Source: an uncultured Fimbriimonas sp.
Lineage (GTDB): Bacteria > Armatimonadota > Fimbriimonadia > Fimbriimonadales > Fimbriimonadaceae
Assembly (NCBI GenBank): GCA_945952345.1
Contig: CAMFIS010000007.1
Span: forward strand, 1-46,257
Length of the DNA: 46,257 bases
Direction: 5' to 3'
Shown here piece by piece: positions 1 to 46,257 of this stretch (within the stretch, counting starts at the first letter, position 1; each line of letters starts with the position of its first letter). The position numbers were made by a program, and so were the translations under genes. The notes under the pieces are model-generated. The model was not told the origin of the DNA. It searched no databases and saw only the letters and a program-made list of their open reading frames with translations.

Positions 1-1
1 C

Positions 2-424
2 AGCGTAGCGTTGGATTTCAAAGCAAAGGCGGGCGCAACCTCGATCTGGAATGTGACCGCTTCAAGCGCCAACTTGGTGATGAGATCGACCGACTCGATT
101 CTCGATTCGGCTAACCTGGCTGGTCCGTTAGTGTTCGATGGACTTCAGGCCGGCAAAAACGGCAAGGCGACGAAACTCAAGATCAAAGCTCAGTCGATGT
201 CCTACACTGTGAAAGGCGAGTCGGGACATCGTGAAGTTCGACTCGAAAAGAACATTGAAATGTCTCAGGATGGAGTCACCGAAGACGCCGAGATCACCGG
301 CGCTCAGTTATTGGTTTTGGAGTTAAACGATGCAGGCGAGGTAACCAAGATTCGCTTCTCGTCTGGTGGCGGCGACGATCAGATTAAGACCGTGATCCGA
401 CAAGGTAAGAAGGGTGGAATTTGA
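2..424 (+). CDS. LptA/LptC-like envelope protein (3' part)
   Basis: The frame is open from base 2, so the true start lies left of the window and only the last ~140 residues are present. What remains is rich in alternating beta-type sequence with short polar turns (for example SANLVMRSTDSILDSANLAG), as in the OstA/LptA/LptC fold that bridges lipopolysaccharide across the periplasm. I infer this role mainly from position: the stop codon overlaps the TTG start of lptB and the LptF/G permease follows. It could be any periplasmic beta-jellyroll protein of the export machine. No catalytic motif is visible. Confidence 0.6.
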   Translation, partial: SVALDFKAKAGATSIWNVTASSANLVMRSTDSILDSANLAGPLVFDGLQAGKNGKATKLKIKAQSMSYTVKGESGHREVRLEKNIEMSQDGVTEDAEITGAQLLVLELNDAGEVTKIRFSSGGGDDQIKTVIRQGKKGGI

Positions 425-1167
425 AGATCACAACCCAAGATCTTCAAAAGAAATATAAAGCGCGGCAGGTTGTCCGTGGCGTGTCGTATTCCGTTAGCAC
501 GGGCGAAATCGTCGGGCTCCTCGGTCCAAACGGCGCCGGCAAAACAACGTCGTTTTACATGACAGTCGGCCTCGTTAAGCCGAATGCGGGCCGCGTGTTT
601 CTCGACGACCAAGACATCACCAAATGGCCGATGTTCAAACGTGCCCGTGCGGGGCTCGGCTACCTGCCCCAAGAAACCTCTGTCTTCCGCAAACTGTCCG
701 TGCGAGATAATCTCCTTCTCGTTCTTGAGTTGGCGGGCAAATCCAAGAAAGAGCAACGCGAGAAAGTTCAGGAACTCGCAGAAGAACTTCACATCGTCGA
801 TAAGCTCGACGCGACCGCAGGAGTTCTTTCCGGAGGCGAAAGGCGACGAGTCGAGATTGCCCGCGCGATGGCCACCGAGCCTAAATTCATTCTTCTCGAC
901 GAACCGTTTACTGGCATCGACCCGGTCACGATCGAGGAGATTCAGTCGATTCTTTTTAAGCTGAAGGACCGCGGTATTGGCATTCTCATCACCGACCATA
1001 ACGTGGCCGCGACCCTCCGAATCACCGACCGGAACTATATCCTGATCGACGGAAAGATCGTAGCGGAGGGCAATAGCAAAGAGATCGCGGACAACGAATT
1101 GGTTCGCAAGCACTACCTGGGCCAGCAGTTCGGTACCGACATTTTCGAAAGCGATGAAAAGAATTGA
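421..1167 (+). CDS. lptB: LptB, lipopolysaccharide export ABC ATPase
   Basis: Cytoplasmic ATPase that powers extraction of lipopolysaccharide from the inner membrane by LptF/LptG. All ABC landmarks are in order: Walker A GPNGAGKTT (residues ~35-43), Q-loop PQE (~83), signature LSGGE (~136), Walker B FILLDE (~156) and H-loop TDH (His ~193). The length of 248 residues is normal for LptB. The start is TTG at 421, overlapping the TGA of the upstream gene; this keeps the N-terminal KITTQDLQKKY strand that LptB proteins share. It overlaps the following permease gene by 14 bases, so the two are surely co-transcribed and probably translationally coupled. Close alternatives are branched-chain amino acid ATPases (LivF/G), but the permease partner decides for Lpt. 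Confidence 0.93.
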   Translation: MKITTQDLQKKYKARQVVRGVSYSVSTGEIVGLLGPNGAGKTTSFYMTVGLVKPNAGRVFLDDQDITKWPMFKRARAGLGYLPQETSVFRKLSVRDNLLLVLELAGKSKKEQREKVQELAEELHIVDKLDATAGVLSGGERRRVEIARAMATEPKFILLDEPFTGIDPVTIEEIQSILFKLKDRGIGILITDHNVAATLRITDRNYILIDGKIVAEGNSKEIADNELVRKHYLGQQFGTDIFESDEKN

Positions 1168-2266
1168 TCGCCTAATTATCGGGGAACTGTCCGGGCCATG
1201 GTTCTTCGGCGTGGCGATGTTTTCGTCGTTGCTGCTTGCGGCAACATACCTAGGCCGCATCGCCGATTATGTCGTTCAAGGCCTGCCGGTCCTGATGATC
1301 CTCAAGATCACTTTTCTGCTCCTGCCCCCGATCCTTGTCAAGACTTTCGCGATGGCCTCCCTGCTCGGTTCGCTTCTCGCCTTTGGACGCCTTTCAGGTG
1401 ACAGCGAAATTGTGGCTCTGCGGGCAGGTGGCGCCAGCATTTACCGAATCATCTTCCCCGTCGCACTGTTCAGCATGGCGGTTGCCGCGCTCACGTTCGT
1501 TCTCAATGACACGCTGGTTCCCTATGCCACCAAGCAGGCGGTGAGCATTACCCAGTCGGTCGCCAAGCAAATCAAGAACAAGAAGTCGCAGCCGACGTTC
1601 CAATCCATCGTCGAGGACGGAAAGCTGAAGGCGTTGATCATGGCCGAGGACTTCAATATCGGCGAGGGGACGCTTCGCGGCGTGACGGTTAAGGCCCTCG
1701 ATAGTAACGGCGATCCAAGCTTCTATCTGGAAGCGAAAGAGCTGCATTACGTGGACAACAAGGAGTGGCGTATTTATAATGGAGCGCGACTCTTCAGCGC
1801 CGACGGACGCGATGTGACCGACATCAAAGGCGATATCTGGCCGACCCAAATTCCCAAGCTCAACAAGAAACCACAGCAGGTTGGCGAGCAGCTGAGCGAC
1901 AATCCCGATTGGTTCACGACGGGTGAAATTCGGGCCGTTCTGGCTCGCTCGGGGGTCGACAAATCGGTGACGACCGAGCAGTACCGCAACATGGAGTTTT
2001 GGCTGTGGAACAAGTACGCCGTGCCGCTCGCCGCCTTCGTGTTCGGTGTTCTGGGCGCGGCACTGGGAATCCGGTCGCACCGCGCTGGAACCGCCACCGG
2101 TTTCGCTCTTGCGATCGGCATCATGTTTGCGTACATGACCCTCGCCAACTTCATGAATGTATGGGCGACAGGCGGAGTGATACCTCCGTACGTCGCTTCG
2201 CTCACTCCAATCGTCTTAGGTCTAGGGGCTGCGATTTACATCATGTGGAGGAGGAACACGAGCTAG
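1154..2266 (+). CDS. LptF/LptG family lipopolysaccharide export permease
   Basis: Inner-membrane YjgP/YjgQ-family permease. The N-terminus has the family pattern MKRIDRLIIGELSGPW, followed by helices around residues 12-35, 55-80 and 100-120, a soluble beta-rich periplasmic domain (~130-270), and three C-terminal helices (~285-368). The region around residues 65-80 (AMASLLGSLLAFGRLSGDSE) is the conserved cytoplasmic coupling segment. The length of 370 residues is usual. Only one permease gene is present here; LptFG normally works as a heterodimer, so the partner must be elsewhere or this one acts as a homodimer. The gene starts inside lptB and ends one base before the next start codon. Confidence 0.9.
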   Translation: MKRIDRLIIGELSGPWFFGVAMFSSLLLAATYLGRIADYVVQGLPVLMILKITFLLLPPILVKTFAMASLLGSLLAFGRLSGDSEIVALRAGGASIYRIIFPVALFSMAVAALTFVLNDTLVPYATKQAVSITQSVAKQIKNKKSQPTFQSIVEDGKLKALIMAEDFNIGEGTLRGVTVKALDSNGDPSFYLEAKELHYVDNKEWRIYNGARLFSADGRDVTDIKGDIWPTQIPKLNKKPQQVGEQLSDNPDWFTTGEIRAVLARSGVDKSVTTEQYRNMEFWLWNKYAVPLAAFVFGVLGAALGIRSHRAGTATGFALAIGIMFAYMTLANFMNVWATGGVIPPYVASLTPIVLGLGAAIYIMWRRNTS

Positions 2267-3826
2267 TTGGATATTCAGTCGTTATCGTTCGTTGTCCTCA
2301 TGGTCGTTCTTGGCGGCGTGTCCGCCTACGTGGCCGACATTCTCGGCTATAAGATCGGTAAGAAGCGCCTGTCGCTTTGGCATATCCGACCAAAATACAT
2401 TGCCCGAACTGCAGTCGTTATTACCGGAGCGCTCATACCGCTCGTGGTGATCTTGCTTTGGCTGCTTATTAGTTCGAGTTTCCGAACCTGGCTCAGCGAA
2501 GGACAACAAGCAATCGAGAAGGCAAAGCAGGCCCAGTCCAGTCTTGAAAAGACGATGACAGACAAGGCAAACGCTGAGAACGAGCTGAATATCAAGAAGA
2601 AGGACTACGAGATCGCGAGCAACCAGCTTCAGAAAACCTCGAACACTCTTAAGGAGTTAAAAGGGACGCTTCAAAATCTTCAGAACGACATTAAGAAAAA
2701 CAAAGAGCAATACGAGAAGACCAAGCAGCAATTCGATGTCGCCAAGGCTTCTTTGGTAACCGCTCAAGCGAAGGTCCAACAGACCAAGGGCGATTTGATC
2801 AAAGCTCAGGCATCGCTGACCAAGGCGCTCACCGAAGTTAAGAAGGCTCAGGACGATTATAAAGCGGCCGAAGGGCAGAAGAAGGAAGTCCAGAAGGACT
2901 ACAACATGCTCCTGTCGAAAAACCTTGAGTTGACGAATAAGAACTCCCAGCTGGAAACTTCGAACAGCGATCTGCAAAGCAGCTTGCGAACTCTGCAGGA
3001 CAACATCTCGACGCTGTCCAAGCAGATCGATGGTCTTAAGAGCGATAAGGTCAAGGCGGAATCCGACTATGCCAAGGCCCGAGGCGATCTGGAGGAGGCC
3101 CAGTCGCAGTTGACGGCGGTTCGGATTGCTGCGAGGGAGGATCTGGTCCAGAGCGAGTTTAGGTTCCGAACCTCTCGAGTAGAGTTTGTCATTGGGGAGG
3201 AACTCGCGAGAACCATCGTGCCGCCAGCGCTCAGCCCCGAGGGTGCCCAGAGCCTTTATCGAACGATGATGCGCAAGGTAAGGGCCATTTCGACCGAACG
3301 CGGGGCAAAACCAAGCGACAAGAACGACAAGATTCCTTTCATAGGCAACTCAGGGTTCATCATCACCAGCCAAGGCGTGCCTTTGGATGAACAAGCCGTT
3401 GAAAACTTCTGGGTAAACCAGTTGCGCGGACGCAAAGACTACGGAGTTTTTATCGTCAAAACTTCGATGAACCGCTTGATTGGTGAGCCTGTCATACTCG
3501 CTGCCGATATCCTCAATAACCCCATCGTCTTCCGCAAAGGTGAGATCGTGGCCGAAACCAAGATCGACGCCAGCGGATCGGACAACCAGATCCGTGCCAC
3601 CATCCACGAGTTTCTCGCCACATTCGTCAACACCCGGGCCCGAGTTCGGCGCATGATCCCCGTCGTTTCGAAGGACGGCGAGTCCTACGGAAACTTCACC
3701 GAAGAGCAATTCTTCACCATCTTCGAGCGAGTCAAAACCATCACGCGGCAGGCTCGTTTGGTCGCGGTTGCTCAGAGCGATACCCGCGCCGGCGATCCAC
3801 TCCTCATCGATCTGGAGCTGCATTGA
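2267..3826 (+). CDS. DUF3084 membrane-anchored coiled-coil protein
   Basis: The 519-residue protein starts with TTG directly after the TAG of the permease gene. Two membrane helices lie at ~5-25 and ~47-68, with the intervening loop GYKIGKKRLSLWHIRPKY typical of DUF3084. Residues ~75-285 form a long heptad-rich coiled coil full of Lys, Gln and Glu, and a globular C-terminal domain (~290-519) follows. DUF3084 proteins are known mainly from cyanobacteria; their function is not established. The overlaps on both sides place it in the lipopolysaccharide-export operon, so an envelope role, perhaps spanning the periplasm, is a reasonable inference. Confidence 0.85.
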   Translation: MDIQSLSFVVLMVVLGGVSAYVADILGYKIGKKRLSLWHIRPKYIARTAVVITGALIPLVVILLWLLISSSFRTWLSEGQQAIEKAKQAQSSLEKTMTDKANAENELNIKKKDYEIASNQLQKTSNTLKELKGTLQNLQNDIKKNKEQYEKTKQQFDVAKASLVTAQAKVQQTKGDLIKAQASLTKALTEVKKAQDDYKAAEGQKKEVQKDYNMLLSKNLELTNKNSQLETSNSDLQSSLRTLQDNISTLSKQIDGLKSDKVKAESDYAKARGDLEEAQSQLTAVRIAAREDLVQSEFRFRTSRVEFVIGEELARTIVPPALSPEGAQSLYRTMMRKVRAISTERGAKPSDKNDKIPFIGNSGFIITSQGVPLDEQAVENFWVNQLRGRKDYGVFIVKTSMNRLIGEPVILAADILNNPIVFRKGEIVAETKIDASGSDNQIRATIHEFLATFVNTRARVRRMIPVVSKDGESYGNFTEEQFFTIFERVKTITRQARLVAVAQSDTRAGDPLLIDLELH

Positions 3827-4239
3827 CGAAAAAGACCGTCCTCTCAATCGATCCCGGGACTCACAAGTGCGGAATGGCGCTGGTCCAACGTGCCGAAGAC
3901 GGAAAGATTAGGCTGCTTTGGCACGATGTCGTGCCTACCGATGCCGTCATTGTCAAACTCCACGAAGCCTACATCGTCGAAGAATTTCACCTCGTCATCC
4001 TGGGCGACTCGACTGGGTCGAAGCAGGTTAAGACCGCGCTAAGAAATCACCTACCCAGCATGGGGCTACTTGTGGTCGACGAAACCGAGACCACGATTCA
4101 GGCCCGCGAAAGGTACTGGGAATACAACCCGAGGAAGGGTTGGCGAAAGATGTTGCCGGCCTCCCTTCAGGTTCCAAAAGAAGCCATCGACGACTACGCC
4201 GCGCTGGTGCTTGCCGAGCGTGTTTTGAGCGAAGGTTAG
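3823..4239 (+). CDS. RuvC/YqgF-like RNase H-fold protein
   Basis: A 138-residue protein that begins with the RNase H-fold strand and acidic residue VLSIDPGTHKCGMAL (Asp ~10), as in Holliday-junction resolvases of the RuvC/YqgF superfamily. A second acidic site is likely DETETT (~86), and the C-terminal DDYAALVLAER (~123) has the DDxxA-type helix that supplies the last metal-binding acidic residues in RuvC. I infer a metal-dependent nuclease acting on nucleic acid; the exact substrate is not visible. The TTG start overlaps the DUF3084 stop codon. As far as I recall, DUF3084 and a small resolvase-like protein are also neighbours in cyanobacteria. Confidence 0.75.
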   Translation: MTKKTVLSIDPGTHKCGMALVQRAEDGKIRLLWHDVVPTDAVIVKLHEAYIVEEFHLVILGDSTGSKQVKTALRNHLPSMGLLVVDETETTIQARERYWEYNPRKGWRKMLPASLQVPKEAIDDYAALVLAERVLSEG

Positions 4240-4248
4240 TTCGGAAGG

Positions 4249-4254
4249 TAAACT
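4249..4254 (+). promoter_or_regulatory. TAAACT -10-like box before typA
   Basis: TAAACT lies 7 bases before the typA ATG, leaving almost no leader. It fits the TANNNT pattern seen at many transcription-unit heads in this window. Confidence 0.45.
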
Positions 4255-4261
4255 ATTCCCC

Positions 4262-6094
4262 ATGTCCCCCAAGATTCGGAATATAGGCATCATTGCGCAC
4301 GTCGATCACGGAAAGACGACGCTTGTGGATGCGATCTTTAAACAAGCCGGTACATTCCGAGAAAATCAACACATGGCCGAGCGGGTCATGGACAGCAACG
4401 ACCTCGAGCGTGAAAAGGGGATCACGATTCTTTCCAAGGTCGCTTCGGTTAATTATATGGGTACGAAAATCAACATCGTCGATACCCCGGGCCACGCTGA
4501 CTTCGGGGGAGAAGTCGAGCGCGTGCTCAGCATGGTCGATGGCGTTCTGCTCGTCGTCGACGCGAACGAAGGTCCGATGCCGCAGACGCGGTTCGTGCTG
4601 AAGAAAGCCTTTCAGAACGGCCTCAAGCCGCTTGTGTTTGTAAACAAGATCGACCGCGAAAACTCACGACCGGCGTACGCCTACGATAAGACCCTCGATC
4701 TCTTCATCGACCTCGGTGCCGACGAAGATGCTCTCTTCTTCCCGGTCCTGTACGGATCGGGTGCGGGCGGTTATGCTCGAACCAAGCCGGAAGATGCCGA
4801 CGCCGACATGAAGCTCTTGTTCGACGCGATCGTCGAGCATGTACCCGAGCCGCGAGTCGAGAAGGAAGGCGCGTTCCGACTTCAGGTTAACAACCTCGAC
4901 TACAGCGAGTACCTCGGCCGAATGTTTGGCGGTAAGGTTCTGCGTGGCACGGTGAAGGTCGGCGACCGCGTCGAGATGATGCGGGAAGGGCTGGAAAAGA
5001 AGTCTGGCTTTAACGTTACCAAGCTTTGGACGTACGAAGGTATCCAGCTCAAGGAAGTCGAGTCGGTCGCCGCCGGAGAAATCGCGATGCTTGCCGGTCT
5101 CGACAACGTTTTGATCTCCGACACGATCGCCCTCGTCGACACCAGCGAGCCGCTCCCGGCCATTAAGGTCGAGCCGAGCACGCTGTCGATGAACTTCTAC
5201 GCCAACAATTCGCCCCTCTCGGGCAAGGACGGCGGCAAGTTCCTCACGATCCACAAGATCCGCGAACGAGTCGAGAAAGAAGAAGCCGTCTCGGTTTCCA
5301 TCAAGATCGACAAGAACACCGCTTCGGACACGGTGAAGGTCATGGCCCGAGGCGAATTGCAGCTTGCGATCCTCATCGAGACCATGCGACGCGAAGGCTA
5401 CGAAATGCAGATTTCGCGCCCACAGGTTATCCTTCAGCGCGACGAGAACAACCAGATCACCGAACCGAACGAAGCGGCGACCCTTGAGGTTCCGGAAGAC
5501 GGAGTCGGTGGCGTTATGGAAGAAATGAGCCGCCGAAAAGGCGACCTGCTGAACATGCGTACCAACGATAACGGGACGACGTCGCTGGAGTACTCGATCC
5601 CCACCCGCGGCCTTATCGGCTTCCGATCCATGTTCCTCACCCTCACCCGAGGACTAGGCCTCATCGGTTCGCTGTTCGATGGATACAAGCCGTACAAGGG
5701 CGAAATCTCTTTCCGAACTCAGGGCTCGCTCATCTCGAAGGATCCAGGCAAGCTCACCCGATACGCCTACGAAGACGTGATGGAGCGAGGCACCTTGTTC
5801 TATCCGGTCGGCACCGACGTATACGGCGGAATGATCGTTGGCGCGTGCAGCCGCGATGAAGACATGATCGTCAACGCGACCAAGGAAAAGGCGGCCAACA
5901 ACATTCGGTCGGCAACTTCCGAACAGACTTCCGCCCTCGATCCTCACCGAGAATTCTCGCTGGAGCAGGCCCTGTCGTGGCTCCGCGACGACGAACTCCT
6001 CGAGGTTACGCCGAAGCAACTCCGCTTCCGGAAGAAGATTCTCGACCATAGCGAACGACGTGTGGCTGAGCGACGAAGCGAAGTCGTCGTTTAA
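4262..6094 (+). CDS. typA: TypA/BipA ribosome-associated GTPase
   Basis: Translational GTPase that binds the 70S ribosome at the EF-G site and supports 50S assembly and growth under stress. Motifs seen: G1 AHVDHGKTT (residues ~12-20), switch I with EREKGITI, G3 [11 protein letters not shown] (~75), G4 NKIDR (~129) and the G5 region around GSGAGG (~160). The EF-G-like domains and the BipA-specific C-terminal domain ([13 protein letters not shown] ~440) follow. The length of 610 residues is typical. The start ATG has no good Shine-Dalgarno but a TAAACT box 7 bases away. A terminator follows directly, so typA may be transcribed on its own or by read-through from the lpt operon. Confidence 0.97.
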
Positions 6095-6114
6095 AAAACC
6101 GCCGTAACGTTCCC

Positions 6115-6154
6115 GGCTCTTCTCGCTTCAAATCTAGTGAGGAGAGCCTTTTTG
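6115..6154 (+). terminator. Rho-independent terminator of typA, overlapping the next gene start
   Basis: GGCTCTTCTC (6115-6124) pairs with GAGGAGAGCC (6139-6148) with one G-U pair and a 14-base loop, followed by TTTTTGTTTT. The 3' arm contains AGGAGA, which also serves as the likely ribosome binding site of the next gene. Confidence 0.75.
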
Positions 6155-7534
6155 TTTTCTCGTGCCAAATGGGGTCTGGTTTGTTTCGGCGTCGCGCCAT
6201 GGTTGATGCTGGGCTTGACTGCGCGCGATGACCCCGCCAAATGGACCGGTGAACAGTGGTCGAAATGGCGAGACGGGCAGATATCGCAAATCTTTGACCC
6301 CACCTTTGAACTGGCCGACGGCAAAGGATTGCTTCGTCAGGATGTCGTTGAAAAGTGCGGAAAGGCACAATCCTTCTTGGCTCCACTTTTGGCCGACCCT
6401 GGCTTCCTCAAGGACCCGGAGCGGTCCAAGGCGCTCACCAATTTTGTTCGGTTTACATCGTCACTCGATCGGCTCAATCGACAATCGAGCGACAGCTTCC
6501 AGTCGAATGCCCTTGGCATGGATATCTCCGATCCCGAGTACTTTGCAGAGGCCGGACCCTACGTCCAATTTCCACCCCTCCTCAAGAGCCAAGCCTTCCT
6601 GAAAGCGATGTCGGATCCGGCGACGTACCGCAAAGCGACTGACATGATCGCGGAAGAGAACTTGCGCCTTCCTACCTCGCGGCGATGGGTTGTCTTTCCT
6701 TTTCGGGCTCAATTCATCCCTTCTGTCGACGGCTCGACTTATGGTCGGATGCTTGTGCTGGTTCCCAATGAACTCTTGCCCGACGGACGAATCCTGGATC
6801 GATGGTTGATGTTTGCCATCGCCACTCCCGACATGGTCACGCCGCCGGATATTCGCAGCGTTTCACTCATTGCGACGGTGCGAGATCCTAAAAAGCCAGG
6901 TGTCAGCGACGGTTACTTTGCCGACTACATGCGTAACCCAGATTCGAATTCGTCGGATATCACGCTCGATCCCACCTTCACGGTCCGGCCGTCGCCCAGT
7001 AAGACGTGCTACGACTGCCACAAAACGGCGGTGCTACCGATCCACCCCAAATACGGGTTAAAGTTCACCGAAGACGCGCGAATCGTACGCGACAATCTGG
7101 CTTCTGCGATTCCGCTTCGAGTCGATGAAAAGATTGCGCTCTACGGGAAGACAAACTTTCGTCATCTCGAACCGGATTCGTTTGGTCCGCCGATTGGTCA
7201 AAGCGGTCGGGTTCGAACGGATCGATTCTTCGCCGACTCTACGAACGTTCCTTCGGACTCCTTTCCGAAGCTCCGCGCGGCCATGAACTGTACGTCTTGC
7301 CACGACGGGTGGTTCTCGGTGAACTCATGGCTGGCATTGCGAAGCGACCAAGAGGAACGGTCATTTGAGAGCAAGCAAGGATTACTCCAAACGTACATCG
7401 AACAGGGGTTGATGCCGCCCGGGAATCGGCTCAATCCGGATGAGCGCCACGCCTTGTGGCAAGCTCTGACCAAGGAGTATTGTGACCTGAAGACGGGTAA
7501 GGGAACGTTCGTGGATTGGTTGCGAGGCGGCTAG
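6152..7534 (+). CDS. Exported dihaem cytochrome c-like protein
   Basis: I choose TTG at 6152 as start because AGGAGA (6140-6145) sits 6 bases upstream and the protein then begins with a normal signal sequence (FSRAKWGLVCFGVAPWLMLG). A GTG at 6137 is the alternative. Two haem c attachment motifs are visible: CYDCH (residues ~286-290) and CTSCH (~380-384), ~94 residues apart. The C-terminal part after the second haem resembles a cytochrome c helix bundle; the N-terminal ~270 residues match nothing I recognise. I infer a periplasmic electron-transfer protein or a multihaem oxidase/peroxidase relative. The stop codon overlaps that of the convergent gene through the shared palindrome CTAG. Confidence 0.7.
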   Translation: MFSRAKWGLVCFGVAPWLMLGLTARDDPAKWTGEQWSKWRDGQISQIFDPTFELADGKGLLRQDVVEKCGKAQSFLAPLLADPGFLKDPERSKALTNFVRFTSSLDRLNRQSSDSFQSNALGMDISDPEYFAEAGPYVQFPPLLKSQAFLKAMSDPATYRKATDMIAEENLRLPTSRRWVVFPFRAQFIPSVDGSTYGRMLVLVPNELLPDGRILDRWLMFAIATPDMVTPPDIRSVSLIATVRDPKKPGVSDGYFADYMRNPDSNSSDITLDPTFTVRPSPSKTCYDCHKTAVLPIHPKYGLKFTEDARIVRDNLASAIPLRVDEKIALYGKTNFRHLEPDSFGPPIGQSGRVRTDRFFADSTNVPSDSFPKLRAAMNCTSCHDGWFSVNSWLALRSDQEERSFESKQGLLQTYIEQGLMPPGNRLNPDERHALWQALTKEYCDLKTGKGTFVDWLRGG

Positions 7535-8004
7535 GTTTTGCGCTTTCTTATCAACGACCTGATAATCTCAAGGTGTGGGATATCTTTCTCACGACCTGTC
7601 GACTCTTTCATCTTCTCTAGCGCCTGTAGGCTGGCAACCTGAACGACGATGCCATGGATTTCCATAGGAGTGCTTAGTTTCTCAAGTTCGTCAAAACTTT
7701 GAATCCCGGTCAGACGGTTGATAATTTGAAGGACTCCTGCCCTTGTGAAAAAGGTAACAAACTCACCACCAAATGCCTTTTCATCGAGAACGATTGGTTG
7801 GCCATTTCGCAGCCTGGGTTCGAGTTTGTTAAGCGCGTGGGCTAGATTCTGCAAATTGGACTTATCTAGAGCTATGGAAAGGTCGACATCTCGAGTTGTT
7901 ACACCTGCGCCATTCAACAATAGCGCCATTCCGCCAATGACAACATAGCGGACACCAAACTCCTCTAGTGCCTGAACCAAGGCAAGCAGCTCAATATCAG
8001 GCAT
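7531..8004 (-). CDS. Nucleotidyltransferase-fold protein (DUF6036/AbiEii-like)
   Basis: The 157-residue product shows the minimal nucleotidyltransferase signature: VIGGMALLLNGAG followed by TTRDVDLSI, in which the two Asp residues of DVD are the expected metal ligands. I start at ATG 8004 because it overlaps the stop codon of the upstream small gene (ATGCCTGA arrangement); a longer frame begins at 8040. Proteins of this group act in AbiEii-type abortive infection, MNT antitoxins or tRNA modification, so a toxin-antitoxin role is plausible, but the substrate cannot be read from sequence. It is the second gene of a two-gene unit. Confidence 0.75.
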   Translation of the reverse strand: MPDIELLALVQALEEFGVRYVVIGGMALLLNGAGVTTRDVDLSIALDKSNLQNLAHALNKLEPRLRNGQPIVLDEKAFGGEFVTFFTRAGVLQIINRLTGIQSFDELEKLSTPMEIHGIVVQVASLQALEKMKESTGREKDIPHLEIIRSLIRKRKT

Positions 8005-8185
8005 ATTCACACTCAATTTCCGGCTCGATGCCGTTCTCACTCCAGGTTTGAATGAGCAATTTAAGCAACTTAGAATGTGCGTCGTACCTTTCCGTTGGCG
8101 TCATGGCCAAGTAGTAATCCAGCACGTCGAGATCGACGCCGTTGACGTCCAGATTCGGCTTTGCGGGTTCTTCGGATTTGAGCAT
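7997..8185 (-). CDS. Small protein paired with nucleotidyltransferase (antitoxin-like candidate)
   Basis: A 62-residue acidic protein starting at ATG 8185 (MLKSEEPAKPNLDVNG). The middle segment LDYYLAMTPTERYDAHSKLL is helical, and the MTPTER turn recalls small proteins often found just upstream of DUF6036/AbiEii-like nucleotidyltransferases. Its stop overlaps the start of that gene by 8 bases, so the two are translated together. A TATAAT box lies 12 bases before the ATG. A longer frame upstream to 8317 overlaps the S51 peptidase gene and is unlikely. I infer a partner or antidote function from layout alone. Confidence 0.6.
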   Translation of the reverse strand: MLKSEEPAKPNLDVNGVDLDVLDYYLAMTPTERYDAHSKLLKLLIQTWSENGIEPEIECEYA

Positions 8186-8197
8186 CGCTTGCTCATT

Positions 8198-8203
8198 ATT
8201 ATA
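8198..8203 (-). promoter_or_regulatory. Consensus TATAAT -10 box for the small-protein/nucleotidyltransferase pair
   Basis: A perfect TATAAT on the minus strand lies 12 bases before the ATG at 8185, giving a leader of only a few bases. No good -35 is visible. Confidence 0.5.
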
Positions 8204-8213
8204 CGAAACGTAA

Positions 8214-8900
8214 CTACGGACGCTCGATAGGCAAGGCAGTCTCGCCTTCCTTATCCACCCGATACACGTTGGCCGATGGCCGTGAGGCAATGCATCGATG
8301 AAGCTGTTCGTCCACAAAATGCGCCGCTGCGCCGTCGTCCGCAGCTAGCCCGGGTCCGATTTCATTGCCCTCTAGCATGCGTCGAAGCGACGGCCGCCGA
8401 TCTTCCTCACCATCGTAGTGGGGACAGAAGCTGCCAGCGAGCCAACCCAAGCCCTTCCACGGCGCGAGCGGGCCCATCGAATCGGTGCTGAATTCTTCGA
8501 ACCAGCAGTTGGCCCCCGCGCTCACACCCGCCAAAACCGTCCCGTTATCGTAGGCTTTACGAATCGCGACGTCCAAACCCCAATCGCGCCAAAGTACAAG
8601 GAGGTTGCGCGTGTTGCCACCGCCCACATAGATGATGTCCTGCTCCATCATGTAGTCCTCGAAGTCGAGGCGATGAGGCCAGTAGAGTTTGAGGTTCGAT
8701 ACTTCGCATCCATGGGCGCCATAAGCCGCCTCGAACTTATCGGCATACCCTTGGGCATCGGCGCTGGCGGTAGGCAGAAAGCACGCCTTGGGACGCTTCT
8801 TATCCACGAGGGACAGAATGTACCGGTCAAGCGCGGGGTTGTCTGGTTCCATACTAAACCCGCCGCCCCCAATCGCCACAATCTGTCGCATGATCGACAT
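8214..8900 (-). CDS. Peptidase E-like S51 family serine hydrolase
   Basis: The 228-residue protein has the class I glutamine-amidotransferase-like fold of peptidase E: N-terminal IVAIGGGGFSME, FLPTASAD (~41-48), YVGGGNTRNLL (~91) and the nucleophile elbow AGVSAGANCWF with Ser ~127. A downstream His/Glu region (FCPHYDGEEDRR) fits the remaining active-site part. PepE enzymes cleave N-terminal Asp-X dipeptides in the cytoplasm; cyanophycinases are the other branch, and the length and GGGNT motif favour PepE. The start ATG at 8900 follows TTAAGGGAAA; an in-frame ATG at 8891 is also possible. No signal peptide is evident. Confidence 0.85.
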   Translation of the reverse strand: MSIMRQIVAIGGGGFSMEPDNPALDRYILSLVDKKRPKACFLPTASADAQGYADKFEAAYGAHGCEVSNLKLYWPHRLDFEDYMMEQDIIYVGGGNTRNLLVLWRDWGLDVAIRKAYDNGTVLAGVSAGANCWFEEFSTDSMGPLAPWKGLGWLAGSFCPHYDGEEDRRPSLRRMLEGNEIGPGLAADDGAAAHFVDEQLHRCIASRPSANVYRVDKEGETALPIERP

Positions 8901-8944
8901 TTTCCCTTAACCGAAGAGCTCCACACTGCGTATTTGAATAAAAG

Positions 8945-9811
8945 ATGAGCGCGAGATTTACTCCCAAGGATATTCACCCCTCGATTTTCGAGGAGGTCTT
9001 GCGAGTTACCGGCGGCTATATGGCCGGTAGTTTGACCGACCAGAAATCGCTAGCGGCTGCCACCAAGCACTCCAGCGTATGGTTCGCGGAATACGGAAAA
9101 GGATTCGTGGTTTGGCTGCTCGGCCTCATCCCGGTCATCTACGGAACCGCCCTCGTGCGGGCCCAGTTTGGAAAACCCGGAACCGTTCTTTTCTTTTTAG
9201 CCGCGCTCGGTATTTGGATGTTGATTGGCGGCTGGGCGCTGAAGAAGAACAAGGGACTGCTTACTTGGGAAGAGTTGGCCGCCATTCGCTCTGGACTTAA
9301 TCTCGACGAACATCAGGAACTCTATCTCGATTGCCTTCAATGTGTCGAAGAGTCGAAAATACTCGATAGCTCTCAAAAGAGGTCCTGGCGGGAGGCGCTG
9401 TACCATACCTTGGATCAGGCCATGACTCTCAAACGGCTAGCCAACGATATGACGACATCCTCAGGCGGTCTGCATCAGATCGAAGGCATGGTTGAGGTTC
9501 AGCGACTTGAAGGCTTGGCAAACCGGACAGCGGATCCCCTTGCGAGACAAGCCTACGAAGAGAGCCTGCAACTGGCCAAGGATCGAATGTCGAAATGGGA
9601 CGGCGTGGCTTCCCAGGCCGAGCGCACCGAGGCGCATCTGGAGCTGACGAAGCAGACGCTGCTCAAGACTCGCGATACCCTTCGCGCCCAGCAGTTCGAT
9701 CAGCAGAAGACCGTGCAAGTCGACCTCGAGCCATTAAGAGCCAATTTGAGTCGCGTGCAAACGGACGCCTATGAAATCCAGCGTGCGATTGAAGAGTTGA
9801 GGCAGATTTAG
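8945..9811 (+). CDS. Membrane protein with C-terminal coiled coil, unknown function
   Basis: I do not recognise the family. The 288 residues comprise a soluble N-terminus of ~45 residues, two hydrophobic helices (~52-70 VVWLLGLIPVIYGTALV and ~80-98 VLFFLAALGIWMLIGGW), then ~190 hydrophilic residues. From ~150 on these are strongly helical with coiled-coil character (MTLKRLANDM, ERTEAHLELTKQTLLKTRDTL). Both termini are probably cytoplasmic. It is divergent from the S51 peptidase gene and has TTGAAT 5 bases before the ATG. The 3' end runs directly into a REP-like repeat pair shared with the convergent queF operon. Confidence 0.7.
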   Translation: MSARFTPKDIHPSIFEEVLRVTGGYMAGSLTDQKSLAAATKHSSVWFAEYGKGFVVWLLGLIPVIYGTALVRAQFGKPGTVLFFLAALGIWMLIGGWALKKNKGLLTWEELAAIRSGLNLDEHQELYLDCLQCVEESKILDSSQKRSWREALYHTLDQAMTLKRLANDMTTSSGGLHQIEGMVEVQRLEGLANRTADPLARQAYEESLQLAKDRMSKWDGVASQAERTEAHLELTKQTLLKTRDTLRAQQFDQQKTVQVDLEPLRANLSRVQTDAYEIQRAIEELRQI

Positions 9812-9931
9812 GGAAGCGCAACGAAGCGGCCAAGCCAGCGAGGGAAGCGCAAGAAGACGCTTGCGCATACGATCTTTCCCTCAGAAAAACAACGCTCTTC
9901 TTCGCGCTGGCCGTGCCGCTTCTCACGCTTC
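9812..9931 (+). repeat. Inverted pair of GAAGCGG/CCAGCG repeats between convergent genes
   Basis: GGAAGCGCAACGAAGCGG... (9812-9840) recurs inverted at 9905-9931 (CGCTGGCCGTGCCGCTTC...). Between them lies a 7-bp hairpin GCGCAAG/CTTGCGC (9847-9853, 9860-9866). Related copies occur at 31704-31743, 33208-33245 and 45765-45802. It could act as a two-way terminator for the convergent genes. Confidence 0.7.
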
Positions 9932-9937
9932 TTGGCG

Positions 9938-10285
9938 CTAAACGGGCTTCGCCCCCGTCTCGCACGTCACCACCGAGTGAATTCCGCCACGGGCGGAGAA
10001 GTTGCCGACCACTCGCATCCAGCGCGGGTTACATGCGGCGACGAGTTCGTCGAGCATCTGGTTGATAACGGCCTCGTAGAAGATTCCCTTGTTGCGGAAG
10101 TCGAGGTAGTAATACTTGAGGCTCTTCAGCTCGATGCAGGTCTCTCCCGGAATGTATTCCAACTCGATGGTGGCGAAATCCGGCAGGCCCGTCTTGGGGC
10201 ACACGCTGGTGAACTCCGGGTTCACATGCTTGATCGTGTAGTTTCGGTTGGGATTCGGGTTGGGAAAAGTCTCGAGTTCGGGCAT
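9938..10285 (-). CDS. queF: QueF, NADPH-dependent 7-cyano-7-deazaguanine reductase
   Basis: Reduces preQ0 to preQ1 in queuosine biosynthesis. It is of the short single-domain type: 115 residues from ATG 10285. Visible motifs are FTSVCPKTGLPDF with catalytic Cys ~29 and Asp ~36, and the NADPH/substrate motif CIELKSLKYYYLDFRN (~50-65) with Glu ~52. The C-terminal RGGIHSVV completes the tunnel fold. I reject the longer frame to 10351 because it would overlap the preceding gene and this ATG has a TAAACT box 10 bases away. It lies 13 bases after the STN-domain protein gene. No other queuosine genes are in the window. Confidence 0.95.
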   Translation of the reverse strand: MPELETFPNPNPNRNYTIKHVNPEFTSVCPKTGLPDFATIELEYIPGETCIELKSLKYYYLDFRNKGIFYEAVINQMLDELVAACNPRWMRVVGNFSARGGIHSVVTCETGAKPV

Positions 10286-10295
10286 CGGTGCCAAT

Positions 10296-10301
10296 AGTTT
10301 A
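10296..10301 (-). promoter_or_regulatory. TAAACT -10-like box overlapping the upstream stop codon, before queF
   Basis: The TAA of this box is also the stop codon of the upstream gene. It lies 10 bases before the queF ATG and could give queF its own leaderless transcript. Confidence 0.4.
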
Positions 10302-12131
10302 CTTGTCGATATTGATGGACTGGCTGACATATGCCTCATCGTTGAAGCCAAACCGAATGCTGAATTGGGTCGCAGGACCTCTGGTCTGAACCGCTTTTTG
10401 GATAATCTCGTTGCCTTCTCGGAGTTCCATTCCGTAATGAATCCAGTTTCGAAAGTCGTTGCCTGTCATCTTGACACGCATCGCCCTCAACTCCTGATTG
10501 GCGATCCCCCGCTCGACGATCGCCTTGGCAAGTCCAAACGAGCAAGAGCCCGATTCCGACAGCATCTTAATGACCGTGTCGACTGCGGCATCGGACTGAC
10601 TCTCGGTCAGGTCGCTAAACTCCAAGCCACCGTCCGATTGAACCGAGTTGAATTGGGAAGTGGACAAAAGCGAAAGGAATCGGAGTGAGTCGTACGAGTA
10701 GCTGAATTGTGATACTTCGAACGTGGCAAGCGGATAATACGTCTCGTCGGAGATCAACTGATCTTCACGGAATGCATTAGCCACTTTGAGATAGAAACTT
10801 AGTGGTCGAGGTGCCTTTTGCGATTCGAAGGATTTCCAAACAGCCTCGGGTGCCTCGTGCCGCCGATGTGTCCAATATCGAAAGTTCCTAGCCAGTAGGA
10901 ATCCCTGATCCTCTTTGCAGAAGGCCTGCGTATCTTCCATGAGATGTTGAATATATGTAGCGGCGTCTGTAAAAGTTCGATTCAACCTCACCCACTGCCA
11001 CGTGCAACTATGATCGGCTTGAGCAACGACGGGTATACCAGTGGCCAAATGAAACCATCGCAAGTGATCGCCTAACCGGCGATGACCCGTAAACCAAGGC
11101 GACGACCAAGTCTTTGTCGTGACGTCGACTTTTTGAGAAAATCTGCCACTGGTTGTTTTTGAATCCGTCCAAGGCTCAAGCTCCGCATAAAAGGGCAACT
11201 TTTTGAGAGTCGCCGGTATTTCAACGTACGCCGATGACGAAGCGAACCCCCCGCTAGAATGTGACGATCCTCCTCGTCCCGTACCATTGGGATGGACTGC
11301 AAACGAATTGAAACTCGCGCTAATTTTTCCAGTTAGAGGTTTAAAGCGAATGATGTCGAAGACTTCGGGCTGTACGGTTGCTTGCTGTCCATTTGCATCG
11401 ACAACGCTCATGCCAAGAGCACCTTTGTAGTCTGACGGGTCGATGTGATATTGGGCCTTCGGGAACGTACTTGCGACCAAGGGAGTGCCTTTCCAGAAGG
11501 AATCCATTTCCGAGTCACTCATTCGAAGGAAAACACGGCCAATCGAGGTCATGTCGACCATCCCGATCGACCGCTGCATGGCGCTGAACTGTCTTTGCGC
11601 ATCTTCGATCCGGGCCGGATTTTTGGCTCCATCCCTCTGGGCTGCCTCCATCTCATCCATGAAGGGCTTCAAGAGCGCAAACCTTTTCGCCGGCGGAAAC
11701 ATTCCCGTCTTCTTGTCCGAATTGGGATCGGGAGGCGTAATTCTCGCTGCGTATTTTGCTGCCTCGACCAACGCGACAGCATTCTTCTTCGCGATGGCAT
11801 CTTCGGCGGAGCAGAAGTTTCTTTCCTGGTTCGTTGATGTCACATCCGCTTCGAGCCGATACCCTTTGCCCGCCTTCACCCAATGGGCATTGAAGACGGT
11901 CGCCATCCGATCCATGACAACACCAACCGGCTGACCCTCGCAAAAGATGTCGACCTTCAGGTCCGCGCTTCGCTTCTCAACGCTTAAGGGCACTTTCGTG
12001 ATCTCAGAAAATCGTGCGACTGCGTCCGTGATCTGCGTCAAGCTCAAGTCGAAGTCGGCCTTTGCCACGAGGCGCGAGTCGCTCGCCACCGATCCCTGCA
12101 TCGCGATTGCGATTAAAAGTGAAACTGACAT
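10299..12131 (-). CDS. Large exported protein with STN-like N-terminal domain (intact paralog)
   Basis: From ATG 12131 the product is ~610 residues with a signal peptide (MSVSLLIAIAMQGSVASDS). Residues ~20-95 look like the short STN/N0 domain of secretins and TonB receptors: LTQITDAVARFSEITKVPLSVE, then VDIFCEGQPVGVVMDRMATV and GKGYRLEAD. A helical linker and a ~450-residue domain follow that I do not recognise; it contains RLGDHLRWFHLATGIPVV. It is clearly homologous to the broken gene at 12699-14477: both share LGDHLRWFH, the YL(L/V)R/ARN block and a C-terminal RFGFND/EFGYND motif. No secretin pore domain is seen. I infer an envelope or secreted function only. Confidence 0.75.
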   Translation of the reverse strand: MSVSLLIAIAMQGSVASDSRLVAKADFDLSLTQITDAVARFSEITKVPLSVEKRSADLKVDIFCEGQPVGVVMDRMATVFNAHWVKAGKGYRLEADVTSTNQERNFCSAEDAIAKKNAVALVEAAKYAARITPPDPNSDKKTGMFPPAKRFALLKPFMDEMEAAQRDGAKNPARIEDAQRQFSAMQRSIGMVDMTSIGRVFLRMSDSEMDSFWKGTPLVASTFPKAQYHIDPSDYKGALGMSVVDANGQQATVQPEVFDIIRFKPLTGKISASFNSFAVHPNGTGRGGSSHSSGGFASSSAYVEIPATLKKLPFYAELEPWTDSKTTSGRFSQKVDVTTKTWSSPWFTGHRRLGDHLRWFHLATGIPVVAQADHSCTWQWVRLNRTFTDAATYIQHLMEDTQAFCKEDQGFLLARNFRYWTHRRHEAPEAVWKSFESQKAPRPLSFYLKVANAFREDQLISDETYYPLATFEVSQFSYSYDSLRFLSLLSTSQFNSVQSDGGLEFSDLTESQSDAAVDTVIKMLSESGSCSFGLAKAIVERGIANQELRAMRVKMTGNDFRNWIHYGMELREGNEIIQKAVQTRGPATQFSIRFGFNDEAYVSQSINIDK

Positions 12132-12147
12132 TCCCAAACCCAGATCA

Positions 12148-12153
12148 ATTATA
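12148..12153 (-). promoter_or_regulatory. TATAAT -10 box overlapping the isomerase stop codon
   Basis: Consensus TATAAT on the minus strand, 16 bases before the ATG at 12131. Its TAA is the stop codon of the preceding isomerase gene. Confidence 0.45.
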
Positions 12154-12664
12154 GGGGTGAAATGAAGCGTTCGGAAAAACCTTCTCGCGCAATCGACTCA
12201 TACTCGTGCCCGCAATCCGCCGCCCATGCGCACCAAAATACGAGCGGTTCGTCGCCGGTATTGATCGTCCTGTGCGCCAGCGTTCCATCGATGTGATACG
12301 TCGTCCCGGGCTGCAATTCAACAGTTGTTGCCTTTCGATCTCGATCCATCAGTGCTACAAAACCGGTGCCCGAAACCACCACGATCAGCTCGCCATGGGT
12401 CGGTTTGAGGTGCCAATGTCCGCGAGTCATGAAATACTCGCGGCCAACCGTGCCAGGAAAGAGCCTTGTCGAGCCCCACAAGATCGCTCCTTCCGTTCCA
12501 TCAGGCTTCGAGAAGTACGTCTCGGTCTCGTACAACGGCGTCGAAGCCATCGCTTCCGCAGCTTCACGATCGCCCCAGTACTCAAGCAGATCGCCAACGG
12601 TTCGAGCAGATCGGACAACATCACCCGAGAGAGAACCGGTTTGCCAATGGGTCAGAACGGACAT
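12149..12664 (-). CDS. Cupin-type (archaeal-like) glucose-6-phosphate isomerase
   Basis: Interconverts glucose 6-phosphate and fructose 6-phosphate with a metal-dependent cupin fold unrelated to classical Pgi. The 171 residues show LFPGTVGREYFMTRGHWH (metal ligands His ~83 and ~85), Glu ~92, AHRTINTGDEPLVF with metal ligand His ~131, and a C-terminal DCGHEYESIAREGF. The family is best known from Euryarchaeota such as Pyrococcus; its presence in bacteria is scattered and suggests transfer. The gene lies between two paralogous exported proteins on the same strand. It has a TAGCAT box 7 bases before its ATG and no Shine-Dalgarno. Confidence 0.88.
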   Translation of the reverse strand: MSVLTHWQTGSLSGDVVRSARTVGDLLEYWGDREAAEAMASTPLYETETYFSKPDGTEGAILWGSTRLFPGTVGREYFMTRGHWHLKPTHGELIVVVSGTGFVALMDRDRKATTVELQPGTTYHIDGTLAHRTINTGDEPLVFWCAWAADCGHEYESIAREGFSERFISPL

Positions 12665-12671
12665 TCCAAAG

Positions 12672-12677
12672 ATGCTA
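12672..12677 (-). promoter_or_regulatory. TAGCAT -10-like box before the isomerase gene
   Basis: TANNNT match 7 bases before the ATG at 12664. Confidence 0.4.
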
Positions 12678-12698
12678 TCCGTTCTGACTGGCCGCGCG

Positions 12699-14477
12699 CT
12701 AGTTCACGTCGGCGTAATACTTAATCAAGCTCTGATCGTTGTATCCAAACTCGAAGTGCATGGTCGCGCATGTCTTCACCGAGAGCGGCAAAGACTCAAT
12801 GGATTCACCGTTGTCGTTCACCACCACCGGGTCGCGCGTCACCTTCATCTTCATGCTGCGAAGGTGGAAGCTCATCTTATCCAGCGACTGGTATTGGTAA
12901 CCGTTCACGCCGAGATAGTCCACCAATCCCGGAGTGATAAACCCTTGATCGGAGATTCCTTGCACCACGGCGCGGGCGAACAGCTTCCGCTGGGAAGGAT
13001 TCAGGGAATCATACGGTAAGCCCGTCGAAGTCCCGGCTTGGTAAACGTTGCCCTCGGACAAGCTGTTTACGAATCGCAGTGCCGGTCCAGCCAGCGAAAC
13101 CGGATAGCGATCGAAACGAACCACGAACCCTTCACGATCCTGTACCAGCGTCGATTGAATCGAGTTTAGCTTCGACATGAAGCCCGCATAGCCCGACATG
13201 GTGGTGTCACTATTGGCACTGAACTCCAGCGGTGCAAAGACTTCTTCTGGTACCTCGTTCGCGGCCTTGCGCCAGTAATTGCCGTCTCGAACCAAAAGGT
13301 AGCCGTCGGACATCTGCGCATAACCTCCCGACGACTTCATCAGGTCGGCAACGTACTCGCCCTGAGTGGCGTCTGGCCGACTGAGTTTCATCCAAGGATG
13401 GGCGGTTCGGTTGGCGGGAGCAATCACGTTAACACCCGTTGCCCGGTGGAACCAGCGGAGATGATCTCCCAATCGATATCGCTTGCCAAACCACGAAGAA
13501 CTGAACTCGGCTTGCCGCTTCGATGAGGGCGTGATCGCTTGGGTCATCGTTCGGCTGAGCTCAGACTTCTGGTCCCACGCGTTCAGTTCTGCCACGAAGT
13601 CATTCTGTTTCAGCTCGGCAGGAATTGTTGCGAACGGATAGCGGCCCGGATAATTACCGCCGATCGCACGAATGTTTTCGGTGTATCCGAGGTCCTTGTA
13701 GCCAATTTGCTTTGTATCCGGGTCGACGTAGGCGAACAGCGCGTATTTGGTGGAACCGCTCGCTGGGCCGAATGCCTTTGGCAAATCGCTGGGAGACAAC
13801 GTGAACTTACCGCCTGCTTCCGACACGGCGATATAGGGAAGCCCGTTCTGGAACGACTCCATATCTTCCGCAGACATCAGCGAGAACAATCTGGCAAGAG
13901 AGAGATTGGGATGTCCCGAACTCAGATCCGTTAGCGCATCTCAGCGAACCGAAAGCTTCTCGATTTCCGACTCCTCTTGCCGGTTTGAAATTGCGTTCGT
14001 CAGGTCGCGCTGAGTCTGATCGAGCATCGACCGATAGGTTCCTTGATTTGTTGTTAAGATGTCCGGCTTGCTGTCGGCCGGGACGAGCTTGGCGATGTCG
14101 ACATAGACGGCAATGTTGTGCAGGAGCTTCTTGCCCGCCAGTTCGTTCTCGGCCTGCATATAGGCTTGGGCCAAAGCTGCCTTGCTCGGATCCTCGTCGA
14201 GTTCGTAACCTGTTCCCGTACGTGTCCACTTGAGATCCAATGCCTGGGCGACTTTCTCCAGCGTCTTCCCCACCGGCATGTTGTCGACAAATGCATCGAC
14301 CTTCAGGTTTCGCACGGCTTTGGACGCCGTAAAAGTCAAGCCAGTTGCGGCCGACGCCTCATCTACGAACCGGCTCAGGGGAACCAGAGACTCGTCGAGG
14401 TTGATAGGCGAGCGTAATCGCGAGTCGGCAGAGATCGAATCCTGCGTTAAAGCGACTACGAAAAAGAGTGCGCTCAT
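12699..14477 (-). pseudogene. STN-domain exported protein interrupted by one in-frame TGA
   Basis: The reading frame from ATG 14477 runs 178 codons to TGA at 13941-13943. It then continues in the same frame, without another stop, for ~414 codons to 12699; the first possible restart is TTG 13889. Together the halves (~592 residues) match the intact paralog at 10299-12131 from end to end: signal peptide, STN-like domain (LSRFVDEASAATGLTFTAS; VDAFVDNMPVGKTLEKVAQ), helical linker and the large C-terminal domain (RLGDHLRWFHRATGVNVI). The TGA falls in the linker, between SEIEKLSVR and DALTDLSSG. The second half has no signal peptide or good ribosome site of its own. A recent nonsense mutation, stop read-through or a sequencing error are all possible. 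Confidence 0.8.
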
Positions 14478-14486
14478 AGCATCGCC

Positions 14487-14492
14487 ACTATA
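14487..14492 (-). promoter_or_regulatory. TATAGT -10 box for the STN/isomerase/queF unit
   Basis: TATAGT (5/6 to consensus) lies 9 bases before the ATG at 14477; no Shine-Dalgarno is present. Confidence 0.5.
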
Positions 14493-14525
14493 CGACGGCG
14501 AGACTAATTTGTGGAATAGGAAATC

Positions 14526-14556
14526 AAAAAGGCCCTACTGAAATTTCAGTAGGGCC
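14526..14556 (-). terminator. Rho-independent terminator of the dihydrolipoyl dehydrogenase gene
   Basis: A perfect 26-base palindrome, GGCCCTACTGAAATTTCAGTAGGGCC (14531-14556), is followed on the minus strand by TTTTTGATTT. It insulates lpd from the next minus-strand unit. Confidence 0.9.
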
Positions 14557-14579
14557 GACTATTTTGGCCATTTGCCTAA

Positions 14580-16145
14580 TTACATTTTGTGGATGGCATG
14601 ACCCGAAGCGTCTTCGAACGCCTCGATGATCGCTTCCGCCATCGTCGGGTGAGCGTGGATCACGGTCTCCATCGACTCCAGCGTTGCTTCGTGCACCAGG
14701 GCGGTAACGCCTTCGTGCACGAGGTCCGAGACGTGGCCACCGATGAGGTGAATACCAAGAATCTCGCCGTACTTCTTCTCGGCAACAACCTTCACGAAGC
14801 CCTCGGTCTCGTTGGCGGCCATCGCCTTGGCAAAGATTCCGAACTTGGATCGGCCGACGACCACGTCATAGCCCTTCGACTTCGCCTCGCTCTCGGTCAT
14901 GCCCACGCTCGCAACTTCCGGAACCGTGTAAACCACGTTGGGAACGTGGCGGTAGTCCACCGTCTTGGTCGCTTCCGGCTTCAGGATATTGTTAACTGCC
15001 GTCAAACCTTCCTGCTGAGCCACGTGAGCCAACTGAATTCGGCCCGTGACGTCGCCAATCGCGTAGATGTTCGGCACGTGCGTCTTCAGGGTGTCGTCCA
15101 CGATCTCAACACCGCGTCGGTGCAGCTTGATCCCGATGCCTTCGAGGTTCATGTCGTCGGTATTGGCCTTTCGTCCAACGCCGAGGAGGATGACTTGGGT
15201 TTCGATGACTTCAGTCTCGGTGCCCTTCTTGACATGGCACTTCCATCCGGTCTTGGTCTTTTCGACCTTATCGATGGTAGCTCCCGTCTTGACGGTGATG
15301 CCTTGCTTCGTCAATTGCTTACCGAGTTCGACTCCGAGTTCTTCGTCCATGATGTTGACCAGATTCGGCATCATCTCGACGAGGGTGACTTTACTGCCGA
15401 GGCCATTGAATACGTAGGAGAACTCGCAACCGACGGCGCCGCCGCCCAGAACGACCATGCTGTCGGGAACGAAAGGAGCGGTGACGGCATCGTCCGAGGT
15501 CCAAACGTTTGCATCGCGGCCACCTTCGAGGCCCGGAACCGGAAGCTGGATGACCGATGAGCCCATCGCGAGGATGAAGTTCTTGCCACGGTACTTAGTT
15601 TCCTTTCCGTCGGCACCCGTCACCGAAATTGTATTCGCGTCTACGAACTTGGCAAAACCTTCGACATGGGTGACGCCCTTCTTTTTGAAGAGCATTCCGA
15701 TGCCTCCGCGCTCGGTCAGAACGATCTTTTCTTTCCGCTTCATGAACGCATCGAAGTCCATCTCGGTACCTTCCAATGCTTTCATTCCAAATGCTGCGGC
15801 CTTCTTGGTCTTGTTCAGCATCTCGACGCTGGCGATCATCGCCTTCGACGGCACACAGCCGACGTTCAGACAAGTGCCTCCAAGGAATCCTTTTTCGACG
15901 CAGATGGTCTTGGCTCCCATCTGGGCGGCCCGAATCGCGGCATAGTAGCCACCGGGGCCCGCGCCAATCACAATAATGTCTGCATCGAATTGTTCGTTTG
16001 CCATGGTTTGAGTTTGCTCCTGCTCTGCGGGGATGCCCGAAATCGCTTCGATAATTGAGGGCGCTGGCATAGGCGTGGATACCGCCGGGCCATTCGTCAG
16101 CTCGCTAGCTGAATTGTTTGGTGATTCTTCTATTGGATCACTCAT
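14580..16145 (-). CDS. lpdA: Dihydrolipoyl dehydrogenase (E3)
   Basis: FAD-dependent disulfide oxidoreductase that reoxidises lipoyl groups of 2-oxoacid dehydrogenases or the glycine cleavage system using NAD. Motifs: FAD-binding VIGAGPGGYYAA, redox disulfide GGTCLNVGCVPSK (Cys ~92 and ~97), second dinucleotide fold VVLGGGAVGCEFSYVF, FAD-binding YAIGDV, and the C-terminal active-site HPTMAEAI. I give ATG 16145, which adds a ~47-residue Pro/Ser/Glu-rich N-terminus with no lipoyl domain. ATG 16004 (MANEQFDADI) gives a classical-length protein with AGGAG 12 bases upstream and is a serious alternative. No E1 or E2 genes are nearby. Confidence 0.95.
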   Translation of the reverse strand: MSDPIEESPNNSASELTNGPAVSTPMPAPSIIEAISGIPAEQEQTQTMANEQFDADIIVIGAGPGGYYAAIRAAQMGAKTICVEKGFLGGTCLNVGCVPSKAMIASVEMLNKTKKAAAFGMKALEGTEMDFDAFMKRKEKIVLTERGGIGMLFKKKGVTHVEGFAKFVDANTISVTGADGKETKYRGKNFILAMGSSVIQLPVPGLEGGRDANVWTSDDAVTAPFVPDSMVVLGGGAVGCEFSYVFNGLGSKVTLVEMMPNLVNIMDEELGVELGKQLTKQGITVKTGATIDKVEKTKTGWKCHVKKGTETEVIETQVILLGVGRKANTDDMNLEGIGIKLHRRGVEIVDDTLKTHVPNIYAIGDVTGRIQLAHVAQQEGLTAVNNILKPEATKTVDYRHVPNVVYTVPEVASVGMTESEAKSKGYDVVVGRSKFGIFAKAMAANETEGFVKVVAEKKYGEILGIHLIGGHVSDLVHEGVTALVHEATLESMETVIHAHPTMAEAIIEAFEDASGHAIHKM

Positions 16146-16170
16146 CGAGCACCGAGAGGATGATGAACCT

Positions 16171-16176
16171 AGTTTA
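16171..16176 (-). promoter_or_regulatory. TAAACT -10-like box before lpdA
   Basis: TANNNT match 25 bases before ATG 16145; transcription would begin ~18 bases before that codon. Confidence 0.35.
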
Positions 16177-16249
16177 CCTAGATGCCCCGACAAAGGATTT
16201 GTCGAAAAAAAGCGCAAATTACGTATTCTGATTTACAGATATCTCACGC

Positions 16250-16255
16250 TAGAAT
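16250..16255 (+). promoter_or_regulatory. TAGAAT -10 box before the sugar transporter operon
   Basis: TAGAAT (5/6 to consensus) lies 19 bases before the ATG at 16275. Confidence 0.4.
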
Positions 16256-16274
16256 AGGGTCGCGACGAACTCCG

Positions 16275-18695
16275 ATGAAGAAGCTTCTTTTACGCACTTT
16301 GCTCTGCATACTGGCGGCGTTCGTTGCCGCGTTGGGAATGGCTCAAGAGGACGTAACGATCCGCCTCAGCGTCTGGGACGGTGACAAGGCTCTCGAAACC
16401 ATCCGCAAGATCGCCCACCTGTTCGAGCAGGATAATCCCCACGTCAAGGTCAAGATCGAAAACTACGATTACACCTTGTACCACCAGAAGATGATCATCA
16501 CCTACGCGGCGGGCGTGGCTCCCGATGTGGTGATGATGGATGGCAGCCACTACCAATTCCTCGCTACTCGTGGCGCGCTGCTTCCACTCAACAAATTCTT
16601 CGAAAAGTCGCCGGGATTCGACATCAACGAGTACTACAAACCGATCGTCGATTCGTATACCTTCCACGACCAGTTGTACATTCTTCCCCGAGACATTGCT
16701 CCGATCGGACTCATTTACTACAACAAGAAGATGTTCAAGAATGCTGGGCTCCCGTATCCCGACGGTTCTTGGACTTGGGATTTCAAGATCCGACCCGAAC
16801 TGAAAGAGAAGGACTTCCTGTGGGTTTGCCAGCAGTTCACCAAGCAGGATAAGGACGGCAAGTACGTCCAATGGGGTTACGCTCCCGGCTGGCCGCAGAT
16901 GCAGGCAGATACGTACGCACTGCAACTCGGTGCGCCAAACTACGACAACTACGCCGAGCCGACCAAGGTGCTGATCGACCAGCCAAACCACATAAAGGCG
17001 TTCCAATTCGCGGCGGATTTTGCCAACAAACTACATCTCGGACCTTCGAACCAGGAATCTGCCGGATCGCTCATGCTGACGACCCAGCAGATGTTTGTCC
17101 AACAGAAGATCGCCATGTACCAAAACGGCATTTGGGAAGTGCCGAACATGCGCAAGATGCTCAAGCCTGGCTCTCCCGAGTGGTTCGACTGGGACGTGTG
17201 CCTTGCTCCCGCATACGTCGGCGCCGACGGTAAGCCAGTTCGCCGGTACACCACGGGTGGATCGGGTTATGCAATCATGTCATCCACCAAGCACCCGGAC
17301 CTTGCCTGGCAGCTCACGAAGTATTTCAGTGGTCCAGTCGGCATGGGTGAGATGGCCAAGGCAGGCATTGCGCAACCAGCCATCCGCAAGCTGGCCCTGA
17401 CCGAGGGATTGTGGCTTCCCGGTAAGAACACGCCGCTCGAGGAGCAATACCCCCACAACCGAATTGCCACCGACCAAGCCGTTCCTTACGTGGTCTTTGA
17501 CCCCACCACCCAGTTCGGAATCTCGGTTGGCGATCGAATCAACAAAGGACTCGAGGTTCTTTGGAATGGCCAAACCACTGCCGACAAGCTTCTGAGAGAG
17601 AATCAGACGCTGGCGCAAAACCGGCTCAATGACCTCCGAAAGCAGGAGAACCTGTCGCCATTCAACTGGACGTACGCTGGACTTGTGGCTCTTGGAATCG
17701 TAGCGGGAATCCTCTTCTGGATTTATCGACCTGAGTTCGGCCGCAAGCTCACTCAACTCGAGAGGCACGATGCAAAATCGGGCTACAAATTCCTCATGCC
17801 CTGGCTGATTGGCACCGCAGTGTTCACCCTCGGCCCGATGATTTTGGCCCTGCTGATGTCGTTTGCCGATTGGGACATTATTGCCCCCGCCAAGTGGCGC
17901 GGCGTGGAGAACTTCCGCGAGATTGGAGTGGTCGATCCGTCCTTCTGGAAATCGCTTTCAATCACGGCTATTTACACCGTGTTCAGCGTCGGATTCGGCA
18001 TTGTGGGTTCGATGGCTCTCGCGCTCCTTCTGAACCAAAAAGTTCGGGGTGTTTCACTCTATCGCACGCTGTATTACATTCCGTCCATCACATCGGCGGT
18101 GGCGGGTTCGCTCATCTGGATGCGAGTTTTCAATCCTGACAAGGGCCTTCTGAACCTGGTGCTCTACGGTCCCAACGGAAAATGGCCCATCGGCGCGGCC
18201 CTTAGCCAATGGATCATGGGCGACGTTCATAAACCGGTGGACTGGCTCCAGACCGAATCGACCGCCATGCCCGCACTGATTCTGATGTCACTGTGGGGCG
18301 TTGGCGGCGGAACTGTTATTTTCCTGGCCGGACTTCAAGGGATTCCGCAGCACTACTATGAAGCCGCAACGCTCGATGGTGCGGGAATCTGGGCTCGATT
18401 CAAAGCGGTGACCTTACCGCTGTTGACGCCCACCATCTTCTTCAGTACGATCACGGGACTCATTGGGGCTTTCCAGGCCTTCACCCAGGCTTTTGTCATC
18501 TCGAACGGAACGGGGGCGCCGAACGACGCGACCAGGTTCTACGTTCTCCATATCTTCAGTGCGGCCTTCCAATCGGCGCGCATGGGATACGCGTGCGCCC
18601 TTGGGTGGGTGCTCTTTGTCATTGTTATGGTCATCACACTCGTCCAGGTTAAACTCGGCAACCGCTGGGTCTATTACGAAGCGGAGGCAAAATAA
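16275..18695 (+). CDS. ABC sugar transporter: solute-binding protein fused to permease
   Basis: One continuous frame of ~806 residues. Residues 1-23 are a signal sequence (KKLLLRTLLCILAAFVAALG). Residues ~25-460 are a family 1 extracellular solute-binding protein (VKVKIENYDYTLYHQKM, APDVVMMDGS, PRDIAPIGLIYYNKKMFK, YTTGGSGYAIM). A first helix (~472-490) links to a MalF/UgpA-type permease with six helices (~515-800). This permease carries the cytoplasmic EAA loop EAATLDGAGIWARFKAVTLP, which contacts the ATPase. The binding domain would be tethered to the outer face of the membrane rather than free. Start ATG 16275 is chosen for the signal peptide; the frame opens at 16182. The substrate is probably an oligosaccharide. 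No ATPase gene is present. Confidence 0.9.
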   Translation: MKKLLLRTLLCILAAFVAALGMAQEDVTIRLSVWDGDKALETIRKIAHLFEQDNPHVKVKIENYDYTLYHQKMIITYAAGVAPDVVMMDGSHYQFLATRGALLPLNKFFEKSPGFDINEYYKPIVDSYTFHDQLYILPRDIAPIGLIYYNKKMFKNAGLPYPDGSWTWDFKIRPELKEKDFLWVCQQFTKQDKDGKYVQWGYAPGWPQMQADTYALQLGAPNYDNYAEPTKVLIDQPNHIKAFQFAADFANKLHLGPSNQESAGSLMLTTQQMFVQQKIAMYQNGIWEVPNMRKMLKPGSPEWFDWDVCLAPAYVGADGKPVRRYTTGGSGYAIMSSTKHPDLAWQLTKYFSGPVGMGEMAKAGIAQPAIRKLALTEGLWLPGKNTPLEEQYPHNRIATDQAVPYVVFDPTTQFGISVGDRINKGLEVLWNGQTTADKLLRENQTLAQNRLNDLRKQENLSPFNWTYAGLVALGIVAGILFWIYRPEFGRKLTQLERHDAKSGYKFLMPWLIGTAVFTLGPMILALLMSFADWDIIAPAKWRGVENFREIGVVDPSFWKSLSITAIYTVFSVGFGIVGSMALALLLNQKVRGVSLYRTLYYIPSITSAVAGSLIWMRVFNPDKGLLNLVLYGPNGKWPIGAALSQWIMGDVHKPVDWLQTESTAMPALILMSLWGVGGGTVIFLAGLQGIPQHYYEAATLDGAGIWARFKAVTLPLLTPTIFFSTITGLIGAFQAFTQAFVISNGTGAPNDATRFYVLHIFSAAFQSARMGYACALGWVLFVIVMVITLVQVKLGNRWVYYEAEAK

Positions 18696-19582
18696 TGGCG
18701 ATCGTCGACCACACCGCCACCGAATGGAAGTCGGCCGCCAAGCGGGCCGAACGCATCGCCATTGTCCTGAGAGTGCTGCTTTGGGTCATGCTGCTGGCTG
18801 GAGTCGTTGCTTCGCTCGCGCCGTTCTATCTCATGATCGTGATGTCGTTGAAGACACCGGGCGAAGTGGCGAGCACGGGTCCATGGGAGCTGCCGCGGGT
18901 TCTTCAGTGGAGCAACTACGAGAAAATCCTGACGAACGAAAATGCTCCATTCTTCATGTTTCTCCGAAACTCGATCATCATCGCGTCGGTGTCTACGGTG
19001 GGCGTCTTACTCAGTTCATCCATGGTTGCCTACGGGTTTGCTCGTCTGAAATTCCCGGGCCGAGATCGACTCTTCATCCTGCTCCTCAGCACCATGATGC
19101 TGCCAAGCATTGTGACGATGGTGCCTCAGTATGTGCTTTGGAAATACCTAGGCTGGGTCGACACGTTCTATCCGCTCACCATTCCCGCTTTCTTTGGCGG
19201 CGGCGCGTACAACATCTTCTTGCTTCGCCAGTTCCTCATGGGTATCCCACGCGACATCGACGAGGCGGCTCTGCTCGACGGCGCTTCGCACTCCCAGATC
19301 TTCTGGAACTTCATGATGCCGAACATGGGTCCTGCGCTGGCGACGGTAGGCATCTTCTGCTTCATCTACAACTGGAAGGACTTCCAGGGTCCGCTGATTA
19401 TCCTCAACAGCCCCGAGAAACAGACCCTCGAGCTTGGGCTCCAGACGTATCGCGCGATGAACCAAAACCAGTGGGAACTCCTGATGGCTGGCTCGGTGAT
19501 CGTGATGATCCCCATCATCTTCCTCTTCCTTGCGGGGCAGAGGTACTTCGTGAAGGGCATCGTCATGACGGGCATTAAGTAG
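18695..19582 (+). CDS. ABC sugar transporter permease, MalG/UgpE type
   Basis: The second half of the membrane channel. It starts at an ATG overlapping the TAA of the fusion gene (TAATG), so the two are translationally coupled. The 295 residues form six helices. Family signs are FLRNSIIIASVSTVGVLLSS after the first periplasmic loop and the EAA loop DEAALLDGASHSQIFWNFMM (~190-209), followed by a PxxxPAL-like turn. The missing ATP-binding subunit is probably a shared MsiK/UgpC-type ATPase encoded elsewhere, as in other CUT1 importers. The downstream gene begins 4 bases after the stop. Confidence 0.92.
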   Translation: MAIVDHTATEWKSAAKRAERIAIVLRVLLWVMLLAGVVASLAPFYLMIVMSLKTPGEVASTGPWELPRVLQWSNYEKILTNENAPFFMFLRNSIIIASVSTVGVLLSSSMVAYGFARLKFPGRDRLFILLLSTMMLPSIVTMVPQYVLWKYLGWVDTFYPLTIPAFFGGGAYNIFLLRQFLMGIPRDIDEAALLDGASHSQIFWNFMMPNMGPALATVGIFCFIYNWKDFQGPLIILNSPEKQTLELGLQTYRAMNQNQWELLMAGSVIVMIPIIFLFLAGQRYFVKGIVMTGIK

Positions 19583-19586
19583 AGTC

Positions 19587-19988
19587 GTGGATCCTAGGCT
19601 ACTCAACGTCATCGAGGAGTACTTCTCTGGGATTCAAGTCGTCCTTCGGCTAATGCAAAAGTCGGGCATACCCCGACCAAAAGATCTTTCGGAATGGATG
19701 GTCACCAGGAACGAAATGCAAATCGGAAGCTTTTGCGATGGAACGCGCTACTTTATGCACGGATATGGAATCGCAGTCGATCTCCCTCTCGGCGTGATGG
19801 ATTTTGACTTTGGCCCAAATGGCGAGGTCGACCTGATCGATATTCACTGGGTGATCAAATATGTCGCTCAACGATTGAATGATTTCGGCTTCAATTCGGA
19901 AGGGGAAATCAAACAATGCTTCGATAAGGCCATCCAAGATGGCGAGATTGTCAAGTTTGGAACCCAGAATTATCGTCTCCCGCAGTAG
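19587..19988 (+). CDS. Small cytoplasmic protein, DUF6896-like
   Basis: A 133-residue protein starting with GTG 4 bases after the permease stop. It has no signal or membrane segment. The central block GTRYFMHGYGIAVDLPLGVMDFDFG with a following DLIDIHW resembles small proteins I associate with DUF6896, some of which occur beside polymorphic-toxin genes as immunity proteins; this link is weak and from memory. Here it sits behind a sugar transporter with no toxin gene near, so its role is unknown. It may simply be read through from the transporter transcript. Confidence 0.55.
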   Translation: MDPRLLNVIEEYFSGIQVVLRLMQKSGIPRPKDLSEWMVTRNEMQIGSFCDGTRYFMHGYGIAVDLPLGVMDFDFGPNGEVDLIDIHWVIKYVAQRLNDFGFNSEGEIKQCFDKAIQDGEIVKFGTQNYRLPQ

Positions 19989-20048
19989 GTTGGGTTCAGG
20001 TCCCACCAGAACAACTCGCACTTGCACTGAAATCTCGCACTGATGCGC

Positions 20049-20054
20049 TAACAT
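20049..20054 (+). promoter_or_regulatory. TAACAT -10-like box before the M1 aminopeptidase
   Basis: TANNNT match 5 bases before the ATG at 20060; no Shine-Dalgarno. Confidence 0.45.
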
Positions 20055-20059
20055 GAATC

Positions 20060-22345
20060 ATGCTCTTCTCCCTCGGCTTTGTCTACAGCCCCGCCGTTCG
20101 ACCGGCCCACGAGTTTGACCTCAAAGATTATAAGTTCGACGTCTCGCTCGACTTCGCCGCCGAGATCGTTCGCGGAACAGTGACCAACACCCTCATCACG
20201 ACTAAGGACAACGCGAATCTCGCCTTCGACAAGGGACCCATGAAGATCCTCTCGGTCAAAGTCGACGGAGCCAAATCGTTCAAGACTAGCCAAGCCGACG
20301 GGTACCTGAACGTTTCCCTGAGCGGAGTTAAGAAGGGCACGAGCCTCAAGGTCATCGTCAAGTACGAAGCCCACCCCGAAGCCGGAATCTACTTCGTCGC
20401 CGCCAAGCGCGCCTACCCCAGCACGACGAGCCTGGCATACACGCAAGGCGAGATGGAAGACAACCGCTACTGGCTGCCGATCTACGACTATCCGGACGAC
20501 AAGGCGACAACCGAAGGCATCATCCGAGTTCCGAAGGGGATGAGCGTACTCAGCAACGGAACCCTCGTTTCGCACATTGATCAAGGCGAGCAATCGGTCT
20601 GGCACTGGCGGATGGATAAGGAGATTTCTACTTACCTGATCAGCCTCGTCGCGGGCAGTTACACCGCCGTTCCGGACGGAAGCTTCAAAGGTAAGCCTGT
20701 TCAAATTTGGACTCCAAAAGGCGTGGAAGATTGGGGCCGAGCGGCATTCAAAGGCACGGATAACCAAATCGCGATTTACTCCAAGCTCACCGGAATCGAT
20801 TACCCGTGGCAGAAGTACGCCCAGTCCGCCGTGCCCGAATTCATGTTCGGCGGCATGGAGAACGCAAGCTGCACCACCCAAACCATCAACGCCCTCTTCC
20901 CGGTGAACTCGAAGGGGACGGAAAGTGGCGAGGGACTCAGCGCCCACGAGCTTGCCCACCAATGGTTTGGCGACCTCATCACCGCCAAGAACTGGTCGCA
21001 CATCTGGGTCAACGAAGGATGGGCCAGCTTCATGCCCCACTTCATCGTCCGCGAGCGGCACGGCGAGGACGAGTACAACATCGGCCGCTATGGCACCTAT
21101 CAAGGCGCGTACTACTCGTGCATCGACCGCCCGATGGTCCGCTACGATTACACGGTTCCGATGGAGATGTTCGACGGTAACGCCTACCCCGGCGGCGCAA
21201 CTCGCATGTTCATGCTCATGCACATCCTTGGCGAGGACCAGTTCTGGAAGTGCTGCAAGGCATATCTGACTGCCTTCGGACACAAGAACGTTACCACCGA
21301 AGACTTTTTCGCTAACTGGAGCAAGACCTCCGGAGTCGATCTCGACCAGTTCCGCAAGCAGTGGTATTACCAAAAGGGCTCGCCGCAGCTGAGCGTGACC
21401 AAGGATGGCGACAACTTCGTGGTCGAGCAGACCAGCGATGGATTCGTATTCGATGTCGACGTGCAACGATTGGATGAGAATAGTGTTCTCGGTAAGAAGA
21501 CGATCCATTTCGATGGAAAGGGATCGGTCACGGTTCCTGCCGAGGGCGCAACAACGCTCATCGTCGATCCAGGCGCGTGGCTCATGTGCGCAGTGAAATA
21601 TCAGGATTACACCGATTCGCAGTGGACTTCGGCTTGGCGCAATGCTGAGAACGCGGCCCAGAAGATGCGCATACTCGAGCGAATACAACAGAATCCGCAC
21701 GCGATTCGAGCTCTCTACGAGTGGGAGAAGAGCTGGCCCGTGCGCAAGCAACTTATTCCACACCTTACCGACTCGGCCCGCCTCATCGAACTGTGCGGCG
21801 CGGACGATGAATCGCTGGTGAAGGCGGCTATGGATCGACTTGCCGTGATGAACGATCCGGGAGCGAAGGTCCAGGCCAGTCGCATCTTCGCCGAGACGAA
21901 GAACGAAGCGCTTAAGAACGACGCATATCGAATTTTGTTGAGCATCAACAACGACGAGGCCACGGCCAAGATCGGCTGGAATCTCAAGACCTACAACTTA
22001 GCGACCAAGGCGGCGGCTCTTAACTGGTATGCCGAGCACGACAAAGCGAAGGCAAGAACCATGGCCCTCGATGCGGTGAAGAATTATGCTCCGGGCCCGG
22101 TTCGGATGACAGCGATCTCGGTCCTCGGTCGAGTCAAAGATGCCGAAGGTAGCCGAGAAGTCTTCAATCTCCTTATCTCCATCGCCAAGGCTCACGACTA
22201 TGCGCCCATGCAAGCCGCGATCAACGCACTCGCCGACTATGGCGATAAGGCCGCGATTCCGGTCATTGAGTCGCGAAAGGATCACTCACTGCACTTCGCT
22301 CGTGGCACCGTTCAGAGCGCTTTGGCCCGTTTGAACCGTAGATAA
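20060..22345 (+). CDS. M1 family zinc aminopeptidase
   Basis: A 761-residue metallopeptidase. The zinc site is complete: HELAH (residues 296-300) and Glu 319 in NEGWASF, giving HExxH-x18-E. The substrate-binding GAMEN-type motif is GGMENAS (~267). An N-terminal beta-saddle domain (~15-200) precedes the thermolysin-like catalytic domain (~205-440), a short beta domain follows (~450-520), and the C-terminal ~230 residues are helical repeats (AMDRLAVMNDPGAKVQ, AINALADYGDKAAIPVIES) of HEAT/ARM type. The N-terminus MLFSLGFVYSPAVRPAHEF may be a short signal sequence. It removes N-terminal residues from peptides, probably in the periplasm. Confidence 0.93.
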   Translation: MLFSLGFVYSPAVRPAHEFDLKDYKFDVSLDFAAEIVRGTVTNTLITTKDNANLAFDKGPMKILSVKVDGAKSFKTSQADGYLNVSLSGVKKGTSLKVIVKYEAHPEAGIYFVAAKRAYPSTTSLAYTQGEMEDNRYWLPIYDYPDDKATTEGIIRVPKGMSVLSNGTLVSHIDQGEQSVWHWRMDKEISTYLISLVAGSYTAVPDGSFKGKPVQIWTPKGVEDWGRAAFKGTDNQIAIYSKLTGIDYPWQKYAQSAVPEFMFGGMENASCTTQTINALFPVNSKGTESGEGLSAHELAHQWFGDLITAKNWSHIWVNEGWASFMPHFIVRERHGEDEYNIGRYGTYQGAYYSCIDRPMVRYDYTVPMEMFDGNAYPGGATRMFMLMHILGEDQFWKCCKAYLTAFGHKNVTTEDFFANWSKTSGVDLDQFRKQWYYQKGSPQLSVTKDGDNFVVEQTSDGFVFDVDVQRLDENSVLGKKTIHFDGKGSVTVPAEGATTLIVDPGAWLMCAVKYQDYTDSQWTSAWRNAENAAQKMRILERIQQNPHAIRALYEWEKSWPVRKQLIPHLTDSARLIELCGADDESLVKAAMDRLAVMNDPGAKVQASRIFAETKNEALKNDAYRILLSINNDEATAKIGWNLKTYNLATKAAALNWYAEHDKAKARTMALDAVKNYAPGPVRMTAISVLGRVKDAEGSREVFNLLISIAKAHDYAPMQAAINALADYGDKAAIPVIESRKDHSLHFARGTVQSALARLNRR

Positions 22346-22355
22346 GATTCGAGAA

Positions 22356-22385
22356 GGCAGGAAAGGCGATTTCGTCTTTCCTGCC
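22356..22385 (+). other. 10-bp perfect hairpin between M1 peptidase and malate dehydrogenase genes
   Basis: GGCAGGAAAG (22356-22365) pairs with CTTTCCTGCC (22376-22385) across a 10-base loop. No T-run follows, so it is a weak terminator at best; it may protect the 3' end. The last base begins CATAAT, a possible -10 box 12 bases before the next ATG. Confidence 0.6.
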
Positions 22386-22402
22386 ATAATCGAATAAGTA
22401 CT

Positions 22403-23335
22403 ATGGGATTTAAGGTCAGTATCATCGGCGGTGGCGGACGAGTTGGATCGGACGCAGCCTACGCCCTCCAGCTTGGCGGAAAGGTCAGCGAAATGGCCCT
22501 CGTCGATGCGAATCCAGACATGGCCGCCGGCGAAGCGCTCGATCTGCGACACGGCGCATCGCTGACGCACAACATCAGATTCACCTCGTCGAACGAGTAC
22601 GGAATCGTCGACGGCAGCGATTGCGTGGTCATCACCGCCGGTCTTCGCCGCAAGCCTGACGAGACTCGTCTCGACCTCATCAACCGAAACGTTGGCCTCT
22701 TCAAGGGAATCCTCGACTCGCTCAAGGGTTGCAAATTGAATGCGGGTGCGACGATCGTGGTGGTCTCCAACCCGGTCGATATTCTTACCCACCTCGCGGC
22801 TAAGAGTGGAATCGTTCCCGAGAGCCAAGTCCTCGGTCTGGGTACGGTTCTCGACACGGCTCGATTCCGATCGCTCCTCGCCGACTCGCTCAACCTCTCG
22901 TCGACCGACGTGAAGGCGCTCGTCCTTGGCGAGCACGGCGACACGATGGTGCCCATTCTTTCCAGCGCGACGGTTTCCGGCGTTCCGTTGACCTCTTACC
23001 CGGGCGTCACCGACCAGTCGGTGAAGGACGTGTTCGAGTTCACGCGAAAGTCGGGCGCCGAAGTCATCCGCCTCAAGGGTGGGGCGGGTCGTGCGGTTGG
23101 CGTTTCGATCAAGGAAGTCGTCGAGGCGATCGCACTTGATACGCACCAGGTGCTTCCGGTGAGCTCAGTGCAGAGCGGCAAGCTCGGCATCTCGGACATC
23201 TCGCTCTCCCTTCCGACCGTCGTCGGCCGCCATGGCGTGGTGGAAGTCATCGAACCGAGTGTGAGCGCTGAAGAGAAGGAAGGACTTCAGAAATCCGCTG
23301 CCTCGCTCAAGGAAATCTGGGCGCAGATTAGCTAA
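22403..23335 (+). CDS. mdh: Malate dehydrogenase (LDH-like type)
   Basis: NAD-dependent oxidation of malate to oxaloacetate. The 310 residues have the Rossmann motif IIGGGGRVGSDAAYA, a NAD-selecting Asp in ALVDANPD, the catalytic pair LDTARFR and GEHGDTMVP (His ~178), and Arg/Asp in KPDETRLDL. The residue before KP is Arg (GLRRKP, Arg ~83), as in malate dehydrogenases; lactate dehydrogenases have Gln there (NQKP). This decides the call within the shared LDH/MDH family, although the ETRLDL that follows is more LDH-like. The gene probably has its own promoter (CATAAT at 22385-22390). Confidence 0.88.
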   Translation: MGFKVSIIGGGGRVGSDAAYALQLGGKVSEMALVDANPDMAAGEALDLRHGASLTHNIRFTSSNEYGIVDGSDCVVITAGLRRKPDETRLDLINRNVGLFKGILDSLKGCKLNAGATIVVVSNPVDILTHLAAKSGIVPESQVLGLGTVLDTARFRSLLADSLNLSSTDVKALVLGEHGDTMVPILSSATVSGVPLTSYPGVTDQSVKDVFEFTRKSGAEVIRLKGGAGRAVGVSIKEVVEAIALDTHQVLPVSSVQSGKLGISDISLSLPTVVGRHGVVEVIEPSVSAEEKEGLQKSAASLKEIWAQIS

Positions 23336-23349
23336 CCATCATTTGGAGT

Positions 23350-23371
23350 GCGTGAACTTGTTCGCGCTTTT
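23350..23371 (+). terminator. First stem-loop after mdh
   Basis: GCGTGAA (23350-23356) pairs with TTCGCGC (23361-23367) around CTTG, with one G-U pair, then TTTT. A second hairpin CTGCGAG/CTCGCAG (23374-23393) follows at once. Confidence 0.55.
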
Positions 23372-23399
23372 AACTGCGAGATTCATCTCGCAGCAGTAT

Positions 23400-23433
23400 A
23401 AGAAAGCCCTTTCGAATTCGGAAGGGCTTTCTT
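23400..23433 (+). terminator. Strong stem-loop terminator after mdh
   Basis: AAGAAAGCCCTT (23400-23411) pairs perfectly with AAGGGCTTTCTT (23422-23433). It is the third hairpin in a row. Its core is nearly the same as that of the terminator at 25040-25069. Confidence 0.8.
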
Positions 23434-23482
23434 ATTTAGAGGTGGCATGTTACCAATTCAGGCCTCGGGCTTTGATCTTGAA

Positions 23483-23521
23483 CACTGGTAAATCCCAGCG
23501 TCGCAGACGTCTTTACCAGTG
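23483..23521. repeat. CACTGGTA-family hairpin
   Basis: CACTGGTAAA (23483-23492) pairs with TTTACCAGTG (23512-23521), with an inner stem CGTC/GACG. The flank CCAGTGCCAC is shared with the element at 30611-30648. Confidence 0.65.
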
Positions 23522-23558
23522 CCACGTCAGATTCGCTTCGACACGAATCTATGCCTAG

Positions 23559-23788
23559 CGCGACCCTTCAGGCCGCCAAGTCATCGACATTGGATACCCA
23601 AGGCTTTGCCTTGGGCTCAGCAAGCTTTGCCCCTCCGGGGCTGCGGGAATGACCGCGAAACAATAGATCCTTGACCGGGATCTATTCAGCCTGCTGAGAC
23701 CATCCGTGGCTGAAAGGCCACATTTGTTGAGCCCTAGGCGAAGCCTAGGGAATTCCCGTACGAAAGATCTGCGGCCTGAAAGGTCGCG
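23559..23788. repeat. 230-base REPIN-like palindrome
   Basis: The ends CGCGACCCTTCAGGCCGC (23559-23576) and GCGGCCTGAAAGGTCGCG (23771-23788) are inverted copies with one mismatch. Inside are CCCAAGGC/GCCTTGGG and CCCTAGGC/GCCTAGGG hairpins on either side. The exact centre is the hairpin ATAGATCC/GGATCTAT. The same GGCCTGAAGGGC and CCTAGGGC blocks occur at 31849-31934, 33025-33110 and 45444-45640. Confidence 0.75.
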
Positions 23789-23813
23789 GTTGCTGTAGTA
23801 TGGTCTCCAATGC

Positions 23814-24971
23814 CTACGGCGCGAACGGATTCGATGCTTCGTCCCTGGTCAACTCGTCAAACCGATTCCGAAGCGTGCGATCGGAACTCGACTTCATCGC
23901 GTGTCCCAGCACCACACTGCGCGCCAACGATACAAACCGATAGCCCAGAATCTGCTGCGGGCGCTCTTCGTTTTCGGTGATCTTTCCGTACTTGCCGAAT
24001 GCGACGTTGAGGCGGTCTTCACTATCCAGCCCTAGCTTGTCCGACAGCCCCATCAGCGCCGCTCTTTGCGAAGGATTGGCCCACTTCAGGACATCTGCAT
24101 AGGGCGTCGTGAAAACATCGGCATCGGGTAATTGTCCCGCCAGTTTCAATAGGACGTCGGTGGTGCAGACGGGCGTATCGATCGAATCGTCGTTCACCAA
24201 CGACCAGCAGAACGCCTCGCTCATCGTTACCTTGCCGTCGTGATCGAAATCGGCGCCTGTCACGGTTCTTCCCACCCGGTCCTTGTCCGTGAGCGCGGCC
24301 AAGAAGTAGCTGGAAAAGTCTTTGTAGAATTCTTCCTCAATCGCCGGCGTGCAGCCAGCCGCCGGTCGGGCCGAGATGCTGGCAAAGAATCCGCACACCC
24401 GATTGTCGGCTAATCCAAATATTGGATCCCCATTGCGATAGATCACCTTGGCAAAGTCGCTGGAGTGGCACTGAACCATGAGCACGGTGACCTTCTTATT
24501 CTTCGGATACGCCTTGATCGAATCGATGAGGTCAGGCACCGCAAATCGCTGTCGAGACCAAAGGTCGAATTGGCTGACCTTGAGATCGGGCGCGATACTT
24601 CCGTGGCCCGTAAAGTAGATGAAGGCAGGATTCGAGTTCTGCCCAAGGGCGGCGATTTCCGCCTTCACGTTTTCCAGGTGGGCGGGGCCATCCAGTCGCG
24701 GAACCTGCGGCTCGCGATAGACCTTTCGCGAACCCGCCACCGAAAATGGACCAATTTTCTCCTCTCCCACAGGCTTGTCGTTCATGTACTGAACGGTCTT
24801 CGTCGTCAAACTTCCATCGGCAAAGAGAACCCTGAACGGAGCATCGGGCTTCACAATCTTGCCCATGTAGCGAACATTGCTCTCAATAGCGACCTGATTG
24901 TATTGAGGATTAGGCCCGCCCCCGATCACGAGGGTTTGCAGCGCCGGTGCAAAGAGGCAGATTGTGAGCAT
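23814..24971 (-). CDS. Exported caspase/legumain-like protein with EF-hand loop
   Basis: From ATG 24971 (after TATGAT, 9 bases away) the product has 385 residues and a short signal-like start (MLTICLFAPALQT). The middle has the layout of a clan CD cysteine peptidase: a hydrophobic strand ending in FIYFTGHGS with His ~123, and a second strand VTVLMVQCHSSDF with Cys ~168, spaced as in C13/C14-type enzymes. Residues 241-252, DFDHDGKVTMSE, match the calcium-binding EF-hand/dockerin loop DxDxDGxVxxxE. I infer a secreted or periplasmic, possibly calcium-dependent peptidase. A frame to 25013 is open, but the -10 box would then lie inside it. Confidence 0.7.
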   Translation of the reverse strand: MLTICLFAPALQTLVIGGGPNPQYNQVAIESNVRYMGKIVKPDAPFRVLFADGSLTTKTVQYMNDKPVGEEKIGPFSVAGSRKVYREPQVPRLDGPAHLENVKAEIAALGQNSNPAFIYFTGHGSIAPDLKVSQFDLWSRQRFAVPDLIDSIKAYPKNKKVTVLMVQCHSSDFAKVIYRNGDPIFGLADNRVCGFFASISARPAAGCTPAIEEEFYKDFSSYFLAALTDKDRVGRTVTGADFDHDGKVTMSEAFCWSLVNDDSIDTPVCTTDVLLKLAGQLPDADVFTTPYADVLKWANPSQRAALMGLSDKLGLDSEDRLNVAFGKYGKITENEERPQQILGYRFVSLARSVVLGHAMKSSSDRTLRNRFDELTRDEASNPFAP

Positions 24972-24980
24972 ATTAAATCC

Positions 24981-24986
24981 ATCATA
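24981..24986 (-). promoter_or_regulatory. TATGAT -10 box before the caspase-like gene
   Basis: 5/6 match to TATAAT, 9 bases before ATG 24971. Confidence 0.45.
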
Positions 24987-25034
24987 TCGGATGAAGCTCG
25001 GCGTTGGTTCCAAACGTGGCTGCGATGAGCCAAA

Positions 25035-25069
25035 AGCAAGAAAGCCCTTCCGAAATTGGAAGGGCTTTC
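25035..25069 (-). terminator. Terminator of the beta-barrel protein gene
   Basis: GAAAGCCCTTCC (25040-25051) pairs perfectly with GGAAGGGCTTTC (25058-25069). On the minus strand the stem is followed by TTGCTTTT. Confidence 0.85.
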
Positions 25070-25086
25070 CCTATATGAGCCGAAGC

Positions 25087-25596
25087 TTAGAACTTGTAGC
25101 CGAAGTAGATGCCGACGGTGTTGAATGCGCCGTTGGTGTTGCTGTTGGCCGTGAACGTGCCGCCAGCTTCGACGAAGCCGTGCTCGCTGATGTTCATGCC
25201 GAAGCCGCCGCGGACTGCTGCAACCGTCTGGCTCGCGCCGATAAAGTCGAGAACTGCAAAGCCGAGACCAGCGTAGGCGTAGGTCTGTCGAGCGGTTCCG
25301 GTCTTCTGGAAGAATCGCATGTTGTACGTGACCGGGATAGCCGAACCCTTGCCGAATGAACCGAGGCTCTTCGAGAAGTACTCGATCGAGAGATAGCTCT
25401 CCGTGTTGCGAACCATTGGAGAAGGCGTTGTGAATTCAATGCCCAGGCTCGTGAAGTTGTCGTTGACGCCCGAGAGCGTGTTGTCCAAGGGGAAAGCCAT
25501 GCCCAACTTAAAGGACACGCCATTCATATCGTTGTTTTGGGCATACGCTGCACCCGTAACCATCAGCGCAGCCAGCGCAATGAGAGTCGTTTTCAT
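25087..25596 (-). CDS. Outer-membrane beta-barrel protein, small
   Basis: A 169-residue protein with a clear signal peptide (KTTLIALAALMVTGAAYAQ, cleavage after AYA). The rest alternates hydrophobic and polar residues in strands (YLSIEYFSKSLG, AIPVTYNMRFF, YAYAGLGFAVLDF, GFVEAGGTFTA) and ends in GIYFGYKF; a terminal Phe is the sorting signal of outer-membrane barrels. The size suggests eight strands, as in OmpX/OmpA-type barrels. It has the best sigma-70 promoter in the window and a strong terminator, so it is probably an abundant monocistronic mRNA. Confidence 0.8.
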   Translation of the reverse strand: MKTTLIALAALMVTGAAYAQNNDMNGVSFKLGMAFPLDNTLSGVNDNFTSLGIEFTTPSPMVRNTESYLSIEYFSKSLGSFGKGSAIPVTYNMRFFQKTGTARQTYAYAGLGFAVLDFIGASQTVAAVRGGFGMNISEHGFVEAGGTFTANSNTNGAFNTVGIYFGYKF

Positions 25597-25617
25597 AACA
25601 GTTTCCGATCGCCTTAA

Positions 25618-25643
25618 GGGGCGAGCAAAAGCCCTCCTGCCCC
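25618..25643 (-). other. Hairpin in the 5' leader of the barrel-protein mRNA
   Basis: GGGGC/GCCCC with an inner GAG/CTC helix, between the promoter and the start codon. The leader is ~50 bases, unusually long for this window. It could control mRNA stability; it matches no riboswitch class I know. Confidence 0.45.
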
Positions 25644-25654
25644 AAGTTATGCCT

Positions 25655-25683
25655 ATTTTAACCTAGTATTGTTGCCGTGTCCA
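25655..25683 (-). promoter_or_regulatory. Sigma-70 type promoter of the barrel-protein gene
   Basis: TGGACA (25678-25683) and TAAAAT (25655-25660) on the minus strand are separated by exactly 17 bases; each matches consensus at five of six positions. Confidence 0.7.
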
Positions 25684-25717
25684 GCACTTTGGGCTAAATC
25701 AGCGTCAAAATCATACA

Positions 25718-26257
25718 ATGTCCTGTGTCCAATTGAGCCCAGATTCAAGCCTGCTGCTGGTGGTCGATGTGCAGGAAAAGTTCTTGGCTCCCATCTGGGA
25801 AGCGGAGCGAGTCCTCGCTCGGTGTGACTTCCTGTGCCAGGTTGCCAAGGCGCTGAGCGTGCCCATCCTGGCAACCGAGCAATACCCAGAGCGCATGGGA
25901 GGCACGCATCCTCAATTGGCGGGTTACGTGGGTGACCCTAAGCGCAAGATGATGTTTTCGGCGATCGAAGCGGTTCAGGCCCAACCACGAAAGCAGGTGG
26001 TGATCGTGGGTATCGAGACCCACATCTGCGTCTCGCTTACGACTCACGGACTTCTGGCCGCTGGGTACGAAGTCGTGGTCTGCCCCGATGCGGTTTCCGC
26101 CCGCACTCAAGACCGTCATAAGCTAGGCATGGAGCGCATCCGCGACGCTGGCGCTGCCCCTGCCCATACGGAGGCAGTGGCCTATGAATGGTGCAAGACC
26201 GCCGACAACCCTGCATTCCGCGACATGCTGAACATTGTCAAGGCATCGCAATTCTGA
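25718..26257 (+). CDS. Isochorismatase-family cysteine hydrolase
   Basis: A cytoplasmic alpha/beta hydrolase of 179 residues. The catalytic triad is visible: Asp ~17 in LVVDVQEKF, Lys ~77 in KRKMMFSAIE and Cys ~104 in GIETHICVSLTTHGLLAAG. The SALEAL-like SAIEAV and the cis-peptide GIETHICV are family hallmarks. Known members hydrolyse isochorismate, nicotinamide, ureidoacrylate or similar small amides; the substrate is not decided by what I can see, and YcaC-like hydrolases of unknown substrate are closest. TACAAT (25714-25719) overlaps the ATG, so translation may in fact begin at TTG 25733. The ankyrin gene follows 16 bases later. Confidence 0.85.
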   Translation: MSCVQLSPDSSLLLVVDVQEKFLAPIWEAERVLARCDFLCQVAKALSVPILATEQYPERMGGTHPQLAGYVGDPKRKMMFSAIEAVQAQPRKQVVIVGIETHICVSLTTHGLLAAGYEVVVCPDAVSARTQDRHKLGMERIRDAGAAPAHTEAVAYEWCKTADNPAFRDMLNIVKASQF

Positions 26258-26263
26258 TACTAT
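26258..26263 (+). promoter_or_regulatory. TACTAT -10-like box before the ankyrin gene
   Basis: Directly after the upstream TGA and 10 bases before ATG 26274. Confidence 0.4.
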
Positions 26264-26273
26264 CAAAAGAAAA

Positions 26274-26900
26274 ATGGCGTTGATCGAATTGATCCAGCAG
26301 GGACAGCCCGAGGCGGCGTTCGCGTTGTTGGAGCAGAATCCCACTCTGGCGGATGAAGTGGGCGATGATGGTGTGAGTGCCGCGATGTGGGCGCTGTACT
26401 ATGGCCAAAAGGACTTAGCCGAGGCGATCGCTAGCCAAAAGTCAACCTTAACAATTTTTGAGTCAGCCGCTTTTGGCCGCGTCGTCGAACTTGAGAAGGG
26501 CCTTACCGACGCCAACAAAGTTTCGTTTAGCCCGGACGGGTTTCAACCCCTCCACCTTGCGGCCTTCTTTGGCCGTCCAGAAGCGATGAAGATCCTCCTC
26601 GGGAGCCGAGTCGAGCTCGACACTCTCAGCAAGAATGGCCTCGGAGTCGCTCCACTGCATTCCGCCTTGGCCAATGGACACGAGACGATTGCGCGAGAAT
26701 TGGTATTCGAAGGTGCGGATGTGAATCTTGCTTCAAAGTCCGGCTGGACTCCGCTCCACTACGCCGCGCACTTGGGCAACAAACCGCTGGCGCTATTCCT
26801 CAAAGAGCACGGGGCGACGCCGCAACCGGGACCGGATGGCAAATACCCTCGTGAACTCGCGACGGAAGAGGGCCACGCCGAAGTCGCGGAAGTGTTGTAG
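26274..26900 (+). CDS. Ankyrin-repeat protein
   Basis: 208 residues from ATG 26274, without a signal peptide. At least three ankyrin repeats are recognisable: FQPLHLAAFFGRPEAMKILL, GVAPLHSALANGHETIAREL and GWTPLHYAAHLGNKPLALFL. Each has the TPLHxAA-like turn and a G-N/R-x-E/P helix start; degenerate repeats precede them (SAAMWALYYGQKDLAEAI). Ankyrin stacks bind other proteins; the partner is unknown, and nothing links it to the isochorismatase-like gene upstream except closeness. An upstream start at 26235 lies inside the neighbouring gene and is less likely. Confidence 0.85.
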   Translation: MALIELIQQGQPEAAFALLEQNPTLADEVGDDGVSAAMWALYYGQKDLAEAIASQKSTLTIFESAAFGRVVELEKGLTDANKVSFSPDGFQPLHLAAFFGRPEAMKILLGSRVELDTLSKNGLGVAPLHSALANGHETIARELVFEGADVNLASKSGWTPLHYAAHLGNKPLALFLKEHGATPQPGPDGKYPRELATEEGHAEVAEVL

Positions 26901-26961
26901 GTACTGGGAGTGGTGCCTTGCTTAGGCGATTCCCACAAAACTCTTATCCAGGGCTAAACAC

Positions 26962-28506
26962 TCACAGCTCAAGTCGTCCCCACATCTCGTCAACTCGCTT
27001 TACCACGTCCTCCGCCATGGTGATCAGCTTCGGATAGTGCCGTCTAAAGCCATTCTCTCCCGGCCACTTATGGGTGCAATCGAACCCCATCTTGCCCCCA
27101 AATCCCTCGGCCACCGAGGCATGGTCGAGCTGGTCGACCGGCCCTTTGGATTGCAACGTGTCCCGAGAAGGATCGCAGTTGGCTCCAATTCGGAACAAGC
27201 ATTCCCCGATGTCTTGAACGTTGCAGTCTTCGTCGAAGATGAAGACGAACTTCGTGAACGCCAATCCGCCCAGGCCCCAAATCGCATTCATCACCTTGTA
27301 GGCGTGTCCGGGGTATTTCTTCTTGATCGACACAAATGCCATGTTGTGGAACGTCGCCTCGACGGGCAGATTCATGTCCACGATTTCAGGCACCGTCAGG
27401 TTGATCATGGGCAGGAAGATGCGCTCCACCGCCTTGCCCATCCAACCATCTTCCATCGGTGGCTGCCCCACGATGGTTGCCGGATACACCGCCTTGGGCC
27501 GCATCGTGATCGCGGTCACGTGCAGAACCGGGAAGTCTTCCGCCAATGAGTAGTAGCCAGTGTGGTCGCCAAATGGACCTTCCAGGCGCCGCTCGGAGGG
27601 ATCGACGTATCCTTCGATTACCATCTCGGCGTCGGCCGGAACCATGATGTCCACCGTCTTCGCTTTCACCAACTCAACATTCTCTTTGCGGAGGAAGCCA
27701 GCGAAGAGCATCTCATCGATTCCTGGCGGCAACGGCGAAATTGCGCTGAACGTGTAAGCTGGATCGCCACCTAGCACCACGCAGACTTCAAGGTTCTTGC
27801 CCTTCTTGCCTGCGTCTTCCATCTGGCGCATTCCGGTCTTGTGCATCTGCCAGTGCATGCCGCAGGTGTTCTTATCGTGAATCTGGATGCGATACATTCC
27901 GACGTTGCGCTTGCCGGTGTTCGGATCGTTGGTAAACACCAGCGGTAGGGTCACAAACGGACCGCCGTCTTCGGGCCAGCAGGTTAGGACAGGAAGCTTG
28001 TAGAGGTCGATCTCGTCGCCTTGCCAAACGATTTCCTGGCATTTGCCGCTCGAAACCGTCTTCGGTGGGACGTTCTTCATTTCGCCCAGCAACCACGGAA
28101 GTTTCTTAAGCGCCGCTACCGGGCCGGAAGGAATTTCTGGCTTCAACAGAGCCGCAATCCGGGCCGCATGCTCTTCGAAGTCGTCGCAAGAGAGCGCCAT
28201 GCTCATCCGCTTCCGGGTCGCCATTGTGTTGATCGCAACCGGGAAATCGTACTTGCGGGAATCGGTCGGGCGAGCAGAAGGGTGAATGGACGGATGATTC
28301 ATCACTGCACTCAAGGGATCGGCGGTTCCGAGGCGATGCGATGGCCCAACGACGTTCTCGAACAGCAGGGCAGGGCCAGCCTTCTTCACAACCCGATCGG
28401 TGATCTCGGTGATCTCAAGATAGGGCGAAACTGGCTCCGAAATCTTCTTCAATTCCCCTGCTGATTCAAGGGCTTGCAGGAAGTGTTGAAAATCGCGGTA
28501 CGCCAT
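26962..28506 (-). CDS. UbiD-family prenylated-FMN decarboxylase
   Basis: 514 residues, typical for the family. Recognisable stretches are FLQALESAGELKKISEPVSP (N-terminus), GPALLFENVVG, DHTGYYSLAEDFPVLHVTAI (active-site region with the conserved acidic and aromatic residues), TIVGQPPMEDGWMGKA, and the C-terminal PSRDTLQSKGPVDQLDHAS. UbiD enzymes remove carboxyl groups from aromatic or unsaturated acids using prenyl-FMN supplied by UbiX; in ubiquinone or menaquinone (futalosine) pathways they act on ring intermediates. No ubiX or quinone gene is near, so the exact substrate is open. TAGACT lies 8 bases before the ATG. Confidence 0.92.
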   Translation of the reverse strand: MAYRDFQHFLQALESAGELKKISEPVSPYLEITEITDRVVKKAGPALLFENVVGPSHRLGTADPLSAVMNHPSIHPSARPTDSRKYDFPVAINTMATRKRMSMALSCDDFEEHAARIAALLKPEIPSGPVAALKKLPWLLGEMKNVPPKTVSSGKCQEIVWQGDEIDLYKLPVLTCWPEDGGPFVTLPLVFTNDPNTGKRNVGMYRIQIHDKNTCGMHWQMHKTGMRQMEDAGKKGKNLEVCVVLGGDPAYTFSAISPLPPGIDEMLFAGFLRKENVELVKAKTVDIMVPADAEMVIEGYVDPSERRLEGPFGDHTGYYSLAEDFPVLHVTAITMRPKAVYPATIVGQPPMEDGWMGKAVERIFLPMINLTVPEIVDMNLPVEATFHNMAFVSIKKKYPGHAYKVMNAIWGLGGLAFTKFVFIFDEDCNVQDIGECLFRIGANCDPSRDTLQSKGPVDQLDHASVAEGFGGKMGFDCTHKWPGENGFRRHYPKLITMAEDVVKRVDEMWGRLEL

Positions 28507-28514
28507 TCGCCTTT

Positions 28515-28520
28515 AGTCTA
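28515..28520 (-). promoter_or_regulatory. TAGACT -10-like box before ubiD-family gene
   Basis: TANNNT match 8 bases before the ATG at 28506 on the minus strand. Confidence 0.4.
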
Positions 28521-28551
28521 CGCTGAACTCTTCTTGAAAGTGCGAACAGGT

Positions 28552-28557
28552 TACAAT
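28552..28557 (+). promoter_or_regulatory. TACAAT -10 box before the lipoprotein gene
   Basis: 5/6 match to TATAAT, 5 bases before ATG 28563. Confidence 0.45.
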
Positions 28558-28562
28558 GGGAC

Positions 28563-29486
28563 ATGCATCGCCTCGCTTGGCTTTGGATTATCGTTGCTGC
28601 AATTGTGACTGTAGGGTGCGGGAGCAGCTCAGCCGTCTCCACCATCAATGCCGACGGAACTTGGAACCGAGTAGTGAAACTGACCACGCGCGATATGCCG
28701 AGCATGGGAGACGACAAGGCTCAAGCGCCGGAACTCTTCTCGGTTCCCACCGGATCCGAATGGTCCAAGTCCGAAGAGAAGACCAAAGATGGCCGCACCA
28801 CAACTCTCAAGCGAACTCTGAAAGTTGGCGAGGGTCCGATCACCGACGTCATCATCAAGGACAAAAGCGGAACGCGGTACAAGAACTATGTAATTGTCCG
28901 CAAACTCGAAGGCAACCGCTTGGAGTATTACGAGAAGATCGTCCTGATTGGGGATCCTAAGCCGCGATCGACCAGTGAAGCCAATGACTTTCGCAAGGAA
29001 ATGCGGGCCGCGTTGCCAGCTGGACTCGCCACCGACGCCGATTTGGATGCGATTGCAAAGAAGTCGGAAGTTGCCATTACGCGCCTACTCTTTGGGCCGG
29101 ATGACCACCTCCTCGGTTCGTTCTTGCTCAACCTGGATGGTGCGGTTCATCGCATCCGGAACCGCATGGGCGGCATTGAAGATCGCCTCCTATCCGAGCA
29201 ATTTGGCAGTCGACTCAGCGAAGCGGACCGACGAAAGACGGTCAACACTCTCCTTGCAAAACTGGACGATAGCAATATGCTTGATAGTAAGAAGCCATCG
29301 CCGAACCAAGAATCCGACGACTCTCAGTCAGGCATGATCGGCATGTCGGTCGCCGTCAAGCTTCCGGGCAAATTGGTGAGCACCAACGGCGAAGTCGATA
29401 CCTATTCGGGGGAAGTGTTCTGGGACTTCATGTCGAGTTCGGCGGAGCCAGACACGTTAGAACTAAGAGCCATTTGCCAGCTTTGA
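28563..29486 (+). CDS. Predicted lipoprotein, unknown function
   Basis: A 307-residue protein with a type II signal peptide, HRLAWLWIIVAAIVTVGCGSS, where VTVGC is the lipobox and Cys 19 the lipidation site. The mature part is soluble and mixed alpha/beta: a beta region with DGTWNRVVKLTTR and TTTLKRTLKVGEG, a helical region (~140-240) and a final beta region (GEVDTYSGEVFWDF). I recognise no family. It is divergent from the UbiD gene and has a leaderless-type start. The following nuclease gene is 51 bases away with its own -10-like box. Confidence 0.75.
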   Translation: MHRLAWLWIIVAAIVTVGCGSSSAVSTINADGTWNRVVKLTTRDMPSMGDDKAQAPELFSVPTGSEWSKSEEKTKDGRTTTLKRTLKVGEGPITDVIIKDKSGTRYKNYVIVRKLEGNRLEYYEKIVLIGDPKPRSTSEANDFRKEMRAALPAGLATDADLDAIAKKSEVAITRLLFGPDDHLLGSFLLNLDGAVHRIRNRMGGIEDRLLSEQFGSRLSEADRRKTVNTLLAKLDDSNMLDSKKPSPNQESDDSQSGMIGMSVAVKLPGKLVSTNGEVDTYSGEVFWDFMSSSAEPDTLELRAICQL

Positions 29487-29525
29487 CCTAGGACGTTTGG
29501 GAACATTTAGGGTGGCCGCGCGTTC

Positions 29526-29531
29526 CATAAT
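29526..29531 (+). promoter_or_regulatory. CATAAT -10-like box before the S1/P1 nuclease
   Basis: 5/6 match to TATAAT, 6 bases before ATG 29538. Confidence 0.4.
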
Positions 29532-29537
29532 CTGGAT

Positions 29538-30476
29538 ATGCGCGTACTGCCCTTTTTGTTTGCCTTGGCACCAACTTTCGTAATGGCTTGGAGTGGCGAT
29601 GGCCACCAGCAGATTGCCGATATTGCTTGGACCAAATTGAGTTCTACTGCGAAAGCAAAGATCGAGAAAATCCTTAATGCCGGTGAACCGAAGTTCCAAG
29701 TCGGAGCCCAAGGCGTGCGCGACGCGTTTCGGTATTCCTCCACATTCTGCGACTACATGAAGAACAAGAATGACACCGTGTTCGAAGACATCATTCCTGC
29801 CATGAATTCGCGGTTTAATGCCAAGATTTCCTCCGTCGGCGCCGAAGGCAGCCGTTGCAAGACATGGCACTATTACGATTTGCCGATTCGATTCCAGGGT
29901 GCGACGCCGGAGATCGATCCATCAAACGGAAATGCCGCGCTGAACCTCGCGATTTCGGAACTCACGAAGGCTAACAAGGGTGGACTAAGTGACCCCAAGA
30001 TGGCATGTTGGTGGCTTTATTGGATTGAGCACGTAACGGGTGATCTCCACCAGCCGCTCCACTGTGTTAGCAGCTTTGAGAACAACGCCAACGGCGATGC
30101 TGGCGGCAATAAGTTCAAGATCGACCGCACCGAGGGTGGCCGAAGTACCAATCTCCATAGCCTATGGGATGGTGGAATTGGCCGAGCGATTGGTGAGGAC
30201 CGTCAAAAGGGCCTTTCTCCGAATGTAGAAGCGGTATCGGATCGGTGGTCGGCCGATGGGTCCATCCAGCCGAGTTCGGCCGAGGTGAAGGATCTGGATC
30301 CGATGAACTGGATTCGAACGGGAGCCAAGCTCGCCGATAAGTTCGTGTACGGTTCGATGCACTCGGGCGATCAACCCGACGGCGCGTACCTTGCCCAAGA
30401 GTCTTTGCTCTGCCGCAAGCAAGCCGTCTTGGCGGGATATCGCCTAGCCGCGATTTTGAACAAAGCGCTGGGTTAA
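29538..30476 (+). CDS. S1/P1-type zinc nuclease, exported
   Basis: 312 residues with a signal peptide (RVLPFLFALAPTFVMA). The mature protein begins WSGDGHQQIADIAW; in this family the N-terminal Trp itself is a zinc ligand, so cleavage directly before it is expected. Other zinc-site motifs are CKTWHYYDLPI (His ~118), WIEHVTGDLHQPLHC with His and Asp ligands, and GDAGGN followed by TNLHSLWDGG. These trinuclear-zinc enzymes degrade single-stranded DNA and RNA and remove 3'-phosphates. In a bacterium such an exported enzyme probably scavenges phosphate or nucleotides from the surroundings. Confidence 0.92.
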   Translation: MRVLPFLFALAPTFVMAWSGDGHQQIADIAWTKLSSTAKAKIEKILNAGEPKFQVGAQGVRDAFRYSSTFCDYMKNKNDTVFEDIIPAMNSRFNAKISSVGAEGSRCKTWHYYDLPIRFQGATPEIDPSNGNAALNLAISELTKANKGGLSDPKMACWWLYWIEHVTGDLHQPLHCVSSFENNANGDAGGNKFKIDRTEGGRSTNLHSLWDGGIGRAIGEDRQKGLSPNVEAVSDRWSADGSIQPSSAEVKDLDPMNWIRTGAKLADKFVYGSMHSGDQPDGAYLAQESLLCRKQAVLAGYRLAAILNKALG

Positions 30477-30490
30477 GACATTACGTGATC

Positions 30491-30648
30491 TGGCACTGAA
30501 TCCGAACAGTGGTATTAGTCGCTGCCTCGGTTCGAAAGAATGGAGGTTCTCCCTTCGACTTCCCGGACCGCTGCCCCGAGGCTACAAAAATTATCCTCGA
30601 ACTATCAGCACACTGGTATGTCTCAGTTGGGCAGCGGACATACCAGTG
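30491..30648. repeat. GGCACTG-family palindromic element
   Basis: GGCACTG near 30492 and CAGTGCC near 30644 bracket two hairpins: GCCTCGG/CCGAGGC (30524-30530, 30576-30582) and the perfect 12-bp stem CACTGGTATGTC/GACATACCAGTG (30611-30622, 30637-30648). Relatives are at 23483-23521 and 45323-45406. No gene is visible in the 267-base gap. Confidence 0.65.
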
Positions 30649-30727
30649 CCACATTTGAAACAAGAGATCCAGAACGCACCAATTATTTTGAATAGGCTCC
30701 CCTGAATCTTTCCACCCATGAATGGCG

Positions 30728-30733
30728 TAACCT
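30728..30733 (+). promoter_or_regulatory. TAACCT -10-like box before htpX
   Basis: TANNNT match 10 bases before ATG 30744; AAGGA between them could also serve as a weak ribosome site. Confidence 0.35.
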
Positions 30734-30743
30734 AACAAGGACC

Positions 30744-31703
30744 ATGCGAAAGACGATTCGCGAGCAGATCGACGCCAACAAGCGGGGCAGTTTCCTGCTC
30801 GTATGCGTCATGCTCCTCATCGTCACGGGACTCGGCGCCTGCATCGTCGGCATCTGGCACCCCAAGATTTGGTTCTATGGTGCGGGTGGCGCCTTTGGAG
30901 TCGGTTGCATCGTCGCCCTCATTGCTCGCTCGACCGGCCCGAAAATGATCCTGGGAATCTCTGGTGCCCGTGAGGCAACCGTGGAAGAAGACCGCATGCT
31001 TCGTAATGTCGTCGAGGAGATGGCGATCGCCGGTGGCATGCCAATGCCCAAGGTTTATGTCATCGACGATAGCGCGCCGAACGCTTTCGCCACCGGTACT
31101 TCGCCTCAAAACGGCATCGTGTGCATTACGAGTGGCCTCCTCTCGAAGCTCAATCGGGACGAGCTTCAAGGTGTCATGGCCCACGAGCTCAGTCATATTC
31201 GCAACTACGACATTCGGTACATGACGATGGTGACGATTCTGGCCGGGATGATCGCGCTTCTCGCCGATTTTCTATCGAGCCAACTCCGGTGGGGATTCTG
31301 GGGCGGCAGCCGACGGTCTAACAACAATAACAACGATGACAGCTCGCTCGGCCCGGTTTTCCTCATTCTCGGAATCGTGCTCGCGATTTTCGCTCCTCTC
31401 GCAGGTTGGATGCTGGAACTGGCCGTCAGCCGAAAGCGTGAATTCCTCGCGGACGCCAGCGCCGCCGAAATGACCCGCTATCCCGAGGGGCTCGTGAGCG
31501 CGCTGCAAAAGATCTCGAACGACCCCGACCCGCTCGAAGCCGCCAATCGGGCGACTCAGCACATGTACATCGTGAACCCTCTTCAACTTCTGAAGGAGCG
31601 CGACGACCTGATGAGCACCCACCCCAGCACGCAGGCGCGCATCAATGCCCTTCGAGGCATGGAACCGTACTACGAGAAAGAACGGAAGTTTGGGCAGGTT
31701 TAG
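30744..31703 (+). CDS. htpX: HtpX-like M48 membrane zinc protease
   Basis: Inner-membrane quality-control protease of 319 residues. Two N-terminal helices (~17-37 and ~43-65) precede the cytoplasmic catalytic domain with HELSH (147-151). Two more helices follow (~163-182 and ~205-228), and then ESRKREFLAD-like AVSRKREFLADASAAEM, supplying the third zinc ligand Glu. The C-terminus STHPSTQARINALRGM is a family hallmark. Between the later helices lies a run of Asn and Asp (RSNNNNNDDS), a low-complexity insert. In other bacteria HtpX works with FtsH on damaged membrane proteins; no such partner is nearby. Confidence 0.93.
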   Translation: MRKTIREQIDANKRGSFLLVCVMLLIVTGLGACIVGIWHPKIWFYGAGGAFGVGCIVALIARSTGPKMILGISGAREATVEEDRMLRNVVEEMAIAGGMPMPKVYVIDDSAPNAFATGTSPQNGIVCITSGLLSKLNRDELQGVMAHELSHIRNYDIRYMTMVTILAGMIALLADFLSSQLRWGFWGGSRRSNNNNNDDSSLGPVFLILGIVLAIFAPLAGWMLELAVSRKREFLADASAAEMTRYPEGLVSALQKISNDPDPLEAANRATQHMYIVNPLQLLKERDDLMSTHPSTQARINALRGMEPYYEKERKFGQV

Positions 31704-31743
31704 AGAAGCGCAAAGAAGCGGCAGAGCCAGCGGAAAGAAGCGT
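31704..31743. repeat. GAAGCGG/CCAGCG repeat after htpX
   Basis: GAGAAGCGCAAAGAAGCGGC... begins at the base after the htpX stop codon, just as the copy at 9812 follows its gene. A partial second unit runs to ~31763. Confidence 0.65.
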
Positions 31744-31848
31744 GGGAAGCGGCAAAGCCAGTCTGCAGTTTGCAGTCTTTAGAGGAAAGGGCCCCTTATT
31801 CTTGGCTTCCATATCCTCTTCTTTTGAGCCTAAGTCTTCTTGATTGAT

Positions 31849-31934
31849 AGCCCCAAGGGGGCGGCTCTATCCTTAGCCTAGGGCAACGCCCTAGGTGGGG
31901 AGTGTAAGATTTTTGCGGCTTGAAGGGCAGCGCC
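31849..31934 (+). repeat. CCTAGGGC-family REP-like unit
   Basis: The perfect stem CCTAGGGC/GCCCTAGG (31877-31884, 31888-31895) has a 3-base loop. It is preceded by GCCCCAAGGGGGCGG and followed by GGCTTGAAGGGCAGCGC. The same layout occurs at 45444-45530, and inverted at 33025-33110 and 45551-45640. Confidence 0.75.
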
Positions 31935-31950
31935 AGTTTCTTCCCAACAC

Positions 31951-32472
31951 CTAATCGGGGCCACCGGTATTTGTCCAAAGGTATGGCCATGTCTTCAAGT
32001 GATCGACATCAAAGAGGCGGATAATCTTGGGTGAGTTCCTGGAGGGATACTGAAGTTCAAAGTCGTAGTAAGCCCCCGAGGCGATCTTGGCAACGATATC
32101 GCCGTTCCGGCCGGACTTCGTCAAATTGGGTCGCCAAGTCATATCGGTATCCAGGCCCGAGCCAATATCATGCGAGTACATCTTGAGTAGTTTGCTGGCA
32201 TGGGTAGCAGACATTCCACGACGAAGAGTTCCGAATTCAATCTCAACTTTCCAGAGACGGGAAAGTTGAGCCTCCGAGAAACGCTTTTTCAGAACCGCAT
32301 CGTGATCGCCATAAATGTTACTCACCGAGCGCAACCGGACCGGACCGTCGACAAATGGAAGGAGCCTTGCCCAATTCTTATCCTTGATGGCACGAACAAG
32401 CCTAAGCTCTGCTTTTGGTAGATTCATTTCCTCTTGCCGAGCCGCGGCGAGTAGTACGGCAACGACTACCAT
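31951..32472 (-). CDS. Small exported protein, unknown (possible paralog of upstream gene)
   Basis: 173 residues with a very short hydrophobic N-terminus (MVVVAVLLAAARQ) that may be a signal sequence. The start ATG overlaps the stop codon of the upstream gene (ATGGTAG), so the pair is coupled. The layout resembles the upstream protein: an early helix (ELRLVRAIKDKNWARLLPFV), a central basic region and a C-terminal strand pair (AYYDFELQYPSRNSPKIIRL). This suggests a tandem duplication followed by divergence. I recognise no family. The C-terminus runs up to a REP-like unit. Confidence 0.6.
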   Translation of the reverse strand: MVVVAVLLAAARQEEMNLPKAELRLVRAIKDKNWARLLPFVDGPVRLRSVSNIYGDHDAVLKKRFSEAQLSRLWKVEIEFGTLRRGMSATHASKLLKMYSHDIGSGLDTDMTWRPNLTKSGRNGDIVAKIASGAYYDFELQYPSRNSPKIIRLFDVDHLKTWPYLWTNTGGPD

Positions 32473-32948
32473 ACAAACTTCTCCGCATGATCGAACTCGC
32501 AGACTCGTTGGAGAGAAACACGTCCGTCCGGCTTCTTAATGTAGTGAAGCTCCCAATACCAATGGGGACCTAGCGAACCCCGGATCGTGAACCTTGTAAG
32601 GTCGTTATGTCGGGAACGAACGATGTGTGGCAAGTAAGCAGCGTCTTTATGCGCCTTTGTCTCGCTCAACGTAATGAGCCTCGAGATCCGCTCAAGTTGA
32701 CCGGTTGCATCATCGCCAAACACGGTTCCAATAAAGCAATCACCCGCGACGAGGTAGGCATCGTCCAACCGGCGAGGCTTGAGCTTTGCTTCCTTGCCCC
32801 CAATGATCGTAAACAGCATGAACTGAGAATCCATGCACCGGACAACGGCATCGATCTTACGCTTACGAAGCGCCTCCACCATGTCGCTCTCAATCCGCGA
32901 AAGCCCTGAGCCAGATAGCACCGGAATAGCAACAAGCAACCCCAACAT
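32466..32948 (-). CDS. Small exported protein, unknown
   Basis: From ATG 32948, 6 bases after a TATGAT box, the product has 160 residues with a short signal-like start (MLGLLVAIPVLSGSGL). Features are a helix IESDMVEALRKRKIDAVV, a central basic region (KLKPRRLDDAYLVAG) and C-terminal strands (WYWELHYIKKPDGRVSLQRV). No family is recognised. An upstream frame to 33005 would place the -10 box within the coding region. It forms a two-gene unit with the overlapping downstream gene. Confidence 0.6.
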   Translation of the reverse strand: MLGLLVAIPVLSGSGLSRIESDMVEALRKRKIDAVVRCMDSQFMLFTIIGGKEAKLKPRRLDDAYLVAGDCFIGTVFGDDATGQLERISRLITLSETKAHKDAAYLPHIVRSRHNDLTRFTIRGSLGPHWYWELHYIKKPDGRVSLQRVCEFDHAEKFVW

Positions 32949-32954
32949 ATCGAC

Positions 32955-32960
32955 ATCATA
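32955..32960 (-). promoter_or_regulatory. TATGAT -10 box before the two small exported-protein genes
   Basis: 5/6 match to TATAAT, 6 bases before ATG 32948. Confidence 0.45.
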
Positions 32961-33024
32961 CGACGGAATCCCTTGGAACAAATGGCCATCGCCAAATGCG
33001 GCCAACGTTCAAATCGTGTGGAAT

Positions 33025-33110
33025 TAGCGCTGCCCTTCAGGCCACAACATCGTAACATTCCCTTCCTAGGGCGTTGCCTAGGCTAAGAGTAGAGACGCAC
33101 CTTTGGCGCT
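33025..33110 (-). repeat. CCTAGGGC-family REP-like unit, start of composite cassette copy 1
   Basis: Inverted version of the 31849 unit: TAGCGCTGCCCTTCAGGCC, then CCTAGGGCGTTGCCTAGG (one base shorter in one arm) and GGCTAAGAGTAGAG. From ~33055 to 33245 the sequence is almost the same as 45588-45802. Confidence 0.75.
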
Positions 33111-33161
33111 GAATTTGGTAAAGGTGGAAATTAACCTCTAAACTTGTCAGCCTCAATCTTT

Positions 33162-33200
33162 CTGAAGCCTGAAGCCTGAAGCCTGAAGCCTGAAGCCTGA
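33162..33200. repeat. CTGAAGC heptamer tandem repeat, 5 full copies
   Basis: Five perfect CTGAAGC units and a partial sixth (CTGA). The second cassette at 45691 has eight perfect units plus a variant, so copy number varies between loci. Confidence 0.95.
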
Positions 33201-33207
33201 CTTCCCA

Positions 33208-33245
33208 CTTCCTTTGCGCGGGCCCTGCCGCTTCTTCCGCTTCCC
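33208..33245 (-). repeat. Inverted GAAGCGG/CCAGCG repeat, end of composite cassette copy 1
   Basis: CTTTGCGCGGGCCCTGCCGC followed by TTCTTCCGCTTCCC; the inverted form of the units at 9812 and 31704. Confidence 0.65.
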
Positions 33246-33290
33246 CCGCTCGCGCAGCCAAACCTAAAGTAGATTGCAAAGTTTGCGCCC

Positions 33291-33317
33291 TAAACTGTTG
33301 TAAATACCTGCCGATTC
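33291..33317 (+). promoter_or_regulatory. Sigma-28 (FliA)-type promoter of the flagellar operon
   Basis: TAAA (33291-33294), exactly 15 bases, then GCCGATTC (33310-33317). The classical sigma-28 pattern is TAAA-N15-GCCGATAA, so 10 of 12 positions agree and the spacing is exact. The flgF ATG follows 10 bases later. Confidence 0.75.
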
Positions 33318-33327
33318 CTAATACGGG

Positions 33328-34065
33328 ATGAACCGAGGCATATACACCGCCGCACGAGGAATGGCGACCACCGCTCAGTGGATGGACGTCATCTCGAACA
33401 ACCTGGCGAACATCGGAACCAACGGATACAAGGCCGACAACCTCGCCTTTGCCGACGTCATGATGAAGAATCTTTATGGCGAAGGTGGCAACGGTGGATT
33501 CATCGGAACCATGGGCAATGGTCCCGATTCGGTTGCGGTTAGCGTCGATCGAAGCGTCGGCAACATCAAGCCCACGGGCAACCCCCTCGACGTCGCATTT
33601 CGAAATTCGCAGGGAATGTTTGCCATCCAGAAGGACGGCAAAACCTACTACACACGAAATGGGCACTTCTCGATGGACAGCAGTGGCCAGTTGGTCAACG
33701 ATCAAGGTTATCCCGTCCTCGACAATCGCGGAAGCGTGATCAGAGCTACGGGCAAGGACCAGGTCAAGATCGACGAGCAGGGTTACGTTCACCAGGGTGA
33801 CAACACTTTAACCCAGCTCGGAGTCTTCGAAACCGACTTCCAGAAGGTCGGTGTGAATCTCTGGAGTCCCGAGGATGGCAAAACGCCTGTCCCGGTCACA
33901 AACCCGGATATCGTTCCCGGCGCGCTGGAAGCCAGCAACGTCGAGCCAGTCACCGCTATGGTTCAGCTCATTACGGTTCAACGCAATTTCGAGATGTCCC
34001 AACGGTCGATCCAATCCCAGGACGACATGACGGGCAAGCTCGTGACCCTTATGGAAAAACACTAG
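33328..34065 (+). CDS. flgF: Flagellar rod protein FlgF
   Basis: Proximal/distal rod subunit, 245 residues. The N-terminal helix has the rod signature GIYTAARGMATTAQWMDVIS with SNNLANIGTNGYK; the middle beta-domain shows GMFAIQKDGKTYYTRNGHFS and GYVHQGDNTLTQLGVF; the C-terminal helix is LEASNVEPVTAMVQLITVQR with MTGKLVTLMEKH. FlgF and FlgG are close relatives. I call this one FlgF because it is shorter, comes first and precedes a more typical FlgG. As first gene of the operon it sits right behind the sigma-28-type promoter. It has no signal peptide because rod proteins leave through the flagellar type III gate. Confidence 0.88.
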   Translation: MNRGIYTAARGMATTAQWMDVISNNLANIGTNGYKADNLAFADVMMKNLYGEGGNGGFIGTMGNGPDSVAVSVDRSVGNIKPTGNPLDVAFRNSQGMFAIQKDGKTYYTRNGHFSMDSSGQLVNDQGYPVLDNRGSVIRATGKDQVKIDEQGYVHQGDNTLTQLGVFETDFQKVGVNLWSPEDGKTPVPVTNPDIVPGALEASNVEPVTAMVQLITVQRNFEMSQRSIQSQDDMTGKLVTLMEKH

Positions 34066-34080
34066 TCTTCGCCAGAAGAC
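34065..34080 (+). other. Intercistronic hairpin between flgF and flgG
   Basis: GTCTTC/GAAGAC with loop GCCA directly after the flgF stop codon, without a T-run. It may stabilise or process the mRNA between the two rod genes. Confidence 0.5.
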
Positions 34081-34146
34081 CATGACCGGCTGAGCAGGAT
34101 GCGAGGCCCTTAAAGCGCAAAGGATGGCAAACCATGAATAGCCGCC

Positions 34147-34935
34147 ATGTTAAGATCGCTCAATACGTCGGCAACCGGAATGGTTGCCCAACAATTTAAT
34201 CTGGACGTTATCTCGAATAACCTCGCGAACGTCAACACAACTGGGTTCAAGCATCAACGTGCTGAATTTCACGACTTGGTGTACCAGACCGTCCAAGCCG
34301 CAGGTACCGCCGTCGGGCAAAATTTTAAGACGCCGACAGGTGTCCAGTTTGGTCTTGGTTCGATGGTTTCGGCCACGGCCAACGACCTCACTCAAGGCGC
34401 ATCCCTTTCCACCGGAAACCCGCTCGACCTCATGATTGTCGGCGATGGCTTTTTCCGCGTCATGAAGCCGGACGGAAGCTTCGGCTACACTCGTGACGGC
34501 AGCTTTAAGAAGGACGCGACCGGCTTGTTGGTGAACAGCGGCGGCTATCCGCTGGTGCCTCAAGTTACGATTCCGGCCGGTGCGACCCAAATCAATATTG
34601 GCGCAGACGGAACGGTCGTTGCAGTTATGCCCGGCAATTCGACGCCAACGAAGATTGAGCAGATCACGGTGGCAATGTTTGCCAACCCGGCTGGACTTAC
34701 TCGAACCGGAGACAACCTGTGGGCCGAGAGCGCTGCCAGCGGAGCCCCCAACCTTGTACCGGCTGGGACCGATGGCTCGGGAACGATTTCATCTGGCTAT
34801 CTCGAAGGGTCGAACGTATCGGTCGTCGAGGAAATGGTCCGAATGATCAGCGCCCAGCGAGCCTACGAAATCAACTCGAAGGCGATCCAGACTTCGGACG
34901 ACATGCTGTCGATCCTTAACACCCTCAAGAGGTAA
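34147..34935 (+). CDS. flgG: Flagellar distal rod protein FlgG
   Basis: 262 residues, the standard FlgG length. The N-terminus reads MLRSLNTSATGMVAQQFNLD with VISNNLANVNTTGFK; the FlgG-specific segment FHDLVYQTVQ and TPTGVQFGLGS follow. The beta-domain contains GDGFFRVMKPDGSFGYTRDG and LLVNSGGYPLVPQ. The C-terminus is GYLEGSNVSVVEEMVRMISA with QTSDDMLSILNTLKR. It forms the driveshaft that passes through the P and L rings encoded just downstream. An 81-base gap separates it from flgF; flgA follows after 2 bases. Confidence 0.96.
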   Translation: MLRSLNTSATGMVAQQFNLDVISNNLANVNTTGFKHQRAEFHDLVYQTVQAAGTAVGQNFKTPTGVQFGLGSMVSATANDLTQGASLSTGNPLDLMIVGDGFFRVMKPDGSFGYTRDGSFKKDATGLLVNSGGYPLVPQVTIPAGATQINIGADGTVVAVMPGNSTPTKIEQITVAMFANPAGLTRTGDNLWAESAASGAPNLVPAGTDGSGTISSGYLEGSNVSVVEEMVRMISAQRAYEINSKAIQTSDDMLSILNTLKR

Positions 34936-34937
34936 TC

Positions 34938-36101
34938 ATGATCGGTAGCATTCTTCTTACTCTCGCCGCTGGGCAAATGCCCGCACTCTATGTGCGCATC
35001 GAAGGCGACGGCTATCTTCGATTCGCCAAGGGAACACAAATCGTCTACGCCCGCCAAGCCAAGCTCACTCCGACGGCCCAAGGTTTGGTCGCTAGCGATG
35101 GCTCGATGTTGGTGCCGCGACTGGTCGCTCCTGCCAATACGACAAAGCTCGCGGTGTCGCTCGACGGTGCGATTTCGGCTCAGAGTCCGGCAGGTACCAA
35201 ATCTCTTGGACGCCTTGTTATCGCGGTCTTCGATGCCAAGGCAGGGTTTGTCAAGGTCGGAAACTACGTATCGACGACGGCGAAACCCACACTTACCAAT
35301 CCTGGCGAATGGATCGCTGGAGTTATCCGATCGACTCCGCTGGTTGCGACGAAGACGACGCAGGGCAATCAAGTATCGAAGCCGAACGTCCAGACTGGTT
35401 CGGAAGCATTTTATAAGCCTACGGCAGAGGTCGTCATCAACTCGACTTCACAAGTCAAGAGCGATCACATACTTCTCGGCGAGATCGCCAAGATCGATGG
35501 AGATCCTGAGCTGAAAGAAAAGCTCAGCGCAGTCGACTTTGGCAAGGCGCCCATCTATGGTGCGAAGCGTGGAATGACGCTCATTCATGTTCGCGCCAAT
35601 ATCCTTGCCGCTCATATCGATCTGACGAACGTGAAAATCACGGTGCCGGAGGGCGCATCAGTGGAACGTGAGAGCCAACGAGTTGAACCATCTGACATAG
35701 CGAAAGCAGTTTCGGATGCCCTCAAGTCCAAGTTTGGATTCGATACGAAGCTTCAAGAAAAGCACACCATCTACGCGTCGAATGTTCCGCTGGGCAAGCT
35801 CAACCTCGATGTAACCCAGCTCACGATGGGCAATTCCGAAGTGTCGGGCTATGTGGATATTTCGGTGGATGGCAAATTGGTGAACTCAACTCGTGTCGAG
35901 TATGAACTGCCAGCCCTACCGGGTGTGAAGCGCGGCGATGTCGTTCGCCTTCGTATGAAGTCCAACTTTGCCACTGTGGAAGTGAGTGGAAAAGCCGCCT
36001 CCGCTGCCTACCTTGGCCAAACTCTTTCGGTCCAAACCGACAACGGTACGACTGTGACCGGCACCCTCATCGGGGCCAACCTTGTGGAAGTGAAACTATG
36101 A
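34938..36101 (+). CDS. flgA: FlgA, P-ring assembly chaperone, with N-terminal rod-like domain
   Basis: 387 residues; ordinary FlgA proteins have ~220-240. Residues 1-13 are a short signal-like stretch. Residues ~18-125 resemble the beta-domain of rod proteins: EGDGYLRFAKGTQIVYAR, GLVASDGSMLVPRLVAPANT, LAVSLDGAISAQ and LGRLVIAVFDAKAGFVKVGN line up block by block with the corresponding segments of FlgG encoded just upstream. Residues ~162-387 are the FlgA part with the SAF-type fold (HILLGEIAKIDGD, SSVERES-like EGASVERESQRV, PALPGVKRGDVVRLRMKS, LSVQTDNGTTVTGTLIG). FlgA guides FlgI polymerisation around the rod in the periplasm. The stop overlaps flgH (ATGA). Confidence 0.85.
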   Translation: MIGSILLTLAAGQMPALYVRIEGDGYLRFAKGTQIVYARQAKLTPTAQGLVASDGSMLVPRLVAPANTTKLAVSLDGAISAQSPAGTKSLGRLVIAVFDAKAGFVKVGNYVSTTAKPTLTNPGEWIAGVIRSTPLVATKTTQGNQVSKPNVQTGSEAFYKPTAEVVINSTSQVKSDHILLGEIAKIDGDPELKEKLSAVDFGKAPIYGAKRGMTLIHVRANILAAHIDLTNVKITVPEGASVERESQRVEPSDIAKAVSDALKSKFGFDTKLQEKHTIYASNVPLGKLNLDVTQLTMGNSEVSGYVDISVDGKLVNSTRVEYELPALPGVKRGDVVRLRMKSNFATVEVSGKAASAAYLGQTLSVQTDNGTTVTGTLIGANLVEVKL

Positions 36102-36715
36102 GAATCCTACCGATCGTCCTTCTCGCCTTTACCGCCGTGGCTTTTGGCCAGCAAGTGGATTCCAGCGATAACTTCGGCTCCCTTACGCCCAAAAAGTACA
36201 ACTCGCCTTTCAAGGCTCGCACTGCCCATCGGGTTGGCGATCCTCTCACGGTGATCATCAGCGAATCCAATACTTCGCAATACCAAAACGATATGCAGAA
36301 CACGAAGAAGGAGACCGTCAAGAACGATCCGACGTCGATTCCGCTAGCCAATTGGCTGAAGATCGGGTTGCTCTCTACTCTCACCGGGGCATCTTCGTCG
36401 GGTACTGACCAGGCTCTGCAAACCTCGGGCACCTCGAACCAACGGGCCACGATGACAGCCAAGGTCGCCGTTCTCATCAAACAGGTTTTGCCCAATGGCA
36501 CCGTGGTGGTCGAAGGTACTCGAGCCGTGAAGTACGGCCACGAGACGCAGCAGGTCACTCTTTCGGGTATTTGCCGGGTCGACGACATCCGAACCGATAA
36601 CACCGTGCTCAGCGAGAACCTCGCCAACGCGGAGATCAAGAGCGAGGGCGCCGGTGCAATATACAAGAAGCAGAAGCAAGGTGTGATTTCCAAGATCCTC
36701 GGGTGGCTGTTCTAA
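36098..36715 (+). CDS. flgH: FlgH, flagellar L-ring protein, without lipobox
   Basis: Outer-membrane ring around the rod, 205 residues. Family segments are HRVGDPLTVIISESNTSQ, TMTAKVAVLIKQVLPNGTVV and VEGTRAVKYGHETQQVTLSG with ICRVDDIRTDNTVLSENLAN, ending in a hydrophobic ILGWLF. In enterobacteria FlgH is a lipoprotein with an LxGC signal. Here the signal peptide is MRILPIVLLAFTAVAFGQQ with no Cys near the cleavage site, so it should be processed by signal peptidase I and cannot be lipidated at the N-terminus. Start ATG overlaps the flgA stop, and its own stop overlaps flgI. Confidence 0.93.
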   Translation: MRILPIVLLAFTAVAFGQQVDSSDNFGSLTPKKYNSPFKARTAHRVGDPLTVIISESNTSQYQNDMQNTKKETVKNDPTSIPLANWLKIGLLSTLTGASSSGTDQALQTSGTSNQRATMTAKVAVLIKQVLPNGTVVVEGTRAVKYGHETQQVTLSGICRVDDIRTDNTVLSENLANAEIKSEGAGAIYKKQKQGVISKILGWLF

Positions 36716-37911
36716 TGAAGATGCTTTCCCTCATCGCGGTCCTCATGGTCGCCGGTTCTAGCCTTGCTCAGCGCTCTGGCCCTCCCACCGATGGTCAAGA
36801 TTCCAAGCGACCCAGCATCGCGGACGAAATGAGCCGACGCATGAACAACATGCAGAAGGCGGAAGCCAGCGGTGTCAATGTACGGCTGAAGGATGTTGCG
36901 CGATTCCGCGGAATCCGGTCGAACTCTCTCCTAGGCGTCGGCGTTGTGGTTGGCCTCAAAGGCACAGGGGACACGCGAAAGAATCCGCAGAGCGCAGCCG
37001 CGATCGCGAACTACATGAAGTCACTTGGCCAGGATGTAAATCCTGCGCTGATCGAGCCCAAGAACTGTGCGTTAGTCTTTGTCCGCGCCGAACTGCCTGC
37101 GTTCGCCAACAATGGCCAGCAGCTGGACGTCACGGTCGCTTCCGCAGGCGATGCCGGAAGCCTGCAAGGTGGGCTTTTGCTCCGAACCGAACTGTTCGCC
37201 GTGGGCGATAACGAAACGGTTTATGCGCTCGCCGAGGGCGCCGTCTCAATCGGAGGCTTTGGCGCGTCACAGGGCGGAACATCGGCTTCCGTCGGATTCC
37301 TGACTGCCGGCCGCGTTCCAAGCGGAGCGATGGTCGAAAAAGGCGCACCGACCAAATTGGTTTACGACGGCAAGATGTACGTGGAGCTCCTCGATGCCGA
37401 CATCACGACCGCAAGCCGGATTCAGGATGCCATCAATAAGAAGTATCCCGAGTTCCTTGCTGAGGCGGAGACGGGCGGAACCATTTCGGTCTCGTTGCCA
37501 AAAGGCATGTCTCCCGTCATGGCGATGTCCAAGTTAGAAGAGATCAACGTCATGGTGGATAACGCCGCCGTAGTCGTCATCAACGAAAAGACGGGCTCGA
37601 TCGCCATTGGTGGCAATGTGCGCATCGCACCGGTTGCTATTGCTAGCGGTGGTATCAGCGTCAAGATCGAAGAACAGAACACGGTTTCACAGCCGAATGC
37701 GTTCGGCAAGGGCGACACGGTTCCGGTAAAGAATACGTCGGTTTCGACAGACCAGAAAGATGCCGATATCGCGGTCATGGCTCCCAATACCACGGTGGCC
37801 GACCTCGCCCATATCTTCCAAGAGCTGCACCTCAAGGCCAGCGACATCATCAATATCCTTCAGATTCTGCGAGAGCAGGGTGCGCTGAAGGCACGGCTGG
37901 TGATTCAATGA
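36715..37911 (+). CDS. flgI: FlgI, flagellar P-ring protein
   Basis: Periplasmic ring subunit of 398 residues from ATG 36715, which overlaps the flgH TAA by one base (TAATG); the frame extends a few codons upstream but this start gives the signal peptide KMLSLIAVLMVAGSSLAQ. Family sequences: RLKDVARFRGIRSNSLLGVG, VVGLKGTGDTRKNPQSAAAI, VRAELPAFANNGQQLDVTVA, GGLLLRTELF and the C-terminal VADLAHIFQELHLKASDIIN with ILQILREQGALKARLVIQ. There is a Ser/Pro/Lys-rich stretch of ~40 residues after the signal, longer than in E. coli. It is assembled by FlgA from the same operon. Confidence 0.97.
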   Translation: MKMLSLIAVLMVAGSSLAQRSGPPTDGQDSKRPSIADEMSRRMNNMQKAEASGVNVRLKDVARFRGIRSNSLLGVGVVVGLKGTGDTRKNPQSAAAIANYMKSLGQDVNPALIEPKNCALVFVRAELPAFANNGQQLDVTVASAGDAGSLQGGLLLRTELFAVGDNETVYALAEGAVSIGGFGASQGGTSASVGFLTAGRVPSGAMVEKGAPTKLVYDGKMYVELLDADITTASRIQDAINKKYPEFLAEAETGGTISVSLPKGMSPVMAMSKLEEINVMVDNAAVVVINEKTGSIAIGGNVRIAPVAIASGGISVKIEEQNTVSQPNAFGKGDTVPVKNTSVSTDQKDADIAVMAPNTTVADLAHIFQELHLKASDIINILQILREQGALKARLVIQ

Positions 37912-38240
37912 TAAACGCCAGCCTTCAAGCGGCCAAAGCCGTTGCCGTCGTCAACGAAGCCAAGACTGACTTGGCCACGTTGAAGAAGGCAACCGACGGA
38001 CTCGAAGCGTTCATGTTCAAGTCGCTCCTGCAAAGCGCAGGCGGCAAGAAAGGACTCTTTAGCGCCAACGTTCCCGGCGCAGAAATCTACCGCGACATGT
38101 TCGAGCAGAACCTGTCCGATGTGATGGCTCAGCGCGGAACTCTTCACATCAGCGACACCATCTTCAACAAGGTGGCACCCCTCGCCTTGGCTCAAGCCAA
38201 GACCCGTCTTAGACTACAAACGATCGAGAAAAAAGCATGA
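37908..38240 (+). CDS. flgJ: FlgJ rod-binding domain protein (no muramidase)
   Basis: 110 residues, equal to only the N-terminal half of enterobacterial FlgJ. The rod-binding domain is clear: LEAFMFKSLLQSAGGKKGLF, then AEIYRDMFEQNLSDVMAQRG and a C-terminal helix pair. The peptidoglycan-hydrolase half is absent, as in many non-proteobacterial flagella, so another enzyme must open the wall for the rod. The start ATG overlaps the flgI TGA (ATGA) and the stop overlaps the next start in the same way. Confidence 0.88.
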   Translation: MINASLQAAKAVAVVNEAKTDLATLKKATDGLEAFMFKSLLQSAGGKKGLFSANVPGAEIYRDMFEQNLSDVMAQRGTLHISDTIFNKVAPLALAQAKTRLRLQTIEKKA

Positions 38241-38719
38241 AATCCCGACACCTGCAATCCTTATGGAGCGAATGGCTCGCTTCCTCCGATAGTATCCTGC
38301 GATGTCTGCACGAGCAGACCGTCGCGGTCACCCTTCGCGATGTTCCGCGAGTCGAGCGGCTGCAGCCCGATCTCGACCTCATGACCACAGAACTCCGTCG
38401 CATCGATGCACTAGCATTGGCAGAGGCGAAAAGGCTGGCCGAAGAGCTCGAGGCACCAACCCTCAGCCTTCGAGGTCTTGTTTCGGTTCTCGAAAAGACC
38501 GAAGCCGCCCAGGTTCAACTCACCGCGAACAAAGTCTTGTCTGCTTCGCAGAACATCCAGGACGTCGTTGCGAAGAATCGAAAGCTGTTTGAAAGTGAAA
38601 TGACATACATCAACGGCACGCTGACGCTGATCGCCAAAGCCGCCGTTGCCGGTAAGGGACCCTACCGAACCCGTGCCAAGAGCGCGTCGATGTCGGTCCT
38701 CGTGGACGCAGCTGCTTAA
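38237..38719 (+). CDS. FlgN-like export chaperone
   Basis: 160 residues, almost entirely helical (SLWSEWLASSDSILRCLHEQ, LDLMTTELRRIDALALAEA, GLVSVLEKTEAAQVQLTANK). The size, fold and place directly before flgK and flgL match FlgN, the chaperone that delivers these hook-junction proteins to the export gate. Sequence conservation in this family is poor, so the call rests mainly on context. It overlaps flgJ by 4 bases, and flgK follows with an AGGAG Shine-Dalgarno in the short gap. Confidence 0.65.
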   Translation: MKSRHLQSLWSEWLASSDSILRCLHEQTVAVTLRDVPRVERLQPDLDLMTTELRRIDALALAEAKRLAEELEAPTLSLRGLVSVLEKTEAAQVQLTANKVLSASQNIQDVVAKNRKLFESEMTYINGTLTLIAKAAVAGKGPYRTRAKSASMSVLVDAAA

Positions 38720-38730
38720 GGAGAAAGATT

Positions 38731-40110
38731 ATGCCAAGCCCATTTTCTGGCATTGAGACCGCGAGTCGAGCTCTCCGCGCTTTTCAGCGTGGATTGGATA
38801 CGACGGGGCATAACATTGCCAACGTCAATACGACCGGCTACTCGCGCCAAGCCGTCAGCTATCAAGCGACTGACCCTGATACGATCTACGCCAACCGGCT
38901 GATCAGTATTGGTTCGGGCGTTACGGTCAGCTCGATCAATCGGATCAAAGACTCCATGCTGGATTCTCGTCGCCAAGACGCCTACTCCCAGCAAGGACAA
39001 GCCGAGGGATCGCTTGGAAACCTTGAGAAGGTCCAGTCGATGTTCCTCGACGTGCAAGGCAGCGGCATCAGCACCGCGCTCGATACCTTCTTTAACTCGT
39101 GGTCAGCGCTTGGTTCTAACCCGTCAAACCCGGCGAACCTCTTGCAAGTGCAGTCCGCCGGTCGTGACTTGGCGAGCAAGATCAGCTCGACTTACGTTTC
39201 CTTGCGAGATCAGTCCGCTTCACAAAATCAACAGATCACGCAGACAATTTCAGATATTCAATCTCTGGCAAACAAGATACAGAATTTGAACGTTGAGATT
39301 CGCAAGCAGGTTGCTCAGGGTGGTTCGCCCAACGATCTGATGGACCAACGCGATGAGAGCATTGCCGACCTTTCGAAGTTGGTCAATGTGGACACGAATA
39401 CCAACAGCGACGGAAGTATGTCGGTGTTTGTGGGAAGCTTTACGTTGGTTGATCAAGTTGGAGCAAAAACGTTTCCGACAAGTTTCAATGCCGCTTCTGG
39501 GACCGTGACTGACTCCGTTGGAAACTGGTCGATCTCAAGTGGCCGCCTAAAGGGGCTTTTCGATAACTCCAATCAAACGGCCGGCTATATGGGCCAGTTA
39601 GATACGCTCGCAAACACGCTTCGTACCCAGGTCAACTCGATTCAGATGGCGGGTTATACGGCGAACGGTTCAACCGGTGTTCAGTTCTTCAATGACTCGA
39701 ACCCGCAAACCGGTGCGGTGGACCTCGCGCTCTCCAATGCGGTCGATACGAATTCGCAAAACATCGCTATTGGCTATACCAATTCGTCGGGAGACGGGTC
39801 GGCAGCAATGGCGCTTTCCTCGTTGCGAGATTCAAAGATCGCGGGACTGGGGAATCAGACTCTCGGTGCGTACTATACCAACGTGGTGAGTACGGTCGGA
39901 CGAGATGTGTCCGTTGCCAAGAACGCCGTCGATACAGCCAACGCCCTCAGCGAGCAGGTCGATGCTCAGGTTCAGGACGTCTCTGGTGTTAACCTCGACG
40001 ACGAAATGGCGAACATGCTGAAGTTTCAGCGCAGCTATCAAGCTGCGGCAAAGGTGCTCAACACCATGGACCAAGTCACCAGTGATTTGATCAATATGTT
40101 GAGTCGATAA
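38731..40110 (+). CDS. flgK: FlgK, hook-filament junction protein 1
   Basis: 459 residues, on the short side for FlgK. The N-terminal D0 domain is typical: GIETASRALRAFQRGLDTTG with HNIANVNTTGYSRQAVSY. The D1 core has LDTFFNSWSALGSNPSNPAN and LMDQRDESIADLSKLVNV, and the C-terminal helix has VNLDDEMANMLKFQRSYQAA with KVLNTMDQVTSDLINMLSR. It is the first of two junction proteins between hook and filament. AAGGAG lies 10 bases before the ATG. The reduced length means a small outer domain. Confidence 0.96.
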   Translation: MPSPFSGIETASRALRAFQRGLDTTGHNIANVNTTGYSRQAVSYQATDPDTIYANRLISIGSGVTVSSINRIKDSMLDSRRQDAYSQQGQAEGSLGNLEKVQSMFLDVQGSGISTALDTFFNSWSALGSNPSNPANLLQVQSAGRDLASKISSTYVSLRDQSASQNQQITQTISDIQSLANKIQNLNVEIRKQVAQGGSPNDLMDQRDESIADLSKLVNVDTNTNSDGSMSVFVGSFTLVDQVGAKTFPTSFNAASGTVTDSVGNWSISSGRLKGLFDNSNQTAGYMGQLDTLANTLRTQVNSIQMAGYTANGSTGVQFFNDSNPQTGAVDLALSNAVDTNSQNIAIGYTNSSGDGSAAMALSSLRDSKIAGLGNQTLGAYYTNVVSTVGRDVSVAKNAVDTANALSEQVDAQVQDVSGVNLDDEMANMLKFQRSYQAAAKVLNTMDQVTSDLINMLSR

Positions 40111-40160
40111 CTGTGAGGAATGGCAGTGCTAAAAACCGATATTAATACCAGGAGATCAGC

Positions 40161-41051
40161 ATGAACCGCATCAGCACGTTTTATCAGTTCAATACCCTTC
40201 AGAACAATGTGAACCGCGCCGCGCAGGCTTACTATGACGCCCAGCAAAAGGTGTCTTCAGGCAAGCGGATCAACAACCTTGGTGACGACCCGGTAGGGTT
40301 CGGAACCGTGGTTTCGATGCGCAGCGTCAAAGCTGGTCTTACGCAGTATTCAGCCAACCTCGACCGAGCCAACAGCTGGTACACGTCAAGCGAGAATACT
40401 TTTAGCGAAGTCACGACGCTTCTCAACCGAGCCAACGCACTTGCCGTTAGCGGTGCGACGGCAACGGTGGGCACGAACGAGCGACAGGCAATGGCCTCTG
40501 AGGTGACCTCGATTCGCGATCGCCTGGTTCAGCTTTCGAACAGCAAAGATGCCAACGGGGATTACATCTTCTCCGGCACGATGACGAATACCGCTTCGTT
40601 TACCGAAACTGGCGGAGCGCTGGTTTACAACGGCGATCTCGGCAAAGTGAAAGTCGAGGCGGCACCGGGGCAGCAGATGGATCTGTCGCTCACGGGGCAA
40701 AACACCTTCTTCACCCAAGCGTACAGCAACTTGACCACGATGATCACGGCGCTGAACAACAACGATACGTCGACGCTGAGCAATTCAAGCCTATCGCAGA
40801 TTCAAGCCGATCTTCAGTCGGTCAATATGTCTCGCGGTGAAGTAGGCAACCGAATGCGCGCAGTCACCGACTATCAAAGCGACCATTCGCGTCGCATCGA
40901 CGAACTCACGAAAGGCGTCTCCGACATCGAAGACGTCGATCTGGCACAGGCGATTACGGATTATCAGAGTGCCCAGACGGCCTATCAGGCCAGTCTCCAG
41001 ATGGCGAGCCAAGGATCGAAGCTCAGCTTGATGGACTTCATTCAAGGCTAA
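40161..41051 (+). CDS. flgL: FlgL, hook-filament junction protein 3
   Basis: 296 residues, flagellin-like. The N-terminus MNRISTFYQFNTLQNNVNRA with KVSSGKRINNLGDDPVG and the C-terminus LDLAQAITDYQSAQTAYQAS with MASQGSKLSLMDFI are diagnostic. AGGAG lies 6 bases before the ATG. A 50-base gap separates it from flgK and holds TAAAAACCGATATT, which looks partly like a sigma-28 -10 element but lacks a -35 match. The fliW start overlaps its stop. Confidence 0.95.
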   Translation: MNRISTFYQFNTLQNNVNRAAQAYYDAQQKVSSGKRINNLGDDPVGFGTVVSMRSVKAGLTQYSANLDRANSWYTSSENTFSEVTTLLNRANALAVSGATATVGTNERQAMASEVTSIRDRLVQLSNSKDANGDYIFSGTMTNTASFTETGGALVYNGDLGKVKVEAAPGQQMDLSLTGQNTFFTQAYSNLTTMITALNNNDTSTLSNSSLSQIQADLQSVNMSRGEVGNRMRAVTDYQSDHSRRIDELTKGVSDIEDVDLAQAITDYQSAQTAYQASLQMASQGSKLSLMDFIQG

Positions 41052-41518
41052 TGACACTCATGAAACTAACCGGCACTCGCTTCGGCGAAATCGAATACTC
41101 GAATGACGATATTGTGACCTTCCCAGAGGGCATGATCGGCTTTGGCGAATTCCACGAATATGTCGTGGTGAACACCAAAGAAGGCAGCCCCTATCGATGG
41201 CTGCAGTCGCTCGACGAACCCAAGCTCGCATTCCTGCTTTCCATGCCCGAATCTTTCCTGGCGTCCTATTCACCAGAGATTCGCAACGAAGAGGCCGCCC
41301 AACTCGGGCTGACCAAGGAAACGGATTACCTCGTGCTTGTTACGACGACCATTCCTCCTGGCCAGCCGCAGCTAGCTACTGCAAACCTCGCCGCTCCCGT
41401 CATCATAAACTTGGAAACTCGACGAGCAAAACAAGTCATTTTGGACGATGAGGCGTATACTATTCGGTATCCGATCTTTGCGGGTACCCAGGATGTTGCC
41501 AAAACGAAGGCGGCTTAG
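41051..41518 (+). CDS. fliW: FliW, flagellar assembly factor and CsrA antagonist
   Basis: 155 residues. Recognisable segments are [20 protein letters not shown] with [32 protein letters not shown] and the C-terminal [20 protein letters not shown]. FliW binds either flagellin or CsrA; when flagellin is exported FliW is freed, captures CsrA, and flagellin mRNA is translated again. The ATG at 41051 overlaps the flgL stop (TAATG); an in-frame ATG at 41060 is an alternative. The csrA gene follows after 35 bases, the usual pairing in non-proteobacteria. Confidence 0.95.
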
Positions 41519-41531
41519 GTCCCAAATGTTC

Positions 41532-41554
41532 GGATGCCACGGAGGGCAGAAGGA
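41532..41554 (+). promoter_or_regulatory. Three GGA motifs in the csrA leader (putative CsrA sites)
   Basis: GGA at 41532, 41541 and 41552 lie within 23 bases directly before and across the csrA start codon; two are in the form GGATG and the last includes the Shine-Dalgarno region (CAGAAGGATG). CsrA binds GGA in such positions, so autorepression is likely. Confidence 0.5.
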
Positions 41555-41760
41555 TGCTAGTCCTCACCAGGAAAGTTAACCAAACCATCATCATCGGAGA
41601 TAACGTCGAAGTTGTCGTTCTCGAAGTTCGAGGCGAGCAAGTTCGGCTTGGCATTCGTGCCCCCCGTGATGTCACGGTCCATCGAAAGGAGATCTACGAG
41701 CAGATTGCGGAAGAAAACCGCGGCGCTGCCGAAGTTCGTCCGGAAGATATTCCCGAATAG
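41554..41760 (+). CDS. csrA: CsrA, mRNA-binding translational regulator
   Basis: 68 residues. The N-terminus [20 protein letters not shown] is the canonical first strand with the Arg 6 region, and [20 protein letters not shown] carries the second RNA-binding site with Arg ~44. A C-terminal acidic extension ([16 protein letters not shown]) is of the length found in FliW-regulated CsrA proteins, where this tail contacts FliW. CsrA represses flagellin and other mRNAs by covering GGA motifs at the ribosome site. Confidence 0.98.
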
Positions 41761-41775
41761 GCTGGCCCAGCCGAT

Positions 41776-42255
41776 ATGAGTGTGCTTCGCTCGAATTCAC
41801 CGATCAACGGGTCGGATTCCGACCCAACCGTTTCTTTTGCCGACCGCATTGCTGTGGCCGGCAATTGCAGTTTTGGCTGCCTCGCCGTCTCTGCAGTTTG
41901 GAGCGGGCTCTTCTTCGTCAAACCTAGCTTGGCAATGTCTTCCATTCTCGTCCTGAGCGCACCACTCGTGGCAACCGGACTCTTGGTGCTCCTGGCCGGA
42001 TTCAGCAAGAACCTGATCCCTAAACCTCGCCTCAGTATGCCGTTGCCGTTCACGCTGCCCATCATCTGGTGCTTACTGTGCTACATGGCAATTCTGCTCA
42101 TCTCCACCCAGTCGAGCGAGACGCGCGTCATTCCCGAACCTCTGTTGGCTTCACTCGCGTGGACCAAGCTTCGCAATCTTATTCGGGTTTGCATCGCTCA
42201 GATCGCGGTCTTAGGAATGTTCGCTTGGCTCTCGGAACGCAAGGAGCATGTGTAG
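41776..42255 (+). CDS. Membrane protein with three predicted helices, unknown
   Basis: 159 residues, no family recognised. A soluble N-terminus of ~25 residues is followed by hydrophobic segments at ~30-50 (CSFGCLAVSAVWSGLFFV), ~55-75 (ILVLSAPLVATGLLVLLAGF) and ~92-110 (FTLPIIWCLLCYMAILLIS), and perhaps a fourth at ~137-153. It lies between csrA and ribF in the same direction, 15 bases after csrA, and its stop overlaps the ribF GTG, so it belongs to the flagellar operon read-through. The 15-base gap can form a small hairpin GGCTG/CAGCC. Confidence 0.6.
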   Translation: MSVLRSNSPINGSDSDPTVSFADRIAVAGNCSFGCLAVSAVWSGLFFVKPSLAMSSILVLSAPLVATGLLVLLAGFSKNLIPKPRLSMPLPFTLPIIWCLLCYMAILLISTQSSETRVIPEPLLASLAWTKLRNLIRVCIAQIAVLGMFAWLSERKEHV

Positions 42256-43166
42256 TGCAAGTTCATTTTGGCGTCGAACTTCTGAAGCCGGAATGGGAGC
42301 AGGCGGTTGTCTGCATTGGAACCTTCGATGGTGTCCATCGCGGACACCAGCAGGTGATCGGCGCCGCCGTCGACCGTGCTCGGCAGCTTGAGGTGCCGGT
42401 CATAGTTGTCACCTTCGATCGTCACCCGCTTGCGGTTCTCAATCCCAGCAAAGCACCCAAAGCCATCGCGTCGCTCAAGATGAATCTGGAGCAGTTACAG
42501 GCGTTGGGAGTCGGCCTCAGCGTCGTGCTTCCCTTTAACGCTTGGCTCAGCCGAATGTCCGCCCAAGAGTTTCTCGATACCATCCTGTTCGAAAAACTGC
42601 GAGCATCGTGTGTCGTGGTCGGGCACGACTTCGCGATGGGGAACGGACGTGAAGGCAACACGGATTGGCTCCAGCAGCATATCGAGACGATTGTCGTTCC
42701 GCCGTACGAAGTGGACGGCGTCCGCGTCAGCTCCAGCATCATCCGCGATTTGGTCGGGAAGGGCGAAATTGAGGTCGCCAATCGCTATATGGGCCGTGGA
42801 TTTGAAGTCCAAGGCTTTGTCGAACATGGCCAAAAACTGGGCCGGACGCTCGGCTTCCCAACGGCGAACATCGCACGTAGCTTTGATCAGGTGATGCCAA
42901 AAGATGGTGTTTATGCAACGTGGTTCTTCGTCGATGGTAAGAAATTCAAGGCCGCCCTCGCGGTCGGAACACGGCCTGCAGTCGGTGGCCACGGCCGGAC
43001 CATCGAAGCGTATCTATTGGACTATCCCGGCGAGTCTCTCTACGGCCAACACATTCGTTTGCGTCTGGAAGGATTTCTTCGCAGCGAAGAGAACTTTTCC
43101 AATTTAGATGAAATGATCGGACAAATGGGGCGCGACGTCGAAGCGGTGAGGCTCCGATTAACGTAA
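42255..43166 (+). CDS. ribF: RibF, bifunctional riboflavin kinase/FAD synthetase
   Basis: Converts riboflavin to FMN and FMN to FAD. 303 residues from GTG 42255, whose first base is the last base of the upstream TAG. The N-terminal nucleotidyltransferase domain shows VCIGTFDGVHRGHQQVIG (HxGH-type site), VTFDRHPLAVLNP and the ISSS-like VRVSSSIIRDLVGKGE; the C-terminal kinase domain shows GRTLGFPTANI, KDGVYATWF and a long LRLEGFLRSEENF. A frame open further upstream (from 42069) overlaps the membrane protein and can be dismissed. Confidence 0.95.
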   Translation: MQVHFGVELLKPEWEQAVVCIGTFDGVHRGHQQVIGAAVDRARQLEVPVIVVTFDRHPLAVLNPSKAPKAIASLKMNLEQLQALGVGLSVVLPFNAWLSRMSAQEFLDTILFEKLRASCVVVGHDFAMGNGREGNTDWLQQHIETIVVPPYEVDGVRVSSSIIRDLVGKGEIEVANRYMGRGFEVQGFVEHGQKLGRTLGFPTANIARSFDQVMPKDGVYATWFFVDGKKFKAALAVGTRPAVGGHGRTIEAYLLDYPGESLYGQHIRLRLEGFLRSEENFSNLDEMIGQMGRDVEAVRLRLT

Positions 43167-43178
43167 GTCTAGGTTAAG

Positions 43179-43679
43179 ATGACTTCGGGCAAAAAAATAC
43201 TTGGTGTGACCGCTGGGGTGGTCGTACTCCTCGTAGCCGGACGCGTAGCGATCGGCTTTCTCAACCAACCCGACGACAAAACATTAATCCTTCAGGCGGT
43301 TAAGGACGCGCAGCAGGCGAGCAAAGAGGGCCGCCCGGGGGGCGTACTGGACTTCTTGAGTAAATCGCTGAATGTGAACGGCGAAGCGGCGGGCGGCTAT
43401 GGTTCAGAGATTTCTAAGTTCATCAAAAACCAAAAGCCGGATGTTGAGTTTCAAGATCTTTCGCCGCAAATCTTTGGTGAGACCGCTCGAATCGAAACCC
43501 CGGCAACTGTAAAGGTGAATATTCTCACGTTTTCCAAGGATGTCCCAATTCCAAAAGTCGAGATCGAACTCAAGAAGGAGAACGATTACGAGTGGTTCAT
43601 CATTCCGAAGAAGAGCTGGAAAATAACCGACATCCGGGCTGCTGGAGTTGATTTCTCTAATTTTGCTCCGGGTAATTAA
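43179..43679 (+). CDS. Membrane-anchored protein, unknown
   Basis: 166 residues. One N-terminal helix (~6-27, ILGVTAGVVVLLVAGRVAIG) anchors a soluble domain that begins with a helix LILQAVKDAQQASKEGRPGG with LDFLSKSLNVNG, and ends in strands (VKVNILTFSKDVPIPKVEIE, WFIIPKKSWKITDIRAAGVD). The helix-then-sheet order recalls small NTF2-like or SnoaL-type periplasmic domains, but this is weak. The ATG is 3 bases after TAGGTT. A terminator follows directly. Confidence 0.65.
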   Translation: MTSGKKILGVTAGVVVLLVAGRVAIGFLNQPDDKTLILQAVKDAQQASKEGRPGGVLDFLSKSLNVNGEAAGGYGSEISKFIKNQKPDVEFQDLSPQIFGETARIETPATVKVNILTFSKDVPIPKVEIELKKENDYEWFIIPKKSWKITDIRAAGVDFSNFAPGN

Positions 43680-43693
43680 AAAAACTTGAAACC

Positions 43694-43723
43694 AACTCAA
43701 AACAGCATCTGTTGAGAGTTTTT
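43694..43723 (+). terminator. Terminator after the membrane-anchored protein gene
   Basis: AACTC (43694-43698) pairs with GAGTT (43716-43720) and AACAG (43701-43705) with CTGTT (43709-43713), separated by a small AA/GA internal loop; the T-run TTTTT (43719-43723) overlaps the end of the stem. Confidence 0.6.
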
Positions 43724-43790
43724 GGGTATATAACCCTGGCGATCGAACGAAGTCAAGAGCCGTTCTTTTTGCCATAGACAGGAGGAAAAC

Positions 43791-44093
43791 ATGAAAAACA
43801 CTCTTATGATTCTCGCCGTTAGCGCTATCCTTGGCGCTCTGCTCGTAGGTTGCAGCAGCTCGCCCGAAGGCAACACCGACAGCGCTGCTAACGGTGCATC
43901 CGCTGGTGGCAATGCTCCGAAGTCGAACAGCATGTCGACGACCGACACCAATGCTGCTTCCAGCGCAACCCCGGCAGCAAACACTCCGGCCGCTGGCAAC
44001 ACCCCAGCCGCTGGTAACACTCCGGCTGCTGGCGACAACAAGCCTGCTGGTGACAACAAGCCAGCCGACAACGCTCCGGCAACCAACAAGTAA
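43791..44093 (+). CDS. Small repeat-containing lipoprotein
   Basis: 100 residues. The type II signal KNTLMILAVSAILGALLVGC gives lipidation at Cys ~21 (LVGC lipobox). The mature part is a disordered Ala/Asn/Thr/Pro-rich chain with near-identical hexapeptides (NTPAAG repeated three times, then DNKPAG/DNKPAD). It has the strongest Shine-Dalgarno in the window (AGGAGG, 6 bases before ATG) and terminators on both sides, so it is probably an abundant single-gene mRNA. The -10 is perhaps TATAAC near 43730. A short hairpin GAACG/CGTTC followed by TTTTT lies in its leader. The function may be that of a spacer lipoprotein of the cell envelope. Confidence 0.85.
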   Translation: MKNTLMILAVSAILGALLVGCSSSPEGNTDSAANGASAGGNAPKSNSMSTTDTNAASSATPAANTPAAGNTPAAGNTPAAGDNKPAGDNKPADNAPATNK

Positions 44094-44115
44094 TTCCGTC
44101 TCGGAATGAAAATCT

Positions 44116-44152
44116 GAAATCGTCTCCCATTCGGGGGACGATTTCTTTGTTT
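44116..44152 (+). terminator. Strong terminator after the small lipoprotein gene
   Basis: GAAATCGTCTCCC (44116-44128) pairs with GGGGGACGATTTC (44133-44145), 13 bp with one wobble and loop ATTC, then TTTGTTT. Confidence 0.92.
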
Positions 44153-44158
44153 CGGCGG

Positions 44159-44164
44159 TATGGT
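44159..44164 (+). promoter_or_regulatory. TATGGT -10-like box before the M29 aminopeptidase
   Basis: TANNNT match 10 bases before ATG 44175; it contains the upstream ATG at 44160, which argues for the later start. Confidence 0.4.
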
Positions 44165-44174
44165 TCATTTGGCT

Positions 44175-45296
44175 ATGCTCGATCCTCGCGTTACAAAGCT
44201 TGCGGAACTGCTTTGTACTCACTCCACCCAGCTCAACGAAGCTGACAATCTTCTTATCCATGCATTCGATATTCCGGAAGAATGTGTCGCCGAAGTCGTG
44301 CGCATCGCGCAAAGTAAAGGCGCGAAGGTCGCGGTTCGACTCGAAAGCAGCCTCGTTCGTCGCCAGATTCTTCATGGACTAAGCGAGGCCAGCGCCCAGC
44401 TCATCGCCAAGGTTGAGAAGTACGAGATGGAGCAAATGACGGCTTACATCGCGCTTCGAGGCACCAATAATTATGCCGAGACTTCGGACGTGTCCGGTGA
44501 CATCATGAACCTGTGGGCTCGAGAATATACGACGCCAGTCGTCTTCGGTGTCCGCGTCCCCAAAACCAAGTGGGTCGCGCTCCGATGGCCCAGCGCAGGC
44601 ATGGCTCAACAGGCCAACATGAGCACGCCGGGATTCGAGAAGTTCTATTTCGATGTCTGCACCATGGACTATGCCCGCATGGCCAAGGCTTGCGAGCCGC
44701 TTCAGGAGTTGATGAACAACACGGATCGTGTCCGCCTTGTCGGACCTGGCACAGATTGTTCGTTCAGCATCAAAGGCGTTGGCGCGGTTGCCTGCACAGG
44801 CCGACGAAACATCCCCGACGGCGAATGCTTCTCGGCGCCGGTCAAGGACTCCGTGAACGGAGTGGTGCAATACAACACGGTTTCCCTGTACCAGGGCACC
44901 GAGTTTAAGGACATCCGGTTGACGATGAAGGACGGCAAGATTGTCGACGCCGAGGCCGGACCGAACACGGCTCTCATCAACAAGATTCTCGACACCGACG
45001 AGGGCGGCCGCTACTTCGGTGAGTTCGCCATCGGGTTCAATCCATACATTCTCCACCCGATGAAGGACACGCTGTTTGACGAGAAGATCGCGGGTAGCTT
45101 CCACTTTACGCCGGGCAACTCGTACGACCCGCCGGGAGGCAATGGTAACGTGAGTTCGATCCACTGGGACATCGTCAACATCCAGCGACCGGAATATGGC
45201 GGCGGCGAAATCTGGTTCGATGACGTGATGATCCGCAAGGACGGTCTATTCGTGCTCCCCGAACTGCAGGGCCTGAATCCCGAGAATTTGAAGTAA
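44175..45296 (+). CDS. M29 family aminopeptidase (aminopeptidase T-like)
   Basis: Metal-dependent exopeptidase of 373 residues from ATG 44175 (MLDPRVTKLAELL); five extra residues would be added from ATG 44160. Family motifs: NIPDGECFSAPVKDSVNG, with the metal-binding Glu and the GE(C/V)F(S/T)AP pattern; GRYFGEFAIGFNP with another Glu; FHFTPGNSY with His; and the terminal HWDIVNI with His and Asp. These supply the two-metal site known from Thermus aminopeptidase T and staphylococcal AmpS. Enzymes of this family are cytoplasmic and of broad specificity. It stands alone between a terminator and a repeat-rich gap. Confidence 0.92.
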   Translation: MLDPRVTKLAELLCTHSTQLNEADNLLIHAFDIPEECVAEVVRIAQSKGAKVAVRLESSLVRRQILHGLSEASAQLIAKVEKYEMEQMTAYIALRGTNNYAETSDVSGDIMNLWAREYTTPVVFGVRVPKTKWVALRWPSAGMAQQANMSTPGFEKFYFDVCTMDYARMAKACEPLQELMNNTDRVRLVGPGTDCSFSIKGVGAVACTGRRNIPDGECFSAPVKDSVNGVVQYNTVSLYQGTEFKDIRLTMKDGKIVDAEAGPNTALINKILDTDEGGRYFGEFAIGFNPYILHPMKDTLFDEKIAGSFHFTPGNSYDPPGGNGNVSSIHWDIVNIQRPEYGGGEIWFDDVMIRKDGLFVLPELQGLNPENLK

Positions 45297-45322
45297 TAAT
45301 TGGCTTCCGGTCAACCCGATGT

Positions 45323-45406
45323 GGCACTGTCAACGACCTCTGCCTCGCGTTCGTTCATTTTCACGAGGCACGAGTGAGAACGAACTGAGGTTGGGAGTTG
45401 GCAGTG
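45323..45406. repeat. GGCACTG-family element able to fold as a nested pseudoknot
   Basis: The outer stem is CACTGTCAAC (45325-45334) with GTTGGCAGTG (45397-45406), continued by GACCTC with GAGGTT. Inside, TGCCTCG (45341-45347) pairs with CGAGGCA (45364-45370), and GTTCGTTC (45349-45356) with GAACGAAC (45378-45385); these two helices interlock as a pseudoknot. Confidence 0.6.
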
Positions 45407-45443
45407 TTCTGGAATGGGGAACGAGATAAACGCATTCATTTCT

Positions 45444-45640
45444 AGCCCCAATGGGGCGGTTCTACTCTTAACCTAGGGCGGCGCAGCCCTAGGTAGGTGT
45501 ATGTGAATCGCGGCCTGTAGGGCAGCGCTAATTCCATGCAATGTTTGGCATTAACGCGCCCCTTCAGGCCGCATTACAGTCGGTTTTCCTCACCTAGGGC
45601 GTTGCCCTAGGCTAAGAGTAGAGCCGCACCTTTGGTGCTG
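45444..45640. repeat. REPIN-like inverted pair of CCTAGGGC units
   Basis: A forward unit (45444-45530: GCCCCAATGGGGCGG, CCTAGGGC...GCCCTAGG, GGCCTGTAGGGCAGCGC) and an inverted unit (45551-45640: CCCTTCAGGCCGC, CCTAGGGCGTTGCCCTAGG, GGCTAAGAGTAGAG, CCGCACC) face each other across ~20 bases. Confidence 0.75.
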
Positions 45641-45690
45641 GATTTGTTAAAGGTGGAAATTAACCTCTGAACTTGTCAGTCTCAATCTTT

Positions 45691-45757
45691 CTGAAGCCTG
45701 AAGCCTGAAGCCTGAAGCCTGAAGCCTGAAGCCTGAAGCCTGAAGCCTGGAGCCTGA
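45691..45757. repeat. CTGAAGC heptamer tandem repeat, 9 units
   Basis: Eight perfect CTGAAGC units, one CTGGAGC variant and a partial CTGA. The same array with five units is at 33162-33200 within the same flanks. Confidence 0.95.
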
Positions 45758-45764
45758 CTCCTAA

Positions 45765-45802
45765 CTTCTTTGCGCTGGCCCTGCCGCTTCTCTGCGCTTC
45801 CC
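45765..45802 (-). repeat. Inverted GAAGCGG/CCAGCG repeat, end of composite cassette copy 2
   Basis: CTTCTTTGCGCTGGCCCTGC followed by CGCTTCTCTGCGCTTCCC; matches 33208-33245 and the inverted forms at 9812 and 31704. Confidence 0.65.
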
Positions 45803-45823
45803 ACCCTCCACTCCCCAAACGGG

Positions 45824-45829
45824 TAAACT
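45824..45829 (+). promoter_or_regulatory. TAAACT -10-like box before ndk
   Basis: TANNNT match 9 bases before ATG 45839; the same hexamer precedes typA, queF and lpdA. Confidence 0.45.
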
Positions 45830-45838
45830 CTCCCTCGA

Positions 45839-46255
45839 ATGGAAACCACTCTTGTCCTCATCAAGCCAGGCGGAGTTTCGCGAAATCTCATCGGCGAAAT
45901 CACCCGACGAGTCGAAGCCCGTGGCCTGAAAGTCGTAGGACTCAAGCTTATCAATGCCGAGCGGGGCACCGTCGAAGCCCACTACGCCGAGCATAAAGAG
46001 CGACCGTTTTTCAAAGATGTTTGTGACTACCTCACCAGCGGACCTATCGTCGCCATGGCCGTCAGCGGGACCAATGCCGTTAAGGCCATTCGAGCTATGA
46101 TGGGCGCAACCAACCCGGTCGACGCCGCCCCCGGAACCGTCCGAGGCGACTTCGCCCTCACCATCGACGCCCACCTCTCGTACTTCTGCAGCGATTCGGA
46201 CATTGCCGCCCGCGGAATCTCGCTTTGCTACCCCCAATCCCTTGTCTACAACTGA
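45839..46255 (+). CDS. ndk: Nucleoside diphosphate kinase homologue lacking the active-site His motif
   Basis: 138 residues, normal Ndk length. Family sequence is strong over the first ~100: TLVLIKPGGVSRNLIGEI with the active-site Lys, EHKERPFFKDVCDYLTSGP, then MMGATNPVDAAPGTVRGDFAL with the nucleotide-binding Arg and Thr. The catalytic segment, normally N-[IV]-[IV]-H-G-S-D-S, reads LSYFCSDS here: Phe or Tyr stands where the phosphorylated His should be, and the preceding Asn is gone. The C-terminus LCYPQSLVYN is also unlike the usual EI-LFF. Ndk balances NTP pools with a phospho-His intermediate, so this protein is either inactive in that reaction or has another role. The reading frame is intact. 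Confidence 0.85.
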   Translation: METTLVLIKPGGVSRNLIGEITRRVEARGLKVVGLKLINAERGTVEAHYAEHKERPFFKDVCDYLTSGPIVAMAVSGTNAVKAIRAMMGATNPVDAAPGTVRGDFALTIDAHLSYFCSDSDIAARGISLCYPQSLVYN

Positions 46256-46257
46256 CG

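Follow-up and report, generated by a model that had tools for sequence, protein, structure and literature searches.

The P-ring assembly chaperone FlgA is described in structural terms for Salmonella (3vjp and 3tee). This protein carries a typical signal sequence and three domains, D1 to D3, of which D2 is a beta-clip domain, and no rod domain (PMC4895218). D3 binds FlgI and the flexibility of FlgA is required. For the beta-clip domain, Matsunami et al. suggested a role in targeting peptidoglycan; the sorting of FlgI to the rod and its release from FlgA are stated as unknown in the same paper. FlgA of Thermotoga maritima (3frn) has an extra N-terminal domain, D0, at residues 17-84 (PMC4895218). 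For the distal rod protein FlgG, the D1 domain was modelled as residues 91-222 in PMC5288503. The outer surface of the rod is acidic, with Lys-63 and Lys-95 of FlgI facing Asp-109, Asp-154 and Glu-203 of FlgG, and mutating the two lysines impairs P-ring formation, according to PMC8298488.

The window analyzed here is a stretch of 46,257 nucleotides from an uncultured Fimbriimonas sp. Its FlgA is a P-ring assembly chaperone in which a complete FlgG D1 domain separates a short hydrophobic N-terminus from the FlgA core. The gene order is flgF, flgG, flgA, flgH, flgI and flgJ-like, with flgA beginning two bases past the flgG stop codon, and the order flgF-flgG-flgA-flgH-flgI is common to the loci of relatives. 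The features are:

33328..34065, + strand: flgF-like rod gene (TIGR02490 E 5e-47, 160 bits, below the cut-off of 178.5)
34147..34935, + strand: flgG distal rod gene, its D1 being the source-type domain of the FlgA insert (profiles and alignment)
34938..36101, + strand: flgA fusion gene, 387 aa (coordinates include the stop)
34938..34985, + strand: FlgA residues 1-16, short uncharged hydrophobic N-terminus, an atypical signal peptide (K/R counts at residues 2-12)
34986..35339, + strand: FlgA residues 17-134, FlgG-type D1 domain (profiles, alignment, fold)
35340..35417, + strand: FlgA residues 135-160, linker, predicted to be disordered (pLDDT under 50 at 136-159)
35418..36098, + strand: FlgA residues 161-387, FlgA core without the SAF/beta-clip domain (profiles, structure comparison)
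35922..36098, + strand: FlgA residues 329-387, FlgA D3, the FlgI-binding domain in Salmonella
36098..36715, + strand: flgH L-ring gene
36703..37911, + strand: flgI P-ring gene, with an N-terminal extension ahead of the FlgI domain (domain from residue 61)
37908..38240, + strand: FlgJ-like rod-binding gene, 110 aa (PF10135 E 1.1e-6; FlgJ model E 9e-4)

In the FlgJ-like gene (37908-38240), the rod-binding domain PF10135 was the sole Pfam family matched. Across the clade, the linkers between D1 and the FlgA core are rich in T, P and A (composition taken from 20 of the 41 fused rows).

A FlgG-type D1 domain in FlgA

An earlier note, made from the sequence alone, had claimed that this FlgA is fused to a rod-protein domain resembling that of FlgG, and profiles from Pfam and TIGRFAM, shuffled alignments and the predicted fold all confirm it as D1. 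Pfam PF22692 (FlgE/F/G D1) matched residues 17-134 at E 1.1e-7 (32.3 bits, cut-off 27). The FlgG equivalog TIGR02488 matched the insert at E 2e-11, covering FlgG 91-205, and the window's own FlgG aligned to it at E 2e-9. Set against the published extent of FlgG D1 (91-222), this coverage means that the insert is approximately the whole domain. Its alignment to the window's own FlgG scored 113, compared with 33 +/- 5.4 for shuffled sequences, and none of 2000 shuffles reached 113. When the predicted structure was compared with known ones, the N-terminal part of FlgA had the D1 fold. Chance resemblance to FlgG D1 was ruled out by the shuffles together with the profiles, the fold and the conservation of the domain.

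FlgF was weaker as a source of the insert: the alignment score was 38, equalled or exceeded by 109 of the 2000 shuffles, and the genome's own FlgG beat its own FlgF in 39 of 41 genomes. Among solved structures, a profile built from 22 fusions found FlgG at E 3e-14 and FlgF at 0.0024, and sequence profiles also prefer FlgG over the hook protein FlgE for the insert. The FlgA copy nevertheless differs from the D1 of the distal rod protein (6jf2, 7cbm, 8wki). Its charge is shifted, as detailed below, and the FlgG motif TRDG, present in 54/54 FlgG, is retained in only 7/41 FlgA copies, so that normal rod packing is not conserved. With E values allowed to reach 10, Pfam detected neither of the D0 domains (Flg_bb_rod and Flg_bbr_C) in the fusion and both of them in FlgG; the copy is joined to a chaperone instead. 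PF22692 was matched at E 0.01 or better in 27 of the 49 FlgA of the order. As 38 of these are fused, at least 11 fused FlgA are too divergent for the Pfam model. The ChapFlgA profile matched the window FlgA with 31.5 bits (cut-off 23.8) over profile positions 58-122 only, and reached E 0.01 in 40 of the 49.

Searching the genome with PF22692 recovered FlgG, FlgF, a third protein that we read as probably hook-like, FlgA, and a fifth match in an MFS protein. This AmpG-family permease-like protein with a D1-like domain (L005:3-1124, - strand) has relatives in L138-L147 and L149; two full-length ones matched the AmpG muropeptide permease model TIGR00901 with E values of 1e-28 and 2e-43, short of the 350-bit cut-off. 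The insert lies between what we read as TM5 and TM6, which by the usual MFS topology would be a periplasmic loop; the same loop is short, by eye, in L150-L157. Six of the 13 permease inserts were matched best by the FlgA-D1 profile (best domain E 2e-12), six by FlgF and one (L148) by none. Derivation of the permease domain from FlgA-D1 was not supported, the joint clade having a support of only 53. A search for D1 alone in 61 genomes returned, as judged by position and length, only frames of FlgA, FlgG, some FlgF and the permease-like proteins. The permease domain also occurs in a single-contig genome (G008) in which no FlgI was found, so that association with the rod is not a constant property of this type of D1. 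These observations suggest that a D1 domain of the rod is not confined to the flagellar axis and can be reused in periplasmic proteins of other types.

Distribution and history of the fusion

FlgA architecture was surveyed across Armatimonadota, as the earlier note had proposed, in 251 evenly drawn genomes of the phylum (completeness 80 or more; matches listed to about 69 bits). D1 and the FlgA core shared one stop-free open frame in 71 of them, by manual count: 65 in family f1, five in f5 and one in f3. A frameshift, or two genes wrongly called as one, is thereby ruled out. In the remaining families the profile spans flgG and flgA only through stop codons, and no D1-plus-core match without a stop was found there among the matches listed. 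In f2 (13 genomes), f4 (one genome) and the f5 genome G046, matches covered the core only or, in G037 and G039, ran over an internal stop.

Among the 75 genomes drawn from f1, nine of the ten unfused ones had no match and G008 had a weak one, which we attribute to its AmpG-family permease-like protein and not to FlgA. D1 was kept in all 65 f1 genomes with a detected FlgA. When FlgI was searched for in the 10 unfused f1 genomes and three others, one of the 13 matched, with a fragment; the f1 genomes missing the fusion thus mostly lack a detected P ring.

A scan of named genomes with one pattern returned six loci, assigned to Armatimonadetes (2), Chthonomonas sp. (2), Fimbriimonadaceae (1) and a Methanoregulaceae archaeon (1), the last taken to be a mislabelled bin. 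Armatimonadetes bacterium Uphvl-Ar2, described as likely motile with complete flagellar pathways (PMC5629041), is among the named carriers. Searches of a large protein set with two query sets returned at least 35 and at least 31 proteins, among about 8000 scored candidates sharing most words; P0014 and P0031, the sole organism-named proteins in these listings, are from armatimonads, and P0037 shows ChapFlgA only. A literature search on FlgA, the P ring, SAF, export and Armatimonad topics returned no description of FlgA with a rod D1 among the papers listed, in line with the earlier note's remark that none was known. The PF13144 and PF22692 pair is present in the precomputed Pfam annotation of database proteins, so the architecture is already visible in databases even though we found no paper on it.

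For detailed comparison, 41 fused loci were chosen from the 71 (window included), together with 11 unfused loci of the order and nine from other families. A tree built from 142 D1 sequences placed the 41 FlgA copies in a single clade (SH-aLRT 100), separate from FlgF (98) and from FlgG; it had few columns for its number of rows and many unresolved forks. A recent copy of each genome's own FlgG, or gene conversion, was not supported, given this single clade; the own FlgG beat a distant FlgG as match to FlgA-D1 in only 13/41. A concatenated tree of the FlgA core, FlgG, FlgH and FlgI (61 loci) required two changes, which we read as one gain and one loss of D1, and two independent gains were set aside on this basis. 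The tree of the FlgA core alone needed three changes, with the f3 row placed ambiguously among unfused rows, so that a single origin for f3 rests on the D1 clade. Taken together, the trees support the view that the fusion most likely arose once, in the ancestor of f1, f3 and f5.

In the lineage of the loss (L119, genome G046), the FlgA core groups with f5 (99) and FlgA has no D1 and a normal-looking signal peptide. This genome has lost D1 and retains FlgA, FlgG, FlgH and FlgI, which indicates that the domain is dispensable there. Elsewhere D1 is under purifying selection, with dN/dS of 0.07 and 0.09 in the two of five pairs where it was computable (dS near saturation). Directly upstream of flgA, flgG was found in 41/41 fused loci (32 bases or less) and in 12/20 unfused ones, among them 9/9 of the loci outside the order; 7 of the 20 unfused had no flgG in the fetched stretch. 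The two genes were thus probably neighbours before the fusion occurred, and duplicating part of flgG would be an easy origin.

Missing beta-clip domain, N-termini and export

Two observations go beyond the earlier note: the missing SAF domain and the short signal peptide. At E 0.01, SAF was matched in 0/49 FlgA of the order (38 fused, 11 unfused) compared with 8/9 outside it. In the window FlgA the ChapFlgA match begins at profile position 58, while one FlgA of another family matches 2-122 plus SAF. The domain is also missing in 11/11 unfused relatives, including families without the D1 graft, and the simplest reading is that SAF would have been lost before D1 was gained.

FlgA of Thermotoga maritima likewise carries an extra N-terminal domain. 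Residues 17-283 of 3frn superposed inside residues 162-387 of the window FlgA (over 119 residues with an rmsd of 10.2 A, a poor fit across several domains), and not on 17-134; the Thermotoga D0 is therefore apparently not the counterpart of the rod domain. Structure comparison shows the FlgA D3 fold retained in the window protein, where D3 is the putative FlgI-binding part.

N-termini were compared on the longest frames, and doubtful starts among FlgH, FlgI and unfused FlgA (for example L085 FlgH, L082 FlgI, L127 and L137 FlgA) blur the following counts. K or R occurred at residues 2-12 in 6/41 fused FlgA compared with 38/40 FlgI and 39/40 FlgH of the same genomes; it occurred in 8/11 unfused FlgA of the order and in 9/9 outside it. 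The first glycine of D1 lies at a median of residue 23 in fused FlgA. In the window the frame is open for just 6 codons past the ORF (393 vs 387), so the FlgA start is not much farther upstream. FlgI differs as well: the median number of residues ahead of its domain is 66 in 35 f1 loci, 40 in five fused f5/f3 loci, 28 in nine unfused loci of the order and 27 in nine outside it. A longer FlgI N-terminus thus co-occurs with the fusion at the level of the clade. In the window, the extra residues between signal peptide and FlgI domain (36703-36885) are typical of f1.

In principle the extreme N-terminus of the fused FlgA could have ceased to be a proper Sec signal and act instead like the hydrophobic N-terminal signal of early flagellar substrates. 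The protein would then be a pseudo-rod subunit that leaves the cell by the flagellar export channel and comes out at the tip of the growing rod; there the charge-shifted D1 would plug onto the rod and the FlgA half would collect periplasmic FlgI. In PMC8983047 and PMC10936197, the GRM is placed at FlgD 36-40 and a C-terminal export signal within FlgG 218-260. The fused stretch corresponds to FlgG ~91-219, so that FlgG's own GRM and C-terminal type III signals would be missing, and we consider this route very improbable. If it were true, P-ring assembly would be coupled to rod growth through a shared delivery route.

Charge of the domain and its possible role

The mean net charge of D1 was +1.0 in FlgA (n=41), -6.7 in FlgG (n=54) and -4.0 in FlgF (n=47). 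Individual FlgA copies ranged from -6 to +7 (24 positive, 8 zero, 9 negative), all 41 exceeding the FlgG of their own genome; in the window the values were +7 for FlgA-D1 and -4 for FlgG. The alignment columns used here include a few residues flanking D1 on each side; summed over the columns occupied in half or more of the rows of each set, FlgA-D1 carried +0.98 and same-genome FlgG -4.24. The charge of the FlgA core was +3.4 whether D1 was present or absent. Columns that are mostly basic, and new compared with FlgG, are R28 (mean column charge +0.93), R92 (+0.83), K116 (+0.78) and R131 (+0.66). At K116 the acid near FlgG-200 is reversed to K/R, from -0.63 in same-genome FlgG to +0.78, and D117 is mostly gone in the FlgA copies.

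Some acidic positions persist. The hairpin at 109 holds an acid in 27/41 FlgA copies and K/R in 30/41, with the aligned column 109 itself mostly free of acid. The position of FlgG-154 is acidic in 32/41 FlgA copies, compared with 12/41 same-genome FlgG. This difference is weak evidence: the unfused f5 relative also has no acid there in FlgG, and the genomes are not independent. Asp-154 of FlgG, which PMC8298488 terms highly conserved on the rod surface, gives way to N, S, G, A or T in 29/41 FlgG of fused genomes and kept in 12/13 unfused ones; the window keeps it (34606-34608). On these data, D1 is unlikely to reproduce the acidic surface of the rod faithfully.

We hypothesize, with a probability of roughly 0.38, that the D1 of FlgA is a tethered putative docking module that brings FlgA-FlgI to the rod; the docking, its partner and the order of events are inferred. 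With the SAF/beta-clip domain absent, the D1 module may have taken over the placement of FlgA-FlgI, tethered to the FlgA core by a flexible linker. The neutral-to-basic D1 would dock on the acidic FlgG rod, or on the end of the rod as it grows, with FlgI bound by the C-terminal FlgA domain; FlgI could then be handed over and set free at the site of P-ring closure. A rod docker is expected to be neutral or basic, to be independent of the core and to be conserved, and the FlgA copy mostly fits this. The nine net-negative copies and the acids remaining at 154 and in the 109 hairpin speak against it, as do the mostly lost TRDG motif, the loss of D1 in G046 and the related D1 in permease-like proteins.

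The earlier note had proposed that a rod-surface copy on the chaperone could template assembly of the FlgI ring or keep it open until the rod is there. Here, D1 would imitate FlgG and bind the inner face of FlgI, blocking early closure or templating the ring before the rod is present. A complete FlgG-type D1 and the acids at 154 and in the 109 hairpin are in keeping with such mimicry. The same can be said of FlgI itself, which has K/R in 37/40 and 30/40 at the columns that we take to be the Lys-63 and Lys-95 positions, but the window's own FlgI has G at the latter. A rod mimic directed at FlgI would be expected to have an acidic net charge. The copy generally lacks one and is above its own FlgG in all 41 genomes, with K/R in the 109 hairpin and a reversed charge near 200, and this puts docking above both mimicry, which we regard as rather unlikely, and anchoring in the envelope. 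While the FlgG-like D1 fused to FlgA thus stood, the data argue at best weakly for the templating surface.

Anchoring, in which D1 would bind peptidoglycan or the envelope in place of SAF/beta-clip without recognizing the rod, appears slightly less probable still. In its favour, SAF, a domain suggested to target peptidoglycan (PMC4895218), was found in none of the 49 FlgA of the order. FlgA-D1-like domains in six AmpG-family permease-like proteins, where they probably sit in a periplasmic loop, and the permease-like D1 in G008, with no detected FlgI, are also consistent with it, although the unfused relatives lost SAF and gained no D1. D1 domains are not known to bind peptidoglycan, which counts against anchoring as well. 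It is improbable that D1 is a passive ornament, left by a partial duplication of the neighbouring flgG and merely stabilizing or shielding FlgA. A tandem slip would be easy with flgG directly upstream in every fused locus, and one lineage (L119) did without the domain, but its retention in every f1 genome with a detected FlgA, the purifying selection and the basic columns absent from FlgG all argue for a more specific role.

The family-wide fusion of chaperone and rod domain, combined with a missing beta-clip domain and one secondary loss of D1, amounts to a natural set of constructs for asking whether FlgA must recognize the rod. A chaperone carrying a re-charged domain of the rod, the flagellar drive shaft, may show how the P ring is placed on the rod.
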